Assembly (NCBI RefSeq): GCF_000521505.1
Contig: NZ_CP003915.1
Location: 992,001 to 1,056,000 of the forward strand
DNA length: 64,000 nucleotides
Source: Advenella mimigardefordensis DPN7
GTDB lineage: Bacteria; Pseudomonadota; Gammaproteobacteria; Burkholderiales; Burkholderiaceae_B
Direction of reading: 5' to 3'
Below the pieces are notes generated by a model. The model was not told the origin of the DNA. It saw only the letters and a list, made by a program, of their open reading frames with translations, and searched no databases. The position numbers and the translations under genes were made by a program. Each line of letters starts with the position of its first letter. Positions within the stretch are counted from its first letter, which is position 1. Shown piece after piece: positions 1 through 64,000 of this stretch.

Positions 1-773
1 ACCGCGTGATACATTTTCCTGAGGAAAGTGGACAGGTCGTTGTAGCACATTTTCAGCCCGGACTGCGCATCGTTCTGGTAACCCAGATCGCTCATGCGCA
101 GACTGGTGGCATAGGGCAGATACAGCGTATCATGATCCAGTTCGCGCAAGGGATTGGGCCGATCCCCCAGGAACGACCGTGGCACCGCCGGGGATGCGCC
201 AAACAGGTACATGAGCAGCCAGTTATAGCGGGTGAAATTGCGGATTAGGCCCATATAGCCGACAGACTGGCGTTCGGTCTCGTTTGCGCCTTCGATATCG
301 AGCAGCTGCCACAGCGATTCCGGTAGCGAAAAATTGTAATGAAGCCCGGCGATGCATTGCATGGTGCGGCCGTAGCGCTCGGCCAGCCCGCGTCGGTATA
401 CGTGGCGCAGCATGCCGCTGTTGGATGTGCCGTAAGTGGCAATCGGGATCTGGTTGTCGGCGGGCAGATGGCCCGGCATCGATTGCATCCAGATGCTTTC
501 GGATGGAAACTGGCGGGTGGCAAAACGGTGAACATCGGTCAACTCTTCGAGCAGATCGTCCACTGAGCTGTGCGTTCCGGTAATCAGCTCGATCAGCGCT
601 TCCGAATAATCAGTTGTGATATTCGGATGGGTCAGGGCGGAACCCAGAAGAGCACTGTGCGGGGTGGTGGCGAGCGCGCCATCGCGGTCAATCCGTAGCC
701 CTTCGCGTTCAATTCCGCGTAAAATATGAGTTAGCGAGTCTCGATGCTGCTGTAGTGTGGTCATGCGCTGCAC
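1..773 (-). CDS. gshA: Glutamate-cysteine ligase, N-terminal part (cut by window edge)
   Basis: First enzyme of glutathione synthesis (ATP-dependent ligation of glutamate and cysteine, cytosolic). Only about 257 N-terminal residues are in the window; the gene runs off the left edge. The translation contains [13 protein letters not shown] and [13 protein letters not shown] segments and QSMPG, which match the E. coli-type (class I) ligase, then [11 protein letters not shown] and [11 protein letters not shown] further on. Start choice: a GTG at 773 has an AGGA 6 nt upstream, whereas the in-frame ATG at 764 lies 15 nt from it, so I prefer GTG; the difference is three residues. Divergent from the small lipoprotein gene, with about 110 bp between them. 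Identification rests on family similarity recalled by eye. Confidence 0.88.
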
Positions 774-883
774 AAGTCGTCCTGAGATATCTCTGAAATC
801 AATAATTGCTGATTTTAAGGGAGTTCCGCTGTTTTGCAGTTTCAAAACGGTTTGTTTCGAATTAATTAATTTGGGTGGTACAG

Positions 884-1387
884 GTGATCAAACGTCTGGC
901 TCTTGTTTTTTTTACGGTTTTGCTTGCGGGTTGTTCGCCAAAGTATGACTGGCGTGAAGTATCCACCGCAGGTGGGCGGATGCAGGCTATCTTCCCCGAT
1001 AAGCCGCGCAGTGAATCGCGCACCACGCAAATCGAAGGCGTGCCCTATCCCTTTACCATGGATATGGCGCTGGTTGACGATCAGGTGTTTGCGGTGGTTT
1101 ACAGCCTGTTGCCTGAAGGTAAGCAGGATGAGGCCAGCACGCGCAAGGCCGGCGAAGCACTGCTGCGCTCGGTATACGCCAGCATGAACGAACCGGCGCC
1201 CGAGCCGTTGCCGCCATTCGGACAGAAGCTCACGTTCAGAAAAGCCGTGGGCAACGAGAATGCCAGCGTCTATGTCAAAGTATTTGCAGGCAGTGGTGTG
1301 ATCGTCCAGGCCTATGCGGCCGGGCAGGATAACACGCTCAAAGAATCCGTTGCCGACGAGTTCTTGAACGGCATGACGCTCCGCTAG
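884..1387 (+). CDS. Small predicted lipoprotein of unknown function
   Basis: About 167 residues. The N-terminus is a basic stretch (IKRLAL) followed by a hydrophobic run ending in the lipobox LLAGC, so it should be lipidated and membrane anchored. The mature part is a soluble domain with no motif I recognise; it ends [10 protein letters not shown]. Start choice: GTG at 884 is preceded at 5 nt by GGGTGG and gives a textbook short signal; a GTG at 875 in frame is the alternative. It sits alone between divergent gshA and metX, roughly 100 bp from the latter. Function not inferred. Confidence 0.72.
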
Positions 1388-1489
1388 CCAGCGGTTTGCT
1401 TATTTTAAAATGATACAATGCTGCAAAGGTCGGCGCCGATTTGTCTGATCCGCTTGCGGGCGCCTCAAAAATCCCGCTAAAAGGTCCAT

Positions 1490-2686
1490 ATGGTCTCACA
1501 ACATACTACTTCACAGCAGTCTGTGGGCGTGGTTACGCCCCAGTTTCTCCAGTTCGATCAACCGCTCACGCTCAGCAGTGGCCAGGTGCTGCCGTCGTAC
1601 ACGCTTGCCGTGGAAACCTACGGTACGCTTAACGCCCAGCGCAGTAATGCCGTGCTGGTTTGCCATGCGCTCAACGCATCGCACCACGTTGCAGGGGTCT
1701 CGGCCACCGACGCCAAAGATGTCGGCTGGTGGGACAATATGGTCGGACCGGGAAAGCCGGTAGATACGAATATTTATTTTGTCATTGGCGTAAACAATCT
1801 GGGTTCCTGCTTCGGTTCAACGGGTCCGGCATCGATTGACCCTGCCACGGGCAAGCCCTGGGGATCAACCTTTCCGGTGGTCACGGTGGAAGACTGGGTC
1901 AGGGCACAGGCCAGGGTGGCAGATCATTTTGGCATTGATCGCTTTGCTGCCGTTATGGGTGGGTCGCTTGGCGGGATGCAGGCGCTGAGCTGGGCCATTG
2001 AATTGCCCGAGCGCATCGCGCACTGCGTGGTGGTGGCCAGTACCACCAATCTGTCGGCACAGAATATTGCCTTTAATGAAGTGGCGCGGCGCGCGATTAT
2101 CAGCGACCCCGATTTCCATGGTGGCAATTATTATGAATACAATACCGTGCCGGCGCGCGGCCTGTCGGTCGCACGCATGGTGGGGCATATCACGTATCTG
2201 TCAGATGATGACATGGCCGAAAAATTCGGACGTGCGCAACGCAATCCAACCGAAGATGGGCGCTACCGGTTCGGCTACGATGTTGAATTCGAGGTCGAGT
2301 CTTATTTGCGTTATCAGGGGGAGAAATTTTCCAGATATTTCGATGCCAATACTTATTTGCTCATTACACGGGCGCTGGATTACTTCGATCCGGCCAGCAA
2401 GCATGGTGGTGATCTGACCGAAGCATTGCGTCCGGCAACGGCGGAATTTTTGACGGTGTCGTTTTCCACCGACTGGCGCTTTCCGCCGGAACGCTCGCGC
2501 GAACTGGTCAAGGCGCTGCTCAAAAACGGCCAGCCGGTGACGTATGCGGAAATCGATGCCCCGCATGGGCATGACGCTTTCCTGCTGGATGACCCGCGCT
2601 ATCATGCGGTGGTCAGGGCTTACTACCAGCGCATTGCCGCCAGTCTGAATCTGACAGCGACGCCATTGGAGCAGGAAACAGCATGA
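1490..2686 (+). CDS. metX: Homoserine O-acyltransferase MetX
   Basis: Acylates homoserine in the first committed step of methionine synthesis. The 398-residue alpha/beta-hydrolase shows the nucleophile elbow GGSLGG (Ser159), an acidic residue in STDWRFPP (Asp328) and the GHDAF motif (His361), giving the expected Ser-Asp-His triad. An AAGG lies about 5 nt before the ATG. It overlaps metW by 4 nt (ATGA), the usual coupled pair. MetX of betaproteobacteria may use succinyl-CoA or acetyl-CoA; sequence reading alone does not settle the acyl donor here. The 100-bp upstream region shows no clear riboswitch. Confidence 0.95.
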
Positions 2687-3303
2687 CGACCACGACAGAA
2701 CCAAGAAAAGTACGCGCCGACCTGTTGCGCATTGCCGGCTGGATTAACGACGATACCCGGGTGCTTGACCTGGGATGCGGCGACGGGATGTTGCTTGCCC
2801 ATTTGCAGAGCAGGCGTGGCGTGACGGCGGTGGGCGTGGAAAAGGAAGACGCCCAGGTGATTGCCTGCGTGAATAAAGGGGTACGGGTGATTCAGCAGGA
2901 CCTGGAGGACGGTCTGGCCATGTTCGATGATCGGCAGTTTGATACGGTTGTGCTGTCCCAGACCCTGCAGGCGGTCGTAAACACCGAACATATTCTGAAG
3001 GAAATGGGACGGGTTGCACGCTATGGCGTCGTGTCATTCCCGAACTTCGGCCACTGGACCCATGGCTTGTCCATTTTGACCGGACGCATGCCCGTTACCG
3101 GGCAGATGCCCTATGAATGGTATAACACGCCGAATATTCATTTGTGTACGCTGAAGGATTTTGAAGATCTGGCCTCGCGCCTTGGCTTCAGGATCCTGGA
3201 GCGGGCTACGTTCCGGGACGAAACTGAAATCTCCCTGATGCCCAGTTTGCGCAGTACGCTGGCGGTTTATCATTTCGAGACCGACAGAAAGCCTGCATTA
3301 TGA
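2683..3303 (+). CDS. metW: Methionine biosynthesis protein MetW (SAM-methyltransferase fold)
   Basis: About 206 residues with the class I methyltransferase motif [10 protein letters not shown] near residue 28 and the MetW segments LSQTLQAV and SFPNFGHW. MetW is nearly always encoded with MetX and is needed for its normal activity in several proteobacteria; the exact biochemical role is not firmly settled. Start overlaps the metX stop (ATGA) and its own stop overlaps the next start by 4 nt, so metX, metW and the permease should be one transcript with translational coupling. Confidence 0.93.
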
Positions 3304-4571
3304 TAAATCTGATTCGCCCGTACCTCAGTCCACGAGTTTATCCGCTGCTGCTGCTGGGTCTGGCCAGCGGGTTGCCGCTGGCGCTCACCGGTGGCACGCT
3401 GCAGGCCTGGGCGACGGTGGAAGATGTGCCGCTGACCGACATTGGTTTTCTGACGCTGGTGGGAGCGGCTTATACGTTCAAGTTTTTGTGGGCCCCCTTT
3501 ATTGATCGCTATGTGCCACCCTTTATGGGACGGCGGCGCGGCTGGATGGCTTTGTCGCAAGTTCTGCTGGGGCTGACCATTTGCGGCATGGGGTTTCTGG
3601 ATCCGTCCCGCTCGCTGTTCTGGCTGGCGGCGCTGGCCACACTGGTGGCGTTTCTGTCGGCCACACAGGATATTGCATTTGACGCCTATAGTGCTGATGT
3701 GCTGCGCCCCGAAGAGCGGGCTGCGGGGGCAGCGATACGGACCCTGGGTTATCGCATTGGCATGGTGGTATCGGGCGGACTCGCCATCTGGCTGGCGGCG
3801 GTCTGGATGGGCTGGGGCGGCATGTATCTTTTCATGGGGCTGTTGATGTTCGGTGCGGCGGTGCTGACCTGGCTGGCGCCCGAACCCGAGGTTGCTGGTG
3901 CCAACGTCGCGCCGCGCACCTTGTATGATGCGTTTACCGTCCCGTTTCAGGAATTTTTTTCACGCAAGGGTGCGATCAGTATTCTGGCGCTGATCGTGCT
4001 GTACAAGCTGGGCGATGCCTTTGCCGGTGCGCTGTCTACAACGTTTCTGATTCGCGGCGCCGGGTTTTCGCCCGAGGTGGTTGGTGCCGTGAACAAAATT
4101 CTTGCGGTGATCGCAACCATTATTGGTGCGCTGATTGGTGGCGGCATAATGAGCAAGCTGGGGCTGTATCGCTCCCTGATGCTGTTTGGCTTGCTGCAGG
4201 CGCTGTCCAATCTGATGTACTGGATGATCGCGCTGAATCCGCAGAATCTGCCGTTAATGGCACTGGGCGTGGGTTTCGAGAATCTTTGTGGTGGTCTGGG
4301 TACGGCCGCGTTTGTTGCATTATTGATGGCGTTATGTCATGTGCAATTTACTGCCAGCCAGTTTGCGCTGCTGTCGGCTTTGTCTGCCGTTGGCCGTGTG
4401 TTTGTCGCCGGACCGCTAACGCCGCCGATTGTTGATGCGTATGGCTGGCCTGTGTTTTTTGTATTTACTTTCTTTATTGCATTGCCGGGACTGCTGATCC
4501 TGTGGTTTATGCGCGCCAGTATTAAGGCGCTGGAAAAAGATCCGGCGCCCGCATCCGATACCGGTGATTGA
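3300..4571 (+). CDS. ampG: AmpG-type MFS permease (muropeptide transporter family)
   Basis: A 423-residue, 12-helix major facilitator. It carries the AmpG signatures: SGLPLALTGGTLQAW near the N-terminus, FKFLWAPFIDRY with the following RRRGW loop, and the helix-5 segment ATQDIAFDAY. AmpG imports anhydro-muropeptides released from peptidoglycan for recycling. Related permeases of this subfamily carry siderophores (see the gene at 19308), but placement behind metXW and the AmpG motifs favour cell-wall recycling. Overlaps metW by 4 nt. No ampC or ampR is nearby. Confidence 0.85.
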   Translation: MINLIRPYLSPRVYPLLLLGLASGLPLALTGGTLQAWATVEDVPLTDIGFLTLVGAAYTFKFLWAPFIDRYVPPFMGRRRGWMALSQVLLGLTICGMGFLDPSRSLFWLAALATLVAFLSATQDIAFDAYSADVLRPEERAAGAAIRTLGYRIGMVVSGGLAIWLAAVWMGWGGMYLFMGLLMFGAAVLTWLAPEPEVAGANVAPRTLYDAFTVPFQEFFSRKGAISILALIVLYKLGDAFAGALSTTFLIRGAGFSPEVVGAVNKILAVIATIIGALIGGGIMSKLGLYRSLMLFGLLQALSNLMYWMIALNPQNLPLMALGVGFENLCGGLGTAAFVALLMALCHVQFTASQFALLSALSAVGRVFVAGPLTPPIVDAYGWPVFFVFTFFIALPGLLILWFMRASIKALEKDPAPASDTGD

Positions 4572-4583
4572 GCGAGACGAATA

Positions 4584-5477
4584 ATGAATTTGACATTAAA
4601 GGGCGTGCTTAAAACGGTCATGCCATGGTGCAGCGTCTGGCTGCTTGCTTCGGCAATGGCGCAAACGCCGACTCAGCCCGAACCGGCTGCGGCCATTCAG
4701 GCCACCGGCAGTGTCTCCTCCACCCAGGGCGACCCGGCCCGCCCCGGCAAGGTAGCGGGCGCGCAGGTTCCGGCCGGTGCTGCCGGCGCGACACCTGCCG
4801 CGCCGGCCAACCCGGTTAACGGAGAAAACCGCATTCCGGTGGGGGCGCCGGGTTCTCTGGAGGCCCGGGTGGCGGCCTGTACCATGTGTCATGGTGCAAC
4901 CGGCGTACAGGGAGCGGATGCATTCTATCCGCGCATTTCGGGCAAGCCGGCACATTATCTGTACCAACAATTGCTGCGTTTCCGCGAAGGACGTCGTGAA
5001 TACCTGCCGATGCAGCGCCTGCTGGTTAACCTGTCCGATGAGTATTTGCACGAAATTGCTGTCTGGTTCAGTAAACAGACGCCCGAGTACGAAACCGTAA
5101 CGCCGCCACGTGCCTCGCCGCTTATTTTGCAGCAGGGTGAGAAGCTGGTGCGCCATGGCGCGGTCGACCGTGACATTCCCGCCTGTGTAGCCTGTCATGG
5201 CGACAATCTGAAAGGCATGTTGCCGGGCATTCCGGGGCTGACGGGCCTGACCAATGAATATATAACTGCACAGATGGGGGCCTGGCAGTATGGCATTCGT
5301 CATTCTGTGGATCCCGATTGCATGGGTGACATCGCCAGGAAAATGACTTCAGCTGAAGTGCAGGCAGTGTCGGCGTGGCTGGCCAGCCAGGATCCACGTT
5401 CGCCGGGAACAATCAATGAGTCGGCGGAAACGCCGGTGACCTGTGGAATTCAGACTGTGTCGGGAGTGCAGCAATGA
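4584..5477 (+). CDS. Dihaem cytochrome c, periplasmic
   Basis: 297 residues with an N-terminal signal peptide (hydrophobic run to about residue 26, cleavage near AMAQ). Residues 27-90 form an Ala/Pro/Gly-rich linker, then two haem c sites: CTMCH (Cys99-His103) and CVACH (Cys201-His205). The arrangement resembles cytochrome c4/c553-like electron carriers. It lies 12 nt after the permease gene and overlaps the next cytochrome gene by 4 nt, so both cytochromes should be made together. Electron donor and acceptor cannot be told from the window. Confidence 0.85.
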   Translation: MNLTLKGVLKTVMPWCSVWLLASAMAQTPTQPEPAAAIQATGSVSSTQGDPARPGKVAGAQVPAGAAGATPAAPANPVNGENRIPVGAPGSLEARVAACTMCHGATGVQGADAFYPRISGKPAHYLYQQLLRFREGRREYLPMQRLLVNLSDEYLHEIAVWFSKQTPEYETVTPPRASPLILQQGEKLVRHGAVDRDIPACVACHGDNLKGMLPGIPGLTGLTNEYITAQMGAWQYGIRHSVDPDCMGDIARKMTSAEVQAVSAWLASQDPRSPGTINESAETPVTCGIQTVSGVQQ

Positions 5478-6748
5478 AATGGCTTTTGAGAGTGTTTGCT
5501 GCGGTGGTGGTGATCGGCCTTTTGGTAGCCGCAGGGATGTACTGGCTGGGTGCACGCGACGGCGCGATGGTCGCATCCACGCTGCCCGACGGCAAGGCAT
5601 CAGCAGAAGTGGTGGCGCGGGGAAAATATCTGACCCAGATCGGCAATTGTGTTGGCTGTCACACCGCGGTGAATAAACCGGCATTTTCCGGTGGCAGCGG
5701 GCTGAAAACTGAATTCGGTACCTTTTACGCACCGAATATCACGCCCGATCAGCAACATGGTATTGGTAACTGGACGGCCGACGATTTCTGGCAGGCCCTG
5801 CACAACGGCAAGGCACCGGATGGCTCGTTGCTCTATCCTGCTTTTCCTTACCAGAGTTATTCGCATCTCAGTCGCGCCGATACCGATGCGATTTATAGCT
5901 ATTTGAAGACCGTGCCGGCCAGCGATCGTCAGGCGCCTGCTCATGAGCTGCAGCAACCGTTCAATATGCGTTTTCTGCTGGCGTTCTGGCGTGCGCTTTA
6001 TTTCCGACCTGCAGACGCCGTGGCACGCACCGAACCGTCGCAGGACGCGCTGGTGCGCGGCAGACAACTGGTGGAAGGGGTGGCGCACTGTGCCGAATGC
6101 CATACGCCACGCGACAGTATGGGCGGTATGGAGCAAAGCCGTTTCCTGCAGGGCGGCAAAATGACAGACGGCATTTGGTTTGCACCGGCACTGACCGGCG
6201 ATACCGAGGGCGGCCTTGGCGCATGGAGTGCCGAGGACATCGCTCAATTGCTATTGACGGGTTCCTCGGCACATGGCGCTGTCGTTGGCCCGATGAGCGA
6301 AGCCTTGCGTGGCGTGCAGTATCTGAATCAACAGGACGTGTCGGATATCGCCGTTTATCTGAAATCTTTGCCGGCCGCCGGCCTGAAAGCCGAGCGTAGC
6401 GGCGACGTGAACGATACCCTGTATGCCATGGGTAAGAAAATCTATGGACAGTATTGTGCCGCTTGCCATCAGGCCGATGGCAAGGGTGTACAGCAGGCAT
6501 GGCCGGCACTTGACGGGAACAGTCTGGTGCGTGGGCGGGATGTCACCGGCTTATTGCGAGTGATTATGGATGGCGGCTTTACGCCCACCACCGCTCAGAC
6601 CCCGCAACCTTATGGTATGCCGCCATTCCGCCACTTCCTGAATGACCAGGAAATAGCGGCCGCAGCAACGTACATTCGCAATACCTGGGGAAATGATTCG
6701 GGCGGTATCAATCAGCGCGAAGTTAATCGCGTCCGTAATATCGATTGA
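5474..6748 (+). CDS. Trihaem cytochrome c, membrane anchored (alcohol/gluconate dehydrogenase cytochrome-subunit family)
   Basis: 424 residues. One N-terminal transmembrane helix (residues about 5-26, not obviously cleaved), then three haem c motifs: CVGCH (59-63), CAECH (206-210) and CAACH (328-332). The layout, with NITPD and WTADDFWQALHNG after the first haem, is that of the trihaem subunit that passes electrons from periplasmic flavo- or quino-dehydrogenases to ubiquinone. No dehydrogenase gene is beside it; the partner here seems to be the dihaem cytochrome upstream, with which it overlaps by ATGA. Followed by a strong terminator. Confidence 0.87.
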   Translation: MKWLLRVFAAVVVIGLLVAAGMYWLGARDGAMVASTLPDGKASAEVVARGKYLTQIGNCVGCHTAVNKPAFSGGSGLKTEFGTFYAPNITPDQQHGIGNWTADDFWQALHNGKAPDGSLLYPAFPYQSYSHLSRADTDAIYSYLKTVPASDRQAPAHELQQPFNMRFLLAFWRALYFRPADAVARTEPSQDALVRGRQLVEGVAHCAECHTPRDSMGGMEQSRFLQGGKMTDGIWFAPALTGDTEGGLGAWSAEDIAQLLLTGSSAHGAVVGPMSEALRGVQYLNQQDVSDIAVYLKSLPAAGLKAERSGDVNDTLYAMGKKIYGQYCAACHQADGKGVQQAWPALDGNSLVRGRDVTGLLRVIMDGGFTPTTAQTPQPYGMPPFRHFLNDQEIAAAATYIRNTWGNDSGGINQREVNRVRNID

Positions 6749-6916
6749 TCGCGTTGTGATGAATCAGGCATTGACCGCCGTTGCGTCAACGGTCAATGTG
6801 CGGGCTTTGTGTGGTTCGGCATCTCGCGCTGAGCTAATGTGTGGCATGGACACTGCCGGTGTTGACGCTGTCGATGACAGCGTTATGCATGGCCGGCCTG
6901 TTGAAATTAAATGAGG
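6749..6916. other. Intergenic segment with two perfect hairpins
   Basis: Between the cytochrome operon and its terminator lie two perfect inverted repeats: ATTGACCG at 6770-6777 pairs with CGGTCAAT at 6790-6797, and ACGCTGTC at 6865-6872 pairs with GACAGCGT at 6876-6883 across a 3-nt loop. No convincing gene is present. They would be in the 3' untranslated region of the cytochrome mRNA and could stabilise it or carry a small 3' RNA; this is inference. Confidence 0.5.
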
Positions 6917-6949
6917 GTCGCTACTTATTATTAGCGTAGCGACTTTTTT
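6917..6949 (+). terminator. Intrinsic terminator after the cytochrome operon
   Basis: Perfect 8-bp stem GTCGCTAC (6917-6924) and GTAGCGAC (6936-6943), directly followed by TTTTTT. It closes the rightward transcript just before the convergent xth gene. Confidence 0.88.
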
Positions 6950-6954
6950 GCTAT

Positions 6955-7757
6955 TTAGTCCCGGGCTACCGGTTCCAGCTTCCAGTCATAATCGATGGTG
7001 AGCGGGGCGTGATCCGAGAAGCGTTCGTCCTTGTAGATGGAGGTGGCGATGGCCTTTTCGGCAATGCCCGGCGTGGCAATCTGGTAATCAATACGCCAGC
7101 CTACGTTCTTGGCCCAGGCCTGACCGCGATTACTCCACCATGTGTATTGGTCCGGTTCTTCGTTGATCTTGCGAAAAACGTCGACGAAGCCGCGGCGGTC
7201 AAACACATCTGAAATCCAGGCACGCTCCTCTGGTGTGAAACCGGAGTTTTTAAGATTGCCTTTCCAGTTCTTCAGGTCGATTTCTTTGTGCGCGATATTC
7301 CAGTCGCCGCAGATGATGTAGTTATGACCGGTTTTTCGGTGATCTTCCATCATGGCGTCAACCCAGGGCCCGAAATGATCCAGAAAACGGAATTTGGCGG
7401 CCTGCCGCTCCTCACCGCTGGAACCCGAAGGCAGATACGCACTGATGATGGTCAGGTCCTTGAAGTCTGCGCGCAGAATCCGGCCTTCACGATCAAACTC
7501 ATCGCAAGCCATGCCCGCACTCACGTTGGCATCATGTTTCAGATACAGACCCACGCCGCTATAGCCTTTTTTTCTGCATGGCAGAAGTAGCCGGTGTAAT
7601 TGAGCGGGTGACGCAGTTCGTCTATAAGATCTGCATCCTGGATTTTGATTTCCTGCAGACAGATGACATCTGCATTATGATTTTCCATCCATTGAGCCAG
7701 CCCTTTGCGAAAGGCGGATCGCAGGCCGTTGACGTTGAGTGAGGTAACACGAAGCAC
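6955..7757 (-). pseudogene. xthA: Exonuclease III with a one-base frameshift in a homopolymer run
   Basis: Exonuclease III/AP endonuclease of base-excision repair. Two reading frames together give the whole protein: residues 1 to about 63 (MLRVTSLNVNGLRSA..., catalytic Glu in CLQEIK) from 7757, and the rest (ICGDWNIAH, WRIDYQIA, SDHAPLTIDYDW) in the other frame to 6955. The break lies at a run of seven A on the coding strand (7567-7573). Eight A would restore HAEKKGYSGVGLYL and a normal length of about 267 residues. No other damage is visible, so this may be a sequencing indel, a recent mutation or a slippage-read gene rather than an old pseudogene. Confidence 0.85.
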
Positions 7758-7945
7758 GGGAAATCCTTTTTGATGAATCGGCGCGAACCCTATTGTAGCC
7801 CCTGACGTGGGTTCGTCACAATCGCGGATATCGGGGCGTTATTTGCGTCGGGTGAGTGTGCCATCCTGGCGGTGCCGGTCGTGACCGGTGGGGCAGAGAG
7901 CGCAACAGGCCAATCGCTCCCCGGTCAGACGGATTAGAACATCGC

Positions 7946-8806
7946 TCAGGTTGCGTGGCCGGTCTGCTTGCGGGGGCATATCGCGGCGGCAATAATCAGT
8001 ACCGCTCCTAATGCCATTTTCAGTGTCGGCTGCTCGTTGAACAGTACCAAGGCAAAGGCGATGGCATAAACGGGTTCAAGCGCGATAATCAGACCGGCAC
8101 TGCGGGCAGGAATGCTGCGCAGGCTGTGAACAAACAGAAAATGCGAAAGCGCGGTGCAGATCACGCCCAGTACAATAAGCCACAGCAGGCTGCTATCGGA
8201 CAGCATGGCCATGCCACCCAGACCCAGCGGCAGACACAGCGCCAGTACGATCAGGTTCTGACAGAAGGCGATCTGAATGGCGTTGAGCCGGGCAAGCGAG
8301 CGATTGATTAGCGCCAGTGTGGCGAAGGTAATGGCCGAGAGCACGCCCCAGAACAGGCCGATCGTGCCGGCATTGTTCAGGTCTATGGCGGGTGTGACCA
8401 GAATCAGCCCGCTCATCACCAGGGCTACCAGTACCCAGTCCACCATATTGACCTGATCCTTAAGTACCACGCGCTCCAGTAGCGTAATAAAGGCGGGAAA
8501 GCTGGCGAAACCCAGGGTGGCAATCGCAATGCCACCGGTTTTGACCGCCATGAAAAAGGTCACCCAGTGAACGGTCAATGCAACCCCGGAGCAAACCAGG
8601 GATAGGCAACTGCGGCGATCCAGACCGCGCACCAGGGATGTTCGCAGGTAGCGCGCAACGCCATACAGTGCCAGTACGGCAAACAGGGCGCGACCGAAGG
8701 TAATGGTCATGGGACTGGCGTGAATCACATGGCCGAAGACGCCGGTGAGTCCGAAGAAAACGGCGGCGATATGCGCACTGATCAGGCCTTTATGTCGCGG
8801 TGTCAT
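7946..8806 (-). CDS. EamA/DMT-family inner-membrane transporter
   Basis: 286 residues with about ten hydrophobic helices in two repeats, typical of the drug/metabolite transporter superfamily (RhaT/EamA type); the start HKGLISAHIAAVFFGLTGVF is a normal first helix of this family. Such proteins export amino acids or other metabolites; substrate unknown. It ends with a short basic tail (CPRKQTGHAT). Stands alone, about 190 bp from xth, read in the same direction. Confidence 0.85.
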   Translation of the reverse strand: MTPRHKGLISAHIAAVFFGLTGVFGHVIHASPMTITFGRALFAVLALYGVARYLRTSLVRGLDRRSCLSLVCSGVALTVHWVTFFMAVKTGGIAIATLGFASFPAFITLLERVVLKDQVNMVDWVLVALVMSGLILVTPAIDLNNAGTIGLFWGVLSAITFATLALINRSLARLNAIQIAFCQNLIVLALCLPLGLGGMAMLSDSSLLWLIVLGVICTALSHFLFVHSLRSIPARSAGLIIALEPVYAIAFALVLFNEQPTLKMALGAVLIIAAAICPRKQTGHAT

Positions 8807-8985
8807 GTCTGGGGTGTTAGCTAGGGCAAACCCGTATTGTGGAGATCGGCAAGCCGTTTGGCAAGCGATTGGCGCCTATCCGGTTCAATAGATAGGGTGA
8901 CGTTCCATCCATTGATCAGGGGCGCTGCCTGTTGCCATTGAGTATGGCAGCAAGCAGCGCCCCTGGCCGCTCCTGGTCTGGCCAC

Positions 8986-9792
8986 TTAAACGGCAGTCTG
9001 ACTGAAGCGAAAGCTGGATGCTGTGATGGAACCAAAGGCATGGGTTTCGTGGTAAGACAGTGTGGCCGGGTCCTGCTGCGCAGCACCGACGGCGACCATC
9101 AGGGGAATCAGATGGTCTTCGTGGGCGTGCGCCAATCTGGCAGAAGGGGCCTGTTCCCAATGCAGCAGGCCGGTTGCGCGTTGCACTGGGTCGCTGTCTA
9201 CGACGGTTTGCTGCAGCCAGGCATCAAATTGCGCAGATGGCTCTGCGCCGCGCCGGTCCAGCAGACGCAGATTGTGATAGCTCAGGCCGCTGCCGATAAT
9301 CAGTATGCCTTCTTCCCGTAGCGGTGCCAGCAGCCGACCCAATTGCAGATGAAATGCCGGGTCGTAATCTTTGCGGATGGACAGCTGCACCATGGGAATA
9401 TTTGCCTGCGGAAAGGCCACCGCCATGGGAACGAATGCGCCATGATCGAAGCCGCGCCTGGCGTCCTGTGCGATTGCAATGCCGCCGGCCTGTAACAGGC
9501 TCTGTACGCGCGCGGCCAGCACAGGATCGCCGGGCGCAGGATATTGCACGGAATAAGTATGCTCGGGGAAACCATAGTAATCGTAGAGCATACCTGGCTG
9601 GCCCGCTGTGCTCACGGTGATTTCATCTGTAATCCAGTGGGCCGAGACCATCAACACTGCTTTTGGCGTTGCCGGTAATTCTGCTGACAAGTGTTGCAAT
9701 GATTCATGCAATGCGGCGTACATGGGTTTCCATTCCTCCACCCAGGGCCAGGGGCCACCGCCGTGCGAAATAAAGTAAACAGGCATTGTCAT
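8986..9792 (-). CDS. LigB/DODA-type extradiol ring-cleavage dioxygenase (YgiD family)
   Basis: 268 residues. Non-haem Fe(II)/Zn class III extradiol dioxygenase fold; visible metal-ligand histidine candidates are in FISHGGGPW near the start, MVSAHW near residue 50, GFDHGAFVPM and LSYHNL, with HAHEDHLIPL towards the end. Start: ATG at 9792 has GGAG 6 nt upstream; a long upstream extension in frame lacks such support. In E. coli-like relatives the substrate is a catechol such as DOPA; the natural substrate here is unknown. Same direction as the DoxX gene, and near a divergent LysR regulator, a common trio. Confidence 0.87.
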   Translation of the reverse strand: MTMPVYFISHGGGPWPWVEEWKPMYAALHESLQHLSAELPATPKAVLMVSAHWITDEITVSTAGQPGMLYDYYGFPEHTYSVQYPAPGDPVLAARVQSLLQAGGIAIAQDARRGFDHGAFVPMAVAFPQANIPMVQLSIRKDYDPAFHLQLGRLLAPLREEGILIIGSGLSYHNLRLLDRRGAEPSAQFDAWLQQTVVDSDPVQRATGLLHWEQAPSARLAHAHEDHLIPLMVAVGAAQQDPATLSYHETHAFGSITASSFRFSQTAV

Positions 9793-9829
9793 TTTTAACT
9801 CCGAATGAAATGAACCGGTGGTCAGATCG

Positions 9830-9844
9830 CTGTACCCGGTACAG
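9830..9844. promoter_or_regulatory. 15-bp palindrome upstream of the dioxygenase gene
   Basis: CTGTACC and GGTACAG flank a single central base, 38 bp before the dioxygenase start codon. Its dyad symmetry and position suit a repressor or LysR-type site, but no match to a named box is claimed. The rest of 9793-10069 shows no gene. Confidence 0.4.
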
Positions 9845-10069
9845 TGCAGGATGCCTCGCGGCATTGGAACCTGCTGGGTCTGGCCGCGCGGGCGCCCGCC
9901 CGATGAACGATCCGGGCGAGAACGCAAAAAAGGAAAAACCGGCTGCGCTGGCCGCCGTAATAGGAGCGGCGCGGCAGCAGCCCTGGGTGCTGATGGCTGT
10001 GGCGAACGACCGACAAATCCGGTGTATTCAGAACCGACAGCGCCCGGGCGTATGGAACCTGAGGGCCGC

Positions 10070-10462
10070 TTAGGCCTTGCGGCTGTTGTCTATACTGAAG
10101 GCGCCAGCGCCGGCCGCAGCGATAAACAGGAAAATGAAGCTATAAAGCACAACCGTTTCGCCACCGTTCATCAGCGGGAACAGCGCATTGCCCTGAGGGG
10201 CGTGAGCATAGAAATAAGCGACTGCTGTCATGCCGGATGCGATGAATGCTGCGAAACGAGTGAACAGACCCAGAATAAGCAAAATGCCGGCAACCAGTTC
10301 GATCATACCGGCGATGCCAGGCATGGACAGTGCCTGCAGATTGTCGAACATTTCAATGTGAGGCACATGGAAGTATTTGGCAGTACCGTGCAGGACCAGG
10401 GTATAGCCTGAAACGATACGAAGCAGGGCAAGGGCGTAGGGAACCAGATGGTCTGTTTTCAT
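10070..10462 (-). CDS. DoxX-family membrane protein
   Basis: 130 residues with four predicted helices and the DoxX pattern: LALLRIVSGYTLVLHGTAKYF in helix 1, PGIAGMIELVAGILLILGL in helix 2 and FLFIAAAGAGAFSID at the C-terminus. DoxX proteins are small inner-membrane proteins linked to oxidative or thiol stress and often sit beside LigB-type dioxygenases, pirins and LysR regulators, as here. No catalytic function is claimed. Divergent from the LysR gene across 281 bp. Confidence 0.85.
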   Translation of the reverse strand: MKTDHLVPYALALLRIVSGYTLVLHGTAKYFHVPHIEMFDNLQALSMPGIAGMIELVAGILLILGLFTRFAAFIASGMTAVAYFYAHAPQGNALFPLMNGGETVVLYSFIFLFIAAAGAGAFSIDNSRKA

Positions 10463-10639
10463 GATTAATCCTTAAGTCAGGTGAATAATCGATACGGCGG
10501 ATGCCTTGTAAGACTTTATCGACAATTGCAATAAATCACAATTGAACTATGCGCCAGCAAGCGTTCGTCGTATCGGATAACGTGAAAAACAGTGTAATCG
10601 TATTTGATCAGGGAATATATACTGATATTATTAACGAAC

Positions 10640-10658
10640 CATTTCCTGTGAGGAAATG
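10640..10658. promoter_or_regulatory. Perfect palindrome in the doxX-lysR divergent region
   Basis: CATTTCCT and AGGAAATG are exact inverted copies around GTG, about 85 bp before the LysR start. A dyad of this size in a LysR divergent region is a candidate operator for the regulator; inference only. Confidence 0.45.
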
Positions 10659-10675
10659 ATGGTTGCGGCCTATTT

Positions 10676-10703
10676 ACGACGGTCACGTTCGGTGAACGGT
10701 CGT
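10676..10703. promoter_or_regulatory. Imperfect inverted repeat close to the LysR gene
   Basis: ACGACGGTCAC (10676-10686) faces GTGAACGGTCGT (10692-10703), imperfect dyad arms about 40 bp before the LysR start codon. The position suits the autoregulatory site of a LysR-type protein. Confidence 0.35.
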
Positions 10704-10743
10704 TGTACCCGTAAAGAACAGGTGAAATGAGGATATTTTTTGG

Positions 10744-11637
10744 ATGGATACGCTACTCAGTATCAAAGTATTCTGTGAAGTGGTGCGTGCCGGCAGCTTT
10801 AATGCCGCAGCCCGCCATTTGGGGATATCCAATCCCATGGCAAGCAAGCACGTAGTGCATCTGGAGCAGCATGTGGGGGCGCGCCTGTTGCATCGCACCA
10901 GTCGCAAGCTGAGCCTGACTGAAGCCGGTCGGCTGTACTATGACAAATGTATTGATGCTCTGGATGTGCTGGATCAGGCCGAAGCCGTGCTGGGCGATCG
11001 CCACGGCGAGCCCAGTGGAGTGTTGCGGGTAACGGCACCGGTGTGGTTTGCCAGTAACCGTATCGCCCAGCTGCTGGTGCAATATCAGAACCGGTACCCC
11101 AGGGTGGTGCTTGATCTTTACCTGACAAACAGCAAGATTGAGCTGGCCGAGGCGGGGATGGATCTGGCAATACGGGTAACACATGATCCCGAACCGCAAC
11201 TGATCGTGCGCAAGGTCGGGCAGGTGCCGCTGGTGCTGGTGTCCAGTCCGGACTATATCGGCCGCATGGGCCAGCCACAGTCGGTCCAGGACTTGGAGCG
11301 TTTCGGCGCGGTCATGCCCAATTATCGTGATCGCAATGATTATCTGCTGCAGGGGCCAGCAGGCACGCTGAAATTTCAGCTGCAGAGCCTGATGAAGGTG
11401 AGTGACACGACATTAAGCCGTAAATTGGTGCTGGCCGGCATGGGCGTTGCCATGCTGCCAGCGTGGCTGGTGGAAGACGATCTGCGCCAAGGACGCTTGT
11501 TGCGACTGCTGCCCGACCATGAGAGCCCGCCGCTGGATATTTTTGCAAGCTACATGAGTCGCCAGTACCAAACCGGCAAAGTGCGCAGCTTTATTGATTT
11601 TTTCTCTGAAGCCATGGCGGGATCGACTGTCCAGTAG
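10744..11637 (+). CDS. LysR-family transcriptional regulator
   Basis: 297 residues. N-terminal winged helix-turn-helix (about residues 1-60: FCEVVRAGSFNAAARHLG, then SKHVVHLEQHVGARLLHRTSR) and a substrate-binding domain after it. Divergent from doxX and the dioxygenase gene, so these two are the likely targets. Its coinducer is unknown; regulators in this setting often respond to redox-active or aromatic compounds. Spacing and two dyads in the 281-bp divergent region fit the usual LysR control scheme. Confidence 0.9.
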   Translation: MDTLLSIKVFCEVVRAGSFNAAARHLGISNPMASKHVVHLEQHVGARLLHRTSRKLSLTEAGRLYYDKCIDALDVLDQAEAVLGDRHGEPSGVLRVTAPVWFASNRIAQLLVQYQNRYPRVVLDLYLTNSKIELAEAGMDLAIRVTHDPEPQLIVRKVGQVPLVLVSSPDYIGRMGQPQSVQDLERFGAVMPNYRDRNDYLLQGPAGTLKFQLQSLMKVSDTTLSRKLVLAGMGVAMLPAWLVEDDLRQGRLLRLLPDHESPPLDIFASYMSRQYQTGKVRSFIDFFSEAMAGSTVQ

Positions 11638-11660
11638 CGGCCGATAAAGGTGCGTATTGT

Positions 11661-11689
11661 AAAAAAGAGGGTGAGTAATCAATTCACCC
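11661..11689 (-). terminator. Leftward intrinsic terminator, possible end of a small RNA
   Basis: Read on the minus strand: GGGTGA, 9-nt loop, TCACCC, then TC and TTTTTT (stem halves at 11684-11689 and 11669-11674). There is no leftward protein gene to its right that needs it, so it either shields lysR from antisense reading or ends a short transcript that starts near the Fur box about 60-80 nt upstream. Confidence 0.6.
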
Positions 11690-11740
11690 CCGTTCACCCG
11701 CTTCAACTGTGGCGACATCCTGTTCGCGCATCGCATACAA
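11669..11740 (-). ncRNA. Candidate Fur-controlled small RNA (speculative)
   Basis: A leftward transcript beginning just after the Fur-like box at 11741-11763 and stopping at the terminator above would be roughly 70-80 nt, the size range of RyhB/PrrF-type iron-responsive small RNAs. No convincing -35/-10 pair was found on this strand, so the call rests only on the pairing of box and terminator and on the lack of any leftward gene. Confidence 0.25.
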
Positions 11741-11763
11741 AATAATGAATAAGAATCATTATC
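11741..11763. promoter_or_regulatory. Fur box
   Basis: AATAATGAATAAGAATCATT followed by ATC: an AT-rich dyad built on AATGA...TCATT that matches the Fur consensus core on both arms. It lies about 245 bp before the ABC transporter start and could serve that operon, a leftward small RNA, or both. Confidence 0.65.
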
Positions 11764-11858
11764 TATTGGGAACAATCCAGCTACCCGAAATAGACCCCGA
11801 TTACCCGGATCGGTATTGAAGTTTGAAACAGCGATATTTCTTTTTGCCTGAAAAATGG

Positions 11859-11896
11859 TTCGCATGCGGGGGATGGCTTTACCGAATCGGGTAGAG
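11859..11896 (+). promoter_or_regulatory. Third, weaker copy of the receptor leader motif
   Basis: TTCGCATGCGGGGGATGGC agrees at 15 of 19 positions with the leader of the first TonB receptor (17109-17127), and GGGTAG follows near the place of GGGGTGG. It precedes the ABC transporter genes by about 110 bp. Proposed as a binding site of the AraC regulator of this locus; inference from shared position and sequence. Confidence 0.4.
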
Positions 11897-12007
11897 AAAA
11901 TCGCGGGGCTTTTTTTATCCTTCTTCCGTAGCGAGACAGATGCAAGGCGGATACGCCACGCAGTCTCAGGGGTTTCTATTTGTCATTTTTTTCGGAGGAA
12001 CAGCGGC

Positions 12008-13789
12008 ATGTCCAAGACTAGCAACAGCGCATCCTGGTCTGTTCTGAATACGCTGCTGCGTGGCCATCGCATACCACTGGGCATGGCGATCATGCTCGCG
12101 GCGGTCGCTGCTGCGCTGGAGCTGGTTCCTTTCCTGATTCTTTGCTATTCAGTAGCGGCCTTGCCCGGGCTGCCCGATGCCTACGTTTTCTTCCAATTGG
12201 CAGGCTGGCTGGCGCTGGCACTGGCGGGAAAATACATCGTCTATTCACTGGCCTATTTTCTCAGCCACCAGACAGCCTATCGCGTGCTGATGGACACACG
12301 CCAGATTCTGGTCCGGCGCCTGGCCAGGGCGCCACTGCCCTGGCTGCAGCAGCACAATTCTGGCGTCCTGAATCAGCTTGTCATGCAGGATGTGGAGCGC
12401 ATAGAGCAATTCATTGCGCATCATCTCGTGGAGATGATGGCGGCATTTGCGGCCTCGGTCCTCGTCATTTCAGTATTGTGGTGGGTCGACTGGCGCCTTG
12501 CCCTGGCAGCTCTGGCAGCCCCTTTGCTGGCCGCCGTGATCCAGGCCATCGCCATGCGGAACGTGGGCCAATATATGACCGAATACCAGCAGGCTATCGG
12601 GGAACTGAACGGAGCGTCAGTTGAATATCTGCGCAGCATGCCTGTCATGAAAACATTCAATCAGGGCGCGCATTCCTTTGCTCGCATGCGCAACGGGCTG
12701 TCGCGGTATCATGATCTGGTTCAACGTATTACCCGCGGCACCGTTCCAGGCTGGTCTCTGTTCGTCGTGATGCTCAATGCCAATATTGTCGTTTTGCCTA
12801 TCGGACTTTGGCTTATGCACGAACAACAGATTGATCTGACGGGCATGCTGATTGCTATTGTGCTTGGCAATGGCATGGTCCGGCCACTGATGAAATTGAT
12901 GCGGTTCCAGACGCAGATCAGAGAGATTCTCGGTGGCGTGCAGCGTATGCAACCGGTTCTGTCTATGCAAGAATGCCAGTCGGAAACTCGACAAACCTTA
13001 ACGTCGTCTGGTGTGCAATTGTCGGGGATTAACGTGACTTACGGTAGCCGGCCGGTGCTGAGCGACGTGTCGTTCCCGATTCCTGCGGGTCGGGTGACTG
13101 CGCTGGTGGGGCCATCGGGCGCCGGCAAAAGCACCATTGCCAGTCTGTTAGGCGGGTTGATCGAACCGGATCAGGGGCACATACTGGTTGGCGACTGTCG
13201 GTTGGCAAACATCGGGGATGCGCAGCGCTGCGCCACGATTGCCGTTGTCGCACAGGACGCCTTTCTGTTTCGGGGAACGCTGCTCTCGAATTTAAAGCTG
13301 GGCCAGCCCGAAGCCAGTGACAACCAGGTTCGTCAGGCCTTGCGTGTCGCTCAGGCCGAAGCGTTTGTCAACGCCTTACCTGAAGGGTGGCATACGCATG
13401 TCGGCGAACGGGGGCTGACACTGTCTGGTGGCGAACGCCAGCGTCTTGCCGTGGCGCGGGCATTGCTGGCAAATACACCGATTCTGGTGCTGGACGAAAG
13501 TACGGCATTTGCCGATAGCAGAACCGAACAGCATTTCTACGAAGCGTTGCACAGGACCTATCCCGATCTGACCGTGCTGACGATTGCGCATCGTCTTTAT
13601 TCCGTGAAAGATGCGGCAAATATTGTCGTTTTGGATCACGGCAGCGTCGTCGGTTCTGGCAGTCACGCCAGTTTGCTGCAGACCTGTACCTTGTACCGAC
13701 AAATGTGGCAGGCGCAGGCATCGCAGCAATCAAGGGACGACAGCCAGACAAGGTTTGTCGTTCCACCAGGAGAAAAAGAGCATGCCTGA
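12008..13789 (+). CDS. ABC transporter, fused membrane and ATPase domains (YbtP/IrtA-like), first half
   Basis: 593 residues. Six-helix type IV exporter-fold membrane domain followed by an ATPase domain with Walker A GPSGAGKST, signature LSGGERQRLAVARA, Walker B with LVLDESTAF and the H-loop AHRLYS. The STAFADS text after Walker B is typical of the YbtP/YbtQ and IrtAB group, exporter-fold proteins that import or process ferric siderophores at the inner membrane. Start chosen at the ATG with GGAGGA upstream. Overlaps the second half by 8 nt; the two should form a heterodimer. Confidence 0.85.
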   Translation: MSKTSNSASWSVLNTLLRGHRIPLGMAIMLAAVAAALELVPFLILCYSVAALPGLPDAYVFFQLAGWLALALAGKYIVYSLAYFLSHQTAYRVLMDTRQILVRRLARAPLPWLQQHNSGVLNQLVMQDVERIEQFIAHHLVEMMAAFAASVLVISVLWWVDWRLALAALAAPLLAAVIQAIAMRNVGQYMTEYQQAIGELNGASVEYLRSMPVMKTFNQGAHSFARMRNGLSRYHDLVQRITRGTVPGWSLFVVMLNANIVVLPIGLWLMHEQQIDLTGMLIAIVLGNGMVRPLMKLMRFQTQIREILGGVQRMQPVLSMQECQSETRQTLTSSGVQLSGINVTYGSRPVLSDVSFPIPAGRVTALVGPSGAGKSTIASLLGGLIEPDQGHILVGDCRLANIGDAQRCATIAVVAQDAFLFRGTLLSNLKLGQPEASDNQVRQALRVAQAEAFVNALPEGWHTHVGERGLTLSGGERQRLAVARALLANTPILVLDESTAFADSRTEQHFYEALHRTYPDLTVLTIAHRLYSVKDAANIVVLDHGSVVGSGSHASLLQTCTLYRQMWQAQASQQSRDDSQTRFVVPPGEKEHA

Positions 13790-15548
13790 ATTTGTGCGCG
13801 CCTGCCTGCGGGTGATCCGGAAAAGCCGCCGGTCTCCTGCGAAAATCTATGTCGGACTGCTGCTGCGCGTCGCGGAACGCGCCTTTTCTATCGCGCCGTA
13901 TTTTCTCGCCTGGTACTGGCTGCTGGACATGCCGCCTTTTGCCGCTGCGACATCAGATCATTTTTCGTGGGCTGTACCTGCGGTCATTCTCGTCGTTCTT
14001 TTGCTTGGACAAATGGCATTTTCATACTTCAGCCAAATGAACAGTTTTCTGGGCAGCTATGACCTGACCTTATCCTATCGCGAACGTCTGATTGATCACC
14101 TGCGACAATTGCCCCTGGGTATTTTTGCTCGCCAGCGTGTCGGGCAATTATCGTCGGTCATGACCGATGATGTTAAACGCCTTGAAGACGTTTTCACCCA
14201 CCTGACTGCCGAATTGTTGGCTGCTGTGTCGGTTCCCGTTCTGTTTGCGATATGCCTGATCTGGGTGGATTGGCGGCTGGCGCTGGCATTGCTGATCACG
14301 TGGCCCTTGGCGCTATTTGCATTGAACGCTGCCAACCGGATCTTTCTGACACTGGGTCGGGGCAAGCAGTTGGCGGTGCAGGAGACCAGTGGCCTGATCG
14401 TTGAATTTATATCCGGCCTTCGGACGTTGCGATTGTTTGGTCGCGCCCACGTCTGGATAGGCCGGCTGGATCAGCGATTTGCGCAGATCCGGCAAGTCAG
14501 CATGGGTGCCGAAGCCTGGGGTGGCGGATCGGTGCAGGCCTATCGGGCCGTTCTGGAACTGGGATTGCTGTTATTGTTGCTTGTGGCCGGGTGGCTCGCC
14601 GGCGACGAGGATTTGACACCGGCCACGTGGCTGCTGTTTGTCCTTGTATCGTACAAAGTATTGGACCCGTTGCTTGATGCGGCCGCCTATCTGGTGGAGT
14701 TGCGTGCCATGCTGCAGGGTGAGGCGCGTCTGCAGAGATTGCTGGACACGCCGGTTCTCAGGGAAGGAGCACGTACCGAGCCGCCGCAGCATTTCAGTGT
14801 GGCGTACAGACAGGTCAGTTTTGCGTATGACAGCAAACTGATTTTACAGGATATTGACTTCGAGGTACCGCAGGGTACGGTCACGGCTATTGTCGGTCCG
14901 TCCGGAGCCGGTAAAAGCAGCTTGCTGCATTTGCTGGCCCGCTTCGATGACCCGCAATCGGGCACCATTTACCTGGGCGGCACAGACCTGAATGCCTGGC
15001 GCAGCGATAGCCTCTATCGTTATTTTGGCTTCGTGTTCCAGGATGTGCAACTATTTGAGGGCAGCATACTTGATAACGTTCGTATCGGACGGGACGGCGC
15101 GAGTGATCGCGAGGTGATTGATGCATGCAGCAGGGCGGGTTGCGACTCGTTCGTGCAGAACCTCCCGGAGGGCTACGCCACGCGCATCGGCGAAAATGGC
15201 CAGCAATTGTCAGGTGGTGAACGCCAGCGCCTGTCGATCGCACGCGCGATACTCAGGGATGCGCCGGTGTTATTGCTCGATGAGGCGACAGCGTCGGTGG
15301 ATGCCCAGTCTCAGCATGACATTGAGCAGGCGTTGGCGTGCCTGAGCGAGGGCAAGACCGTGCTCATGGTTGCGCACCGCCTGAATGCCGTCCGTCATGC
15401 TGATCAGATTCTTGTGCTTGACCAGGGGCGCGTGCATGAGAAAGGCACCCACCAGGAACTGCTGAAGCACGACGGGCTGTATGCAGAGCTATGGCGCAGA
15501 CAGGAGGTGGAAATTCATGTTGAGGCTTGCGGTGACGCAACGAATTGA
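13782..15548 (+). CDS. ABC transporter, fused membrane and ATPase domains (YbtQ/IrtB-like), second half
   Basis: 588 residues with the same fold: membrane domain, then Walker A GPSGAGKSS, signature LSGGERQRLSIARAI, Walker B LLLDEATASVD and H-loop AHRLNA. It starts inside the 3' end of the first ABC gene (8-nt overlap, SD CAGGAG upstream), which fits an obligate heterodimer. In Yersinia the YbtP-YbtQ pair takes iron into the cytoplasm from the imported siderophore complex. Substrate here is inferred from the AraC, receptor and MFS neighbours, not proven. Confidence 0.85.
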   Translation: MPEFVRACLRVIRKSRRSPAKIYVGLLLRVAERAFSIAPYFLAWYWLLDMPPFAAATSDHFSWAVPAVILVVLLLGQMAFSYFSQMNSFLGSYDLTLSYRERLIDHLRQLPLGIFARQRVGQLSSVMTDDVKRLEDVFTHLTAELLAAVSVPVLFAICLIWVDWRLALALLITWPLALFALNAANRIFLTLGRGKQLAVQETSGLIVEFISGLRTLRLFGRAHVWIGRLDQRFAQIRQVSMGAEAWGGGSVQAYRAVLELGLLLLLLVAGWLAGDEDLTPATWLLFVLVSYKVLDPLLDAAAYLVELRAMLQGEARLQRLLDTPVLREGARTEPPQHFSVAYRQVSFAYDSKLILQDIDFEVPQGTVTAIVGPSGAGKSSLLHLLARFDDPQSGTIYLGGTDLNAWRSDSLYRYFGFVFQDVQLFEGSILDNVRIGRDGASDREVIDACSRAGCDSFVQNLPEGYATRIGENGQQLSGGERQRLSIARAILRDAPVLLLDEATASVDAQSQHDIEQALACLSEGKTVLMVAHRLNAVRHADQILVLDQGRVHEKGTHQELLKHDGLYAELWRRQEVEIHVEACGDATN

Positions 15549-15951
15549 TTCCGATAATTTGTTGCGCGATGTCGACCAGGCTTTTCGGTTGGTCAACACT
15601 GCGACCGAAACATTGAATGAGGGCGAGCTGCGATTGTTTTGCGCGCCGCTTTCCCTTGCTTGCGCTGTTCCGCCTGCCTGGCTGGACGCGCACGAGCATA
15701 GCCGGTGTCGGGCCTATCGGTTCGCTGATGATCGCCGACGCCATCTGCTCGCACATGGTATGAAGCGATGGGCAATCGGCAATGTGTTGAATGTTTCGCC
15801 ACGGGACGTGCAATTTACTGTCGATCGACTGGGCAAGCCGACCTTGCCTGGCGACGCAGTGCATTTCAATCTGAGCCATAGCGCAGGCTGGGTCGCATTA
15901 GCGTTATATCGTCAGGCGGCGGCTTGTCTTATCGTTCGACCAGGTGTGTGA
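15517..15951 (+). pseudogene. Truncated phosphopantetheinyl transferase (Sfp/EntD type)
   Basis: 144 residues from an ATG with AGGAGG 9 nt upstream. The part present matches the N-terminal half of Sfp-type transferases: RCRAYRFADDRRRHLLAHGM, GKPTL and FNLSHSAGWVALAL. The reading frame then stops, and only 14 bp remain before the convergent AraC gene, so the GxDxE metal site and the WxxKEA segment are missing and no frame restores them. Without the catalytic site it cannot prime carrier proteins. Such enzymes serve siderophore synthetases; the stump suggests a lost biosynthetic arm. Confidence 0.7.
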
Positions 15952-15965
15952 ATGTGCAGTGTGAC

Positions 15966-16853
15966 TCAACTCAGGGCAAAACGTCTGGCTTCGCTTGGCA
16001 GGACGCCAAACTGCTTGCGAAACGCGGTGCTGAAATGGCTGAAGTTGCTGTAACCGAGCTGTATCGCAGTTTCCGTCACGCTATGTTGCAGTAGCAATCT
16101 GCGCGCGTGTTCCATGCGTTCACGCTGGAACAGGGCATATACACTGACGCCGAACAGGTTTTTGAAGCCTCTCTTGAGCTTGAGCTGGTTTAACCCGGTT
16201 TCCCGGGCCAGTTGCTCGATTGTGGGCGGATTGCTCAGATCGGCCAACAGGCGTTCGCGTGCTGCGAGCAACTGCCTGCGTTCACGGGGAGCAACGCCCG
16301 AGCTGACGGCGTCGGGTTGGAGCGATTTGAGCTGCCACGCCAGAAATTCTAGTGCTGCGGCATGCACCAGCAACGGCGACGTATTATCTTCTGCAAGGAG
16401 CCGTCCCAGCCTGTCTGTGGCATCGCGGATTCGCAGATTGCTGGCATTGCGCATCAGGCAGAAGTCGTTGCCGCAACCTTGGTAAAGCGCTTCGGATTCT
16501 TCTCCGGCCAACTCACACAGCAATTGCGGGGTAATGCGCAGTTCGATATTGCACCAGCCGGCGCTGCAGCCAATCTGGTACCGTTTTCCTGGCGTGAACG
16601 TTGCCAGGATGTCATCGCTGTCAAGTTCAAAACTGCGGCCGTCACACGTGATGCTGGTTGTTCCCCGCAACAGACAATTGAAATGAACCCGGGCATCCGC
16701 ATCGTCTTCCGTTACCGCGTCCATATGCTGACCTGTCTCGAACCGCACGAGCGAGACAGCCAGCCCGGGCTGCAAATCCAGTGTTTTGACAGCGGCACCC
16801 GATGCCGCCACTTTGTGATTATCGAAAAACTCTGTTGAGTTCACAACTTGCAT
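15966..16853 (-). CDS. AraC-family regulator (YbtA/PchR-like)
   Basis: 295 residues. A ligand-sensing N-terminal domain, then a C-terminal double helix-turn-helix: TIEQLARETGLNQLKLKRGFK and the second helix pair SVTETAIQLGYSNFSHFSTAFRK with the AraC end ...FGVLPSEARRF. Regulators of this group (YbtA, PchR) bind the ferri-siderophore and switch on receptor and transporter genes. GAGG precedes the ATG. It is divergent from the first receptor gene, and its own promoter contains a Fur box (17001-17029). Likely iron-starvation activator of the whole locus. Confidence 0.9.
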   Translation of the reverse strand: MQVVNSTEFFDNHKVAASGAAVKTLDLQPGLAVSLVRFETGQHMDAVTEDDADARVHFNCLLRGTTSITCDGRSFELDSDDILATFTPGKRYQIGCSAGWCNIELRITPQLLCELAGEESEALYQGCGNDFCLMRNASNLRIRDATDRLGRLLAEDNTSPLLVHAAALEFLAWQLKSLQPDAVSSGVAPRERRQLLAARERLLADLSNPPTIEQLARETGLNQLKLKRGFKNLFGVSVYALFQRERMEHARRLLLQHSVTETAIQLGYSNFSHFSTAFRKQFGVLPSEARRFALS

Positions 16854-17000
16854 ATTCTTACCTCAAATCTGCATGAACGCTGCGTCCGCATAAGGGGCGT
16901 CTGCCTATAGCGAGGGTCCCAGCCTTGAAGGATGCGGTCTGTGTGCCACTTCCATTCTTTCCCAAATGACCTGGAGGCGAATGCGAGTAGGGCGCATAAA

Positions 17001-17029
17001 AGTATAATGATAATCATTTCTATTAGCAA
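17001..17029 (-). promoter_or_regulatory. Promoter of the AraC gene overlapped by a Fur box
   Basis: On the minus strand TTGCTA (17029-17024) and TATACT (17006-17001) are 17 bp apart, a good sigma-70 promoter pointing at the AraC gene. The Fur-box core ATAATGATAATCATT (17004-17018) fills the spacer and -10, with the central 15 bp equal to the Fur consensus, so iron-loaded Fur should block this promoter. Confidence 0.75.
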
Positions 17030-17103
17030 TAAGAATGACCATTTCTTCGGAAGGTCACCTGCCATTCGCATCGGCAGAGAGGAGAGGCAAGCGTGTTGTT
17101 ACA

Positions 17104-17144
17104 AATAATTCGCTTGCGGGGAGTGTCGATCCTTTTGGGGTGGC
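17104..17144 (+). promoter_or_regulatory. Leader motif of the first TonB receptor (copy 1)
   Basis: 41 bp that match the leader of the second receptor (20551-20591) at 35 positions. Conserved core TTGNGGGG...TGTCGATC, then a second GGG-rich half ending GTGGC about 20 bp later. It lies 56 bp before the chosen receptor start. Proposed as the AraC-regulator operator. Confidence 0.55.
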
Positions 17145-17199
17145 ATGCAAGAAAGAGGGCATTTACGCTTTGGCAGATATCCTCATGGGCCTGTCTTCA

Positions 17200-19308
17200 A
17201 TGAAAAATTCGTCTTTTCCAAACCGACGCTCCGCCAATCGTCAACTGATATGTGCGTTGGTAGCCGGCGGCTTGTATACGTTGCCAGTCTGGCAAACTCA
17301 GGCAGTCGCACAGCAAGCCACCATCGGTACGCAGCAAACACCAGTATTGCCATCGATTTTTGCTACGCCCGTTGCAGACGATGGGCAAAATCTGTTCACA
17401 ACGCCGGCCAGTATGACAGTCGTCAACGGAAAAACGCTGGAAGATCAGCATCTGGACACGCTGGGGCAGATTGCGCATCGCCAGCCCAATATGCACCTGA
17501 CCAGTTATACCCATGCTAACCCCATTATCACGATCCGGGGATTGGGGATTCATGCGGATGAAGCAGATAGCACGAATATTCCGGTCGTGTTGGACGGTGT
17601 GCCGGTTTCGGGATTATCGATCGGCCAGCTGTTTGACCTTGACCAGGTGCAGGTTCTGCGTGGTCCACAAATACTGGAGGGCCCCAATGGGCTTGGCGGG
17701 TTGATCCGCCTGCGTTCCCGCGACCCTGGCGAGATTGCGGGAGGCAATGTTTCCCTGGAGTACGGCAGTCATAACCGGCGTCGCGCCACCCTCAGTGGCG
17801 ACATTCCACTGTCAGAACGCACGGGCTTGCGTATTGCGGTGGGAGCGGAACAGTCCGATGGCGAAACAAAGAATGCGGCCCTGGATCGGGACGACACGGC
17901 GGGCTGGAAAAGCACTCAAGCCAAGCTGAAACTGTTGCACACAGACGATGCGGGCGGCCAATGGCGACTGGGACTCTATCACATGAATTCGCGTGGCGGC
18001 AATGACTACTTTGCGCCGGCAAGCCTGAGCCGCAAGCACGAATCGAATGCGACCGATAAGGGAACGAACAATACAAAATACACACTGGTATCGGGCAGCT
18101 ACCAGCGTCAGTTCGCCAGCGGCACGCGATTGTCCGTGACGTTGGGAGCAAGCCGCTCAGAGTGGAATTATTGGTTGCCGGAATCCATGTTCAGTGCGCG
18201 CAACGGTTTTGATATGGTGACCCGTGAGCTTAGCGCGGATGCACGCCTGGCCGGCAAAAAAGATGCGATCGACTGGACTGTCGGTCTGTTTGCACAGCAG
18301 ACCCGGCGCGATGCTCCCTATCTTTATGACATGGCACCTTATTACACCAGCGATACCGAGGCGACCCGCAAGGGCAATACGACCGCCTTGTTCGGACAGG
18401 TTGGGTGGACTTTCGCGCCTGGGTGGCGGCTCGCGGCGGGTTTGCGGATACAGCATGACCGCCAGCGCATGGATTGGCGCAGCGACCAGAGCGGCTATAT
18501 GGATTCTGACGGTGACGGGATGCCCGATATGCCATTCAGTACCACGGAAACCGTTCAGAACGCCAGCGTTAATAAAACGGTGTGGTTACCCAGTCTCACG
18601 CTGGAGTATCGGCCGAATGAGCGTCATTTTGCCTGGGTCAGGCTGACCCGTGGATACGAAGCGCCCGGCTTCAATACTTACGCCACCATGCGCGAACAGG
18701 CCGCCCAGGCCTATCTTCCGACGCTGGCAAACTATATCGAATTGGGTTACCGGCTGCGTGGCCGGGATGACACGTGGGAAGTCGGAGCCACCGCCTTCAG
18801 TACCATCATGCATGATCAACAGGTCGTGGGCTCGGTCAATGGCCAGAATATGACGAGCAATGCAGCGCGGGCGCACAGCCGGGGCGTCGAGCTCTCAGGA
18901 CGGTGGCGGCCTCTGCAGGAACTTGAACTGAATGCCTTTGCGGGCTTTGTCGACGCCAAATGGGACGATTTCATGCGTAATGGTGTTGATTATGGCGGCC
19001 ACAGCTTCAGTATGACGCCGCGCCAGAGCTATGGTGCAGGCCTGTCATGGCAGCCACATCCGCAATGGGATCTTGGCGTCAATGTCGTGCGACATGGCAG
19101 GACGACACTTGCCCCCAATAGCGAAATCGAAAATAAACCCTACACACTGGTAGATGCACATGTGACATATACCAATGGCCGATTCAGTGTCGGAGTGTAC
19201 GGGCAGAATCTTGGCAATGTCCGTTACTTTACCCGGGCATTGTCGCAGGATCTGCTGGTGGCGGGCGCGTCGCGCACAGTGGGTGTGCGCATGAGCATGA
19301 ATTTCTGA
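17200..19308 (+). CDS. TonB-dependent outer-membrane siderophore receptor, copy 1
   Basis: 702 residues from the chosen ATG: basic N-terminus, hydrophobic signal and a cut near VAQQA; then a plug domain ([52 protein letters not shown]) and a beta barrel ending in the aromatic C-terminus MSMNF. Related in style to FyuA/FptA receptors. Start choice: no strong SD, but this ATG gives the same 702-residue length as the second copy; longer in-frame starts exist at 17185 and 17035. The stop overlaps the MFS start (TGATG). Confidence 0.88.
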   Translation: MKNSSFPNRRSANRQLICALVAGGLYTLPVWQTQAVAQQATIGTQQTPVLPSIFATPVADDGQNLFTTPASMTVVNGKTLEDQHLDTLGQIAHRQPNMHLTSYTHANPIITIRGLGIHADEADSTNIPVVLDGVPVSGLSIGQLFDLDQVQVLRGPQILEGPNGLGGLIRLRSRDPGEIAGGNVSLEYGSHNRRRATLSGDIPLSERTGLRIAVGAEQSDGETKNAALDRDDTAGWKSTQAKLKLLHTDDAGGQWRLGLYHMNSRGGNDYFAPASLSRKHESNATDKGTNNTKYTLVSGSYQRQFASGTRLSVTLGASRSEWNYWLPESMFSARNGFDMVTRELSADARLAGKKDAIDWTVGLFAQQTRRDAPYLYDMAPYYTSDTEATRKGNTTALFGQVGWTFAPGWRLAAGLRIQHDRQRMDWRSDQSGYMDSDGDGMPDMPFSTTETVQNASVNKTVWLPSLTLEYRPNERHFAWVRLTRGYEAPGFNTYATMREQAAQAYLPTLANYIELGYRLRGRDDTWEVGATAFSTIMHDQQVVGSVNGQNMTSNAARAHSRGVELSGRWRPLQELELNAFAGFVDAKWDDFMRNGVDYGGHSFSMTPRQSYGAGLSWQPHPQWDLGVNVVRHGRTTLAPNSEIENKPYTLVDAHVTYTNGRFSVGVYGQNLGNVRYFTRALSQDLLVAGASRTVGVRMSMNF

Positions 19309-20555
19309 TGGAAACCATGACGCATCAAACGGCTTCGACCCGCCCGCTGGCAAGTCCGTCGCCTTCCGGAGAATACCTGTCCATTGCCCTGATGTATTTT
19401 GCGCAGGGCGTGCCCATTGGCCTGGCATTCAATGCCCTGGGTGCCATGATTCGGCATGGCGGACATAGCGTGGCGGCAGTCGGGCTGACCGGGTTGGCCT
19501 TCCTGCCCTGGGCCCTGAAATTCCTGTGGGCCGGCCCGATCGAAAACGCCTGCGCCCGATGGGGGCTGCCCCGGTTCTTGTGGATGACGCAAGCGCTGAT
19601 TGTGTTGACTTGTCTGGTCATGATCCCGTTCCCACCCTCGGCATCGCTGTATACCATCATTGTATTGATCGTATTGCTGAATCTGTTGTGTGCGACACAG
19701 GATATCGTCACCAATTCCTATGCCGTCCTGCGCTTCCAGGGGCGTCGTGCAGGCACTGCCAACGCCATACAAATCGCGGGATTTATCGGGGGTATGCTGA
19801 TCGGAGGGGGTGGGCTGCTTCAAGTCTATTCATCGGTGGGATGGCCGGTGACGATGCTGATCCTGGCGATACTCATGGCAGTCGTTTACATCCCGCTTTG
19901 GCTTATCCCTGGTTGGCGCCACACGGCGGCCAATACGAAGGCCACGACATCACGGGTCAGATTGCGCGATCTGGCAAAGCACCGCGATTTGGGCTGGGCG
20001 TTGCTGCTCGCGTTGAGCTTCAAATTTGCAGGCACGGCAGTCTCTACGCTGGCCCAACCCTGGCTGCTTGACAAAGGATTTGATCTTGAACAGATCGGCC
20101 GATTGCAAATGAGTAATCTTGTATTTGTGGCGGTAGGAGGCGCATGCATCGGCATTCCTCTGCTACGCTATGCCGGAAACCGCAGGGCAGTGCTCGCTGG
20201 CATGATATTGTCCGGGGTGTTGATGGGGACCGCCTGGGTACTGCAGATTACCGGCCCGTTTTCATTGATGACGCTATATGCTGCATTCGCGTTGCAATCG
20301 CTGTTTGAGGGGGCCATGTTTGTGACAGTATGGGCGTTGTTTATGAACTGGTCATCAAAAGACCGTCCTGGCACCGATTTTACCGTGATGCAGTGCTGCG
20401 AGGGATTCGGTAACGCGATAGCGACCGGCATGATCGGTGGATTGGGCCAGGCTTATGGGTATGGCGATGCCTTTGCCATTGCCTGGGCGAGTGCCGCAGG
20501 CGTTTTGCTGATAACGGTGGTTTGCCTGCCGAGATTGCGACTGGCAGAGAAATAG
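19308..20555 (+). CDS. MFS permease of the RhtX/FptX/YbtX siderophore-transport type
   Basis: 415 residues, 12 helices. It shares the AmpG/RhtX-type features MYFAQGVPIGLAFNALGAM in helix 1, LPWALKFLWAGPIENACARWG and the helix-5 segment ATQDIVTNSY. Members beside AraC and TonB receptor genes (RhtX, FptX, YbtX) carry siderophores across the inner membrane. Placed between the two receptors: it starts on the last base of the first receptor stop, so both are coupled. An alternative start is the ATG 9 nt downstream. Confidence 0.87.
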   Translation: METMTHQTASTRPLASPSPSGEYLSIALMYFAQGVPIGLAFNALGAMIRHGGHSVAAVGLTGLAFLPWALKFLWAGPIENACARWGLPRFLWMTQALIVLTCLVMIPFPPSASLYTIIVLIVLLNLLCATQDIVTNSYAVLRFQGRRAGTANAIQIAGFIGGMLIGGGGLLQVYSSVGWPVTMLILAILMAVVYIPLWLIPGWRHTAANTKATTSRVRLRDLAKHRDLGWALLLALSFKFAGTAVSTLAQPWLLDKGFDLEQIGRLQMSNLVFVAVGGACIGIPLLRYAGNRRAVLAGMILSGVLMGTAWVLQITGPFSLMTLYAAFALQSLFEGAMFVTVWALFMNWSSKDRPGTDFTVMQCCEGFGNAIATGMIGGLGQAYGYGDAFAIAWASAAGVLLITVVCLPRLRLAEK

Positions 20556-20591
20556 TTCCCTTGTGGGGAATGTCGATCTTTTTTGGGTGGC
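20551..20591 (+). promoter_or_regulatory. Leader motif of the second TonB receptor (copy 2)
   Basis: Same 41-bp motif as 17104-17144, overlapping the MFS stop codon. A TATAAA at 20603-20608 lies 12 bp after it, so the motif would cover the -35 region, the usual place for an AraC-type activator. The second receptor may therefore have its own activated promoter. Confidence 0.55.
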
Positions 20592-20615
20592 TTCCCACCC
20601 GGTATAAAGTTACTT

Positions 20616-20646
20616 TTAGAAATAATATATTTCATATTATTTCTAA
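20616..20646. repeat. Perfect 13-bp AT-rich inverted repeat before the second receptor
   Basis: TTAGAAATAATAT and ATATTATTTCTAA are exact complements around the loop ATTTC; the right arm ends 7 nt before the ATG at 20654. In the mRNA this hairpin would hide the ribosome entry site, which has no good SD; in DNA it is a symmetric AT-rich site. Its role is open. Confidence 0.6.
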
Positions 20647-20653
20647 GTTGCTT

Positions 20654-22762
20654 ATGAAGACACCGCTTTTCCCTTTTGTATATCCAGCATATCGTCAATT
20701 AACCATCACCCTCGTTTTCACCGGCCTGTGTTCGCTGCCGGTCGGACAACCACTCGCGTTTGCTCAGCAGCGGGCAACTGAAAGACAAGCGGCGCATTTA
20801 CTGCCTCCCGTTTTAGCCGTTCCTGTCGCAGAGGCGAATGAAAACAGATTCACGATGCCGTCCAGTGTGTCGATCATCAACCGCAAAACCCTGGAAACAC
20901 AGCATTTGGACACCCTTGGTGAGATCGCGCATCGCCAGCCCAATATGCATCTGACCAGTTATACCCATGCCAATCCGGTGATTACGATCCGGGGGCTTGG
21001 CATCCATGTAGATGAGTCTGATAGTACTAATATCCCGGTCCTGATGGATGGCGTGTCGGTTCCGTCAAACTTCGTGGGCCAGCTGTTTGACCTGGACCAG
21101 GTGCAGATCCTGCGCGGCCCGCAGTTGCTGGAAGGTCCCAATGGATTGGGCGGTCTGGTCAAGATGCGTTCCCGGGATCCCGGGTTGACTGCCGCGGGCG
21201 ATGTTTCTCTTGAATATGGCAGCCATAAGCGGCAGCGCGCGACGGTCAGTGGCGATGTGCCGCTGGCGGGGCGCACAGGCTTGCGAATTGCGATAGGTGG
21301 CGAACAATCTGATGGCAATACCTATAACCGGACTCTGGACCGTAAGGATACGGCCGGGTGGCACAGCACCCTGGCCAAACTGAAGTTGTTGCATACAGAT
21401 GATGGCGGCGGGCAATGGCGCCTGGGCCTCTATCACATGAATTTGCGTGGCGGCAACGATTACTTCGCGCCGGAAGATCTCAGCCGCCGGCATGAATCTA
21501 CGGCAACCGAAAAAGGCGCAAACAATACCAAGTACACATTGCTTTCGGGCAGTTACCAGCGACAGTTCGCGGGTGATACCCGCCTTGCCGTGACCTTCGG
21601 GGCAAGCCGTTCGGAATGGAATTATTGGTTGCCCCGTTCCCTGTTCAAGGCGCAGGCCGGGTTCGATATGGTAACTCGCGAGCTTAGTGCAGACACACGG
21701 TTGAGCGGGCATAAAGAGGCCATCGACTGGATGGTCGGCGTGTTTGCACAGCAGGCGCGTCGCGATGCGCCTTACCAATTCGACATGGCGCCCTATTTCA
21801 CCAGCAATACGCTGGCAAAGCGTAAGGGACATACGCTGGCATTGTACGGGCAGGCGGGATGGGCTTTTGCGCGGGGCTGGCGGCTCGCGCCAGGTTTGCG
21901 AATCCAGCATGATCGCCAGCGCCTGAATTGGCGCAGCGAGCAGCGTGGTTACATGGATTCGGACGGCGATGGAATCCCTGATAGGTCATTTAGCATGACG
22001 GACTCGTTGCGCAATGCAAGCGTGACGAAAACGGTACTGCTGCCCACCCTTACACTCGAATATGGTCCGGATGAGCGTCATTTTGGCTGGGTAAAATTGT
22101 CGCGCGGGTATGAAGCGCCGGGCTACAATCTGTACGCCACCAAGCGTGAACGGGCGCAATACGCCTATCTTCCGACGCTGGCAAATTACATCGAATTGGG
22201 CTATCGGATACGAGGGGAGGGCGACAGATGGGAGTTGGGTGCGACGGCGTTCAGCACGATCCTGCATGACCATCAAGTCGTGGGCTCAGTCAACGGTCTG
22301 ACTGTGACCAACAATGCTGCGCGGGCTCATAGCCGGGGGTTCGAGCTGACCGGCATGTGGCGACCGGTGCCGGAACTTGAACTGAATGCGTTCGCAGGCG
22401 TTGTCGATGCAAAATGGGACGATTTTGTCCTCAATGGGGTGGACTGGGCTGGCCAGCGTTTCAGTACATCACCGCGCCAAAGCTATGGTCTGGGCTTGTC
22501 ATGGCAGCCGCACGCCCAATGGAGCCTGGGTGCCAGTGTAGTTCGTCATGGCAGGTCGACGCTGGCGACCAACAGTAATTTCGTGAATAAGCCTTATACA
22601 TTGGTCGATGCACATGTCACTTATACGGGCGGCAGATTCAGTATCGGCGTGTATGGACAGAACCTGGGTAACGCCCACTATTACACGCGTGCAGTATCAC
22701 AGAATGCACTGGCGGCAGGCACTTCGCGAAACGTGGGCATACGCGTGAGTATGAACTTCTGA
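20654..22762 (+). CDS. TonB-dependent outer-membrane siderophore receptor, copy 2
   Basis: 702 residues, the same length as the first receptor and very similar throughout (by eye around three quarters identical; for example [47 protein letters not shown]). Signal peptide MKTPLFPF... cleaved near AFAQQ, plug, then barrel ending in MSMNF. Differences gather in the signal peptide, the short region just after it and scattered barrel loops. Its leader repeats that of copy 1, so the duplication included the regulatory region. Could bind a related but distinct ligand. Confidence 0.88.
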
Positions 22763-22887
22763 CGGGGAAGCGGGCGACGGGAAGGGAACGACTCAATGAA
22801 CCATTAAGTCAAGATATTTACCGATCAGGGCAGGCTTGCTTTATCATTGCGGAGTCTACAACCTATCGATATTTCAGCAGGAACATC

Positions 22888-23559
22888 ATGTCTTCTCAGA
22901 ACCGTCTTGATTTTGTCCGCTTTGCCTCGCAGGAAGGCGTCTTGCGCTTTGGTGAGTTCAAAGTAAAGTCCGGCCGTCTCAGTCCCTATTTTTTCAACGC
23001 CGGTCTGTTCAATACCGGCAGGTCGGTTGGTGAGCTGGGCCGGTTCTATGCGCAGGCGCTGCGCGATTCCGGCGTGGGATTCGATATGTTGTTTGGCCCT
23101 GCCTATAAGGGCATTCCGCTGGCAGCAGCGACGGCGATCGCGCTGGCGGGTCTCCCATCGCAAGCGGCGGAAGTGCCGTTTGCCTTCAATCGCAAGGAAG
23201 CCAAGGACCATGGTGAGGGTGGCACGCTGGTAGGCGCGCCGTTGCAGGGGCGCGTCGTGATTATTGATGATGTGATTACTGCCGGTACCTCGGTGCGCGA
23301 ATCCGTGGAGATTATTCGTGCTGCCGGTGCTACGCCTGCCGCTGTGCTGATTGCGCTGGACCGCATGGAGCGTGCGGGTGCAGATGATGCGCTGTCTGCG
23401 CATTCTGCCGTACAGGATGTGCAACAGAAGTATGGCATGCCGGTCGTCAGCATCGCATCGCTGGACGATATCATGCAATTGCTTGATGAAGATGCGACTT
23501 TTGCACAGCATCAGGAGGCCGTATCGGCCTACCGTAATAAATACGGGATTCTGCGCTGA
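22888..23559 (+). CDS. pyrE: Orotate phosphoribosyltransferase
   Basis: Makes orotidine monophosphate from orotate and PRPP in pyrimidine synthesis. 223 residues with the PRPP-binding motif [14 protein letters not shown], the N-terminal [19 protein letters not shown] and the [10 protein letters not shown] loop. Length is normal. A poly-purine stretch AGCAGGAA precedes the ATG. Convergent with gatB. Marks the return to conserved chromosomal gene order after the accessory region. Confidence 0.96.
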
Positions 23560-23572
23560 TTATCGCAATGCG

Positions 23573-23650
23573 CCGCCGGGTGTGTCCGGCGGTTGTTGCA
23601 GAAGAGGCTGCAACGGATGGCTAACATGACCATCGATGCAGCCTGTTTTG
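23573..23650. terminator. Hairpins between convergent pyrE and gatB
   Basis: CCGCCGG (23573-23579) pairs with CCGGCGG (23586-23592), and AGGCTGCA (23605-23612) pairs with TGCAGCCT (23637-23644) followed by GTTTTG. Neither has a long T run; together they probably end the two converging transcripts. Confidence 0.45.
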
Positions 23651-23655
23651 AACCA

Positions 23656-25110
23656 TCAGCCCAGTTTTTCTTTGAGTAACTGGTTGACCTGGGCAGGATT
23701 GACCTTGCCCTTGCCGGCTTTCATGATCTGACCGACCAGTGAATTGAAGGCTTTCTGTTTGCCTGCACGATACTCTTCAACAATGCCAGAATGAGCCGCC
23801 AGCACCTCATCGATCAGGGCGCCAATGGCACCGGCGTCGCTCACCTGCTTGAGCCCGCGTGCTTCGATAATGGCATCCACATTGCGCTCATGCTCACCGG
23901 CCCATAGGGCGGCAAACACTTCGCGCCCGGCCTTGTTGGACAGCGTGCCGTCGGCAATACGCTGAATCAGGCTGGCCAGGTTTTCAGGTGAGACCGGGCT
24001 ATCGGCAATCTCGCGTTCTTCCCGGTTCAGGGAAGCAGCCAGTTCGCCCATGATCCAGTTCGAAGCCAGCTTGGCCTGTTCGGCAGGCAGGCGTGCCATG
24101 GTGGCGTCGAAAAAGTCGGATACGCTACGGGTAACGGTCAGCTGGGCTGCGTCGTATGCGGGCAGGCCCAGTTCGGTTTCGTAGCGCTCGCGGCGCACCA
24201 CGGGCAATTCGGGCATGTCGGCGCGAACCTGTTCGATCCATTCGCTGCTGATCATCAGTGGTGGCAGGTCGGGGTCCGGGAAGTAACGGTAGTCATGCGC
24301 GTCTTCCTTGGTCCGCATGCTGCGCGTTTCATCGTTCACGTCATCGTACAGCCGGGTTTCCTGGATGATGGTGCCGCCATCTTCCAGCACGTCGATCTGG
24401 CGGCGGGCCTCAAACAGAATGGCGCGCTCCAGGAAGCGGAACGAGTTGACGTTCTTGATCTCGGTGCGTGTGCCGAATTCCTTCTGCCCGACAGGGCGAA
24501 CCGAGACGTTGGCGTCGCAACGGAACGAGCCTTCCTGCATATTGCCGTCGCAGATACCGAGCCAGACCACCAGGCCGTGCAGGGTTCTTGCGTATTCTAC
24601 GGCTTCGGCAGCCGAACGCATTTCCGGTTCAGTGACGATTTCCAGCAGGGGCGTACCGGTGCGGTTCAGGTCAATGCCGGTGGCCGGCTCGCCTTGCGGG
24701 CCCTTGAAAGTGTCGTGCAGTGACTTGCCGGCATCTTCTTCCAGATGCGCGCGCGTCAGGTTCACGGTTTTCTCTTCATCGCCCACAAAAAAGCGGATTT
24801 TGCCACCGATCACGACTGGGATTTCAAATTGGGTAATCTGATAGTTTTTCGGCAGGTCGGGATAAAAATAGTTTTTGCGCGCAAAAATGGAGCGGGGCGA
24901 TACGGTGCCCCCCACGGCCAGGCCGAAACGGATGGCGCGGTCCACAGCGCCCCGGTTCATGACAGGCAGGCTGCCGGGCAGGGCCAGATCAACGCAGTTG
25001 GCCTGGGTATTGGGCGCAGCGCCAAAGGCGGTGCTGCTGCCCGAGAAAATTTTGGATTGGGTAGATAACTGGGTATGGGTTTCCAGTCCGATAACAATTT
25101 CCCACTTCAT
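23656..25110 (-). CDS. gatB: Aspartyl/glutamyl-tRNA amidotransferase subunit B
   Basis: 484 residues. Catalyses the kinase/amidation step that turns Glu-tRNA(Gln) or Asp-tRNA(Asn) into the amide form. Starts [15 protein letters not shown] and contains [20 protein letters not shown], the EEDAGKSLH loop and the GatB/Yqey tail domain ending [13 protein letters not shown]. Overlaps gatA by 4 nt; gatC-gatA-gatB form one leftward operon. Confidence 0.96.
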
Positions 25111-26627
25111 GATTGGATATCCGGTGTGCGTGTGTGCCAGTCGGTGTGCTGCTGGAAGCAGTCGGCTACGGCCAGCAGGCGGCCTTCGTCAAAATAATTA
25201 CCAATAATGTGCAGGCCGACCGGGCGGGTGCCATTGCGGCCGAAACCACAAGGCACCGACATGGCCGGCAGGCCTGCCAGACTCACGCCCAGGGTATAAA
25301 TATCGGCCAGCCAGTCGGCGGTCGGGTCTTCGTTGTTGTCGCCAATGTTCTTGGCCACATCAGGGGTGACCGGCCCGACGATGATGTCGCACTGGGTGCT
25401 GAGCGCCTGGTGAAAATCGTCCACGATCAGGCGGCGGATGCGCTGCGCCTGCAGGTAGTAGGCATCGTAGTAGCCCTGGGACAGCACATAGGAACCGATC
25501 AGGATGCGTCGCTGCACTTCGGCGCCAAAGCCTTCGGCACGGGAGCGGCTGATCATTTCATCAATATTCCGATAGGCCGTGGCGCGATGGCCGTAGCGTA
25601 CGCCATCGTAGCGCGACAGGTTGCTGGAGGCTTCGGCGGGCGCAATCACGTAATAGGCGGGAATGGCCAATTCGGTGTTAGGCAGGGAAATGTCTACTCT
25701 TACCGCACCGAGCTTTTCAAGCTCGACCAGGGCTGCTTCAACGGCAGCGGCGACCTCGCTGTTGAGGCCGGCGCCGAAATACTCGCGCGGCACCCCGATG
25801 CGCAGCCCCTGCAGCGGCTTGGCGCCGCCCTCACGGTAGCCGGCGCTTGCCTTGTCGAAGGATTGCTGCACACGGCCCACGATATTGGGCGTACCCAGAC
25901 AGTCCTGCAGACTGGTCGAATCCATGGGGTCGAAACCACTGATGGTGTCCAGCACCGTGACCAGGTCTTTGGCGTTGCGGGCCAGCGGACCGGCCTGATC
26001 CAGGCTGGATCCAAAGGCGACCATGCCGAAGCGGGACACCGTGCCATATGTGGGTTTGATGCCGCTGATGCCGCAAAGAGCGGCAGGCTGGCGCACGGAG
26101 CCGCCGGTGTCGGTACCGGTCGCGATGGGCACGATGCCAGCGGCAACGGCCGCAGCCGAACCGCCGGAAGAACCACCGGGCACGGCCTGCGGGTCCCAGG
26201 GATTGCGACAGACGCCGAAAGCCGAGTTTTCGTTGCCGGACCCCATGGCGAATTCATCACAATTGAGTTTGCCGATGTTGACCGCACCGGCATTGGCCAG
26301 ATGGGTGACTACGGTGGCATCGAACGGGCTGACATAGTCCTTGAGCATCAGGCTGCCGGCCGTGGTGCGCCACTGGCGCGTCACGAAGACGTCTTTGTGG
26401 GCCAGCGGAATGCCGGTAAGGGCATGGACATCGCCACGTGCGATGCGTTCGTCGGCGGCGCGCGCCTGGGCGAGCGTCAGTTCGGGATCAATGTGCAAAA
26501 ATGCGTTCAGGCTGGCGTACTGGCCGGCGCGATTGAGCGCGGCTTCTGCCAGTTCGACGGCGCTGACCTGTTTGCCGTCCAGCGCCTGGCGCAGTCCGGA
26601 CAGACTGAAACTGGAAATGTCGGTCAT
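25107..26627 (-). CDS. gatA: Aspartyl/glutamyl-tRNA amidotransferase subunit A
   Basis: 506 residues; glutaminase subunit supplying ammonia to GatB. Amidase-signature catalytic triad is visible: Lys78 in LAHKDVF, cis-Ser153 in [11 protein letters not shown] and nucleophile Ser177 in TGGSVRQPA. Separated from gatC by 3 bp and overlapping gatB by 4 nt. A long open frame on the opposite strand (25113-26654) is a compositional shadow. Confidence 0.96.
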
Positions 26628-26630
26628 TGG

Positions 26631-26939
26631 TTACTCGATTACTTTGGGTACTAGAAACAGACCTTCTTCCTGGGCTGGGGCATTGGCCATGAGCCGGGAG
26701 CGGGTGGTCTCGGAGGGTGTTTCGGTGACGGCGTCGTCACGCAGACGCAGGGCAATATCCTGGATGGCCGACAGAGGGTGCGCCAGTGGTTCAACCCCAT
26801 GGGTGTCCACGGCCTGTAGCTTTTCAATAAGACCAAGAATGCTGTTCAGATCGGTGAGCGCCTGCGCCTGTTCTGCCGGATCCAGTTCGAGCCGGGAGAG
26901 ACGTGCAATGCGGTTCACATCGTTTTCGGTAAGAGCCAT
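26631..26939 (-). CDS. gatC: Aspartyl/glutamyl-tRNA amidotransferase subunit C
   Basis: 102 residues, usual length for the small belt subunit that holds GatA and GatB together. Starts MALTENDVNRIARLSRLEL, with the conserved EPLAHPL segment and a C-terminal SRLMANAPAQEEGLFLVPKV. First gene of the leftward operon, divergent from mreB with about 220 bp between. Confidence 0.94.
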   Translation of the reverse strand: MALTENDVNRIARLSRLELDPAEQAQALTDLNSILGLIEKLQAVDTHGVEPLAHPLSAIQDIALRLRDDAVTETPSETTRSRLMANAPAQEEGLFLVPKVIE

Positions 26940-27163
26940 AAACGCTTGTTTTTCAGAAAAAAATTGAGTCGCCGGAGAGGTCGCGTGAAGGTTGTCTGAA
27001 AATAGTCAGCGGTTTGGGAAAAACAGTCTGCAAAAACAGTAAATCACGCGATCAAAAAGTAATTATACGTTATGATTACGTGTTCACTCGTTCAAACCTG
27101 TGTGTCGAGCCCTTTTGCGCTCCACAAAATCTTCCTCTGACCCTATTTTTAAACTGAGCGATT

Positions 27164-28208
<1,045 letters not shown>

Positions 28209-28217
28209 GGTTGTCTG

Positions 28218-28250
28218 AGAGAAGCGGCGTGCCCGGTCCGCTGCTTCTCT
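28218..28250 (+). terminator. Hairpin between mreB and mreC (attenuator or partial terminator)
   Basis: AGAGAAGCGGCG (28218-28229) pairs with CGCTGCTTCTCT (28239-28250), with one G-U pair, followed by a loose pyrimidine run without a clean T tract. Would lower mreCD reading relative to mreB or protect the mreB 3' end. Confidence 0.55.
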
Positions 28251-28298
28251 TTCTGCTGTTGTCTTCCTGATCCTTCCGTTCCCGTTTACGGTTGCCTT

Positions 28299-29204
28299 AT
28301 GCAGCAAAACAGTTCACTACGTTTTTTCACCCACGGGCCTGCTGCAGAGGTCAGACTTTTTTTTCTGGCTATTTTTTGCGTGGGCCTGATGATCGCCGAT
28401 TCGCAAACCCGCTATATCGAGCCGGTGCGTAAAGCGGTGTCCGTGATGCTCTATCCGTTTCAGAAAACGGCGATGTGGCCGCGCGATGCCGTCACACAGG
28501 TATACGATTGGTCTAACGCCATTACCATTGCCAAACAGGAAAGTGCCGCCGTCCAGCGCCAACGTATTGAGCTGGCACAGCTGTCCACGCATGCCGCACA
28601 AATGGCGGCAGAAAACGCCCAGTTGCGTCGCCTGCTGGCTGTCAAAACCACGGTGCAGACACCTTCTGTCGCCGTGGAAATTCTGTACACCTCCGTTAAC
28701 CCGCTGAACCAGACGCTGGTGCTCACCAAAGGCAGCAACGATGGCATCCGTCCGGGTATGCCGGTCATTGACGAGGGCGGCGTGGTGGGCCAGATCCGGC
28801 GCGTCACGCCCATGACGTCAGAGGCCACACTGGTTACCGATAGCAAAATTTCAGTTCCGGTCATGGTGCTGCGCAACGGCTTGCGGGTTATTGCCTTTGG
28901 CTCGGGACAAACGGGGCGGCTGGATGTGCGCTATCTGGGTCTGGGGGCTGATATTCGTCCCGGCGATGATCTGGTCACCAGCGGTATCGGCGGAATCTAC
29001 CCGCAAGGCCTGTCTGTCGGAAAAATTGCAGCGGTCGACAACAATTCAGCAGAAGGTTTTATGCGCGCACGCGCCGTGCCATCAGCTCATCCGGAGCGCT
29101 ATCGTCACTTTCTCGTGTTGCTGGTTCCGACCGATAATCTGCCGGATATTCCGGCTTCGCTGACCGACTCAGGCAACAGTACGGCAACGGGCAGGGTGAA
29201 CTGA
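28299..29204 (+). CDS. mreC: Cell shape protein MreC
   Basis: 301 residues: short cytoplasmic N-terminus, one transmembrane helix (LFFLAIFCVGLMIADSQ), a periplasmic coiled coil around residues 75-115 (AAVQRQRIELAQLSTHAAQM) and the beta-rich MreC domain with LTKGSNDGIRPGMPV and GDDLVTSGIGGIYPQGL. It links MreB to PBP2/RodA. Followed 1 nt later by mreD. Confidence 0.95.
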   Translation: MQQNSSLRFFTHGPAAEVRLFFLAIFCVGLMIADSQTRYIEPVRKAVSVMLYPFQKTAMWPRDAVTQVYDWSNAITIAKQESAAVQRQRIELAQLSTHAAQMAAENAQLRRLLAVKTTVQTPSVAVEILYTSVNPLNQTLVLTKGSNDGIRPGMPVIDEGGVVGQIRRVTPMTSEATLVTDSKISVPVMVLRNGLRVIAFGSGQTGRLDVRYLGLGADIRPGDDLVTSGIGGIYPQGLSVGKIAAVDNNSAEGFMRARAVPSAHPERYRHFLVLLVPTDNLPDIPASLTDSGNSTATGRVN

Positions 29205-29205
29205 G

Positions 29206-29742
29206 ATGGTCAAACGTAGCCTGACTGCGCTGGAACCCCTGCAACGGACCAACTATGTATATGGTTCAAGCCCCATTTACGCCTGGATCACCATCCTTTT
29301 GACCTGGCTGGCGTCGCTGCTGCCGTGGCGTGAGTGGGAGGGGGCACCCGATATTCTGATTCTGGTGCTGGCCTTCTGGTGCGTACAGCAGGTGCGCGGG
29401 GTCGGCCTGACCAGTGCCGTGATTTTCGGCCTGCTGATGGATGTGCATGATGCAACAGTGATGGGTGGACACGCGCTCAGCTATGTACTGGTGATTTTCG
29501 GTGCACTGGTGTTTCGCCGCAGGATGGCGCAGTTCGGTTTCGTCAGCCAGATGCTGCAAATGTTACCTGTGTTTTTTCTGGCGCCTTTTCCGTCCCATCT
29601 GCTGAACGCATGGCTGCAGGGCGCCTGGGGTGGCTGGACCTGGCTGCTGTCGGGGCTGATCACAGGCGTGATGTGGATTGTGGCCGATCTGATTCTCAAG
29701 CTGCCGCTGCGGCCGGTAGACGATAACGAAACGCTGAACTGA
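29206..29742 (+). CDS. mreD: Rod shape-determining membrane protein MreD
   Basis: 178 residues with about five transmembrane helices and the MreD pattern VLAFWCVQQVRGVGLTSAVIFGLLMDVHDATVMGGHAL (family motif with conserved acidic residue in LLMDV). Partner of MreC in the elongasome. Tight spacing to mreC (1 nt) and to mrdA (13 nt) supports one operon. Confidence 0.94.
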   Translation: MVKRSLTALEPLQRTNYVYGSSPIYAWITILLTWLASLLPWREWEGAPDILILVLAFWCVQQVRGVGLTSAVIFGLLMDVHDATVMGGHALSYVLVIFGALVFRRRMAQFGFVSQMLQMLPVFFLAPFPSHLLNAWLQGAWGGWTWLLSGLITGVMWIVADLILKLPLRPVDDNETLN

Positions 29743-29755
29743 CGGGAACCGGGCT

Positions 29756-31825
29756 ATGTTCGAATTCCGCAAGCGTTCTACCATTCAACGAAAGAAAATC
29801 CGGTTGCGCGTACTGGTGGCGCTGGTGTTCGTGCTCGGATGCTTCGGGCTGTTGATCGACCGTTTGTGGGTGCTGCAGGTTGAACGCTATCAGGGGCTGG
29901 CGGAGCGTGCAGACCGTAACCGAATTGCATTGGTACCCATCGCGCCGCGGCGCGGCGATATCGTAGACCGCAATGGCATGGTGCTGGCGCGCAGCTATCG
30001 CGACTATACGCTGGAAATCGTTCCGGCCCAGGTGAAGAACCTGGATGAACTGATCACTCAGATCAGCGCGGTCATCCCGCTGACACCGCTGGATATCCGC
30101 CGCTTCAAGCGCCGCATGGGTCAGACGACCCGCTATGCGTCGGTCATGCTGCGCGGTAACCTGACCGATGACGAAGCGGCTGTTTTTGCTGCTCATTCCT
30201 TTCGCTTTCCTGATGTCAATCTGCGTGCTCGCTGGGTTCGTGAATATCCGCAAGGCGAGTCGGCTGCGCATGTCGTGGGCTATGTTGGTCGTATTTCCGA
30301 GAGAGATCAGGAACGTCTGGAACAGGATGGGGTCGAGGGCAACTATCGCGGCACCGATGTGATCGGCAAAAAAGGGATTGAAGCCAGCTACGAAGCGGTG
30401 CTGCACGGCAAGACCGGCTGGGAAGAGGTGGAGGTGGCGGCATCGGGCAAGCCGGTGCAGGTTTTGAAGCGGATTGATCCGATTCCGGGCGACACGCTGC
30501 ACCTGTCTATTGATATGGGCTTGCAGAAAATGGTCGAAGACCTGTACAGCAAGGGCTTTGTCAAAGAAGGGATGCCCGAGCGCGGGGCACTGGTTGCGCT
30601 TGATCCGCGTAACGGGCAGGTGCTGGCCTATGTGTCGGCGCCCTCATATGATCCGAATCTGTTCATCGACGGTATCGACGTGGAAAACTGGCGCAGGCTG
30701 GCCGATTCACCAGAGCATCCGCTGATCGACCGTCCTGTGTCAGGTACGTTTCCTATAGGCTCTACCTACAAACCGTTTGTCGCCCTGGCGGCGCTCAAGC
30801 TGGGTGTGCGCGATCCGAATGCCCGCATTCCCGACCCCGGCTATTTTGAATATGGCAACCAGCGTTTTCGCAATGCCGGTGGCGCGGCCTACGGGCCGAC
30901 CAATATGCATCGGGCGCTGGTCGTTTCTTCCGATACCTACTTCTTCAGCCTGGGTCCCCTGATTGGCGTGGATGCGCTGCATGACTTTTCGCAGCTGTTC
31001 GGATTCGGGCGCAAGACCGGGATTGATCTGGATTACGAGAAGATCGGCATTTTGCCCTCGCGAGAATGGAAGAAAAAAGCCTTCAAGGACCCCCGCCAGC
31101 AGCGCTGGATTCCTGGTGAGACGATTTCGGTTGCGGTAGGGCAGGGGTACAATTCCTTTACCATTATGCAACTGGCGCAGGCAACATCGACGCTGGCGGC
31201 CGACGGCAAGTATATTCGCCCGCATCTGGTCAGCGAATTGGAAAATACGGTTAACAAGACCCGTACGCCAACGGTGAAGCAGCCCGATTATCAGATTCCG
31301 GTGAGCCAGGCGTCGATCCGGCTGGTTAAGGATGCGCTGGTTGATGTTACCCGCCGCGGGACGGCCAGGCGCAGTTTCGCTGGCGCGGCTTATGATTCTG
31401 CCGGCAAGACCGGTACCGCTCAGGTTTTCAGCCTGAAGGGATCAAAATACAATTCGCGTAATCTGAAGCGCAATCTCTGGGATCACGCACTCTATATGGG
31501 TTTCGCACCAGCCAATGAGCCGAAAATCGCCGTGGCGCTGATTGTCGAAAATGGTGGCTGGGGGGCCAGTATTGCTGCGCCTATCGCCCGTAAGGTCTTT
31601 GACTACTGGCTCTCGCCGAAGCGCTCGGCTCAGGTCGATTCGGTTCCCGTGCTGGAACTCGACAGCGACGAACCTGCCGAAGATACGTCGCCCGATGTGA
31701 TGGTGCCGCAGGATGTGCCGGCCAATCCTGAAGACAAGGCGCCGGAACACTTGCCTGATATTCTTGCGCCGGTTGGCAATGGCAGTGGCCGCAATGGCGC
31801 TGAACAAAGGCAGAATAATGAATAA
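29756..31825 (+). CDS. mrdA: Penicillin-binding protein 2
   Basis: 689 residues. D,D-transpeptidase for side-wall elongation: N-terminal helix (about residues 18-40), PBP dimer domain with RGDIVDRNG, then transpeptidase motifs STYK (336-339), SSD (391-393) and KTGT (551-554). The C-terminal tail of about 55 residues is acidic and Pro/Asp-rich. Its stop overlaps the rodA start by 8 nt, coupling transpeptidase and glycosyltransferase. Confidence 0.96.
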   Translation: MFEFRKRSTIQRKKIRLRVLVALVFVLGCFGLLIDRLWVLQVERYQGLAERADRNRIALVPIAPRRGDIVDRNGMVLARSYRDYTLEIVPAQVKNLDELITQISAVIPLTPLDIRRFKRRMGQTTRYASVMLRGNLTDDEAAVFAAHSFRFPDVNLRARWVREYPQGESAAHVVGYVGRISERDQERLEQDGVEGNYRGTDVIGKKGIEASYEAVLHGKTGWEEVEVAASGKPVQVLKRIDPIPGDTLHLSIDMGLQKMVEDLYSKGFVKEGMPERGALVALDPRNGQVLAYVSAPSYDPNLFIDGIDVENWRRLADSPEHPLIDRPVSGTFPIGSTYKPFVALAALKLGVRDPNARIPDPGYFEYGNQRFRNAGGAAYGPTNMHRALVVSSDTYFFSLGPLIGVDALHDFSQLFGFGRKTGIDLDYEKIGILPSREWKKKAFKDPRQQRWIPGETISVAVGQGYNSFTIMQLAQATSTLAADGKYIRPHLVSELENTVNKTRTPTVKQPDYQIPVSQASIRLVKDALVDVTRRGTARRSFAGAAYDSAGKTGTAQVFSLKGSKYNSRNLKRNLWDHALYMGFAPANEPKIAVALIVENGGWGASIAAPIARKVFDYWLSPKRSAQVDSVPVLELDSDEPAEDTSPDVMVPQDVPANPEDKAPEHLPDILAPVGNGSGRNGAEQRQNNE

Positions 31826-32972
31826 ATTGATGGACTGGATCCTGCGGGCGTTCCGCGCGTTTGACTGGCCGCTGCTGCTGATTCTGGTCATTTTCTGCAT
31901 GCTGGGCATGACGGTCATGCATTCTGCAGTGGGTGGAACCGACTGGCGTTTTGCCAGTCAGGCGCGCAATTTTCTGCTGGCCTTTTTTGTCATGTGGTTC
32001 GTTGCGATCATCCCGCCCTCACGCATCATGAAATTTGCCATTCCGCTCTATGTCGTTGGCGTGCTGATGCTGGTTGCCGTACTGCTGGTGGGTATTACCA
32101 ACAAGGGGGCTACGCGCTGGCTGAATATTGGTGTCACAGTCATCCAGCCATCTGAAATGATGAAAATCATTGTGCCGTTGATGCTTGCCTGGTATTTCGA
32201 TAAACACCGCTCCGAGTTGCGGGTACTGGATTTTCTGATTGCCGGGGTGTTGCTGCTGGCGCCATTCATGCTGATCATTCGGCAGCCCGATCTGGGTACC
32301 GGGCTGCTGGTGCTGAGCACGGGTTTTTTCATTATCTATTTTGCCGGTCTGTCATTCAAGCTGATTGCGCCTGTATTTGTACTGGGCGTGGCGGCCATCG
32401 TGATGATCCTGCATTATGAACCGGTGCTTTGCGGCCCGGATTTTGACTGGGTTATTTTGCATGAATATCAGAAGCATCGGGTGTGCACATTGCTTGATCC
32501 TGGCAGCGATCCGCTGGGCAAGGGGTTTCATACTATCCAGGGCATGATTGCCATCGGTTCTGGCGGGTTATACGGCAAGGGATATATGCTGGGTACCCAG
32601 ACGCATCTGGATTTTATCCCCGAGCGGACCACCGACTTTATCTTTGCCGTCTTTGCCGAAGAGTTCGGGCTGTACGGCGGCGTCATGCTGTTGCTGTTGT
32701 ACACGCTGTTGCTGTTGCGCGGCTTTCTGATCACGATCAGAGCGCGCACTCAGTTCGGACGGCTGCTGGCGGGCGCCATGACCATGATGCTGTTTATGTA
32801 TGTGTTCGTGAACATGGGCATGGTCATGGGCATTCTGCCGGTAGTGGGTGTGCCGTTGCCTTTCATGAGCTACGGTGGCACCGCACTGGTCACGCTGGGT
32901 TTTGCCTGCGGCCTGTTGATGAGTATTTCCAATTACGTACCCAGCCGCAAGTCGGCGCGATCCGAGGAGTAA
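31818..32972 (+). CDS. rodA: Peptidoglycan glycosyltransferase RodA
   Basis: SEDS-family polymerase partner of PBP2; 384 residues with about ten helices. Family segments: TRWLNIGVTVIQPSEMMKI, LIIRQPDLGTGLLVL, the loop HRVCTLLDPGSDPLGKGFHTIQ, and the end motif PLPFMSYGGTALV. Start ATG at 31818 chosen because it begins MNKLMDWILRAF directly before the first helix; a longer frame reads through PBP2 and is rejected. Confidence 0.95.
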   Translation: MNKLMDWILRAFRAFDWPLLLILVIFCMLGMTVMHSAVGGTDWRFASQARNFLLAFFVMWFVAIIPPSRIMKFAIPLYVVGVLMLVAVLLVGITNKGATRWLNIGVTVIQPSEMMKIIVPLMLAWYFDKHRSELRVLDFLIAGVLLLAPFMLIIRQPDLGTGLLVLSTGFFIIYFAGLSFKLIAPVFVLGVAAIVMILHYEPVLCGPDFDWVILHEYQKHRVCTLLDPGSDPLGKGFHTIQGMIAIGSGGLYGKGYMLGTQTHLDFIPERTTDFIFAVFAEEFGLYGGVMLLLLYTLLLLRGFLITIRARTQFGRLLAGAMTMMLFMYVFVNMGMVMGILPVVGVPLPFMSYGGTALVTLGFACGLLMSISNYVPSRKSARSEE

Positions 32973-32973
32973 T

Positions 32974-33003
32974 CACCGCTGCGGCTGTCAGCGGTGTGTT
33001 ATT
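32974..33003. terminator. Terminator between convergent rodA and mutY
   Basis: CACCGCTG (32974-32981) pairs exactly with CAGCGGTG (32989-32996), followed by TGTTATTTG. The T run is weak, but the hairpin sits just after the rodA stop and before the mutY stop. Confidence 0.6.
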
Positions 33004-33006
33004 TGT

Positions 33007-34113
33007 TCAGAACAGGCGCGGTGTGCCGCTTGCACCGTTTGGCGTTTCATCAAAATAGCCGGTCAGCAGCTTGCGCAGGGGCGCCGGCAGCGCTGTATCG
33101 GCCAGCGTGTCCAGCGCCACCCACTGCCAGCGACTGGATTGGTCGGCTTCGTCGCCAACGGGCGGCAGCATGGCCGGCAGGGCCGGGGCGTGCAGCAGCA
33201 GCGGCTCGATATGCAGGCGAAAATGGGTGAATACATGCTCGAATGCGGCCAGTGCGACCGGCGCCGTGTGCTCGCCGAGCGCCTGCTGCAGATAGGCGGT
33301 ACAGGCCTGGCGGTCCCTGAACTCGGGCAGCGTCAGCAAGCCACCCCAGATGCCTTTATCGGCCCGGCGATACATCAGAATCTGCTCGTTTTGCTCCAGA
33401 ATCAATACACAGACCTGGCGTAGCGGCACCACCTTGCGCTGGCGCGGCGTGGGTAGCTGTGCCTGGCGGCCTTCGCGCTTTGCGACGCAATGACCGGCCA
33501 GAGGACAGCGATGACAGGCCGGCTTGCTGCGCGTACACAAGGTTGCACCCAGATCCATCAGGCCTTGCGTGTATGCCGCCATATCGATATCGTCCGGCAC
33601 GGCTTCAAGGTGCTGCCAGGCCCGTTCCCACAGGACGGCCTCAGTCGCTTTTTTCTGGGTTTCGCCTTCAATGCCGTAATAGCGGCAAAAGACCCGCTTG
33701 ACATTTCCGTCCAGGATAGGCTGGCGCGCGTTGTAGCAGAAGGCGGCGATGGCATTGGCCGTGGATGGTCCGATACCCGGCAGTTTGGCAATATCGTCGG
33801 CGTTTTTCGGGAACGCACCGTGCCAGTCATCCACAATGACCCTGGCGCAGCGATGCAGATTGCGTGCCCTTGCGTAGTAGCCCAGCCCTGCCCAGTAGGG
33901 CATGACCTCTTCCTGGCTGGCCCGGGCCAGCGCGTGCAGGGTGGGGAAACGGGACAGGAAACGGTCATAGTAGGGAATGACCGTCGCCACCTGCGTTTGT
34001 TGCAGCATGATCTCGGAGAGCCAGACGCGATAGGGGTCACGGCTGCCCTGCCATGGCAGGTCGTGCCTGCCGCGTTCACGCTGCCAATCAATGACGGTAC
34101 CGGCAAATGACAT
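33007..34113 (-). CDS. mutY: A/G-specific adenine glycosylase MutY
   Basis: 368 residues. Removes adenine mispaired with 8-oxoguanine. HhH-GPD domain with catalytic Glu34 in SEIMLQQTQV and Asp135 in LDGNVKRV, LPGIGPSTANAI hairpin, a 4Fe-4S cluster set Cys193-x6-Cys200-x2-Cys203-x5-Cys209, then a Nudix-like C-terminal recognition domain. Only 3 bp separate it from ftsX, read in the same direction. Confidence 0.95.
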   Translation of the reverse strand: MSFAGTVIDWQRERGRHDLPWQGSRDPYRVWLSEIMLQQTQVATVIPYYDRFLSRFPTLHALARASQEEVMPYWAGLGYYARARNLHRCARVIVDDWHGAFPKNADDIAKLPGIGPSTANAIAAFCYNARQPILDGNVKRVFCRYYGIEGETQKKATEAVLWERAWQHLEAVPDDIDMAAYTQGLMDLGATLCTRSKPACHRCPLAGHCVAKREGRQAQLPTPRQRKVVPLRQVCVLILEQNEQILMYRRADKGIWGGLLTLPEFRDRQACTAYLQQALGEHTAPVALAAFEHVFTHFRLHIEPLLLHAPALPAMLPPVGDEADQSSRWQWVALDTLADTALPAPLRKLLTGYFDETPNGASGTPRLF

Positions 34114-34116
34114 GGA

Positions 34117-35025
34117 TCAGAAACGCGAATGCCGGGTCATGGACCATTGCGCTGCCAGCGCCGCTACAATCATCACCAGTACAATGGCGGTCGCCAGCCA
34201 GGTCACATCGGGCAGGCGGATCACGAAATCGGTGCCGTAGCTTTCCGAGAGCCGGGCAATGGCGCCGTTGAGCGAAGCCAGCCCGAAAGTGGTCAGCAGA
34301 AGCGACAGCACGCCGGCGATCAGGCCGGTCAGGGCGCCCAGATACAGAAAGGGGCGCCGCACGAAAGACTCGGTAGCGCCCACCAGGCGTGCCACGGCGA
34401 TTTCTTCCCGCTGTACCAGCGCCTGCATGCGCACTGTGTTAAATACCGTACCGATAACCACCACGGCAACACCGATGGCCAGCAGCAGCAAAACGCCGCG
34501 GGTAAAGGACAGAATCGCGTCCAGCTTTTGTACCCAGGCGCTGTCGAACTGCACTGTGTCTACGTTATCCAGACTGCTCCATGCCTGCGCCAGTTCCTGC
34601 GCTTTACCCGCCTGATCGTCCATTGCTTTGATCGTCACGACAATCGAATTGGGCAGGGGGTTACGCGGCAGCACTTTCAGGGCGTTGGACCAGGATTCGG
34701 AGGCGCGTAATCCTGCCAGCGCCTCGTTTTTATCGATCACTTCCAGTTTTTCTATATAGGCCTGATTTTCCTGCTGCAGCTTGTCGCCCAGCTCGCGCGT
34801 TTCTTCCAGTGGTACCTGCCCTTTCATGAACAGCGTGATAGCCGGGTTCACCGAGACATCGCGTGCTACCGGTTCCATGGAAACCAGGATGGAGCTGGCC
34901 AGCAGAGGCAGTGCCAGTACAAGGGCAATCACCGCAATGTTGGTGAGCGACGAAAAGGGTGTAGCCAGCAGGCGCCGGATGGCGATATGCATGGCGTAAA
35001 AATGATGTCTTATCCAGGTTTTCAT
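34117..35025 (-). CDS. ftsX: Cell division ABC transporter permease FtsX
   Basis: 302 residues with four transmembrane helices and a large periplasmic loop between the first and second; N-terminal MKTWIRHHFYAMHIAIRRLLATPFSS is typical. FtsEX controls cell-wall hydrolases at the septum. Overlaps ftsE by 4 nt. Confidence 0.94.
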   Translation of the reverse strand: MKTWIRHHFYAMHIAIRRLLATPFSSLTNIAVIALVLALPLLASSILVSMEPVARDVSVNPAITLFMKGQVPLEETRELGDKLQQENQAYIEKLEVIDKNEALAGLRASESWSNALKVLPRNPLPNSIVVTIKAMDDQAGKAQELAQAWSSLDNVDTVQFDSAWVQKLDAILSFTRGVLLLLAIGVAVVVIGTVFNTVRMQALVQREEIAVARLVGATESFVRRPFLYLGALTGLIAGVLSLLLTTFGLASLNGAIARLSESYGTDFVIRLPDVTWLATAIVLVMIVAALAAQWSMTRHSRF

Positions 35026-35690
35026 GCGTGGGTTCCCAGATCCTTGAAGCGGCCCGGCTCGATCAGCAGCGTGCGGTTGGCGTGCCGGCGCAGCAGTTCA
35101 AGGTCATGTGAAGCAATAAGCGTGGTCACGCCGACACGATTGAAGTCACGGAATACTTCCAGAATCTTCTGGGCACTGGCCTGATCCAGGTTGGCCGTGG
35201 GTTCGTCGGCGATCAGAATGGCGGGTTTGTTGACAATCGCGCGGGCAATGGCCAGGCGTTGCTGTTCGCCGCCTGACAGCGCGATCGGGTTGAGCTGTTC
35301 CTTGCCGGACAGGCCGACCTTGGCGATCGCAGCGCGTGCCCGCGCGGCTGCCTTGTCCGAACTCAGGCCAATCACCGCCAGCGGCAGCATGACGTTTTCG
35401 AAGGCACTCCGGTCATACAGCAGATGCATATTTTGCAAAATCACGCCAACGGCACGCCGCAGATAGGGCCTGGCACGGCTGCCGATCTGGTCCATGTGCT
35501 GGCCCTTGACGATGACGGACCCGCGCGTGGGTGCTTCCAGTCCGCCGATCAGCTTGAGAAGCGTGGATTTGCCGGCTCCGGATGGACCGGAGACGAAAAC
35601 GAATTCACCCGGCGCGATGCTGAAATTGATATCAGCCAGGATATTCGCACCCTGTCCGTAGGATTTGAAGACATGCTGGAATTGAATCAT
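35022..35690 (-). CDS. ftsE: Cell division ATP-binding protein FtsE
   Basis: 222 residues, ABC ATPase with Walker A GPSGAGKST, signature LSGGEQQRLAIARA, Walker B ILIADEPTANLD and ASHDLELL. Begins MIQFQHVFKSYGQG. First gene of leftward ftsE-ftsX-mutY, divergent from aapQ across 256 bp. Confidence 0.95.
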   Translation of the reverse strand: MIQFQHVFKSYGQGANILADINFSIAPGEFVFVSGPSGAGKSTLLKLIGGLEAPTRGSVIVKGQHMDQIGSRARPYLRRAVGVILQNMHLLYDRSAFENVMLPLAVIGLSSDKAAARARAAIAKVGLSGKEQLNPIALSGGEQQRLAIARAIVNKPAILIADEPTANLDQASAQKILEVFRDFNRVGVTTLIASHDLELLRRHANRTLLIEPGRFKDLGTHA

Positions 35691-35848
35691 GAGGATCCGG
35701 TTACTTGAAATTCGGTTCTGTTAACGCGTATTTTAGAGTAATTGCCTATCCATTAGGGTATTTACGATTGTGATTGCATGAACTGGCGCATGGGCCGAAC
35801 AAGATAGGGTATAACGATGGTATTCTTTACGTCATGCTGGTTCGCTGC

Positions 35849-35885
35849 GGCCTGAAAACAGGTACGATGTGGTTTCAGCCTTTTT
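35849..35885 (+). promoter_or_regulatory. Terminator-like hairpin in the aapQ leader
   Basis: GGCCTGAAA (35849-35857) pairs with TTTCAGCC (35873-35880) with one bulge, followed by TTTTT. It lies 60 bp before aapQ and could act as a transcription attenuator. A TATAAC at 35810-35815 could be the -10 of a promoter upstream of it. Confidence 0.45.
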
Positions 35886-35946
35886 ATTCGTACCTGATCG
35901 CAGGAACCGAAGCCGGCAGACCCGGTCCCTCCTGATACTGTAACGC

Positions 35947-37119
35947 ATGAAGAAAAACAAATCCAAAGGCATGGCCTTTTCCTGGAGTGATCCAACATTT
36001 CGCTCGATGGTCTATCAGATTGTCGTGCTTGGGCTGGTCGCTGGCGGTGTCTGGTATTTGGTGACAAATACCATTCACAATCTGGAAGTGCGCAATATCC
36101 GCAGCGGTTTCGATTTCCTCGGACGTGAGGCTGGCTTTGCCATCGGCGAATCGCTTATAGACTATTCGCCCACCGATACTTATCGGCGCGCCATTCTGGT
36201 GGGTCTGGTCAATACCCTTTATGTTTCTCTTGTGGGGATCGTGCTGGCCACGCTGCTGGGGGTTGTGATGGGCATTGCCCGCCTGTCAAAAAACTGGCTG
36301 ATTGCAAAGCTGGCTGCCGTGTATGTAGAGGTGCTGCGCAATATTCCGCTGCTGATTCAGCTTTTTTTCTGGTACGCGCTGATTGTGGAAACCTTGCCGG
36401 GTCCGCGCCAGGCTATGCATCCGCTGCCGGGCGTGTTTCTGTCCAATCGCGGCTTCCGGTTTCCTTCTGCCGAAGGCGAGGGCCTGATATGGATGCTGGC
36501 CGCCGTCGTGCTTGCCTTGTTGCTCACCGTGGTGGCGGGCCGGTATGTGCGCCGTCGGCAAATCGATACCGGCGTGCAAACGGCGCTGTGGCCAATAGGT
36601 CTGGCGCTATTTATTCTGTTGCCGGTGGCCGGGTTTTTTCTCGGTGGCGGCGAACTGGTTTTCAGTGTGCCTGAACTCAGGGGATTCAATTTTGCCGGTG
36701 GCGCCAGCATTACGCCGGAGTTGACTGCGCTGCTCTGTGGGCTGGTGATTTACACATCGGCCTTTGTCGCGGAAATTGTGCGCTCGGGGATACAGGCCGT
36801 GCCTGCCGGCCAGTGGGAGGCAGCCGGCTCCGTTGGGCTGAGTCGCCGTCGTGCGCTGCGTCTGATCATTCTGCCGCAGGCGTTACGGATTATGATTCCA
36901 CCGCTCACCAGCACCTATCTGAACCTGATAAAAAACAGCTCACTGGCAGTGGCTATCGGCTACCCGGATATTGTGTCAATCATCAATACTACCCTGAATC
37001 AGACGGGGCAGGCGATCGAGGGTATTCTTATTGTCATGGCCGCGTATCTGACGGTCAGCCTGTCTATTTCCCTGTTCATGAACTGGTATAACCGGCGCAT
37101 TGCGCTGGTGGAGCGATAG
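35947..37119 (+). CDS. aapQ: General L-amino acid ABC transporter permease AapQ type
   Basis: 390 residues, polar amino acid permease with an N-terminal extension typical of AapQ/YhdX. N-terminal YQIVVLGLVAGGVWYLVTNT helix, the conserved HisM-type loop EIVRSGIQAVPAGQWEAAGSVG and the RLIILPQALR end of it. About eight helices. Starts the aapQMP operon; 2 bp before aapM. The periplasmic binding protein normally encoded just upstream (AapJ) is absent. Confidence 0.9.
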   Translation: MKKNKSKGMAFSWSDPTFRSMVYQIVVLGLVAGGVWYLVTNTIHNLEVRNIRSGFDFLGREAGFAIGESLIDYSPTDTYRRAILVGLVNTLYVSLVGIVLATLLGVVMGIARLSKNWLIAKLAAVYVEVLRNIPLLIQLFFWYALIVETLPGPRQAMHPLPGVFLSNRGFRFPSAEGEGLIWMLAAVVLALLLTVVAGRYVRRRQIDTGVQTALWPIGLALFILLPVAGFFLGGGELVFSVPELRGFNFAGGASITPELTALLCGLVIYTSAFVAEIVRSGIQAVPAGQWEAAGSVGLSRRRALRLIILPQALRIMIPPLTSTYLNLIKNSSLAVAIGYPDIVSIINTTLNQTGQAIEGILIVMAAYLTVSLSISLFMNWYNRRIALVER

Positions 37120-37121
37120 CC

Positions 37122-38231
37122 ATGAATATGACGACACAGGATATGGATATCGCCGCCGCAATGCCGCCGCCCAGAGGGAAAAGCGGTGCGTTCGGCTGGT
37201 TGCGGGCGCGCCTGTTTTCTTCACCGCTGAATATTCTGATTACCCTTTTCCTGGTATGGTTCTTGCTGATGAGCTTGCCGCCACTGGTGGAATGGGCGCT
37301 GCTTAAAGCCAATTTCACCGCCAGCAATGCTCAGGAGTGCAGCGCCGCATCGGGCGGTGCGTGCTGGGCCTTCATTCGGGAAAAATATCGCCTCATTCTG
37401 TTCGGCACCTATCCTTACGATGAACAGTGGCGGCCCTTGCTGGCAACGCTGGTGCTGCTCGCTGTCATCATCTGCAGCGCCTTGCGGCGTTTCTGGAATT
37501 GGCGGCTGGTTGTGATCTGGGTGGTCGGCCTGGCGGTGGTGGCCGGTCTGATGTGGGGCGGTTTTGCCGGCCTGTCTTACGTAGAAAATACGCGCTGGGG
37601 CGGCCTGCCGCTGACGCTGATCCTGTCCACTTTCGGGATTGCGTTTGCCTTCCCCATTGGCGTGGTACTGGCGCTTGGGCGCCGCTCGGATATGCCGGTC
37701 ATCAAAGCGCTGTGCGTGGTGTATATCGAAATTATCCGCGGCGTGCCACTGATCAGTCTGCTCTTTATGTCGTCTGTCATGCTGCCGCTGTTTTTGCCGG
37801 AAGGGATATCGATTGACAAACTGTTGCGGGCACAGATTGCCATCATCATGTTTGCTTCTGCCTATGTGGCCGAGACGGTTCGCGGCGGATTGCAGGCGAT
37901 TCCCCGGGGACAGATCGAAGGCGCCCAGTCTATCGGCCTGAATTATTGGCAGACCATGCGCAAAATTGTGTTGCCACAGGCGCTCAAAATCGTGATCCCG
38001 CCACTGGTGAGTATTTTCATTGCTCTGTTCAAGGACACATCGCTGGTGGTCGTTATCGGTATTTATGATCTGACGCTGTCGGCCAAGGCATCCCTGTCAG
38101 ATCCGTTGTGGCGGGGGTTCAGTATTGAAGCGTATTTGTTCATTTCCCTGATTTATTTCGTGTTCTGCTTTGCCATGTCCCGCTATTCCAAGCGGCTTGA
38201 AGCACAGCTGGATACGGGCTATTCGCGCTAG
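37122..38231 (+). CDS. aapM: General L-amino acid ABC transporter permease AapM type
   Basis: 369 residues, second permease with the ABC permease loop ETVRGGLQAIPRGQIEGAQSIG and KIVLPQALKIVIPPLVS. The long N-terminal section with an extra helix pair (GMTGTY-like region replaced here by CWAFIREKYRLILFGTYP) is characteristic of AapM/YhdY. Forms the heterodimeric channel with AapQ. Confidence 0.9.
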   Translation: MNMTTQDMDIAAAMPPPRGKSGAFGWLRARLFSSPLNILITLFLVWFLLMSLPPLVEWALLKANFTASNAQECSAASGGACWAFIREKYRLILFGTYPYDEQWRPLLATLVLLAVIICSALRRFWNWRLVVIWVVGLAVVAGLMWGGFAGLSYVENTRWGGLPLTLILSTFGIAFAFPIGVVLALGRRSDMPVIKALCVVYIEIIRGVPLISLLFMSSVMLPLFLPEGISIDKLLRAQIAIIMFASAYVAETVRGGLQAIPRGQIEGAQSIGLNYWQTMRKIVLPQALKIVIPPLVSIFIALFKDTSLVVVIGIYDLTLSAKASLSDPLWRGFSIEAYLFISLIYFVFCFAMSRYSKRLEAQLDTGYSR

Positions 38232-38254
38232 CCGCCAGACCCTGGAGTTAATCT

Positions 38255-38995
38255 GTGTCAGAAACTATTATCCTCATGGAAAATGTCAACAAGTGGTACG
38301 GCCAGTATCATGTACTGCGAGACATCAATCTGGACGTTGCTGCGGGCGAGCGCATCGTGATCTGTGGACCGTCCGGCTCCGGAAAGTCGACGCTGATCCG
38401 GTGCATCAACGCCCTGGAGTCGCATCAGGAAGGCAGGATTGTCGTTGACGGAACGCAACTGAGCGACAATCTGAAAAAAATCGAACAGGTGCGCAAAAAT
38501 GTGGGCATGGTGTTCCAGCACTTTAATCTGTTTCCGCATCTGACCGTACTTGAAAACCTCACGCTGGGGCCGATCTGGGTCCTGAAACAGTCGCAGCAGC
38601 AGGCGCGCGACACCGCCATGCAGTATCTGGAGCGGGTGCGCATACCGGATCAGGCCGGCAAGTTTCCCGGCCAGCTGTCCGGGGGGCAGCAACAGCGTGT
38701 TGCGATCGCCCGTTCGCTGTGCATGAACCCCAAAGTGATGCTGTTTGACGAGCCCACCTCTGCGCTGGACCCGGAAATGGTCAAGGAAGTGCTGGACGTG
38801 ATGGTTAATCTGGCCGAAGAGTCTGGCGTGACCATGCTGTGCGTCACGCATGAGATGGGCTTTGCGCGCCAGGTTGCCGATCGTGTGGTGTTCATGGACC
38901 AGGGCAGCATCGTGGAGCAGAACACGCCGGATGCGTTTTTTGACCATCCGCAACATGAACGTACCCGTCATTTTCTGGACCAGATTCTGCACTAA
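38255..38995 (+). CDS. aapP: Amino acid ABC transporter ATP-binding protein AapP/GlnQ type
   Basis: 246 residues from a GTG start; Walker [11 protein letters not shown]-loop [12 protein letters not shown], signature [15 protein letters not shown], Walker [15 protein letters not shown]-loop THEMGFA. Energises AapQM. A 6-bp hairpin CCGGGA/TCCCGG lies at 39004-39020 after it but without a T run. Confidence 0.92.
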
Positions 38996-39098
38996 TGCCC
39001 TGGCCGGGATGCCGTCCCGGATTCCGGTGTAAAATGGCGGCATCAAGCGGCCCTATACAGCTACGTATACGGCTATTTACACCAACGGTTACAAAATC

Positions 39099-39290
39099 AT
39101 GGCAGACAATTTCGAATCTGATATTACCAAGTTCATCAAGCAGTACAAAGACGAACACCCTGGTACCGAAGAGCGGCAACGGCAGGGGCGCGGACTCCTG
39201 TGGGATAAAACCCTGGATACCGACCTGCTCGATGGTTTCAGAAAGGCCAAAGTGCCCCAGAAACCCTACGTGTATTCGAGCAATAGCTGA
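39099..39290 (+). CDS. DUF3460 family small protein
   Basis: 63 residues, soluble and charged: FIKQYKDEHPGTEERQRQGR, then LLWDK and a basic end KVPQKPYVY. This pattern is the DUF3460 family found mainly in Burkholderiales and Neisseriales, of unknown function. Nine bases before scpA, so probably co-transcribed with it. Confidence 0.85.
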   Translation: MADNFESDITKFIKQYKDEHPGTEERQRQGRGLLWDKTLDTDLLDGFRKAKVPQKPYVYSSNS

Positions 39291-39298
39291 ACGCCCGA

Positions 39299-40171
39299 AT
39301 GACGGTGCCTGCCGATCAGCTCAACGCGCTGGTCTCTCCTGAAGTGGATTCCACACCCGACACCATCGATTCGGTCGCATTGGCGCGCCTGTACGGTGAG
39401 CCGCTGTTCAATATTCCTCAGGATCTGTACATTCCGCCAGATGCGCTGGAAGTTTTCCTGGAGGCCTTTGAAGGGCCGCTGGATCTATTGCTGTACCTGA
39501 TCCGCAAGCAAAACTTCAATGTGCTGGATATTCCCATGTCGGAAGTGACCCGGCAATATCTGAATTATGTGGATCAGATCCGCAAGCACAATCTGGAGCT
39601 GGCCGGCGAATATCTGCTGATGGCGGCCCTGCTGATTGAAATCAAGTCGCGTATGCTGCTGCCGGTCAAAAAATCAGACACCGGTGAAGAGGTGGAAGAT
39701 CCGCGTGCTGAGCTGGTTCGTCGTCTGCTGGAGTATGAGCAGATGAAGCTGGCGGCCCAGAAGCTCAATGAATTGCCACAATTGGGTCGTGACTTCGAGC
39801 GTGCTCGCGCCTTTATGGATCTGAGCACCGAGAGGGCACTGCCCGAGGTGAATGCTGAAGACCTGCGTCTGGCCTGGCTGGACATCATGAAGCGGGCCAA
39901 ACTGAATGCACACCACCATATTACGCGCGAACAGCTATCGGTGCGTGATCATATGACCCATATTCTGCGTCGTCTGTCTGACGTGCGATTCATGGAATTT
40001 CGGGATCTGTTCTATGAGCGGGTGGAAGATGGTGATCCGGCGGCAGTCGTCGTGGTTCATTTTCTGGCCATGCTGGAACTGGCCCGTGAAACCCTCCTGG
40101 AAATCACCCAGGCAGAACCCTACGCCCCCATTTATATTCGTCTCTCATATAGCAGCCAGGCCGTGGCCTGA
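39299..40171 (+). CDS. scpA: Segregation and condensation protein A
   Basis: 290 residues, kleisin subunit of the SMC complex that compacts chromosomes. N-terminal kleisin part FEGPLDLLLYLIRKQNFNVLDIPM, middle LLMAALLIEIKSRMLLPV, C-terminal winged helix (HHITREQLSVRDHMTHILR). A longer N-terminus than many relatives. The partner scpB is not in the window. Followed 18 bp later by panC. Confidence 0.93.
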   Translation: MTVPADQLNALVSPEVDSTPDTIDSVALARLYGEPLFNIPQDLYIPPDALEVFLEAFEGPLDLLLYLIRKQNFNVLDIPMSEVTRQYLNYVDQIRKHNLELAGEYLLMAALLIEIKSRMLLPVKKSDTGEEVEDPRAELVRRLLEYEQMKLAAQKLNELPQLGRDFERARAFMDLSTERALPEVNAEDLRLAWLDIMKRAKLNAHHHITREQLSVRDHMTHILRRLSDVRFMEFRDLFYERVEDGDPAAVVVVHFLAMLELARETLLEITQAEPYAPIYIRLSYSSQAVA

Positions 40172-41044
<873 letters not shown>

Positions 41045-41084
41045 ACTGTCAATACTGATAGTTTTTGGTCACTGGCATGATCAC

Positions 41085-41090
41085 TATAAT
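41085..41090 (+). promoter_or_regulatory. Perfect -10 hexamer upstream of the LuxR-type gene
   Basis: TATAAT 35 bp before the start codon, with no good -35 at 16-18 bp (TTTTTG only). This suggests an activator-dependent promoter for the regulator. Confidence 0.4.
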
Positions 41091-41125
41091 TTGTCCCATC
41101 TTCACAAGAAATAAGAGGAATCAAG

Positions 41126-41383
41126 ATGGGAACAGGAGAAAACATGCCAGGGCTGGATGTCCTGATACAGTGCCTGACGCCACGGGAAAAAGAAGTTTTC
41201 TTTTTTATTACTCGCGGCTTGCCAAACAAGGTTGCGGCCGCCGAACTCGGCGTGTCGCAACGAACCATAGAAGCACATCGGGCCCGCATTTTTCGAAAAA
41301 TGCATGTTCGTAATGCCACAGAGCTGGCACGGCAGGTGTTTTCCCGGCTCAACCCGCATATCTCCGACAATCAACAGGCATGA
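41126..41383 (+). CDS. Single-domain LuxR/GerE-type DNA-binding protein
   Basis: 85 residues. Almost the whole protein is a GerE helix-turn-helix: LTPREKEVFFFITRG, then NKVAAAELGVSQRTIEAHRARIFRKM. There is no receiver, autoinducer or PAS domain in front, and AGAGGA lies before the ATG, so the short form seems real. Solo HTH proteins of this kind can form dimers or be controlled by expression level. Target genes unknown; the NlpE-like gene on the other strand ends 82 bp away. Confidence 0.75.
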   Translation: MGTGENMPGLDVLIQCLTPREKEVFFFITRGLPNKVAAAELGVSQRTIEAHRARIFRKMHVRNATELARQVFSRLNPHISDNQQA

Positions 41384-41465
41384 ACCATCACGGTTACCTG
41401 GCGGTATAGACCGTGCAAGGCGTGAACGATCAGATCATGGCAGCCGGGTTAGGACGGCTTGCTTA

Positions 41466-42095
41466 TTAACGCGCCGGGCAGAAAAACGAAGTGTCGTTCT
41501 GTAATGCGCTGGACGAATCCTTATCTGCCTGTATGGTGAGTGTATAGCGTCGGGTGATTGTTCTGGTGCCGAGCGTTTGTACGTTGAGCACAGCCGGGCT
41601 TTGCATGCTGAACGAAGCGATACTGGCGCTGCTGCCGTTGGCACGTAGCGGTAACAGATGTACCAGAGGCCGGGTTCCGGGTTCCGGTCTCCAGCAGCCG
41701 GCGTCTGTGCGCGGTGCGCCGGCTGGTACCAGAGGCTGCGATATCCGCTGCCAGCGCCCGTCTGGTAACAGAGTGAGGGTCACGCGCTGTACGGAGCATG
41801 CTGCCGTTTCGCACGGGATGGAGCCAAGAAAGGTTCTGCCTTCCGGTATCAGGCCCTGGGTTGTGGATTGCCGCTGTCTTTCGGCAAGCAGCTCGGCCTG
41901 GGTGGGCTCCGACGTGCCGAAGGGAATCTGGATTTGCCCGCTCCCAGGATAGGCAGACGCAGGCCGCGTTTCACGCTCTCGGGTCGCGGTATCGCTTGCC
42001 GTTGAGTGTTGCGCCGAGGTGCTGCAACCGGCCAGCAGGACCAGAAGGGAAGCCGACAGCAGTGCCGGTCGAAAACGGAATGGAACAGAAAGCAT
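41466..42095 (-). CDS. NlpE-like lipoprotein
   Basis: 209 residues. Signal with lipobox LLAGC (cysteine about residue 23 from the ATG at 42095), low-complexity Ser/Thr/Arg stretch, then GRTFLGSIPCETAACSVQRVTLTLLPDGRW, which has the shape of the NlpE N-terminal domain (G.lPC..C...ltL..dG). Here the cysteines are spaced C-x4-C, not C-x2-C. NlpE senses surface or copper stress; function here inferred. Start: ATG 42095 with AGGA 11 nt upstream; the same frame is open further up through the 12-bp repeat but a start there would destroy the lipoprotein signal. Confidence 0.65.
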   Translation of the reverse strand: MLSVPFRFRPALLSASLLVLLAGCSTSAQHSTASDTATRERETRPASAYPGSGQIQIPFGTSEPTQAELLAERQRQSTTQGLIPEGRTFLGSIPCETAACSVQRVTLTLLPDGRWQRISQPLVPAGAPRTDAGCWRPEPGTRPLVHLLPLRANGSSASIASFSMQSPAVLNVQTLGTRTITRRYTLTIQADKDSSSALQNDTSFFCPAR

Positions 42096-42159
42096 GACAG
42101 TTTTTTTCCTATTAAACAGGATCAGCGTCAGGGTCAAAGCCGGGACTGAAGTCGGAACT

Positions 42160-42339
42160 AAAGCCCGGATCAAAGCCCGGATCAGAACCCGGATCAAAGC
42201 CCGGATCAGAACCCGGATCAAAGCCCGGATCAGAACCCGGATCAAAGCCCGGATCAAAGCCCGGATCAAAGCCCGGATCAGAACCCGGATCAGAACCCGG
42301 ATCAGAACCCGGATCAGAACCCGGATCAGAACCCGGATT
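42160..42339. repeat. Tandem repeat, fifteen 12-bp units
   Basis: Units read AAAGCCCGGATC (A) or AGAACCCGGATC (B) on the plus strand in the order AABABABAAABBBBB; the last unit ends in T instead of C. The flanks hold degenerate units (such as TCAAAGCCGGGACTGAAG). Unit length is a multiple of three, so every open frame stays open: plus KARI/RTRI, or PGSK/PGSE; minus DPGF/DPGS or IRVL/IRAL. None of the periodic frames has a believable start except by running into the lipoprotein. It lies between divergent genes and is expected to vary in number. Confidence 0.9.
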
Positions 42340-42586
42340 TGGAATAAAGCCAGGAAGACGTCACAGGCCTGCGCGGACACTGAACTAGCTGAACTAGCGG
42401 CATATTACCACGGCAATATCCATCCCGGCACAGCCAGTCGTTTTGGATCAACCCATCGGATTTCCGATGGTGCCGGCAGCGTCATGCACGGGGCAGGCGG
42501 GCAGGCATCGATCGTGGGAGGCACCGGCGTGAAGACGTTGCCGGCGTCCGGGTTCTCGGGTGGCTGTCGGGTGCTGCTGTAGGGTT
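42340..42586. other. Region between the 12-bp repeat and the prepilin peptidase
   Basis: About 250 bp without a gene I can support. A short direct repeat (GAACTAGCT, GAACTAGCG at about 42382-42399) is the only structure seen. The open frame that crosses it is the Lys/Arg-rich translation of the tandem repeat. Confidence 0.45.
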
Positions 42587-43351
42587 ATGTTTTTGCTTAG
42601 TGTTTTGATGGCGTGCAGTTTGTGGCCCGCATATGCATTGCTATGCGCTGTTCTGCGCTGGCGTTACGGGCACGCAGCAGTGGCTGCTTGCGTGGTCACA
42701 GCGGGCTGGCGCTTTACGGGCATCCTGCTGTTGATAGTGGGGATCGCATTGCCGGTATTTCTTTACCTGCTTACCTGTGAGTGGTCTCGGCAGTGGCTGT
42801 TGTTCTTTTACCTGCTGGCCTTGTTGACGCTGGCTGATATTCAGATGCGCTTGTTGCCCGATTATCTGCTGGCATTACTGCTGCTTGTAGGCCTGCTGTC
42901 AATCGTGGCCGGCCTGCCGGACACGCCGACGCTGGCCCATGCCCTGCCTGCGTTTGCTGTCACGGTGCCGGTGGTGTTGCTTTGCATAAGACGATGCGAG
43001 GCTGTTGGGAGCAGGCCTGCGCTGGCTGCAGGCGACCTGAAGATGATCGCCGTGCTGACCCTCTGGTTTCCTTACAATCAATTACTCTTGCTGTTATGTG
43101 TGGCCTGTTTTGCAGGACTGGTGTACATTCTGGTAATACGATGTATAACCGGTGCGTTGCTGCGGACCATTGCGTTTGGCCCCTGTCTGGCGTTGGGCGC
43201 GCTTGCAATGCATGTATCCTGCGACTGTCCGCAGGCAGATATGGGCAGTACATATTGCATGATCAGGCCAGGCGTTGCGCGCCCGGCCTTGTTTTTCAAG
43301 GGAGTCTGCGTTGTACAGGATAGGTCTGACAGGGGGCATCGGCTCGGGTAA
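42587..43351 (+). CDS. Reduced prepilin peptidase (A24 family, no methyltransferase domain)
   Basis: 254 residues from ATG 42587 (GTG 42560 possible). About seven helices. Both catalytic aspartates of A24 proteases are visible, in TLADIQMRLLPD and in AAGDLKMIAVLTLW, and IAFGPCLALGAL mirrors the family IPFGPYLA. The cytoplasmic N-terminal methyltransferase domain with its CxxC pairs is missing, as in TadV/CpaA-like enzymes. Overlaps coaE by 41 nt; the last roughly 25 residues are likely non-essential. Normal PilD neighbours (pilB, pilC) are absent here. Confidence 0.7.
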   Translation: MFLLSVLMACSLWPAYALLCAVLRWRYGHAAVAACVVTAGWRFTGILLLIVGIALPVFLYLLTCEWSRQWLLFFYLLALLTLADIQMRLLPDYLLALLLLVGLLSIVAGLPDTPTLAHALPAFAVTVPVVLLCIRRCEAVGSRPALAAGDLKMIAVLTLWFPYNQLLLLLCVACFAGLVYILVIRCITGALLRTIAFGPCLALGALAMHVSCDCPQADMGSTYCMIRPGVARPALFFKGVCVVQDRSDRGHRLG

Positions 43352-43931
43352 GTCCACCGTTTCGCAATTGCTTGCCGCCCGGGGTGCCAGCGTGATTGAT
43401 GCCGATGCCCTGTCGCGGTCCCTGACCCAGCCGGGAGGTAAGGCCATGCCGGCTATTGCACAGGCATTTGGGAGCAGGGCAGTGCAGGCAGACGGTGCCA
43501 TGGATCGCGCTTATATGCGCCAGCAGGTTTTTCAGGATGTGGCTAAGCGGCGTCAGCTCGAACAGATTCTGCACCCGCTTATTGGTCAGGCGACGCAGGC
43601 CGCCGCCGCGGCAGCCACCGGGCTTTATCTGGTCTACGATATTCCACTGCTGGTTGAGTCTCTGGCCCGATATCGCCCGATAATGGACCGAATCTGTGTG
43701 GTAGACTGTGAAGAAACAGAACAGATCGCGCGCGTGCAGGCACGCAGTGGTCTTTCGGTACAGGCCGTCACGGACATCATGAGTACTCAGGCGCGACGCC
43801 AGCAACGGCTGGCAGCCGCTGACGATGTGATCTTCAACGGTGCCGGTATTACACTCGCCATGCTCGAAGAGCGGGTGCAGCAGGTGCATGAGCATTGGCT
43901 GCAATTGAGCGGGCAACAGAAGACACAATAG
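43311..43931 (+). CDS. coaE: Dephospho-CoA kinase
   Basis: 206 residues; last step of coenzyme A synthesis. P-loop GGIGSGKST right after a TTG start (AAGGGAG 6 nt upstream), then VIDADALSRSLTQPGG, the lid DRAYMRQQVF and the NGAG nucleotide site. Overlaps the prepilin peptidase gene. Conserved neighbour of zapD. Confidence 0.92.
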   Translation: MYRIGLTGGIGSGKSTVSQLLAARGASVIDADALSRSLTQPGGKAMPAIAQAFGSRAVQADGAMDRAYMRQQVFQDVAKRRQLEQILHPLIGQATQAAAAAATGLYLVYDIPLLVESLARYRPIMDRICVVDCEETEQIARVQARSGLSVQAVTDIMSTQARRQQRLAAADDVIFNGAGITLAMLEERVQQVHEHWLQLSGQQKTQ

Positions 43932-44057
43932 CAGGGCGGCAACTGCGGGCCTGCAACCCCGCTGCGCCAGGGACGCGAGATCGCCATTCCCCGGCAGCAG
44001 TGAGCAGGCGCCTGGTGCCTGCATAATGTGATATCAAAAAAGAAAAGGGTCAGTCAA

Positions 44058-44813
44058 TTGGTTTTATACGAATATCCTATTAATGAGCGTATCCGATCCC
44101 TGATGCGACTTGAATATCTGTTCAAGCGATTATTTGCATTTATCAGTGGAACCAGTCCCATGCATCAGCATGTCGCATTATCCCTGCTGTTTGAAATTAT
44201 GGATACATGCGATAGGGCAGAAGTGCGCTCCGGGATTTTGCAGGATATTGACAGGCAGAAAGCCAATCTGGAAAACTACCGCCACCATCCGAATATTGAT
44301 CTGAACGCCCTCGATGCGGCCATTGGCGATTTGAATCGTGTGTCCGTCGCGCTGATGGGTAAGGGCCGCATTGGTCAGGCTGCGCGCGAAAACGAATGGC
44401 TCATGAGTCTGAAAAACCGCTTTGCCGTGCCAGGCGGTACCTCGCAGATTGATATCCCTTCCTACCATGCCTGGCAACTGTCGCCTGAAGAGAATCGCCA
44501 GCGCGCAATCACCCAGTGGGTTGAACCCTTCATGCCGTTATTCGATGGTGTCAGTGTGGTGCTGAAAATGCTGCGTGAGTCGGGTAGTCCGATTGATGCC
44601 GGCACCCAGGAAGGGGGCGTCTTTCAGGAAATGCTCGGCGGTAAAATATACCAGATGGTGCGAGTATGGGTATCGGACGAGCGCCTGATCTATCCGGAAA
44701 TCAGTGCGAACAAATATGTGGTATGGGTACGCTTTTCCGAACTGGACAATCAATACAAAACGCAACTGATTACAACACCTACTGCATTCAAATTGTCATT
44801 CTGTAATGTCTGA
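44058..44813 (+). CDS. zapD: Cell division protein ZapD
   Basis: 251 residues. FtsZ-bundling protein: VLYEYPINERIRSLMRLEYLF, the helix HPNIDLNALDAAIGDLNRV, then MGGK-like core GKIYQMVRVWVS and RFSELDNQYKTQL at the C-terminal beta domain. Start: TTG at 44058 has AAAAGGG 8 nt upstream and gives the usual ZapD beginning; a GTG at 44028 adds ten residues. Follows coaE, as in other betaproteobacteria. Confidence 0.92.
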   Translation: MVLYEYPINERIRSLMRLEYLFKRLFAFISGTSPMHQHVALSLLFEIMDTCDRAEVRSGILQDIDRQKANLENYRHHPNIDLNALDAAIGDLNRVSVALMGKGRIGQAARENEWLMSLKNRFAVPGGTSQIDIPSYHAWQLSPEENRQRAITQWVEPFMPLFDGVSVVLKMLRESGSPIDAGTQEGGVFQEMLGGKIYQMVRVWVSDERLIYPEISANKYVVWVRFSELDNQYKTQLITTPTAFKLSFCNV

Positions 44814-44966
44814 ATGTGGCGGTTGACGTCAGTTAGCGTATTTCCGATGGTTTTCCTGTTACAACTGCCTTGTTGCGATTTATTACAGCTGTCGGCAAAA
44901 GGGATGCCGCGCCCCGGTAAATAGGTAAAAATAGGGGCTTCCTGAATCAGAAGCGTTGTCAGACCT

Positions 44967-46187
44967 ATGCCGGCTCCCTCAAGTACCAATAGAAAGTCCC
45001 GTAAACCGTTACTCCTGCTGATTATTCTGCTGCTTGCCGGCGGTGGTTATTACTATTGGCAGCACAGCGCCGATCAAAAACAGGCAGACAAACCGGCGGC
45101 AGGGCAACGGGCGGGCGGCGCAGCGCCGGCCTCGGGCGGGCGCGGTGCCCCGGGAGGCGGGCGCAATGGCATGCCTATGGTGGCCACCCCCGTTAGCGTT
45201 GTGCCTGTCATGAAAAAAAATCTCACGGTCAGTGTCAGTGGCCTGGGTACCGTTACCGCGTTCAATACCGTGACGGTGCGCAGCCGGGTTGACGGCCCGA
45301 TTCAGAAAATTCTCTTTACCGAAGGCCAGAAGGTCAATGAAGGCGATCTGCTGGTGCAGATTGACCCGCGCTCATTTGAAGTGGCGCTGCAGCAGGCGCA
45401 GGGCACACTGGCACAGAATACGGCACTGCTGGCCAATGCCAAACGGGATTTACAACGCTATCAGACGCTGTTCAAGCAGGATTCGATCGCCCGCCAGCAG
45501 GTAGATACGCAGCAGTCCCTGGTGCGCCAGTATGAAGGCCAGGCACAAAACAATCAGGCCGCCGTCAATGAGGCCCGCCTGTCGCTGACCTACACCAAAG
45601 TGACCGCACCCATCAGTGGGCGGCTGGGTCTGCGCACGGTGGACGTGGGCAATCTGGTGTCTGCAGGCTCCACCGACGGGATCGTCACCATTACCCAGGT
45701 GCAGCCCATTGCGGTGGTATTCTCCATGCCAGAATCCTGGTTGCCCGATGTCGCCGGTCCGCTATATAAGGGCGAAAAGCTCAAGGTCGTTTTGCGCGAC
45801 CGCGACAATAAGACGCAACTGGCCGAAGGCGAACTGGCCTCCATGGATAATGCCGTGGATACTACCACGGGTACCGTCAGGATGAAGGCGACATTCGCCA
45901 ACGAAAACGAAACGCTGTTTCCGAATCAGTTTGTGAATACGGAACTGAAAGTGCGCGAGGTGCCCGATGCGCTGGTGGTCATGTCCGATGCCATTCAGAA
46001 CAGTTCCCGCGGCCCCTATGTGTATATAGTGAAAGACGACAATACTGTTGAGACCCGCCAGATTGAACTGGGGGTGGTCGATAGTGGCTATACCCAGATT
46101 ACCAAGGGGCTGGCCGAAGGAGAACAGGTGGTCTCGGAAGGCGTGGATCGTCTGCGTAATGGGGCCAAAGTTGAGATCGTCAAGTGA
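44967..46187 (+). CDS. mdtA: RND efflux periplasmic adaptor MdtA
   Basis: 406 residues. N-terminal membrane anchor ([18 protein letters not shown]), a long Gly/Ala-rich stretch up to about residue 65, then the lipoyl, alpha-hairpin and beta-barrel domains ([53 protein letters not shown]). Bridges the inner-membrane pump to the outer-membrane channel. Overlaps mdtB by 4 nt. In E. coli the BaeSR system controls these genes; no such regulator is nearby. Confidence 0.92.
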
Positions 46188-49100
46188 ATATCTCGCGCAC
46201 GTTCATTCTGAAGCCGGTGGCAACCACGCTGGCGATGATCGCCATTTTTCTGGGCGGTCTGGTTGCCTATCGTCTGTTACCTGTTTCTGCACTGCCTGAA
46301 GTCGATTATCCGACCATCCAGGTTGTGTCGCTGTATCCGGGGGCGGGGCCCGACACGATGGCATCGCTGGTCACCTCGCCGCTTGAGCGTCAGTTTGGAC
46401 AGATGCCCGGCTTATTGCAAATGACATCGTCCAGCTCGGGCGGCGCATCAGTGGTCACGCTGCAGTTCGGGCTGGATGTGCAAATGAGCGTGGCCGAACA
46501 GGAGGTGCAGGCGGCGATCAACGCGGCATCGAACCTGTTGCCTTCGGATATGCCCATGCCGCCGGTGTACAACAAGGTCAATCCGGCAGACCGGCCCGTT
46601 GTCACACTGGCGATCTCGTCGGATAATGTGCCCCTGCATGAGGCCCGTGACCTGGTTGAAACCCGCATGGCGCAAAAACTGTCGCAGATATCGGGGGTGG
46701 GGCTGGTCAGTATCGCGGGCGGGCAACGGCCGGCGTTGCGCATCCAGGTGAACCCCACAGCCCTCGCTGCCAATGGTCTGGCCTTAAGCGATGTGCGCAC
46801 CGCTATCACCGCGGCCAATGTCAACCAGCCTACCGGCAATATCGATGGTCCGCGTCGAGGCACAACCATCTATGCCAATAGCCAGGTCAAAACGGCAGCC
46901 GAATACAACAATCTGATTCTTGCCTACAACAACGGCGCGCCGCTGCGCCTGAAGGATGTGGCCAACACGATTGAATCGGCCGAGGATGTGCGACAGGCCG
47001 CATGGATTAATGACAAACCGGCTATTCTGCTCAATATCCAGCGTCAGCCCGGCGCCAATGTGATCGATGTCGTGGACAATGTGCAAAAGCTGCTGCCGCA
47101 ACTGCGGCAGGCTTTGCCGGCTTCGCTGCAGGTTGATGTGGTGGCGGATCGCACCGAAACCATTCGCGAATCGATCAATCATGTGCAAAATGAAATGCTG
47201 ATGGCGATCCTGCTGGTGATCGTGGTGACCTATGCGTTTTTGCGCAGTTTCAGTGCAACGGTCATTCCTTCCATTGTGGTGCCGCTGTCTATCGTTGGCA
47301 CCTTTGGTGTGATGTACCTGCTGGGCTTCAGTCTGAACAATCTGACGCTGATGGCGCTCACCATTGCCACCGGTTTTGTGGTGGATGATGCCATTGTCAT
47401 GATCGAAAATATCGCGCGTCATATCGAAAACGGCGAAAACCCCATGCAGGCCGCGCTCAAGGGGGCCGCCGAAATCGGCTTTACCCTGATCTCGCTGACC
47501 GTCTCGCTTATTGCGGTGCTGATTCCGCTGCTGTTCATGGGCGACGTGATCGGCCGGCTGTTCAGTGAGTTTGCCATTACGCTGGCGACGGCCATTATTA
47601 TTTCACTCGTGATCTCCCTGACGCTGACGCCGATGATGTGCGCGCGCATGCTCAAGCCCGAGTCTGAGTACGAGGGTAATCGCCTGCATCGTCGTCTGGG
47701 ACAGGCGATTGATCGGGTGATTCATGGTTACGACCGCATGCTTACTGTGGTCCTGCGGCATCAGACCCTGACGCTGCTGGTGGCGCTGGCCACTTTTGTA
47801 CTTACTGTCCTGCTTTACATGTGGATTCCGAAGGGATTTTTCCCGCAGCAGGATACGGGCATGATCCAGATCATTACCGAAGCACCGCAGTCGTCCTCAT
47901 TCAAAATGATGTCCGAGCGCCAGGTGCAGATCGCCCGGGCGATCAAGGCAGATCCGGCGGTTGCCTCGGTCTCCTCGTTCATCGGTGTGGATGGCTCGAA
48001 TGCCACGCTGAATACCGGGCGGATGCAGGTAGAACTCAAGCCCACGGGAGAGCGTGACACCATTACAGATGTCATGGCGCGTCTGGAAGAACGGGCTGCG
48101 CAGGTGCAGGGCATGAAAGTCTATTTGCAGGCATCACAGGATCTGACCATCGATGCCCGGGTTTCGCGCACGCAATATCAATTGAGCTTGTCCAGCCTGG
48201 ATGCGGCGCAACTGCGCGAATGGGTCCCTGTCTTTGTTGAGCATCTGGCGGCCGACAAGGCTCTGGCCGGTGTGACCGACAACTTCCAGTTCAATGGCCT
48301 GCAAACGCTTGTTAAAGTGGACCGGGATGCAGCGGCGCGCTATGGCATCACCATGACACAGATTGATAACGCGCTGTATGATGCCTTTGGTCAGCGTCTG
48401 GTGTCCACGATCTTTACCCAGTCTGCCCAGTATCGGGTGGTGATGGAAGTGGCCGAGCATTTTCGCGATAATCCCGCCGATCTTGACCAGGTGTACATCA
48501 AGACCTCTGCCGGCACACCGATTGCGCTGACACAATTGGCGCAGATTGTGCCGGGGCAGGAGTTGCTGGAAGTGATGCGTGTTGATCAGTTCCCGTCCGC
48601 ACTGGTCTCTTTCAACCTGGCGCCCGGCGCATCGTTATCCGATGCCGTGCAGCGTGTGAATCAGATCAAGGCCGAGATCGGGTTGCCGGCATCCGTGGAA
48701 ATGCGCTTTCAGGGAGCGGCGCAGGCGTTCGAGTCGTCACTGTCCAGCACATTATGGCTGTTGCTGGCTGCCGTCTTTACCATGTATATCGTGCTTGGCG
48801 TGCTGTACGAAAGCTACATCCATCCGGTAACCATTCTGTCAACGCTGCCTTCTGCGGCAGTGGGGGCGCTGCTGGCGCTGATGCTGTCCGGTAACGAGCT
48901 GGATATGATCGGCATTATCGGGATTATTCTGCTTATCGGCATCGTCAAGAAGAATGCCATCATGATGATCGATTTTGCGCTGGATGCCGAGCGTCATCAG
49001 GGGCTGCCTCCGGTCAAGGCGATTCATCAGGCGGCGCTGCTGCGTTTTCGGCCTATTCTCATGACCACGCTGGCTGCGCTGTTCGGTGCGATCCCGCTCA

Positions 49101-49300
49101 TGCTCTCCACCGGCACCGGTGCTGAATTGCGGCAGCCGCTGGGGCTGACCATGGTGGGTGGTCTGATCTGCAGCCAGTTGCTCACGCTGTTTACCACGCC
49201 GGTCATTTACCTGATGTTTGACAGGCTAGCCAAAAAAACAGGCCATCTGACGTGGCCGCGCAGGCCGAACTATGAGTCTGTCGCGCCCGTTCATCCTTAG
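46184..49300 (+). CDS. mdtB: RND efflux transporter MdtB
   Basis: 1038 residues from a GTG start; 12 helices and two large periplasmic loops. Family segments: [41 protein letters not shown] with the proton-relay aspartates, [12 protein letters not shown]. Together with MdtC it forms a heteromeric pump (two MdtB and one MdtC in E. coli) for bile salts and some drugs. Overlaps mdtC by 29 nt. Confidence 0.93.
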
Positions 49301-52300
49301 ACCGGTAGCAACGTCACTTCTGGCGCTGGCGGTTGCAGTGATGGGCATGGTCGCCTTCTTTCTGTTGCCGGTGGCGCCGTTGCCCACACTGGACTCGCCG
49401 GTCATTGTGGTGCGCGCCTCATTGTCCGGCGCCAGCCCCGAGACCATGGCCTCAAGCGTAGCCACGCCGCTGGAGCGCTCGCTGGGCAATATTGCCGGAA
49501 TCGATTTAATGCAGTCCAGCAGTTCGGAAGGGTCTACGTCCATTTTCATGATATTTGACCTGAACAAGGACGTGCATACGGCTGCCCGCGAAGTGCAGGC
49601 CGCCATTAATGCGGCGCGGCCCCTGTTGCCCAGCAGTATGAAGCAGCCGCCCACCTATCGAAATGTCAATCCGTCCTCGACGCCGGTGATGGTACTTGCT
49701 CTGACCTCGGATCTGCTTGGCCAGGGCGAGTTGTATGACCTGGCCTCTACGATCCTGGCGCAGAAGCTGGCGCAGGTGCGCGGGGTGGGTGAAGTGACGG
49801 TAGGCGGCAGCTCTTTGCCGGCCGTGCGTGTGGATTTGAATCCCAATATGCTCAATAACATGGGCATTTCGCTGGATACCGTTCGCGAGGCGCTGGCAGC
49901 GACCAACTCGGTCAGGCCCAAGGGTTTTCTGGACAATAATGAATATCAGTGGCAACTGGCTACCAACGGGCAATTGCGTTATGCCAGGGATTTTGAAAAC
50001 CTGATCGTTGCCTGGAAAGATAATACCGCCGTCCGTCTGCGCGATGTTGCGCATGTCTATGATTCCACTGAAAGCCTGTACAACAAGGGTTTTTACAACA
50101 CCAAGCAGGCCGTGGTGCTGCTGGTGCGTCGGCAGGCCGATGCCAACATCATTCAGACGGTGGACGCGGTCAATGCCATGTTGCCTGACCTGACCCAGTT
50201 GCTGCCGCCGCAGGTGAATCTGGATGTGGCGCAGGACCGTACGCCCAGTATCCGGGCGACCCTGCACGAGGCCGAACTGACGCTGATTATTGCGGTACTG
50301 CTGGTGATCGTGGTGGTGATGCTCTTTCTGCAACGCCTGCGCGCGACGCTGATTCCGGCCATTTCGGTGCCGGTTTCGCTGATGGGCACGTTTATCTTCA
50401 TGTACTTTCTGGGCTACTCGCTCAATACCATTTCGCTGATGGCCCTGATCGTAGCCACCGGTTTTGTAGTCGATGACTCGATTGTGGTGCTGGAAAATGT
50501 CATGCGATACATCGAACGCGGCATGCATCCCATGCGTGCGGCATTGGTGGGCGCGCGTGAAGTGGGCTTCACCGTGGTGAGTATGAGTGTGTCCCTGGTG
50601 GCGGTATTTATTCCACTGCTGTTTATGGGCGGGCTGATCGGCAGGCTGTTTCTTGAGTTTGCCATGACGCTGTCGGTGGCCATCGTTATGTCGCTGATTG
50701 TTTCGCTCACGCTCACGCCCATGATGTGCGCGCAGTTGCTCAGGCATGAGCCGAATCTGGAGAAGAGCCGTCTGCAGCGGATGTGGGATGGTTTTTTTGA
50801 TCGTCTGGTCGCCGGCTATGGGCGCATGCTGCGTTTTGCCATTCGCTTTCGTTTTCTGACGTTGCTTACGCTGGTTGCCACGGTCGTGCTGAATGTCTAT
50901 CTGTATATTGCGGTTCCCAAAGGCTTCTTTCCGGAACAGGATACCGGGATGATTCAGGGATTTTTCCGTGCCGATCAGGGGACGTCATTTGCTGCGACGG
51001 TGCCCAAACTGGAAGCGTATCGCAAGGCGATTCTGCAAAATCCGAATGTGGACACCGTTTCAGGGTACTCCGGCGGTCGTGGTGGCAGCAATAGCAGCTT
51101 CTTTCTGATCCAGCTCAAGCCGTTTGCAGAACGATCACAGTCGGCAACGGAAATTATCAACGATATGCGCAAGTCCCTGCCGACGATTGCCGGCGCACGG
51201 CTCTCGCTGGTGCCGCAACAGGATATCCGCGCCGGCCGGGGCGGGGACTCCGCCGGTTCCTACCAGTATGATATGTTGTCGGGGGATCTGGATACCTTGC
51301 GCAAATGGGTGCCGCAGGTACGACAGGCGATGAGCACCTTGCCCGAATTGGTGGATGTGCAGTCCGAAGCCGAGGAAAAAGGGCGACGGATTGAACTGGT
51401 GATCAACCGGGAAAGTGCGACCCGGCTGAATGTGGAAATGTCCACGATTGCCGGTGTGCTGAACAATCTGTTCAGCCAGCGACAGGTGTCCACCATTTAC
51501 AGTGCGCTGAACCAGTACCAGGTGGTGATGGGCATTGATGTCAAATATGCGCAGGATCCTGAAGTGCTCAAGACCGTGCAGATTATCGCCTCGGATGGCA
51601 AACTGGTGCCGCTATCGGCCTTTGCCTCGTTTCAGATCGGTACCTCGCCCCTGTCCGTTTCACATCAGGGGCTGATGGCGTCTGATTCGATTTCCTTTTC
51701 GCTGGCTGAAGGCGTATCGCTGGAGCAGGCTAGCGATGCGATTGAAAATGCGGTGGCCCGTATTGGTTTGCCGGCCAATGAAATTCAGGCCGGCTTTGGC
51801 GGCAATGCACAACTGTTTCAGCAGTCGTCGTCCCAGCAACCGCTGCTGATCCTCGGGGCGCTGGTCGTCATGTATCTGATCCTGGGCATGCTTTATGAAA
51901 GCTATATGCATCCGCTGACGATTCTGTCGACCCTGCCTTCGGCTGGGGTGGGCGCGTTACTGGCATTGCTGATGGTCAATATGGAATTTACGGTGATTGC
52001 GCTGATCGGCGTTTTCCTGCTGATTGGCATCGTCAAGAAAAATGCCATTATCATGGTGGACTTTGCGCTTGCGCTGGAACGGGAAAAAGATATACCGCCC
52101 GAAGAGGCCATTTACGACGCATGTATTGTGCGTTTCCGGCCGATTATGATGACCACCATGGCGGCCATGTTCGGCGCGCTGCCGTTGATCCTGGCCACCG
52201 GCGCCGGGGTGGAAATGCGCCAGCCGCTGGGTATTGCAATTGTGGGTGGCCTGGTTCTGAGTCAGGTTTTGACCTTGTTTACCACGCCGGTCGTGTATAT

Positions 52301-52397
52301 TTATCTTGATCGGCTGCGCCACAGGTTCAAGTGGCGCAGCAAAAACAAAAACACACCGGCAGACGGGCCTGAAGTGGCGCCTGGTTCCGGTCAATAA
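49272..52397 (+). CDS. mdtC: RND efflux transporter MdtC
   Basis: 1041 residues with the same fold as Mdt[52 protein letters not shown]. The C-terminal charged tail is different from that of MdtB, which fits the usual two-gene pump. The start lies inside mdtB. Confidence 0.93.
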
Positions 52398-52416
52398 CTG
52401 TAGTGAATGCGCTTGT

Positions 52417-53853
52417 ATGAAAATGACCAGAAATGCCGTGCAACCCTTCTTCCGCCCCTTCCGCCTGACCGCCGCGACTGCTGCTTTATTGTTGCTGGCA
52501 GCGTGTGCCGTGGGCCCCGATTATGTCGTCCCGCAACAGGATACGGGGGGCAGCTTCAAATCGGCCCAGGGCTGGGTGCAGGCCCGACCGGGCGAACCCC
52601 TGGCCAGCGATAGCTGGTGGCAACGCTATCAGGATCCTCTGCTGAACCAGCTGATCGGACAACTGAATGTGTCCAATCAGACACTGGCTCAGGCGGTGGC
52701 GCGTTACGATCAGGCGGTGGCGACAGCGGCGCAGTCACGCTCTTCCTTTTTCCCCACAGTGGGTTTCAGCCTGTCAGGTGACCGGGCCAAAACGGCCAGC
52801 GGTATTGGCAATTCGGTGAACGGCTCGGCCTCTCTGCAATGGGAAGCGGACTTATGGGGCAAGCTGCGCCGACAGTACGAGAGCAGCAGAAGCGATGAAC
52901 AGGCCAGCAGGGCCGATGTGGCTGCTGCGCGTCTGAGCATGCAATCGACTCTGGCCCAGCAGTACTTCGCCCTGCGCATGCTGGACGAACGCAAGCGTTT
53001 GCTGCTGGCCAATGTCCGCGCCTATGAACGTTCGGTACAGATTAACCAGAATCGCTATGAGCAGGGCGTGGCGGCCCGTGCCGACGTGGTTAGTGCCCAG
53101 GCTCAGCTGGAGAGTGCGCGGGCTTCTGCCATCGCGATTGAAGCGGACCGCAATACGGCCGAGCATGCGATTGCAGTGCTGATTGGCCAGCCGCCCGCAG
53201 CATTCGCTATTCAGGACCGGCCTTACGAGGTGACATTCCCGTCCATTCCTGTGGGCATGCCATCTACGCTGTTGCTACGTCGTCCCGATATCGTGGCTGC
53301 CGAGAGAAGGGTTGCGGCAGCCAATGCACAGATTGGCGTGGCCCAGGCCGCCTGGTTTCCCGATCTGACACTGGGAGGCTCCATCGGCAATACCACCGCT
53401 ACATTGGCACAGTGGCTGGCCTCGCCGTTGCAATTCTGGTCACTCGGACCGTCGCTGGCCATGACGTTGCTTGATGGTGGTGCACGTGCGGGGGCGGTGG
53501 ATGCCTCCAGGGCTTCCTATCGCGCTGAAGTGGCAACCTATCGCCAAACCGTTCTGACCGGTCTGCAGGAAGTGGAAGATGCCATCAGCACCCTACGTGT
53601 ACTGGAGCGGCAGCAGGCGGCACAGATGCGTGCGCTTACTGCGGCCCGCCAGTCGCTTGCGATTACCCAGAACCAGTATCTGGCCGGACTGGTTGATTAC
53701 TTAAGCGTCGCTCAGGTGCAATCAAACGCTTATTCGGCTGAACAGACCGCCCTGCAACTGGAAAGCCAGCGTTTGCAGGCCAGTGTGCAGTTGATTGCGG
53801 CGCTGGGCGGAGGCTGGGATAAACAGGCGCTGCAAGGCAGCGCGGCGCCATAA
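52417..53853 (+). CDS. Outer-membrane efflux channel lipoprotein (OprM/NodT type)
   Basis: 478 residues. Lipobox LLAAC near residue 29 from the ATG, then the OprM beginning VGPDYVVP, SWWQRYQDPLLNQLIGQL and two repeats of the outer-membrane efflux domain (for example LRRPDIVAAERRVAAANAQIGVAQAAWFPD). Third part of the MdtABC-type pump. Start chosen at the ATG that gives a proper lipoprotein signal. A perfect 7-bp hairpin ACCCTGA/TCAGGGT follows at 53922-53943. Confidence 0.92.
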   Translation: MKMTRNAVQPFFRPFRLTAATAALLLLAACAVGPDYVVPQQDTGGSFKSAQGWVQARPGEPLASDSWWQRYQDPLLNQLIGQLNVSNQTLAQAVARYDQAVATAAQSRSSFFPTVGFSLSGDRAKTASGIGNSVNGSASLQWEADLWGKLRRQYESSRSDEQASRADVAAARLSMQSTLAQQYFALRMLDERKRLLLANVRAYERSVQINQNRYEQGVAARADVVSAQAQLESARASAIAIEADRNTAEHAIAVLIGQPPAAFAIQDRPYEVTFPSIPVGMPSTLLLRRPDIVAAERRVAAANAQIGVAQAAWFPDLTLGGSIGNTTATLAQWLASPLQFWSLGPSLAMTLLDGGARAGAVDASRASYRAEVATYRQTVLTGLQEVEDAISTLRVLERQQAAQMRALTAARQSLAITQNQYLAGLVDYLSVAQVQSNAYSAEQTALQLESQRLQASVQLIAALGGGWDKQALQGSAAP

Positions 53854-54209
53854 TAAACGCGGATTTCAGGGAACCGATTGGGCCGACGCCCGGGAGTCCT
53901 GGAGCCCTGTAGCGATGTGGCACCCTGACTGAGTGTTCAGGGTCTGCCCAATTTATCGCAATGCCCGCGGCTGCGTTAATCCCGGGTTCTCGCGCACTGT
54001 GTGCCCTTCATACTCAGTACGAAACATGCATCAATCTGACGGTTCGACGCGGATTGACAGGGCGCCAGGATCAATCCGCCAGGTTGACCCGTTGTGATCT
54101 AAAATGCCCTGATGCCACAAGGGTTCTTCCGGTGCGATGGAAATAGTGTGGTAAAAATCGTTATATTGTTATTGCTTTTTATCCCGGTTTTCATACAGGT
54201 TTCAGTGTT
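53854..54209. other. 356-bp gap between the efflux operon and cysE
   Basis: No gene supported. It holds the hairpin ACCCTGA (53922-53928) with TCAGGGT (53937-53943) and a perfect 9-bp stem GCGGATTGA (54049-54057) with TCAATCCGC (54071-54079). Promoter sequences for cysE are expected here but none is clear enough to name. Confidence 0.5.
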
Positions 54210-55169
54210 ATGCCAATTTATAAATGCGAGTCTTCCTCGCTCAATCCCCAGACTTTCCCGTTGGATGAAATCGTAATGGGCCTGCGCGACGCGCGCTTCA
54301 AATGGCGCACCGACCAGAATCGTCTCAAGGAAATGGGTGGGCGCCATCTGCCGTCGCCGCAAACCATCAACGAGGCGCTGGAGCTGGTGATTGGTGCGCT
54401 GTTTCCAATGCGTCTTGGCCCGAACGATTTGTTGCAGGAAAATGAAGATTTTTATGTCGGGCACACCATCGGTGTTGCGCTCAATACATTGCTGACTCAG
54501 GTGCGCCTTGAGGTACGCCATCAGCATAGAAACGAAGATGCGGATCCGGCCGAACTGGAAAAAACGGCGGTAGACATCACGCGGGAATTTGCACGCAAGT
54601 TGCCGGGCGTACGCAGCTTACTGGATACCGATGTTTACGCCGCTTATTCCGGTGACCCGGCAGCTAAAAGTGTGGACGAAGTACTGCTGTGCTACCCCGG
54701 GGTGCTGGCCATGGTCTACCACCGCCTGGCCCATTGCCTGTATACGCTGGGCGTGCCGCTGGTGGCGCGCATTGCCGCCGAGCTGGCCCATGGTCAGACC
54801 GGCATTGACATTCACCCGGGGGCGCAAATTGGCGCCGGGTTCTTTATTGATCATGGTACCGGTGTGGTGATTGGTGAAACCGCAATTATCGGTGAACGGG
54901 TGCGGCTGTATCAGAACGTGACGCTGGGCGCCAAGAGTTTTCCGACAGACAGCAACGGCGATCTGAGTAAGGGTATTGCACGCCATCCGATAGTCGAAGA
55001 TGATGTGGTCATATACGCTGGTGCAACGGTGCTGGGCAGGGTCACTATCGGCAAGGGTGCCGTGGTGGGCGGTAACGTCTGGCTTACTCATGATGTCGCC
55101 CCGGGCTGTTTCGTGCGTCAGGCATCTTCCAGCAACAAGGAGGCGTTGTTCAATGGCAACTGTGATTAA
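54210..55169 (+). CDS. cysE: Serine O-acetyltransferase
   Basis: 319 residues. Makes O-acetylserine for cysteine synthesis. N-terminal helical part, then a left-handed beta-helix of hexapeptide repeats (GIDIHPGAQIGAGFFIDHGT, VVIGETAIIGERVRLYQNVTLGA, IYAGATVLGRVTIGKGAVVGG) with His in DIHPGA and DHGTG of the active site. Longer than the E. coli enzyme, like the SrpH/EpsC-type group. Ends in the C-terminal FNGNCD. Followed by a terminator. Confidence 0.93.
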   Translation: MPIYKCESSSLNPQTFPLDEIVMGLRDARFKWRTDQNRLKEMGGRHLPSPQTINEALELVIGALFPMRLGPNDLLQENEDFYVGHTIGVALNTLLTQVRLEVRHQHRNEDADPAELEKTAVDITREFARKLPGVRSLLDTDVYAAYSGDPAAKSVDEVLLCYPGVLAMVYHRLAHCLYTLGVPLVARIAAELAHGQTGIDIHPGAQIGAGFFIDHGTGVVIGETAIIGERVRLYQNVTLGAKSFPTDSNGDLSKGIARHPIVEDDVVIYAGATVLGRVTIGKGAVVGGNVWLTHDVAPGCFVRQASSSNKEALFNGNCD

Positions 55170-55196
55170 GACGCGTTACTGTTGAATATCCGAGGA

Positions 55197-55230
55197 AGCC
55201 AGTATGAAAAAATCATACAGGCTGTTTTTT
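55197..55230 (+). terminator. Terminator after cysE
   Basis: AGCC-A-GTATGA (55197-55207) pairs with TCATAC-A-GGCT (55213-55223) with one A-A mismatch, A5 loop, followed by G and TTTTTT (55225-55230). Strong rightward terminator. Confidence 0.8.
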
Positions 55231-55349
55231 CCCAGTGATTGCATCTGTGGTTAAGGATTGAGGTTCGCCCTGCCGTCAGGGCAATGGCGGAACAACACAA
55301 ATGAGCCGCATCTGGTGCGACCCTTAACTGGCCGAATTAACCGGCAGCC

Positions 55350-56324
55350 TTAACCTGCCAGTCCACGAATCGCAGCAATCCCGTGCGCACCGTGCTCGCG
55401 AGCGATCTCCAGCGTGGCGGCTGACTGACCGCCGATGGCATACACCGGCAGGCCTGCCTCGCCGGCGATGCTGGCAAAACCGTCCCAGCCCAGTGGCGGC
55501 TGATCGGGATGTGATGGCGTTTCCAGCACATGTCCCAGGACGACAAAATCGGCACCCAGCACCTGCGCGTAAAGTGCATCGGCCGTGTTGTGTGCCGAGA
55601 CGCCGACCAGATATTTTTCCTCAGGCAGCGGACGGGCGTCGGCCAGCAGTGCGTCCTGTGCCCGCAATTGCACCCCGTCGGCCAGCTTCCACCAGGCTTT
55701 GGGGTGCACGCTGTTAATCAGTACCCGGGCACCGGCGGCATGGCAGCAGCCAATGGCACGTTCGAATACGTCCTTCAGACTGGCTGCGGCCGGACCATCG
55801 GGCCAGGACGGCTCGCGCAATTGCACCAGTTTCACGCCCTGGTCCAGTTGTTGTTGCAGATTGGCCAGCCATGCCTGGCTGTTTTCAGGTTGCTGAATAT
55901 TTGAAATGGCATAGTGAGGGGGCAGGCGCAGCCAGCGCAGTGGGGGCAGGGAGGCCGGCAGCAACTCTCCCAATTTGTTGGCCTCTTCAGGCGTGGTCCA
56001 GGCCAGTTGCTGCTCTTCCAGTGACCTGGGGGTGCCATCCCAGCCGGTGACCCGCCAGAAAGCCAGATTGACAATGGTTTTCGGGTATTCGTAGGTGAAT
56101 GTCACCCATGGGGTGCAGGTGTGTACGTCAATGCCCAGTTCTTCCTTGAGTTCGCGTACCAGTGCCTGCTTCTGTGATTCACCTTCTTCGATCTTGCCGC
56201 CGGGGAACTCCCACCAGTCTTCCCAGGGCTTGCCCTTGGGGCGCTGACCCAGCAGGATCTCGCCGGTTTGTTCATTCAGGATGACGCCGACGACGACTTT
56301 GATATACGGTTTTGTGGCATTCAT
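55350..56324 (-). CDS. Nudix hydrolase fused to a ThiE/TenI-like domain
   Basis: 324 residues. N-terminal MutT-type Nudix domain: box GGKIEEGESQKQALVRELKEELGI at about 43-66. C-terminal half is a TIM-barrel of the thiamine phosphate synthase family (VKLVQLREP, LINSVHPKA, GVSAHN, DFVVLGHVLETPSHP, PVYAIGGQS). Such fusions are common in proteobacteria next to the DUF815 ATPase. The Nudix half probably cleans 8-oxo-dGTP; the barrel half may not be catalytic, since several ThiE ligands are changed. Overlaps the upstream gene by 4 nt. Confidence 0.88.
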   Translation of the reverse strand: MNATKPYIKVVVGVILNEQTGEILLGQRPKGKPWEDWWEFPGGKIEEGESQKQALVRELKEELGIDVHTCTPWVTFTYEYPKTIVNLAFWRVTGWDGTPRSLEEQQLAWTTPEEANKLGELLPASLPPLRWLRLPPHYAISNIQQPENSQAWLANLQQQLDQGVKLVQLREPSWPDGPAAASLKDVFERAIGCCHAAGARVLINSVHPKAWWKLADGVQLRAQDALLADARPLPEEKYLVGVSAHNTADALYAQVLGADFVVLGHVLETPSHPDQPPLGWDGFASIAGEAGLPVYAIGGQSAATLEIAREHGAHGIAAIRGLAG

Positions 56325-57241
56325 TGCTCGGCTCCGCTGTCGGCCTGCCCGGATGTGCTGGCCGGCATATGCCGGGCTGCCCAGTCACGGGCAAAATGCC
56401 GGGCTACCCGGCCGGAACGCGAGCCACGCTCAAGCGTCCATTGCAGGGCTTCAGTCCTGCTTTCCGCGATAAATTCAGGCGGGCAACCCAGTTCACGCAG
56501 CCAGTGCGCGACAATATCCAGATAGTCGTCCTGGCGGAACGGATAGAACGACAGCCAGATGCCAAAGCGCTCGGACAGCGAAATTTTCTCTTCCACGGTT
56601 TCACCCGGGTGAATTTCGCCGTCGGGCTGATGCTTGGTGGATAAATTCTCGTTCATGTATTCAGGCATCAGATGACGGCGGTTGGAGGTGGCATAAATGA
56701 GCACATTCTCTCCGGCCGACGCAATGGAGCCGTCCAGTACCGATTTCAGGGCCTTGTAGCCGGCTTCGCCTTCTTCAAACGACAGATCGTCGCAGAAAAT
56801 AATGAATCGCTCCGGGCGGCCGGCAACAATGTCAACCAGATCAGTCAGGTCGGCCAGGTCAGATTTATCCATTTCCACCAGGCGCAGGCCCTGTGGCGCA
56901 TACTCGGCCAGCATGGCCTTGACCAGAGAACTCTTGCCGGTGCCACGGGCGCCGGTCATCAGCACATTGTTTGCCGGCTTTTTCTGCAGGAAGTGGCGCG
57001 TGTTGCGATCAATGATGTCGCGCTGGCGTTCGATATGCAGCAAATCGTCTTTGTGAATGCTGGAAATATGTTTGACCGCTTCAAGCCAGCCGGTGGAGCC
57101 CTTGCGGCGCCAGCGGAAAGCGTGTGCGCTCCAGTCTACCGGCGGAGGCGCCGGCGGAAGCCAGGCGGCCAGCTGGCGCAGAACCTGATCGGCGCGTTCG
57201 ATCAGGGAAGAGAGGTCGGGACGGGAATCGGGGCTGCTCAC
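56321..57241 (-). CDS. DUF815 family P-loop ATPase
   Basis: 306 residues from GTG 57241 (AGGA 9 nt upstream); a TTG at 57265 extends it by eight residues but has no SD. ATP-binding core: Walker A GARGTGKSS, Walker B-like FIIFCDDLSFEEGE, NVLIYATSNRRHLMPEY sensor and SERFGIWLSFYPF. AAA-type ATPase of unknown role, usually encoded beside the MutT/ThiE gene as here. Divergent from ispB across about 140 bp. Confidence 0.88.
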   Translation of the reverse strand: MSSPDSRPDLSSLIERADQVLRQLAAWLPPAPPPVDWSAHAFRWRRKGSTGWLEAVKHISSIHKDDLLHIERQRDIIDRNTRHFLQKKPANNVLMTGARGTGKSSLVKAMLAEYAPQGLRLVEMDKSDLADLTDLVDIVAGRPERFIIFCDDLSFEEGEAGYKALKSVLDGSIASAGENVLIYATSNRRHLMPEYMNENLSTKHQPDGEIHPGETVEEKISLSERFGIWLSFYPFRQDDYLDIVAHWLRELGCPPEFIAESRTEALQWTLERGSRSGRVARHFARDWAARHMPASTSGQADSGAEQ

Positions 57242-57384
57242 TTGCGTGTGTCCTATGTGGGTCAATAGCGGTCAAAACGCATACATTATCATCAAAAAAA
57301 GGCCTTTGTCTGTTTCTTGCGGCGGCCTGGAATATAATCACTGCTTGCCGTGAGTTATTTCCCTTTTCTGCTTCAGGATTTGCT

Positions 57385-58350
57385 TTGAACCTCCCAGAGA
57401 TTATCCGTCCCATCACCGATGATATGCGCGCCGTGGATGGCGTAATCCGCAAGAAACTCGACTCTGACGTTGTTCTGATCCGTACCATTGGTGAATACAT
57501 CATTGGCGCGGGTGGCAAGCGCATGCGACCCGCACTGGTCCTGATGGCGGCCCGGGCCTTCGGCTATCAGGGCCAGGCGCATCATACCCTGGCTGCGGTC
57601 GTTGAATTTATTCATACGTCCACATTGCTGCACGACGACGTGGTCGACGAATCGGATATGCGTCGCGGCCGCGATACGGCCAATGCGGTATTTGGTAACG
57701 CCGCCAGTGTACTGGTAGGCGACTATCTGTATTCCCGGTCGTTCGAAATGATGGTTGAGCTCGACTCCATGCGGATCATGCAGGTATTGTCTGCGGCAAC
57801 CACTGTGATTGCCGAAGGCGAAGTGCTGCAACTGCTCAATGTGCATGATCCCGATGTCTCGGTTGAACGTTACCTGCAGGTGATTCGTTACAAAACGGCC
57901 AAACTGTTTGAAGCCGCCATGCAAACCGGTGCCTTGCTGGCCGGTGTGACGCCAGAGCAGGAGAGCGCTGCAGCCGATTATGGTCGCTACGTGGGCACGG
58001 CCTTTCAGCTAATAGACGATGTGCTCGACTACACGGGCGATGTGGAATCGCTGGGTAAGAACGTGGGTGACGATCTGCGGGAAGGCAAGCCGACCCTGCC
58101 GCTCATTCGTGTCATGCAGGTGGGCACCCCGGAGCAGCGTTCCTTGATCCACAAGGCCATTGAAACCGGCGAAGCCGATTTTGCCGAAGTTGCCCGTGCC
58201 ATCAACGACACCGACGCCCTGCAATACACCCGCCAGGTGGCCCGCGAAGAGGCTGAACGCGCGCGCGCTGCGTTGCAGGCGTTCCCCGACTCCGAGTGCC
58301 GGGAATCGTTGCTGGCATTTTGCACTTTTGCTACTGAACGTGACCGCTAA
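57385..58350 (+). CDS. ispB: Octaprenyl/polyprenyl diphosphate synthase
   Basis: 321 residues. Makes the side chain of ubiquinone. First aspartate motif DDVVDES starts at Asp84, second DDVLD at 211-215, plus GGKRMRPALVL near the start. Start is TTG (AGGA 8 nt upstream); a longer frame upstream lies inside the divergent DUF815 gene and is rejected. Elsewhere ispB commonly precedes rplU-rpmA, which are not next to it here. Confidence 0.93.
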   Translation: MNLPEIIRPITDDMRAVDGVIRKKLDSDVVLIRTIGEYIIGAGGKRMRPALVLMAARAFGYQGQAHHTLAAVVEFIHTSTLLHDDVVDESDMRRGRDTANAVFGNAASVLVGDYLYSRSFEMMVELDSMRIMQVLSAATTVIAEGEVLQLLNVHDPDVSVERYLQVIRYKTAKLFEAAMQTGALLAGVTPEQESAAADYGRYVGTAFQLIDDVLDYTGDVESLGKNVGDDLREGKPTLPLIRVMQVGTPEQRSLIHKAIETGEADFAEVARAINDTDALQYTRQVAREEAERARAALQAFPDSECRESLLAFCTFATERDR

Positions 58351-58408
58351 TTTATAGCGTGGCCACCCGCGCTCTGTCAGTCACATCCCGCTTCTTAACA
58401 TTGCTCAT

Positions 58409-58433
58409 GCCGCTCAGGGTTTACCTGAGTGGC
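58409..58433 (+). terminator. Hairpin after ispB
   Basis: GCCGCTCAGG (58409-58418) pairs with CCTGAGTGGC (58424-58433), one G-U pair, no T run. Possible terminator or 3' end of the ispB mRNA. Confidence 0.4.
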
Positions 58434-58552
58434 GAATCTGCCTGCGCGCGTCCGATAAAAAATTGGGTTATAGTTGTCTGGTAAAACCGTGTTCACGGCC
58501 AGCCCACTGGCGTACGGCCTGAATTTAAAAAATAATTTTTTTGAGGTTCAAG

Positions 58553-59314
58553 ATGATCAAGAGCAAACTGAAAGCAGCCTTACTGGGATTTGCCATCACG
58601 TTGGCCGTGCCGGCAACTACCGTTGCTCAGGCACAGGACAAAGAGCTTGTGGTTGCCACCGATACCGCCTTTGTGCCCTTCGAATTCAAGCAGGACGGCA
58701 AATATGTGGGTTTCGACGTTGAGTTGTGGGACGCGCTGGCCAAGGATATGGGCGTTAAATACCGCCTGCAGCCCATGGATTTCAACGGCATCATTCCCGG
58801 ACTGCAAACCAGGAATATCGACGTTGCGCTGGCTGGTATTACCATCAAGGATGAGCGCAAAAAGGTCATTGATTTCTCTGATCCATATTACGAAAGCGGT
58901 ATTGCCATCCTCACATCTGTGAAGAATCAGGACAGCATCAAGACCGCCAAAGACCTGGCCGGCAAGGACGTGGCAGCAAAAACCGGTACTGCCACGGTTG
59001 ATTTCCTGAAAAAGGAAGTGCCCGATGCCAAGGTCAAACTGTTCCCCAATATCGACAACGCCTTTCTTGATCTGGCCACCGGCCGTGTCGATGCGGTCGT
59101 CCACGATACGCCTAACGTTCAGTATTACGCCAACACCGGCGGCAAGGGCAAGGTTGTTGTGACTGGCTCTGTCCAGAGTGGCGATTTCTACGGCATTGCC
59201 TTTCCTAAAGGCAGCGACCTGATCGAAAAGGTCAACGCATCGCTGAAAAAGCTGAAAGAAAATGGCGAATACGACAAAATCTATACCAAATGGTTTGGTC
59301 AGGCAGTGAAGTAA
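58553..59314 (+). CDS. glnH: Glutamine ABC transporter periplasmic binding protein
   Basis: 253 residues. Signal peptide MIKSKLKAALLGFAITLAVP, cut near AQAQ, then the type II binding-protein fold: LVVATDTAFVPFEFKQDGKY, DFNGIIPGLQ, VALAGITIKDERKK, FSDPYYESG, AAKTGTATVDFLKK. Like GlnH of E. coli in length. GAGG precedes the ATG. Followed by a terminator before glnP. Confidence 0.92.
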   Translation: MIKSKLKAALLGFAITLAVPATTVAQAQDKELVVATDTAFVPFEFKQDGKYVGFDVELWDALAKDMGVKYRLQPMDFNGIIPGLQTRNIDVALAGITIKDERKKVIDFSDPYYESGIAILTSVKNQDSIKTAKDLAGKDVAAKTGTATVDFLKKEVPDAKVKLFPNIDNAFLDLATGRVDAVVHDTPNVQYYANTGGKGKVVVTGSVQSGDFYGIAFPKGSDLIEKVNASLKKLKENGEYDKIYTKWFGQAVK

Positions 59315-59373
59315 TTGCCTGCGCTCCCCGTGTATAACCATACATCGCGGGTGCTATATCGCCGACGATAGTG

Positions 59374-59421
59374 ATCCGGTGATTGTCTCCATGCGGATAC
59401 AGTCACCGGATTTTGCTTTTT
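59374..59421 (+). terminator. Terminator/attenuator between glnH and glnP
   Basis: ATCCGGTGATTGT (59374-59386) pairs with ACAGTCACCGGAT (59399-59411), one G-U pair, followed by TTTGCTTTTT. It would let most transcripts stop after glnH, giving more binding protein than permease and ATPase. Confidence 0.75.
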
Positions 59422-59452
59422 CCGGCCACACTATTCAAACAGGATATAACAT

Positions 59453-60163
59453 ATGGATTTTGACTTTTCCGTTATTCAGGATGCGCTGCCCAGCCTGCTG
59501 GCAGGCACCTGGGTCACAATCAAAATTACATTCTGGGGGCTGTTCGGCGGCGTGCTGCTGGGCGCCATCACGGGTGTGATCCGAACCTACATTCCGTCGC
59601 TGTTTTCAGCCGAAGCCATCCGCCGCAATCTGATTACCGGCATCCTGGGGCCGTTGCTGAGTCTGGTGGCCCAGATCTATGTACTGGTGGTGCGGGGCAC
59701 GCCTATCGTGGTGCAGGTCATGTTTATCTATTTTGCCCTGCCATTGCTCATGGACGTGCGCGTGGATGGCATGTCGGCCGCCATTGCCACTTTAATCATT
59801 AATTCCGGAGCGTATATTGCCGAAATCGTGCGCGGCGCGCTGCAGTCTGTACCCAAGGGGCTGTTCGAAGCAGGCCAATCCATGGGCCTTTCCTTTTACC
59901 GGATTCTGCTCAAGATTATCTGGCCGGTGGCGTTTCGCCGCATGATTCCGGCGTTGGGCAACCAGTGCATTATCAGTCTGAAGGATTCATCGCTTTTCAT
60001 CGTGATCGGCGTGGCCGAGCTGACCCGTCAGGGTCAGGAAATCATGGCTGCCAACTTTCGCGCAGTAGAAATCTGGGGTGCCGTCGCCGTCATTTACCTG
60101 ATTTTGAACGGGCTGATTGCACTCGTTCTGAAAATCATGGAACACAGGATGCGTAACGTATGA
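59453..60163 (+). CDS. glnP: Glutamine ABC transporter permease
   Basis: 236 residues, five helices, polar amino acid permease with the loop EIVRGALQSVPKGLFEAGQSMG and WPVAFRRMIPALGN. Works as a homodimer with GlnQ. Overlaps glnQ by 4 nt. Confidence 0.92.
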   Translation: MDFDFSVIQDALPSLLAGTWVTIKITFWGLFGGVLLGAITGVIRTYIPSLFSAEAIRRNLITGILGPLLSLVAQIYVLVVRGTPIVVQVMFIYFALPLLMDVRVDGMSAAIATLIINSGAYIAEIVRGALQSVPKGLFEAGQSMGLSFYRILLKIIWPVAFRRMIPALGNQCIISLKDSSLFIVIGVAELTRQGQEIMAANFRAVEIWGAVAVIYLILNGLIALVLKIMEHRMRNV

Positions 60164-60888
60164 GTATGGTTACATTTGAACATGTCGTCAAACGATTCGG
60201 CGACAATACGATTCTGAACGATATCAGTCTGAACATCGAAAAGGGCGAAGTAGTGGTGGTGGTGGGGCCATCCGGTTCCGGTAAATCCACGTTCCTGCGC
60301 TGTATTAACGCTCTGGAAACCATTCAGGAAGGCGATATCCGGGTTGGCGAACTCAGCGTGCGCGGCACGCAGGCCGAGGTGCGTGAACTGCGCCGCGAGG
60401 CGGGCATGGTCTTTCAGCAATTTAACCTGTTTCCGCAACTGACGGCACTGGAAAATGTCATGTTCGGCCCGCTGGAGTCTCGTGGCGTATCAAAGCAGCA
60501 GGCGCGTACCGAAGCGATCGCGTTGCTGGAAAAAGTGGGGCTGGCCGAAAGAATGAATCATTATCCGAGCGAACTGTCTGGCGGCCAGCAGCAGCGGGTA
60601 GCTATCGCACGTTCACTGGCGGTCAAGCCTTTATTGATGCTGTTTGACGAGCCCACTTCGGCCCTTGATCCGGAATTGCGTCACGAAGTGCTTAAAGTGA
60701 TGAAGGATCTGGCAGAAGAGGGCATGACCATGGTGGTGGTGACGCATGAAATGGACTTTGCCAGCAAGGTAGGCAGTCGCCTGCTTTTCATCGATAACGG
60801 CAAAATTGCCCATGACGGTAAACCGGCGGAGCTATTGTCTTCACCGCCAAGTCAGCGTTTGAAAGACTTTCTGCAGCATGTGGTGTAA
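60160..60888 (+). CDS. glnQ: Glutamine ABC transporter ATPase
   Basis: 242 residues; Walker [11 protein letters not shown]-loop VFQQFNLFPQLT, signature [15 protein letters not shown], Walker [15 protein letters not shown] and H-loop THEMDFA. Similar to the other amino acid ATPase of the window at 38255. Ends 41 bp before ilvD. Confidence 0.93.
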   Translation: MSMVTFEHVVKRFGDNTILNDISLNIEKGEVVVVVGPSGSGKSTFLRCINALETIQEGDIRVGELSVRGTQAEVRELRREAGMVFQQFNLFPQLTALENVMFGPLESRGVSKQQARTEAIALLEKVGLAERMNHYPSELSGGQQQRVAIARSLAVKPLLMLFDEPTSALDPELRHEVLKVMKDLAEEGMTMVVVTHEMDFASKVGSRLLFIDNGKIAHDGKPAELLSSPPSQRLKDFLQHVV

Positions 60889-60929
60889 ATTAGCGGATTC
60901 CCCCGTTTTTTCCAGGATGAAAGTCAGTC

Positions 60930-62789
60930 ATGCCCCAATATCGTTCCAAAACGTCGACTCACGGTCGTAATATGGCCGGTGCGCGTGCCTTGTGGCGCGC
61001 CACCGGTATGAAAGATGGCGACTTCGGTAAACCGATAGTTGCTGTCGTCAACTCATTTACCCAGTTTGTTCCGGGGCACGTGCACCTGAAGGATATGGGG
61101 CAACTGGTCGCACGGCACATCGAGACGGCCGGCGGTGTAGCCAAAGAGTTCAATACGATTGCGGTGGACGACGGTATTGCCATGGGGCACGGCGGCATGC
61201 TGTATTCGCTGCCATCGCGCGAACTGATTGCCGATTCGGTCGAATACATGGTCAACGCACATTGCGCCGATGCCATGGTTTGTATTTCCAACTGCGACAA
61301 GATCACCCCGGGTATGCTGATGGCTGCCATGCGGCTGAATATTCCTGTGGTGTTTGTTTCCGGTGGTCCGATGGAAGCCGGTAAAGTACTTGCGCCGGAC
61401 ACCAACAAAGTGATCAAGCTGGATCTGGTTGACGCCATGATCAAGGCGGGTGATCCGACGGTGTCGGACGCCGAAACAGATGCCGTGGAACGCAGCGCAT
61501 GCCCGACTTGTGGCTCCTGTTCAGGTATGTTTACCGCCAATTCCATGAACTGTCTGACCGAAGTGCTGGGCCTGTCCCTGCCGGGTAATGGCAGTATCGT
61601 TGCGACCCATGCCCGTCGTCGTGGATTGTTCGAGCGTGCTGGTGAGCTGATCGTTGAGTTGTGCAAGCGCTATTACGAACAGGACGATGCATCGGTGCTG
61701 CCGCGCTCTATTGCGAGCAAAAGCGCCTTTGAGAACGCCATGACCCTGGATGTGGCCATGGGCGGCTCAACCAACACTGTGCTGCACCTGCTGGCCGCGG
61801 CGCAGGAAGCAGGTGTGGATTTCAACATGGCAGACATTGACCGCATTTCGCGCCATGTGCCTTGTGTTTGTAAAGTCGCGCCGGCCACCAATAAATTTCA
61901 TATGGAAGACGTGCACCGCGCTGGCGGCGTGATCGCCATTCTGGGTGAATTGCGTCGTGCGGGCCTGCTCGATGCAGACGCCGGGAATGTACACAGTGGT
62001 ACGCTGGGCAAGGCGATTGATGCCTGGGACGTGAACAGCGGTCATGCCTCGGAAGAGGTTCAAACGTTCTATAAAGCGTCTCCTGGCGGTGTACCAACTC
62101 AGGTCGCCTTCAGTCAGGATCGGCAATTTGCCGAACTGGATCTGGATCGTGCCGAAGGTTGTATTCGCGACAAGGCGCATGCCTATTCGCAGGATGGCGG
62201 TCTGGCGGTGCTGTACGGTAATCTGGCGGAAAATGGCTGTATTGTTAAAACCGCAGGTGTGGATGAACGTATCCTGAAATTTACCGGCCGGGCCATTGTG
62301 TTCGAGAGCCAGGAAGATGCGACTGACGGTATTCTGGGTGGCAAGGTCAAGGAAGGCCACGTCGTGATTATTCGCTACGAGGGCCCCAAAGGCGGACCCG
62401 GCATGCAGGAAATGCTGTATCCCACCTCATATCTCAAATCCAAGGGACTGGGCGCCAAGGCGGCATTGCTGACCGATGGTCGCTTCTCTGGCGGTTCCTC
62501 AGGTCTGGTGATTGGTCATGCTTCTCCCGAAGCGGCAGAGGGCGGTACCATTGGTCTGGTGCATGACGATGACGTGATTGAAATCGACATTCCCAATCGC
62601 ACCATTAACCTGGCCGTGGATGATACCGAACTGACGCGTCGTCGTGCCGAGATGGAGAATCGCGGCCAAAGCGCCTGGCATCCGGTGCATCGTGAGCGTT
62701 ATGTATCACAGGCGCTCAAGGCCTATGCTGCGATGGCTACTTCCGCCGATCGCGGTGCAGTACGCGACATCAGTCAGTTGACAAAATAA
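60930..62789 (+). CDS. ilvD: Dihydroxy-acid dehydratase
   Basis: 619 residues. Penultimate step of branched-chain amino acid synthesis. Iron-sulfur ligand cysteines in [11 protein letters not shown] (Cys122) and [19 protein letters not shown] (191-197 region), [15 protein letters not shown], and [20 protein letters not shown] at the C-terminal side. AGGATG precedes the ATG. Ends with a clear terminator. Confidence 0.97.
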
Positions 62790-62798
62790 AGCGAAGCG

Positions 62799-62825
62799 CG
62801 GCCGGTTTATCCGGCCGTTTTTCTT
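62799..62825 (+). terminator. Terminator after ilvD
   Basis: Perfect GC stem CGGCCGG (62799-62805) and CCGGCCG (62811-62817), TTTAT loop, then TTTTTCTTT. Confidence 0.9.
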
Positions 62826-62885
62826 TGTAAAGCCCTTCAGTGTTGTCGCGTATTTTCCTGTTGTATTCAAAATCAGGAGACACAG

Positions 62886-63608
62886 ATGAGCAAGTCAGAT
62901 AAAGCGGCAGATAGCGGTAAGGCTGATAGCAGGGCAAAGCGCCCGTCGCAAGGACAGGTTGCCGCGAAGTCGGGATCCGGTCGCAACACAGCCGATTCTT
63001 TGGTACCCGACGCAGCCAACAGACTGCAGGGCAGTCCGGCAATCAGCAAGCGCCTGAGCACACCGCGTAAAAGGGATTTTCCGGTAAGCGAAGCACGGCG
63101 TTATCTTGAGCCAGGCCCGATTGTTCTGGTGTCCTCGCACTGGCAGGGGCGCCACAATATCATGACCATGGGCTGGCATTGCATTCTGGAGTTTGCCCCC
63201 TCATTGTTCGGCTGCATTATTTCATCTGGCAATCACAGTTTCGATATGATTCGCAAAAGCAGTGAGTGCGTTATCAATCTGCCTACCACTGCGCTGACGG
63301 ATATTGTCTGTCGCATTGGCAATTGCAGCGGTAGCTCGGTGGACAAATTCTCCGCATTTGGATTGACAGCCAGCCCCGCAGAGCAGGTGAGCGCGCCGCT
63401 TATTGACCAATGCCATGCTGCGTTTGAATGCAAACTGCATGACGATGTGCTGGTCGATAAATATAATTATTTCATCTTCGAAATTGTGAAGGCGCATGTT
63501 GCTACCAGACCGGCCCATCCGGAAACGCTGCACTATACCGGCGATGGGGTATTCATGGTTGCCGGCAGGATCATCAGCCGCCGCAGCCTGTTCAGCAAAG
63601 TGCTGTGA
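62886..63608 (+). CDS. Flavin reductase-like (FMN-binding split barrel) protein
   Basis: 240 residues. N-terminal region of about 60 residues is disordered and basic, without a signal. Then the split-barrel domain: PGPIVLVSSHWQGRHNIMTMGWHCILEF, LFGCIISSGNHSFDMIRKSSECVINLPT, and HAAFECKLHDDVLVDKYNYFIFEIVKAHV. This is the flavin reductase-like family; its actual reaction is not known. Alone between ilvD and convergent ppc. Confidence 0.85.
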   Translation: MSKSDKAADSGKADSRAKRPSQGQVAAKSGSGRNTADSLVPDAANRLQGSPAISKRLSTPRKRDFPVSEARRYLEPGPIVLVSSHWQGRHNIMTMGWHCILEFAPSLFGCIISSGNHSFDMIRKSSECVINLPTTALTDIVCRIGNCSGSSVDKFSAFGLTASPAEQVSAPLIDQCHAAFECKLHDDVLVDKYNYFIFEIVKAHVATRPAHPETLHYTGDGVFMVAGRIISRRSLFSKVL

Positions 63609-63618
63609 CAATGCGCAT

Positions 63619-63644
63619 GCAGGCGCGCCAGCGGCAGCGCCTGC
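63619..63644. terminator. Hairpin between the flavin reductase and ppc genes
   Basis: GCAGGCGC (63619-63626) and GCGCCTGC (63637-63644) are perfect arms with a 10-nt loop; no T run on either side. Probable bidirectional end of two converging transcripts. Confidence 0.45.
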
Positions 63645-63652
63645 TGTTGCGA

Positions 63653-64000
63653 CTATCCTGAATTGCGCAGACCGGTGGCAATGCCATTGATGGTCAGATG
63701 GATGGTACGCTGGCTGCGTACTTGTTCCAGCTTGGAGGGTTCTTCTTCGGCATCCTCCAGCGCACGCTGGCGCCGGATGACTTCGACCTGCAGATAATTC
63801 AACGGATCGGTGTAGGCAAAGCGCTCCTGCAACGCGGCTTTCAGCGGTTGATTGTCGGCCAGCAGATCCTGCTGTTTGATGCTAAACAGGGCATCGCGCG
63901 TTAAGCCGAATTCTTTTTCAATCATGCCGAAGATCGTGCTGCGTATCTGCTGGTCTGCGACCAGTTCGCTGTATTGCCGTCCGATGTCCATATCGGTTTT
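63653..64000 (-). CDS. ppc: Phosphoenolpyruvate carboxylase, C-terminal end
   Basis: Last 115 residues; the rest lies beyond the window. KTDMDIGRQYSELV, EKEFGLTRDAL and the C-terminal signature TINGIATGLRNSG are typical of the enzyme, which makes oxaloacetate from PEP and bicarbonate. Family members end TINGIAAGMRNTG, so the last residue context is complete. Confidence 0.93.
   Translation of the reverse strand, partial: KTDMDIGRQYSELVADQQIRSTIFGMIEKEFGLTRDALFSIKQQDLLADNQPLKAALQERFAYTDPLNYLQVEVIRRQRALEDAEEEPSKLEQVRSQRTIHLTINGIATGLRNSG

Follow-up and report, generated by a model that had tools for sequence, protein, structure and literature searches.

The genome of Advenella mimigardefordensis DPN7 carries, between lysR and pyrE, an insert of 11.2 kb (about 11620–22826 of the window, i.e. 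of the whole 64,000-nucleotide stretch analysed), which holds a full, well-preserved complement of genes for metallophore uptake (Table 1). In the profile and structure-relative matches, all parts named in the initial annotation were recovered, i.e. the ABC pair, the AraC-type regulator, the MFS permease, the TonB receptors and the stump of a phosphopantetheinyl transferase (PPTase). The right edge of the insert falls at 22826 in the alignment to three sister genomes and at 22833 in that to the other two. The lysR-pyrE site is empty in all five other Advenella genomes possessing that lysR, A. kashmirensis among them. Concerning the marks of an integrative mobile element, no integrase or transposase is present among the genes annotated in the insert, and its ends exhibit neither convincing repeats nor a convincing target-site duplication; the GC content resembles that of the host.

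Table 1 Features of the insert and its flanks (positions in the window)
Feature	Position	Strand	Remark
lysR, left flank	10744..11637	+	Codons after 11619 derived from the insert
Insert	11620..22826	.	Edges from alignment to sister genomes
Left-edge stretch, 99 bp	11620..11718	.	Unassigned; no convincing counterpart among the compared loci
Region matching the bidirectional promoter of A. kashmirensis (ABC1 / salicylate ligase/synthase gene)	11719..12007	.	
Fur-box-like sequence	11745..11763	+	14/19 to consensus; conserved in A. kashmirensis
ABC half-transporter 1 (ABC1)	12008..13789	+	Best non-eukaryotic solved relative 6p6i_A, 310 bits
ABC half-transporter 2 (ABC2)	13782..15548	+	PDB relatives MsbA and both YbtPQ chains about equally close
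Truncated PPTase	15517..15951	+	N-terminal domain alone; catalytic half gone
AraC-family regulator	15966..16853	-	HTH_18, 78.9 bits
Fur-box-like sequence	17003..17021	+	15/19; single best in the 64-kb window
TonB-dependent receptor 1 (TBDR1)	ORF 17035..19308, likely start 17200	+	FyuA (pesticin receptor, 4epa) as top solved relative, a weak match
MFS permease, RhtX/FptX-like	19308..20555	+	TIGR02718 below curated cut-off
TonB-dependent receptor 2 (TBDR2)	20654..22762 (likely start 20654; ORF list: TTG 20522)	+	Paralogue of receptor 1
Right-edge stretch, 64 bp	22763..22826	.	Unassigned, beyond the end of receptor 2
pyrE, right flank	22888..23559	+	

For the left-edge stretch, the DNA comparison with the loci compared gave the self-match alone beyond 13-base words, and a translated search of 12 sources yielded no match below an E-value of 0.4. 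A minus-strand hairpin followed by T's can be seen there by eye; the terminator scan contains no entry for it, and folding of the region gives nothing unusual (z −0.47). Adjacent to this stretch, the homology to A. kashmirensis ends 9 bp before the likely ATG of the first synthetase gene of that species, encoding a salicylate ligase/synthase. The Fur-box-like sequences were scored against a 19-position Fur-box consensus, scores of at least 14 being reached at six places within the 64 kb.

Among the transport genes, the solved relative of ABC1 is the partner of YbtQ and hence presumably YbtP, whereas the PDB comparison of ABC2 does not discriminate YbtPQ from MsbA. The ABC motifs are intact in both, and it is from these motifs and from ABC1 that a pair of fused membrane-ATPase proteins of the YbtPQ kind is recognized. 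The regulator gene adjoins a receptor gene. The two receptors are tandem paralogues sharing about 72% identity; their relatedness to the FyuA/FptA type is seen through FyuA, which is the top solved match of both at weak scores (71 and 54 bits), FptA being absent from the solved-structure matches of either. The permease had been assigned to the RhtX/FptX/YbtX type; since its best NCBIfam match, TIGR02718 (RhtX/FptX), scores 184.8 bits against a curated cut-off of 356.15, it stands as a relative of RhtX/FptX rather than as a certified member. In a sample of 369 genomes of the class, the only homologue of the permease at 1e-75 was the DPN7 copy itself. Plasmid counterparts of ABC1 were also considered; tblastn returned distant homologues (<60% identity), some of them adjoining NRPS genes.

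The closest counterpart of the insert is a cluster of A. kashmirensis W13003 (NZ_KI650980.1), in which the same uptake genes in the same order encode proteins 84–95% identical and the same intergenic promoter region is present; it differs from the insert by an intact PPTase, by its synthetase genes and by its position in the genome. There, the side of the shared promoter facing away from the uptake genes is occupied by a salicylate NRPS cluster, which contains three cyclization modules. It should be pointed out that this NRPS cluster is split over two contigs, whereas its counterpart in Frateuria is contiguous. The locus of Frateuria sp. Soil773 (NZ_LMSL01000041.1) exhibits the same order of synthetase and uptake genes—the uptake proteins being about 54–68% identical—with a complete synthetase, a single receptor match and no PPTase match between ABC2 and the AraC gene. 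The ABC pair and the MFS permease are found together beside one three-module synthetase in A. kashmirensis, Frateuria and P. matsuisoli, and because relatives with a single adjacent synthetase thus retain both inner-membrane routes, the suggestion that two routes mean two ligands is not needed. Yersiniabactin is taken up by YbtPQ, YbtX and FyuA with the regulator YbtA, and pyochelin by FptA and FptX with PchR. The insert shares with both systems the kinds of part, yet it is distant from them in sequence; in its relatives, the adjacent synthetase contains three cyclization modules, and the genes scanned show no PKS domain.

The PPTase was initially described as a stump without its active site, and the comparison bears this out: it matched only PF22624 (the N-terminal PPTase domain, 42 bits), the A. 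kashmirensis protein also matching PF01648 (the catalytic superfamily), and the catalytic half is missing through a deletion of about 323 bp relative to A. kashmirensis. On PF22624 the stump slightly outscores the A. kashmirensis copy (36 bits), and its decay is therefore not visible by that measure. The search for a close PPTase outgroup was unsuccessful. Elsewhere in the DPN7 genome, PF01648 has two matches over the cut-off, in frames of 161 and 274 amino acids, so that a working PPTase may exist there, though no synthetase was found for it to serve.

Neither the condensation-domain search nor the salicylate-synthase search revealed synthesis of a cognate ligand in the DPN7 genome: the family PF00668 has no match, and no TIGR03494 match exceeds the cut-off; two weaker ones are present, and each of the ten genomes of the genus has at least two. 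The salicylate-primed cyclizing NRPS with a PPTase, present in A. kashmirensis, was thus not recovered in DPN7, and in these searches the absence of a synthetase noted initially for the window extends to the genome. The NRPS genes of G071 and G165 were considered as members of the same system and set aside, sharing only about 21–31% identity with the A. kashmirensis NRPS proteins. A complete synthesis cluster for a ligand of the same class elsewhere in the genome, which would have spoken against uptake alone, was looked for and none was found; what the genome does contain is an NRPS-independent (NIS) locus of the hydroxamate type, i.e. of another chemical class, with two synthetases, unrelated to the cassette and equipped with a FauA-like receptor gene and MFS genes of its own.

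Given this NIS locus, the strain is probably not siderophore-less, and the cassette might serve to import or export the strain's own compound, e.g. the hydroxamate-type siderophore. The two synthetases of that locus and the position of ABC2, equally close to MsbA and to the YbtPQ chains, would agree with such a role; it is nevertheless highly unlikely, the NIS locus being equipped with its own receptor and permease genes and the relatives of the cassette being linked to salicylate NRPS clusters.

Constraint on the uptake genes persists, and their rate of evolution does not exceed that of the producer's copies. None of the six transport and regulatory genes is truncated, their pN/pS against A. 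kashmirensis amounts to 0.06–0.19 versus 0.60 for the PPTase stump (bootstrap 0.39–0.86), and a relative-rate test with Frateuria as the outgroup (3161 sites) counted 78 residue changes specific to the window copies and 81 specific to A. kashmirensis (p = 0.87). A decaying relic devoid of present function, to which the already broken PPTase would point, is therefore very improbable in view of these values, of the intact ABC motifs and of the Fur-box-like sites.

As for the origin of the locus, the synonymous divergence (pS) between the window and A. kashmirensis is 0.35–0.46 in the six insert genes, against a mean of 0.54 (range 0.38–0.62) in 16 flanking genes (p = 0.0003); six genes of the NIS siderophore locus, with 0.54–0.68, also lie above the insert genes (p = 0.002), although the flanking gene gatC falls within the insert range (0.38). 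The initial annotation had left a choice between a former producer that kept uptake only and an uptake-only transfer. The empty site in five of five genomes and the divergence below that of the backbone favour horizontal acquisition over loss in place, and the synthetase may either have been left behind at the transfer or deleted afterwards. An unlikely course of events is that an ancestral producer moved the cluster within its own genome and then deleted the synthetase, uptake being retained by descent: the break of homology just ahead of the likely first synthetase start is the remnant expected from deletion of the whole synthetase operon, and the broken PPTase would testify to synthesis at an earlier time, either in this lineage or in its donor. 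In A. kashmirensis, however, the cluster sits elsewhere and nothing occupies the lysR-pyrE site; the site is likewise empty in the four remaining genomes with that lysR, for which the sample search gave no MFS match, and the lower pS argues against strict vertical descent. In Achromobacter-type genomes, the uptake genes occur in another order, and two of the three examined have no match to the NRPS condensation domain. It is tentatively conceivable that salicylate-thiazoline uptake halves have travelled more than once, in Advenella and in Achromobacter-type genomes, as self-contained piracy cassettes cut at the shared promoter; such a cassette would comprise the promoter, the regulator, the receptors and both inner-membrane routes.

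The best reading is that of a maintained uptake-only cassette for a metallophore of the salicyl/tri-cysteine type made by others. We consider it probable that the cassette was acquired horizontally at lysR-pyrE, is akin to the salicylate-capped NRPS cluster with three cyclization modules and exploits the ligand of neighbours. This explanation is built on the anatomy of the cassette, the empty site, the failure to find an NRPS or salicylate synthase, the broken PPTase and the constraint on the uptake genes, all read from the sequence, and it would have the cassette import a foreign ligand. Counted against it are the weak FyuA similarity, the lack of end marks, the host-like GC content, the score of the stump and the pS of gatC. 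It is unlikely that the ligand is of another type, the receptors having drifted to complexes of zinc or copper or to a different xenosiderophore. Their similarity to any solved receptor is only weak and yersiniabactin, according to PMC8725597, binds copper too, but their identity to the producer's receptors is still 84–88% and they show no excess of rate.

With regard to the proposed mechanism, low iron would lift Fur repression at both promoters, and the imported ligand together with the AraC protein would raise transcription after the manner of PchR and YbtA. The metal complex would enter the periplasm through the two TonB receptors and cross the inner membrane by way of the ABC heterodimer, the MFS permease or both. 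Since the cell presumably cannot make the ligand, its source would be neighbours, such as A. kashmirensis-like producers, and it would be used alongside the strain's own hydroxamate-type siderophore.

No title on siderophore genes of A. mimigardefordensis occurs among the literature matches listed, and a term search of PMC5373536 gave no use of "siderophore" or "TonB". Uptake without synthesis as such is a known phenomenon, of which the present locus is a well-resolved new example. According to PMC5812596, Vibrio harveyi and V. rotiferianus have the receptor FrpA but no synthesis of piscibactin; compared with such orphan receptors or cheaters as described there, which likewise acquired uptake without synthesis, the insert contains in addition a regulator, two receptors, both inner-membrane routes and a broken PPTase as a trace of the producer cluster. 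Because the site is empty in the sister genomes, the cassette looks like an acquired tool for the product of other microbes, the predicted partner being A. kashmirensis-type producers of a three-module salicylate metallophore. One natural case thus offers for comparison a producer cluster, an empty site, a pirate copy and a broken remnant of synthesis, so that whether whole uptake systems spread without their costly synthetases can be tested in organisms other than the usual Pseudomonas and Vibrio models.

All the genes that the initial annotation listed for the flagged stretch are present (see the table). Its likening of the set to yersiniabactin/pyochelin uptake (YbtP/YbtQ, AraC, TonB, RhtX/FptX) holds for the resemblance of the parts, but the MFS permease, although having RhtX/FptX as its top NCBIfam match, falls under the curated cut-off of that family. 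The best non-eukaryotic solved relative of the first ABC protein (ABC1) is 6p6i_A (310 bits), eukaryotic ABCB proteins scoring equally high; since this chain is the partner of one named YbtQ, it is taken, by inference, as YbtP. For the second (ABC2), MsbA and both YbtPQ chains are about equally near among solved structures, and the pesticin receptor FyuA is the top, albeit weak, solved match of both TonB receptors. These receptors, flanking the MFS gene (window 17035-22762), are ~72% identical to each other, and, since each has its own counterpart in Advenella kashmirensis, their duplication predates the split of the two cassette copies. Concerning the promoters, the whole 64-kb window was scanned with a 19-position Fur-box consensus; scores of at least 14 occur at six places, two being overlapping registers near 17003, so that for the site at 11745 conservation in A. 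kashmirensis carries more weight than the score.

Positions of the cassette genes, Fur-box-like sequences and related loci
Feature	Position	Remark
ABC half-transporters ABC1 and ABC2	12008-13789 and 13782-15548	overlap head to tail
PPTase fragment	15517-15951	overlaps 3' end of ABC2
AraC-family gene	15966-16853	opposite strand to ABC genes
Second unit: TonB receptor 1, MFS permease, TonB receptor 2	to 22762	
Fur-box-like sequence	11745	upstream of ABC1; 14/19 versus consensus
Fur-box-like sequence	17003	upstream of receptor 1; 15/19 versus consensus; single best in 64-kb window
Achromobacter-type uptake unit	L039 5849-13734, L040 6555-14463, L062 1-7509	MFS protein about 57% identical
NRPS-independent siderophore locus	own genome, G000:C1:2938738-2949986 (L110 8738-19986)	

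No NRPS gene had been seen in the window, and a search of the whole genome, two contigs totalling 4,764,126 bases with a completeness rating of 100%, likewise gave no match to the Condensation domain, the same search being positive in 4 of 14 control genomes. The salicylate synthase model has two matches there, both below the cut-off; because at least two occur in each of the ten genomes of the genus, with A. kashmirensis alone exceeding the cut-off, these very likely represent ordinary chorismate-binding enzymes. The phosphopantetheinyl transferase (PPTase) is indeed a stump without its active site: alignment with the A. kashmirensis copy, a full frame of 297 aa with both PPTase domains, gives two overlapping blocks, and ~323 bp—not a multiple of three, and flanked by imperfect repeats of roughly 13 bp—are missing from the window together with the catalytic domain. 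The genome nevertheless holds two other PF01648 matches over the cut-off, whose frames, at 161 and 274 aa, make them by length candidate AcpS-like and Sfp-like enzymes. Pairwise pN/pS of the stump is 0.60 (0.39-0.86) versus 0.06-0.19 in neighbour genes; on the N-terminal PPTase model its score is not below that of the A. kashmirensis copy, which counts against its decay. A search for a close PPTase outgroup found none.

Among 250 sampled genomes of the family, 42 have a match to the MFS protein at 1e-20, and identity is at least 57% in four: the strain itself, two of one further genus (57 and 59%) and, at 90%, A. kashmirensis W13003, whose uptake proteins are 84-95% identical to those of the window. 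In this sister, a divergent synthesis cluster begins across the ABC1 promoter with an AMP-ligase/salicylate-synthase fusion (TIGR03494 score 472 bits, against a cut-off of 325), followed by an NRPS with two condensation-type and two adenylation stretches, which runs off the contig and has dihydroaeruginoic acid synthetase (PchE) as its top solved match. The remaining genes are on another contig: besides a fragment carrying the end of an adenylation domain, there is an NRPS that includes methyltransferase and thioesterase (bacillamide synthetase BmdB is its top solved match), together with a saccharopine-dehydrogenase-like protein, a thiazolinyl imide reductase exceeding the TIGR01761 cut-off and a separate thioesterase. 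This order is supported by Frateuria sp. Soil773 (L127/L128), in which the homologous synthetase genes, with three cyclization-type domains, are contiguous and collinear beside uptake genes; in Pseudomonas matsuisoli (L129 419-19182), a salicylate NRPS cluster with three such domains in one frame also adjoins uptake genes. The three condensation-type domains of the two A. kashmirensis NRPS proteins each contain at least one copy of the cyclization motif DxxxxDxxS; HHxxxD was not found in either of these proteins. The predicted product, by inference, would be a salicylate cap with three cysteine-derived rings, nearer to coelibactin than to pyochelin, which has two such rings, or yersiniabactin, the synthesis of which includes a PKS.

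The cassette (about 11620-22826; 11,207 bp) sits between lysR and pyrE, the flanks being joined without insert in all five of the other Advenella genomes that have this lysR (it has no match in the four further genus genomes); the two homology blocks lie 4 bp apart in three and 11 bp apart in the other two. These five include A. kashmirensis, and its cluster therefore sits elsewhere. Its homology to the window runs from 11719, which corresponds to 9 bp before the probable ATG of the salicylate gene (in the ORF list, the start is a GTG lying 27 bp further upstream), as far as the receptor 2 stop codon. The outer 99 bp (left) and 64 bp (right) of the insert have no convincing match in the sequences compared, and the insert showed no integrase or transposase gene, no target duplication and no clear terminal repeat. 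A hairpin at the left edge (GGGTGA/TCACCC, then T's on the minus strand; 11669-11689) may terminate transcripts started at the former synthetase promoter. In one Advenella genome, pyrE is broken up into two frames (G178:C1:987197-987858).

Two origins had been proposed, a former producer and an uptake-only transfer. Between the window and A. kashmirensis, the synonymous difference (pS) of the six transport and regulator genes is 0.35-0.46 (mean 0.41; the PPTase stump, at 0.31, left out) versus 0.38-0.62 (mean 0.54) in sixteen flanking genes (p = 0.0003). It is likewise lower than in 33 controls that add six genes of the NRPS-independent siderophore locus and 11 trpE-region ORFs (p = 0.0014), two of the latter (pS 0.05 and 0.11, below their own pN) resembling wrong-frame shadow ORFs but being retained in the count; with the siderophore locus as sole control, each of the six insert values is lower (p = 0.002). 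The separation of the two copies thus seems more recent than that of the species. This favours transfer, in the form of horizontal acquisition by one or both strains.

By their sequence, the uptake genes are maintained, since they are full length with intact ABC motifs, and their pairwise pN/pS is 0.06-0.19 versus roughly 0.5 expected if unselected since separation. Relative to the Frateuria outgroup, 78 residues are changed in the window copies alone versus 81 in those of the producer alone (3161 sites, six proteins, p = 0.87; both receptors set against the single Frateuria receptor). The strain probably makes a siderophore different from the cassette ligand, as suggested by the NRPS-independent locus, which encodes two IucA/IucC proteins (one GNAT-fused), a lysine/ornithine monooxygenase, MFS proteins and a FauA-like receptor; the six genes compared have A. 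kashmirensis homologues 77-88% identical.

A related receptor-MFS-ABC-ABC unit with a divergent AraC gene is found in two genomes of the further genus, presumably Achromobacter (G247, G224), and in A. insuavis (L062, in G251). Condensation matches are absent from G247 and G251, two of these three genomes, and uptake without synthesis may therefore have arisen more than once; the 13 matches of G224 lie some 140-175 kb away from its unit. The genomes of two Azoarcus loci have Condensation matches (5 among the matches listed for each), with no A. kashmirensis NRPS homologues within the compared stretches around these loci. Plasmid pUKW01 of Undibacterium sp. KW1 (L037 1-18239) combines NRPS and ketosynthase genes with a receptor, MFS, AraC-type gene and ABC pair, the second ABC protein being annotated in two pieces. 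Plasmid pPAT9B01 of Pantoea sp. At-9b (L035 10148-17217) carries a receptor gene, AraC, a small protein and an ABC pair; the annotation of the surrounding 29-kb stretch includes no NRPS, making this a possible further uptake-only unit.

Literature searches found no published account of the Advenella cassette. In Pseudomonas, cheaters dropping synthesis yet retaining the transporter are well described (PMC10393863), and acquisition of the FrpA receptor without synthesis is described in two Vibrio species (PMC5812596). The Advenella cassette belongs to the same kind, its unit being larger and its insertion site visible.
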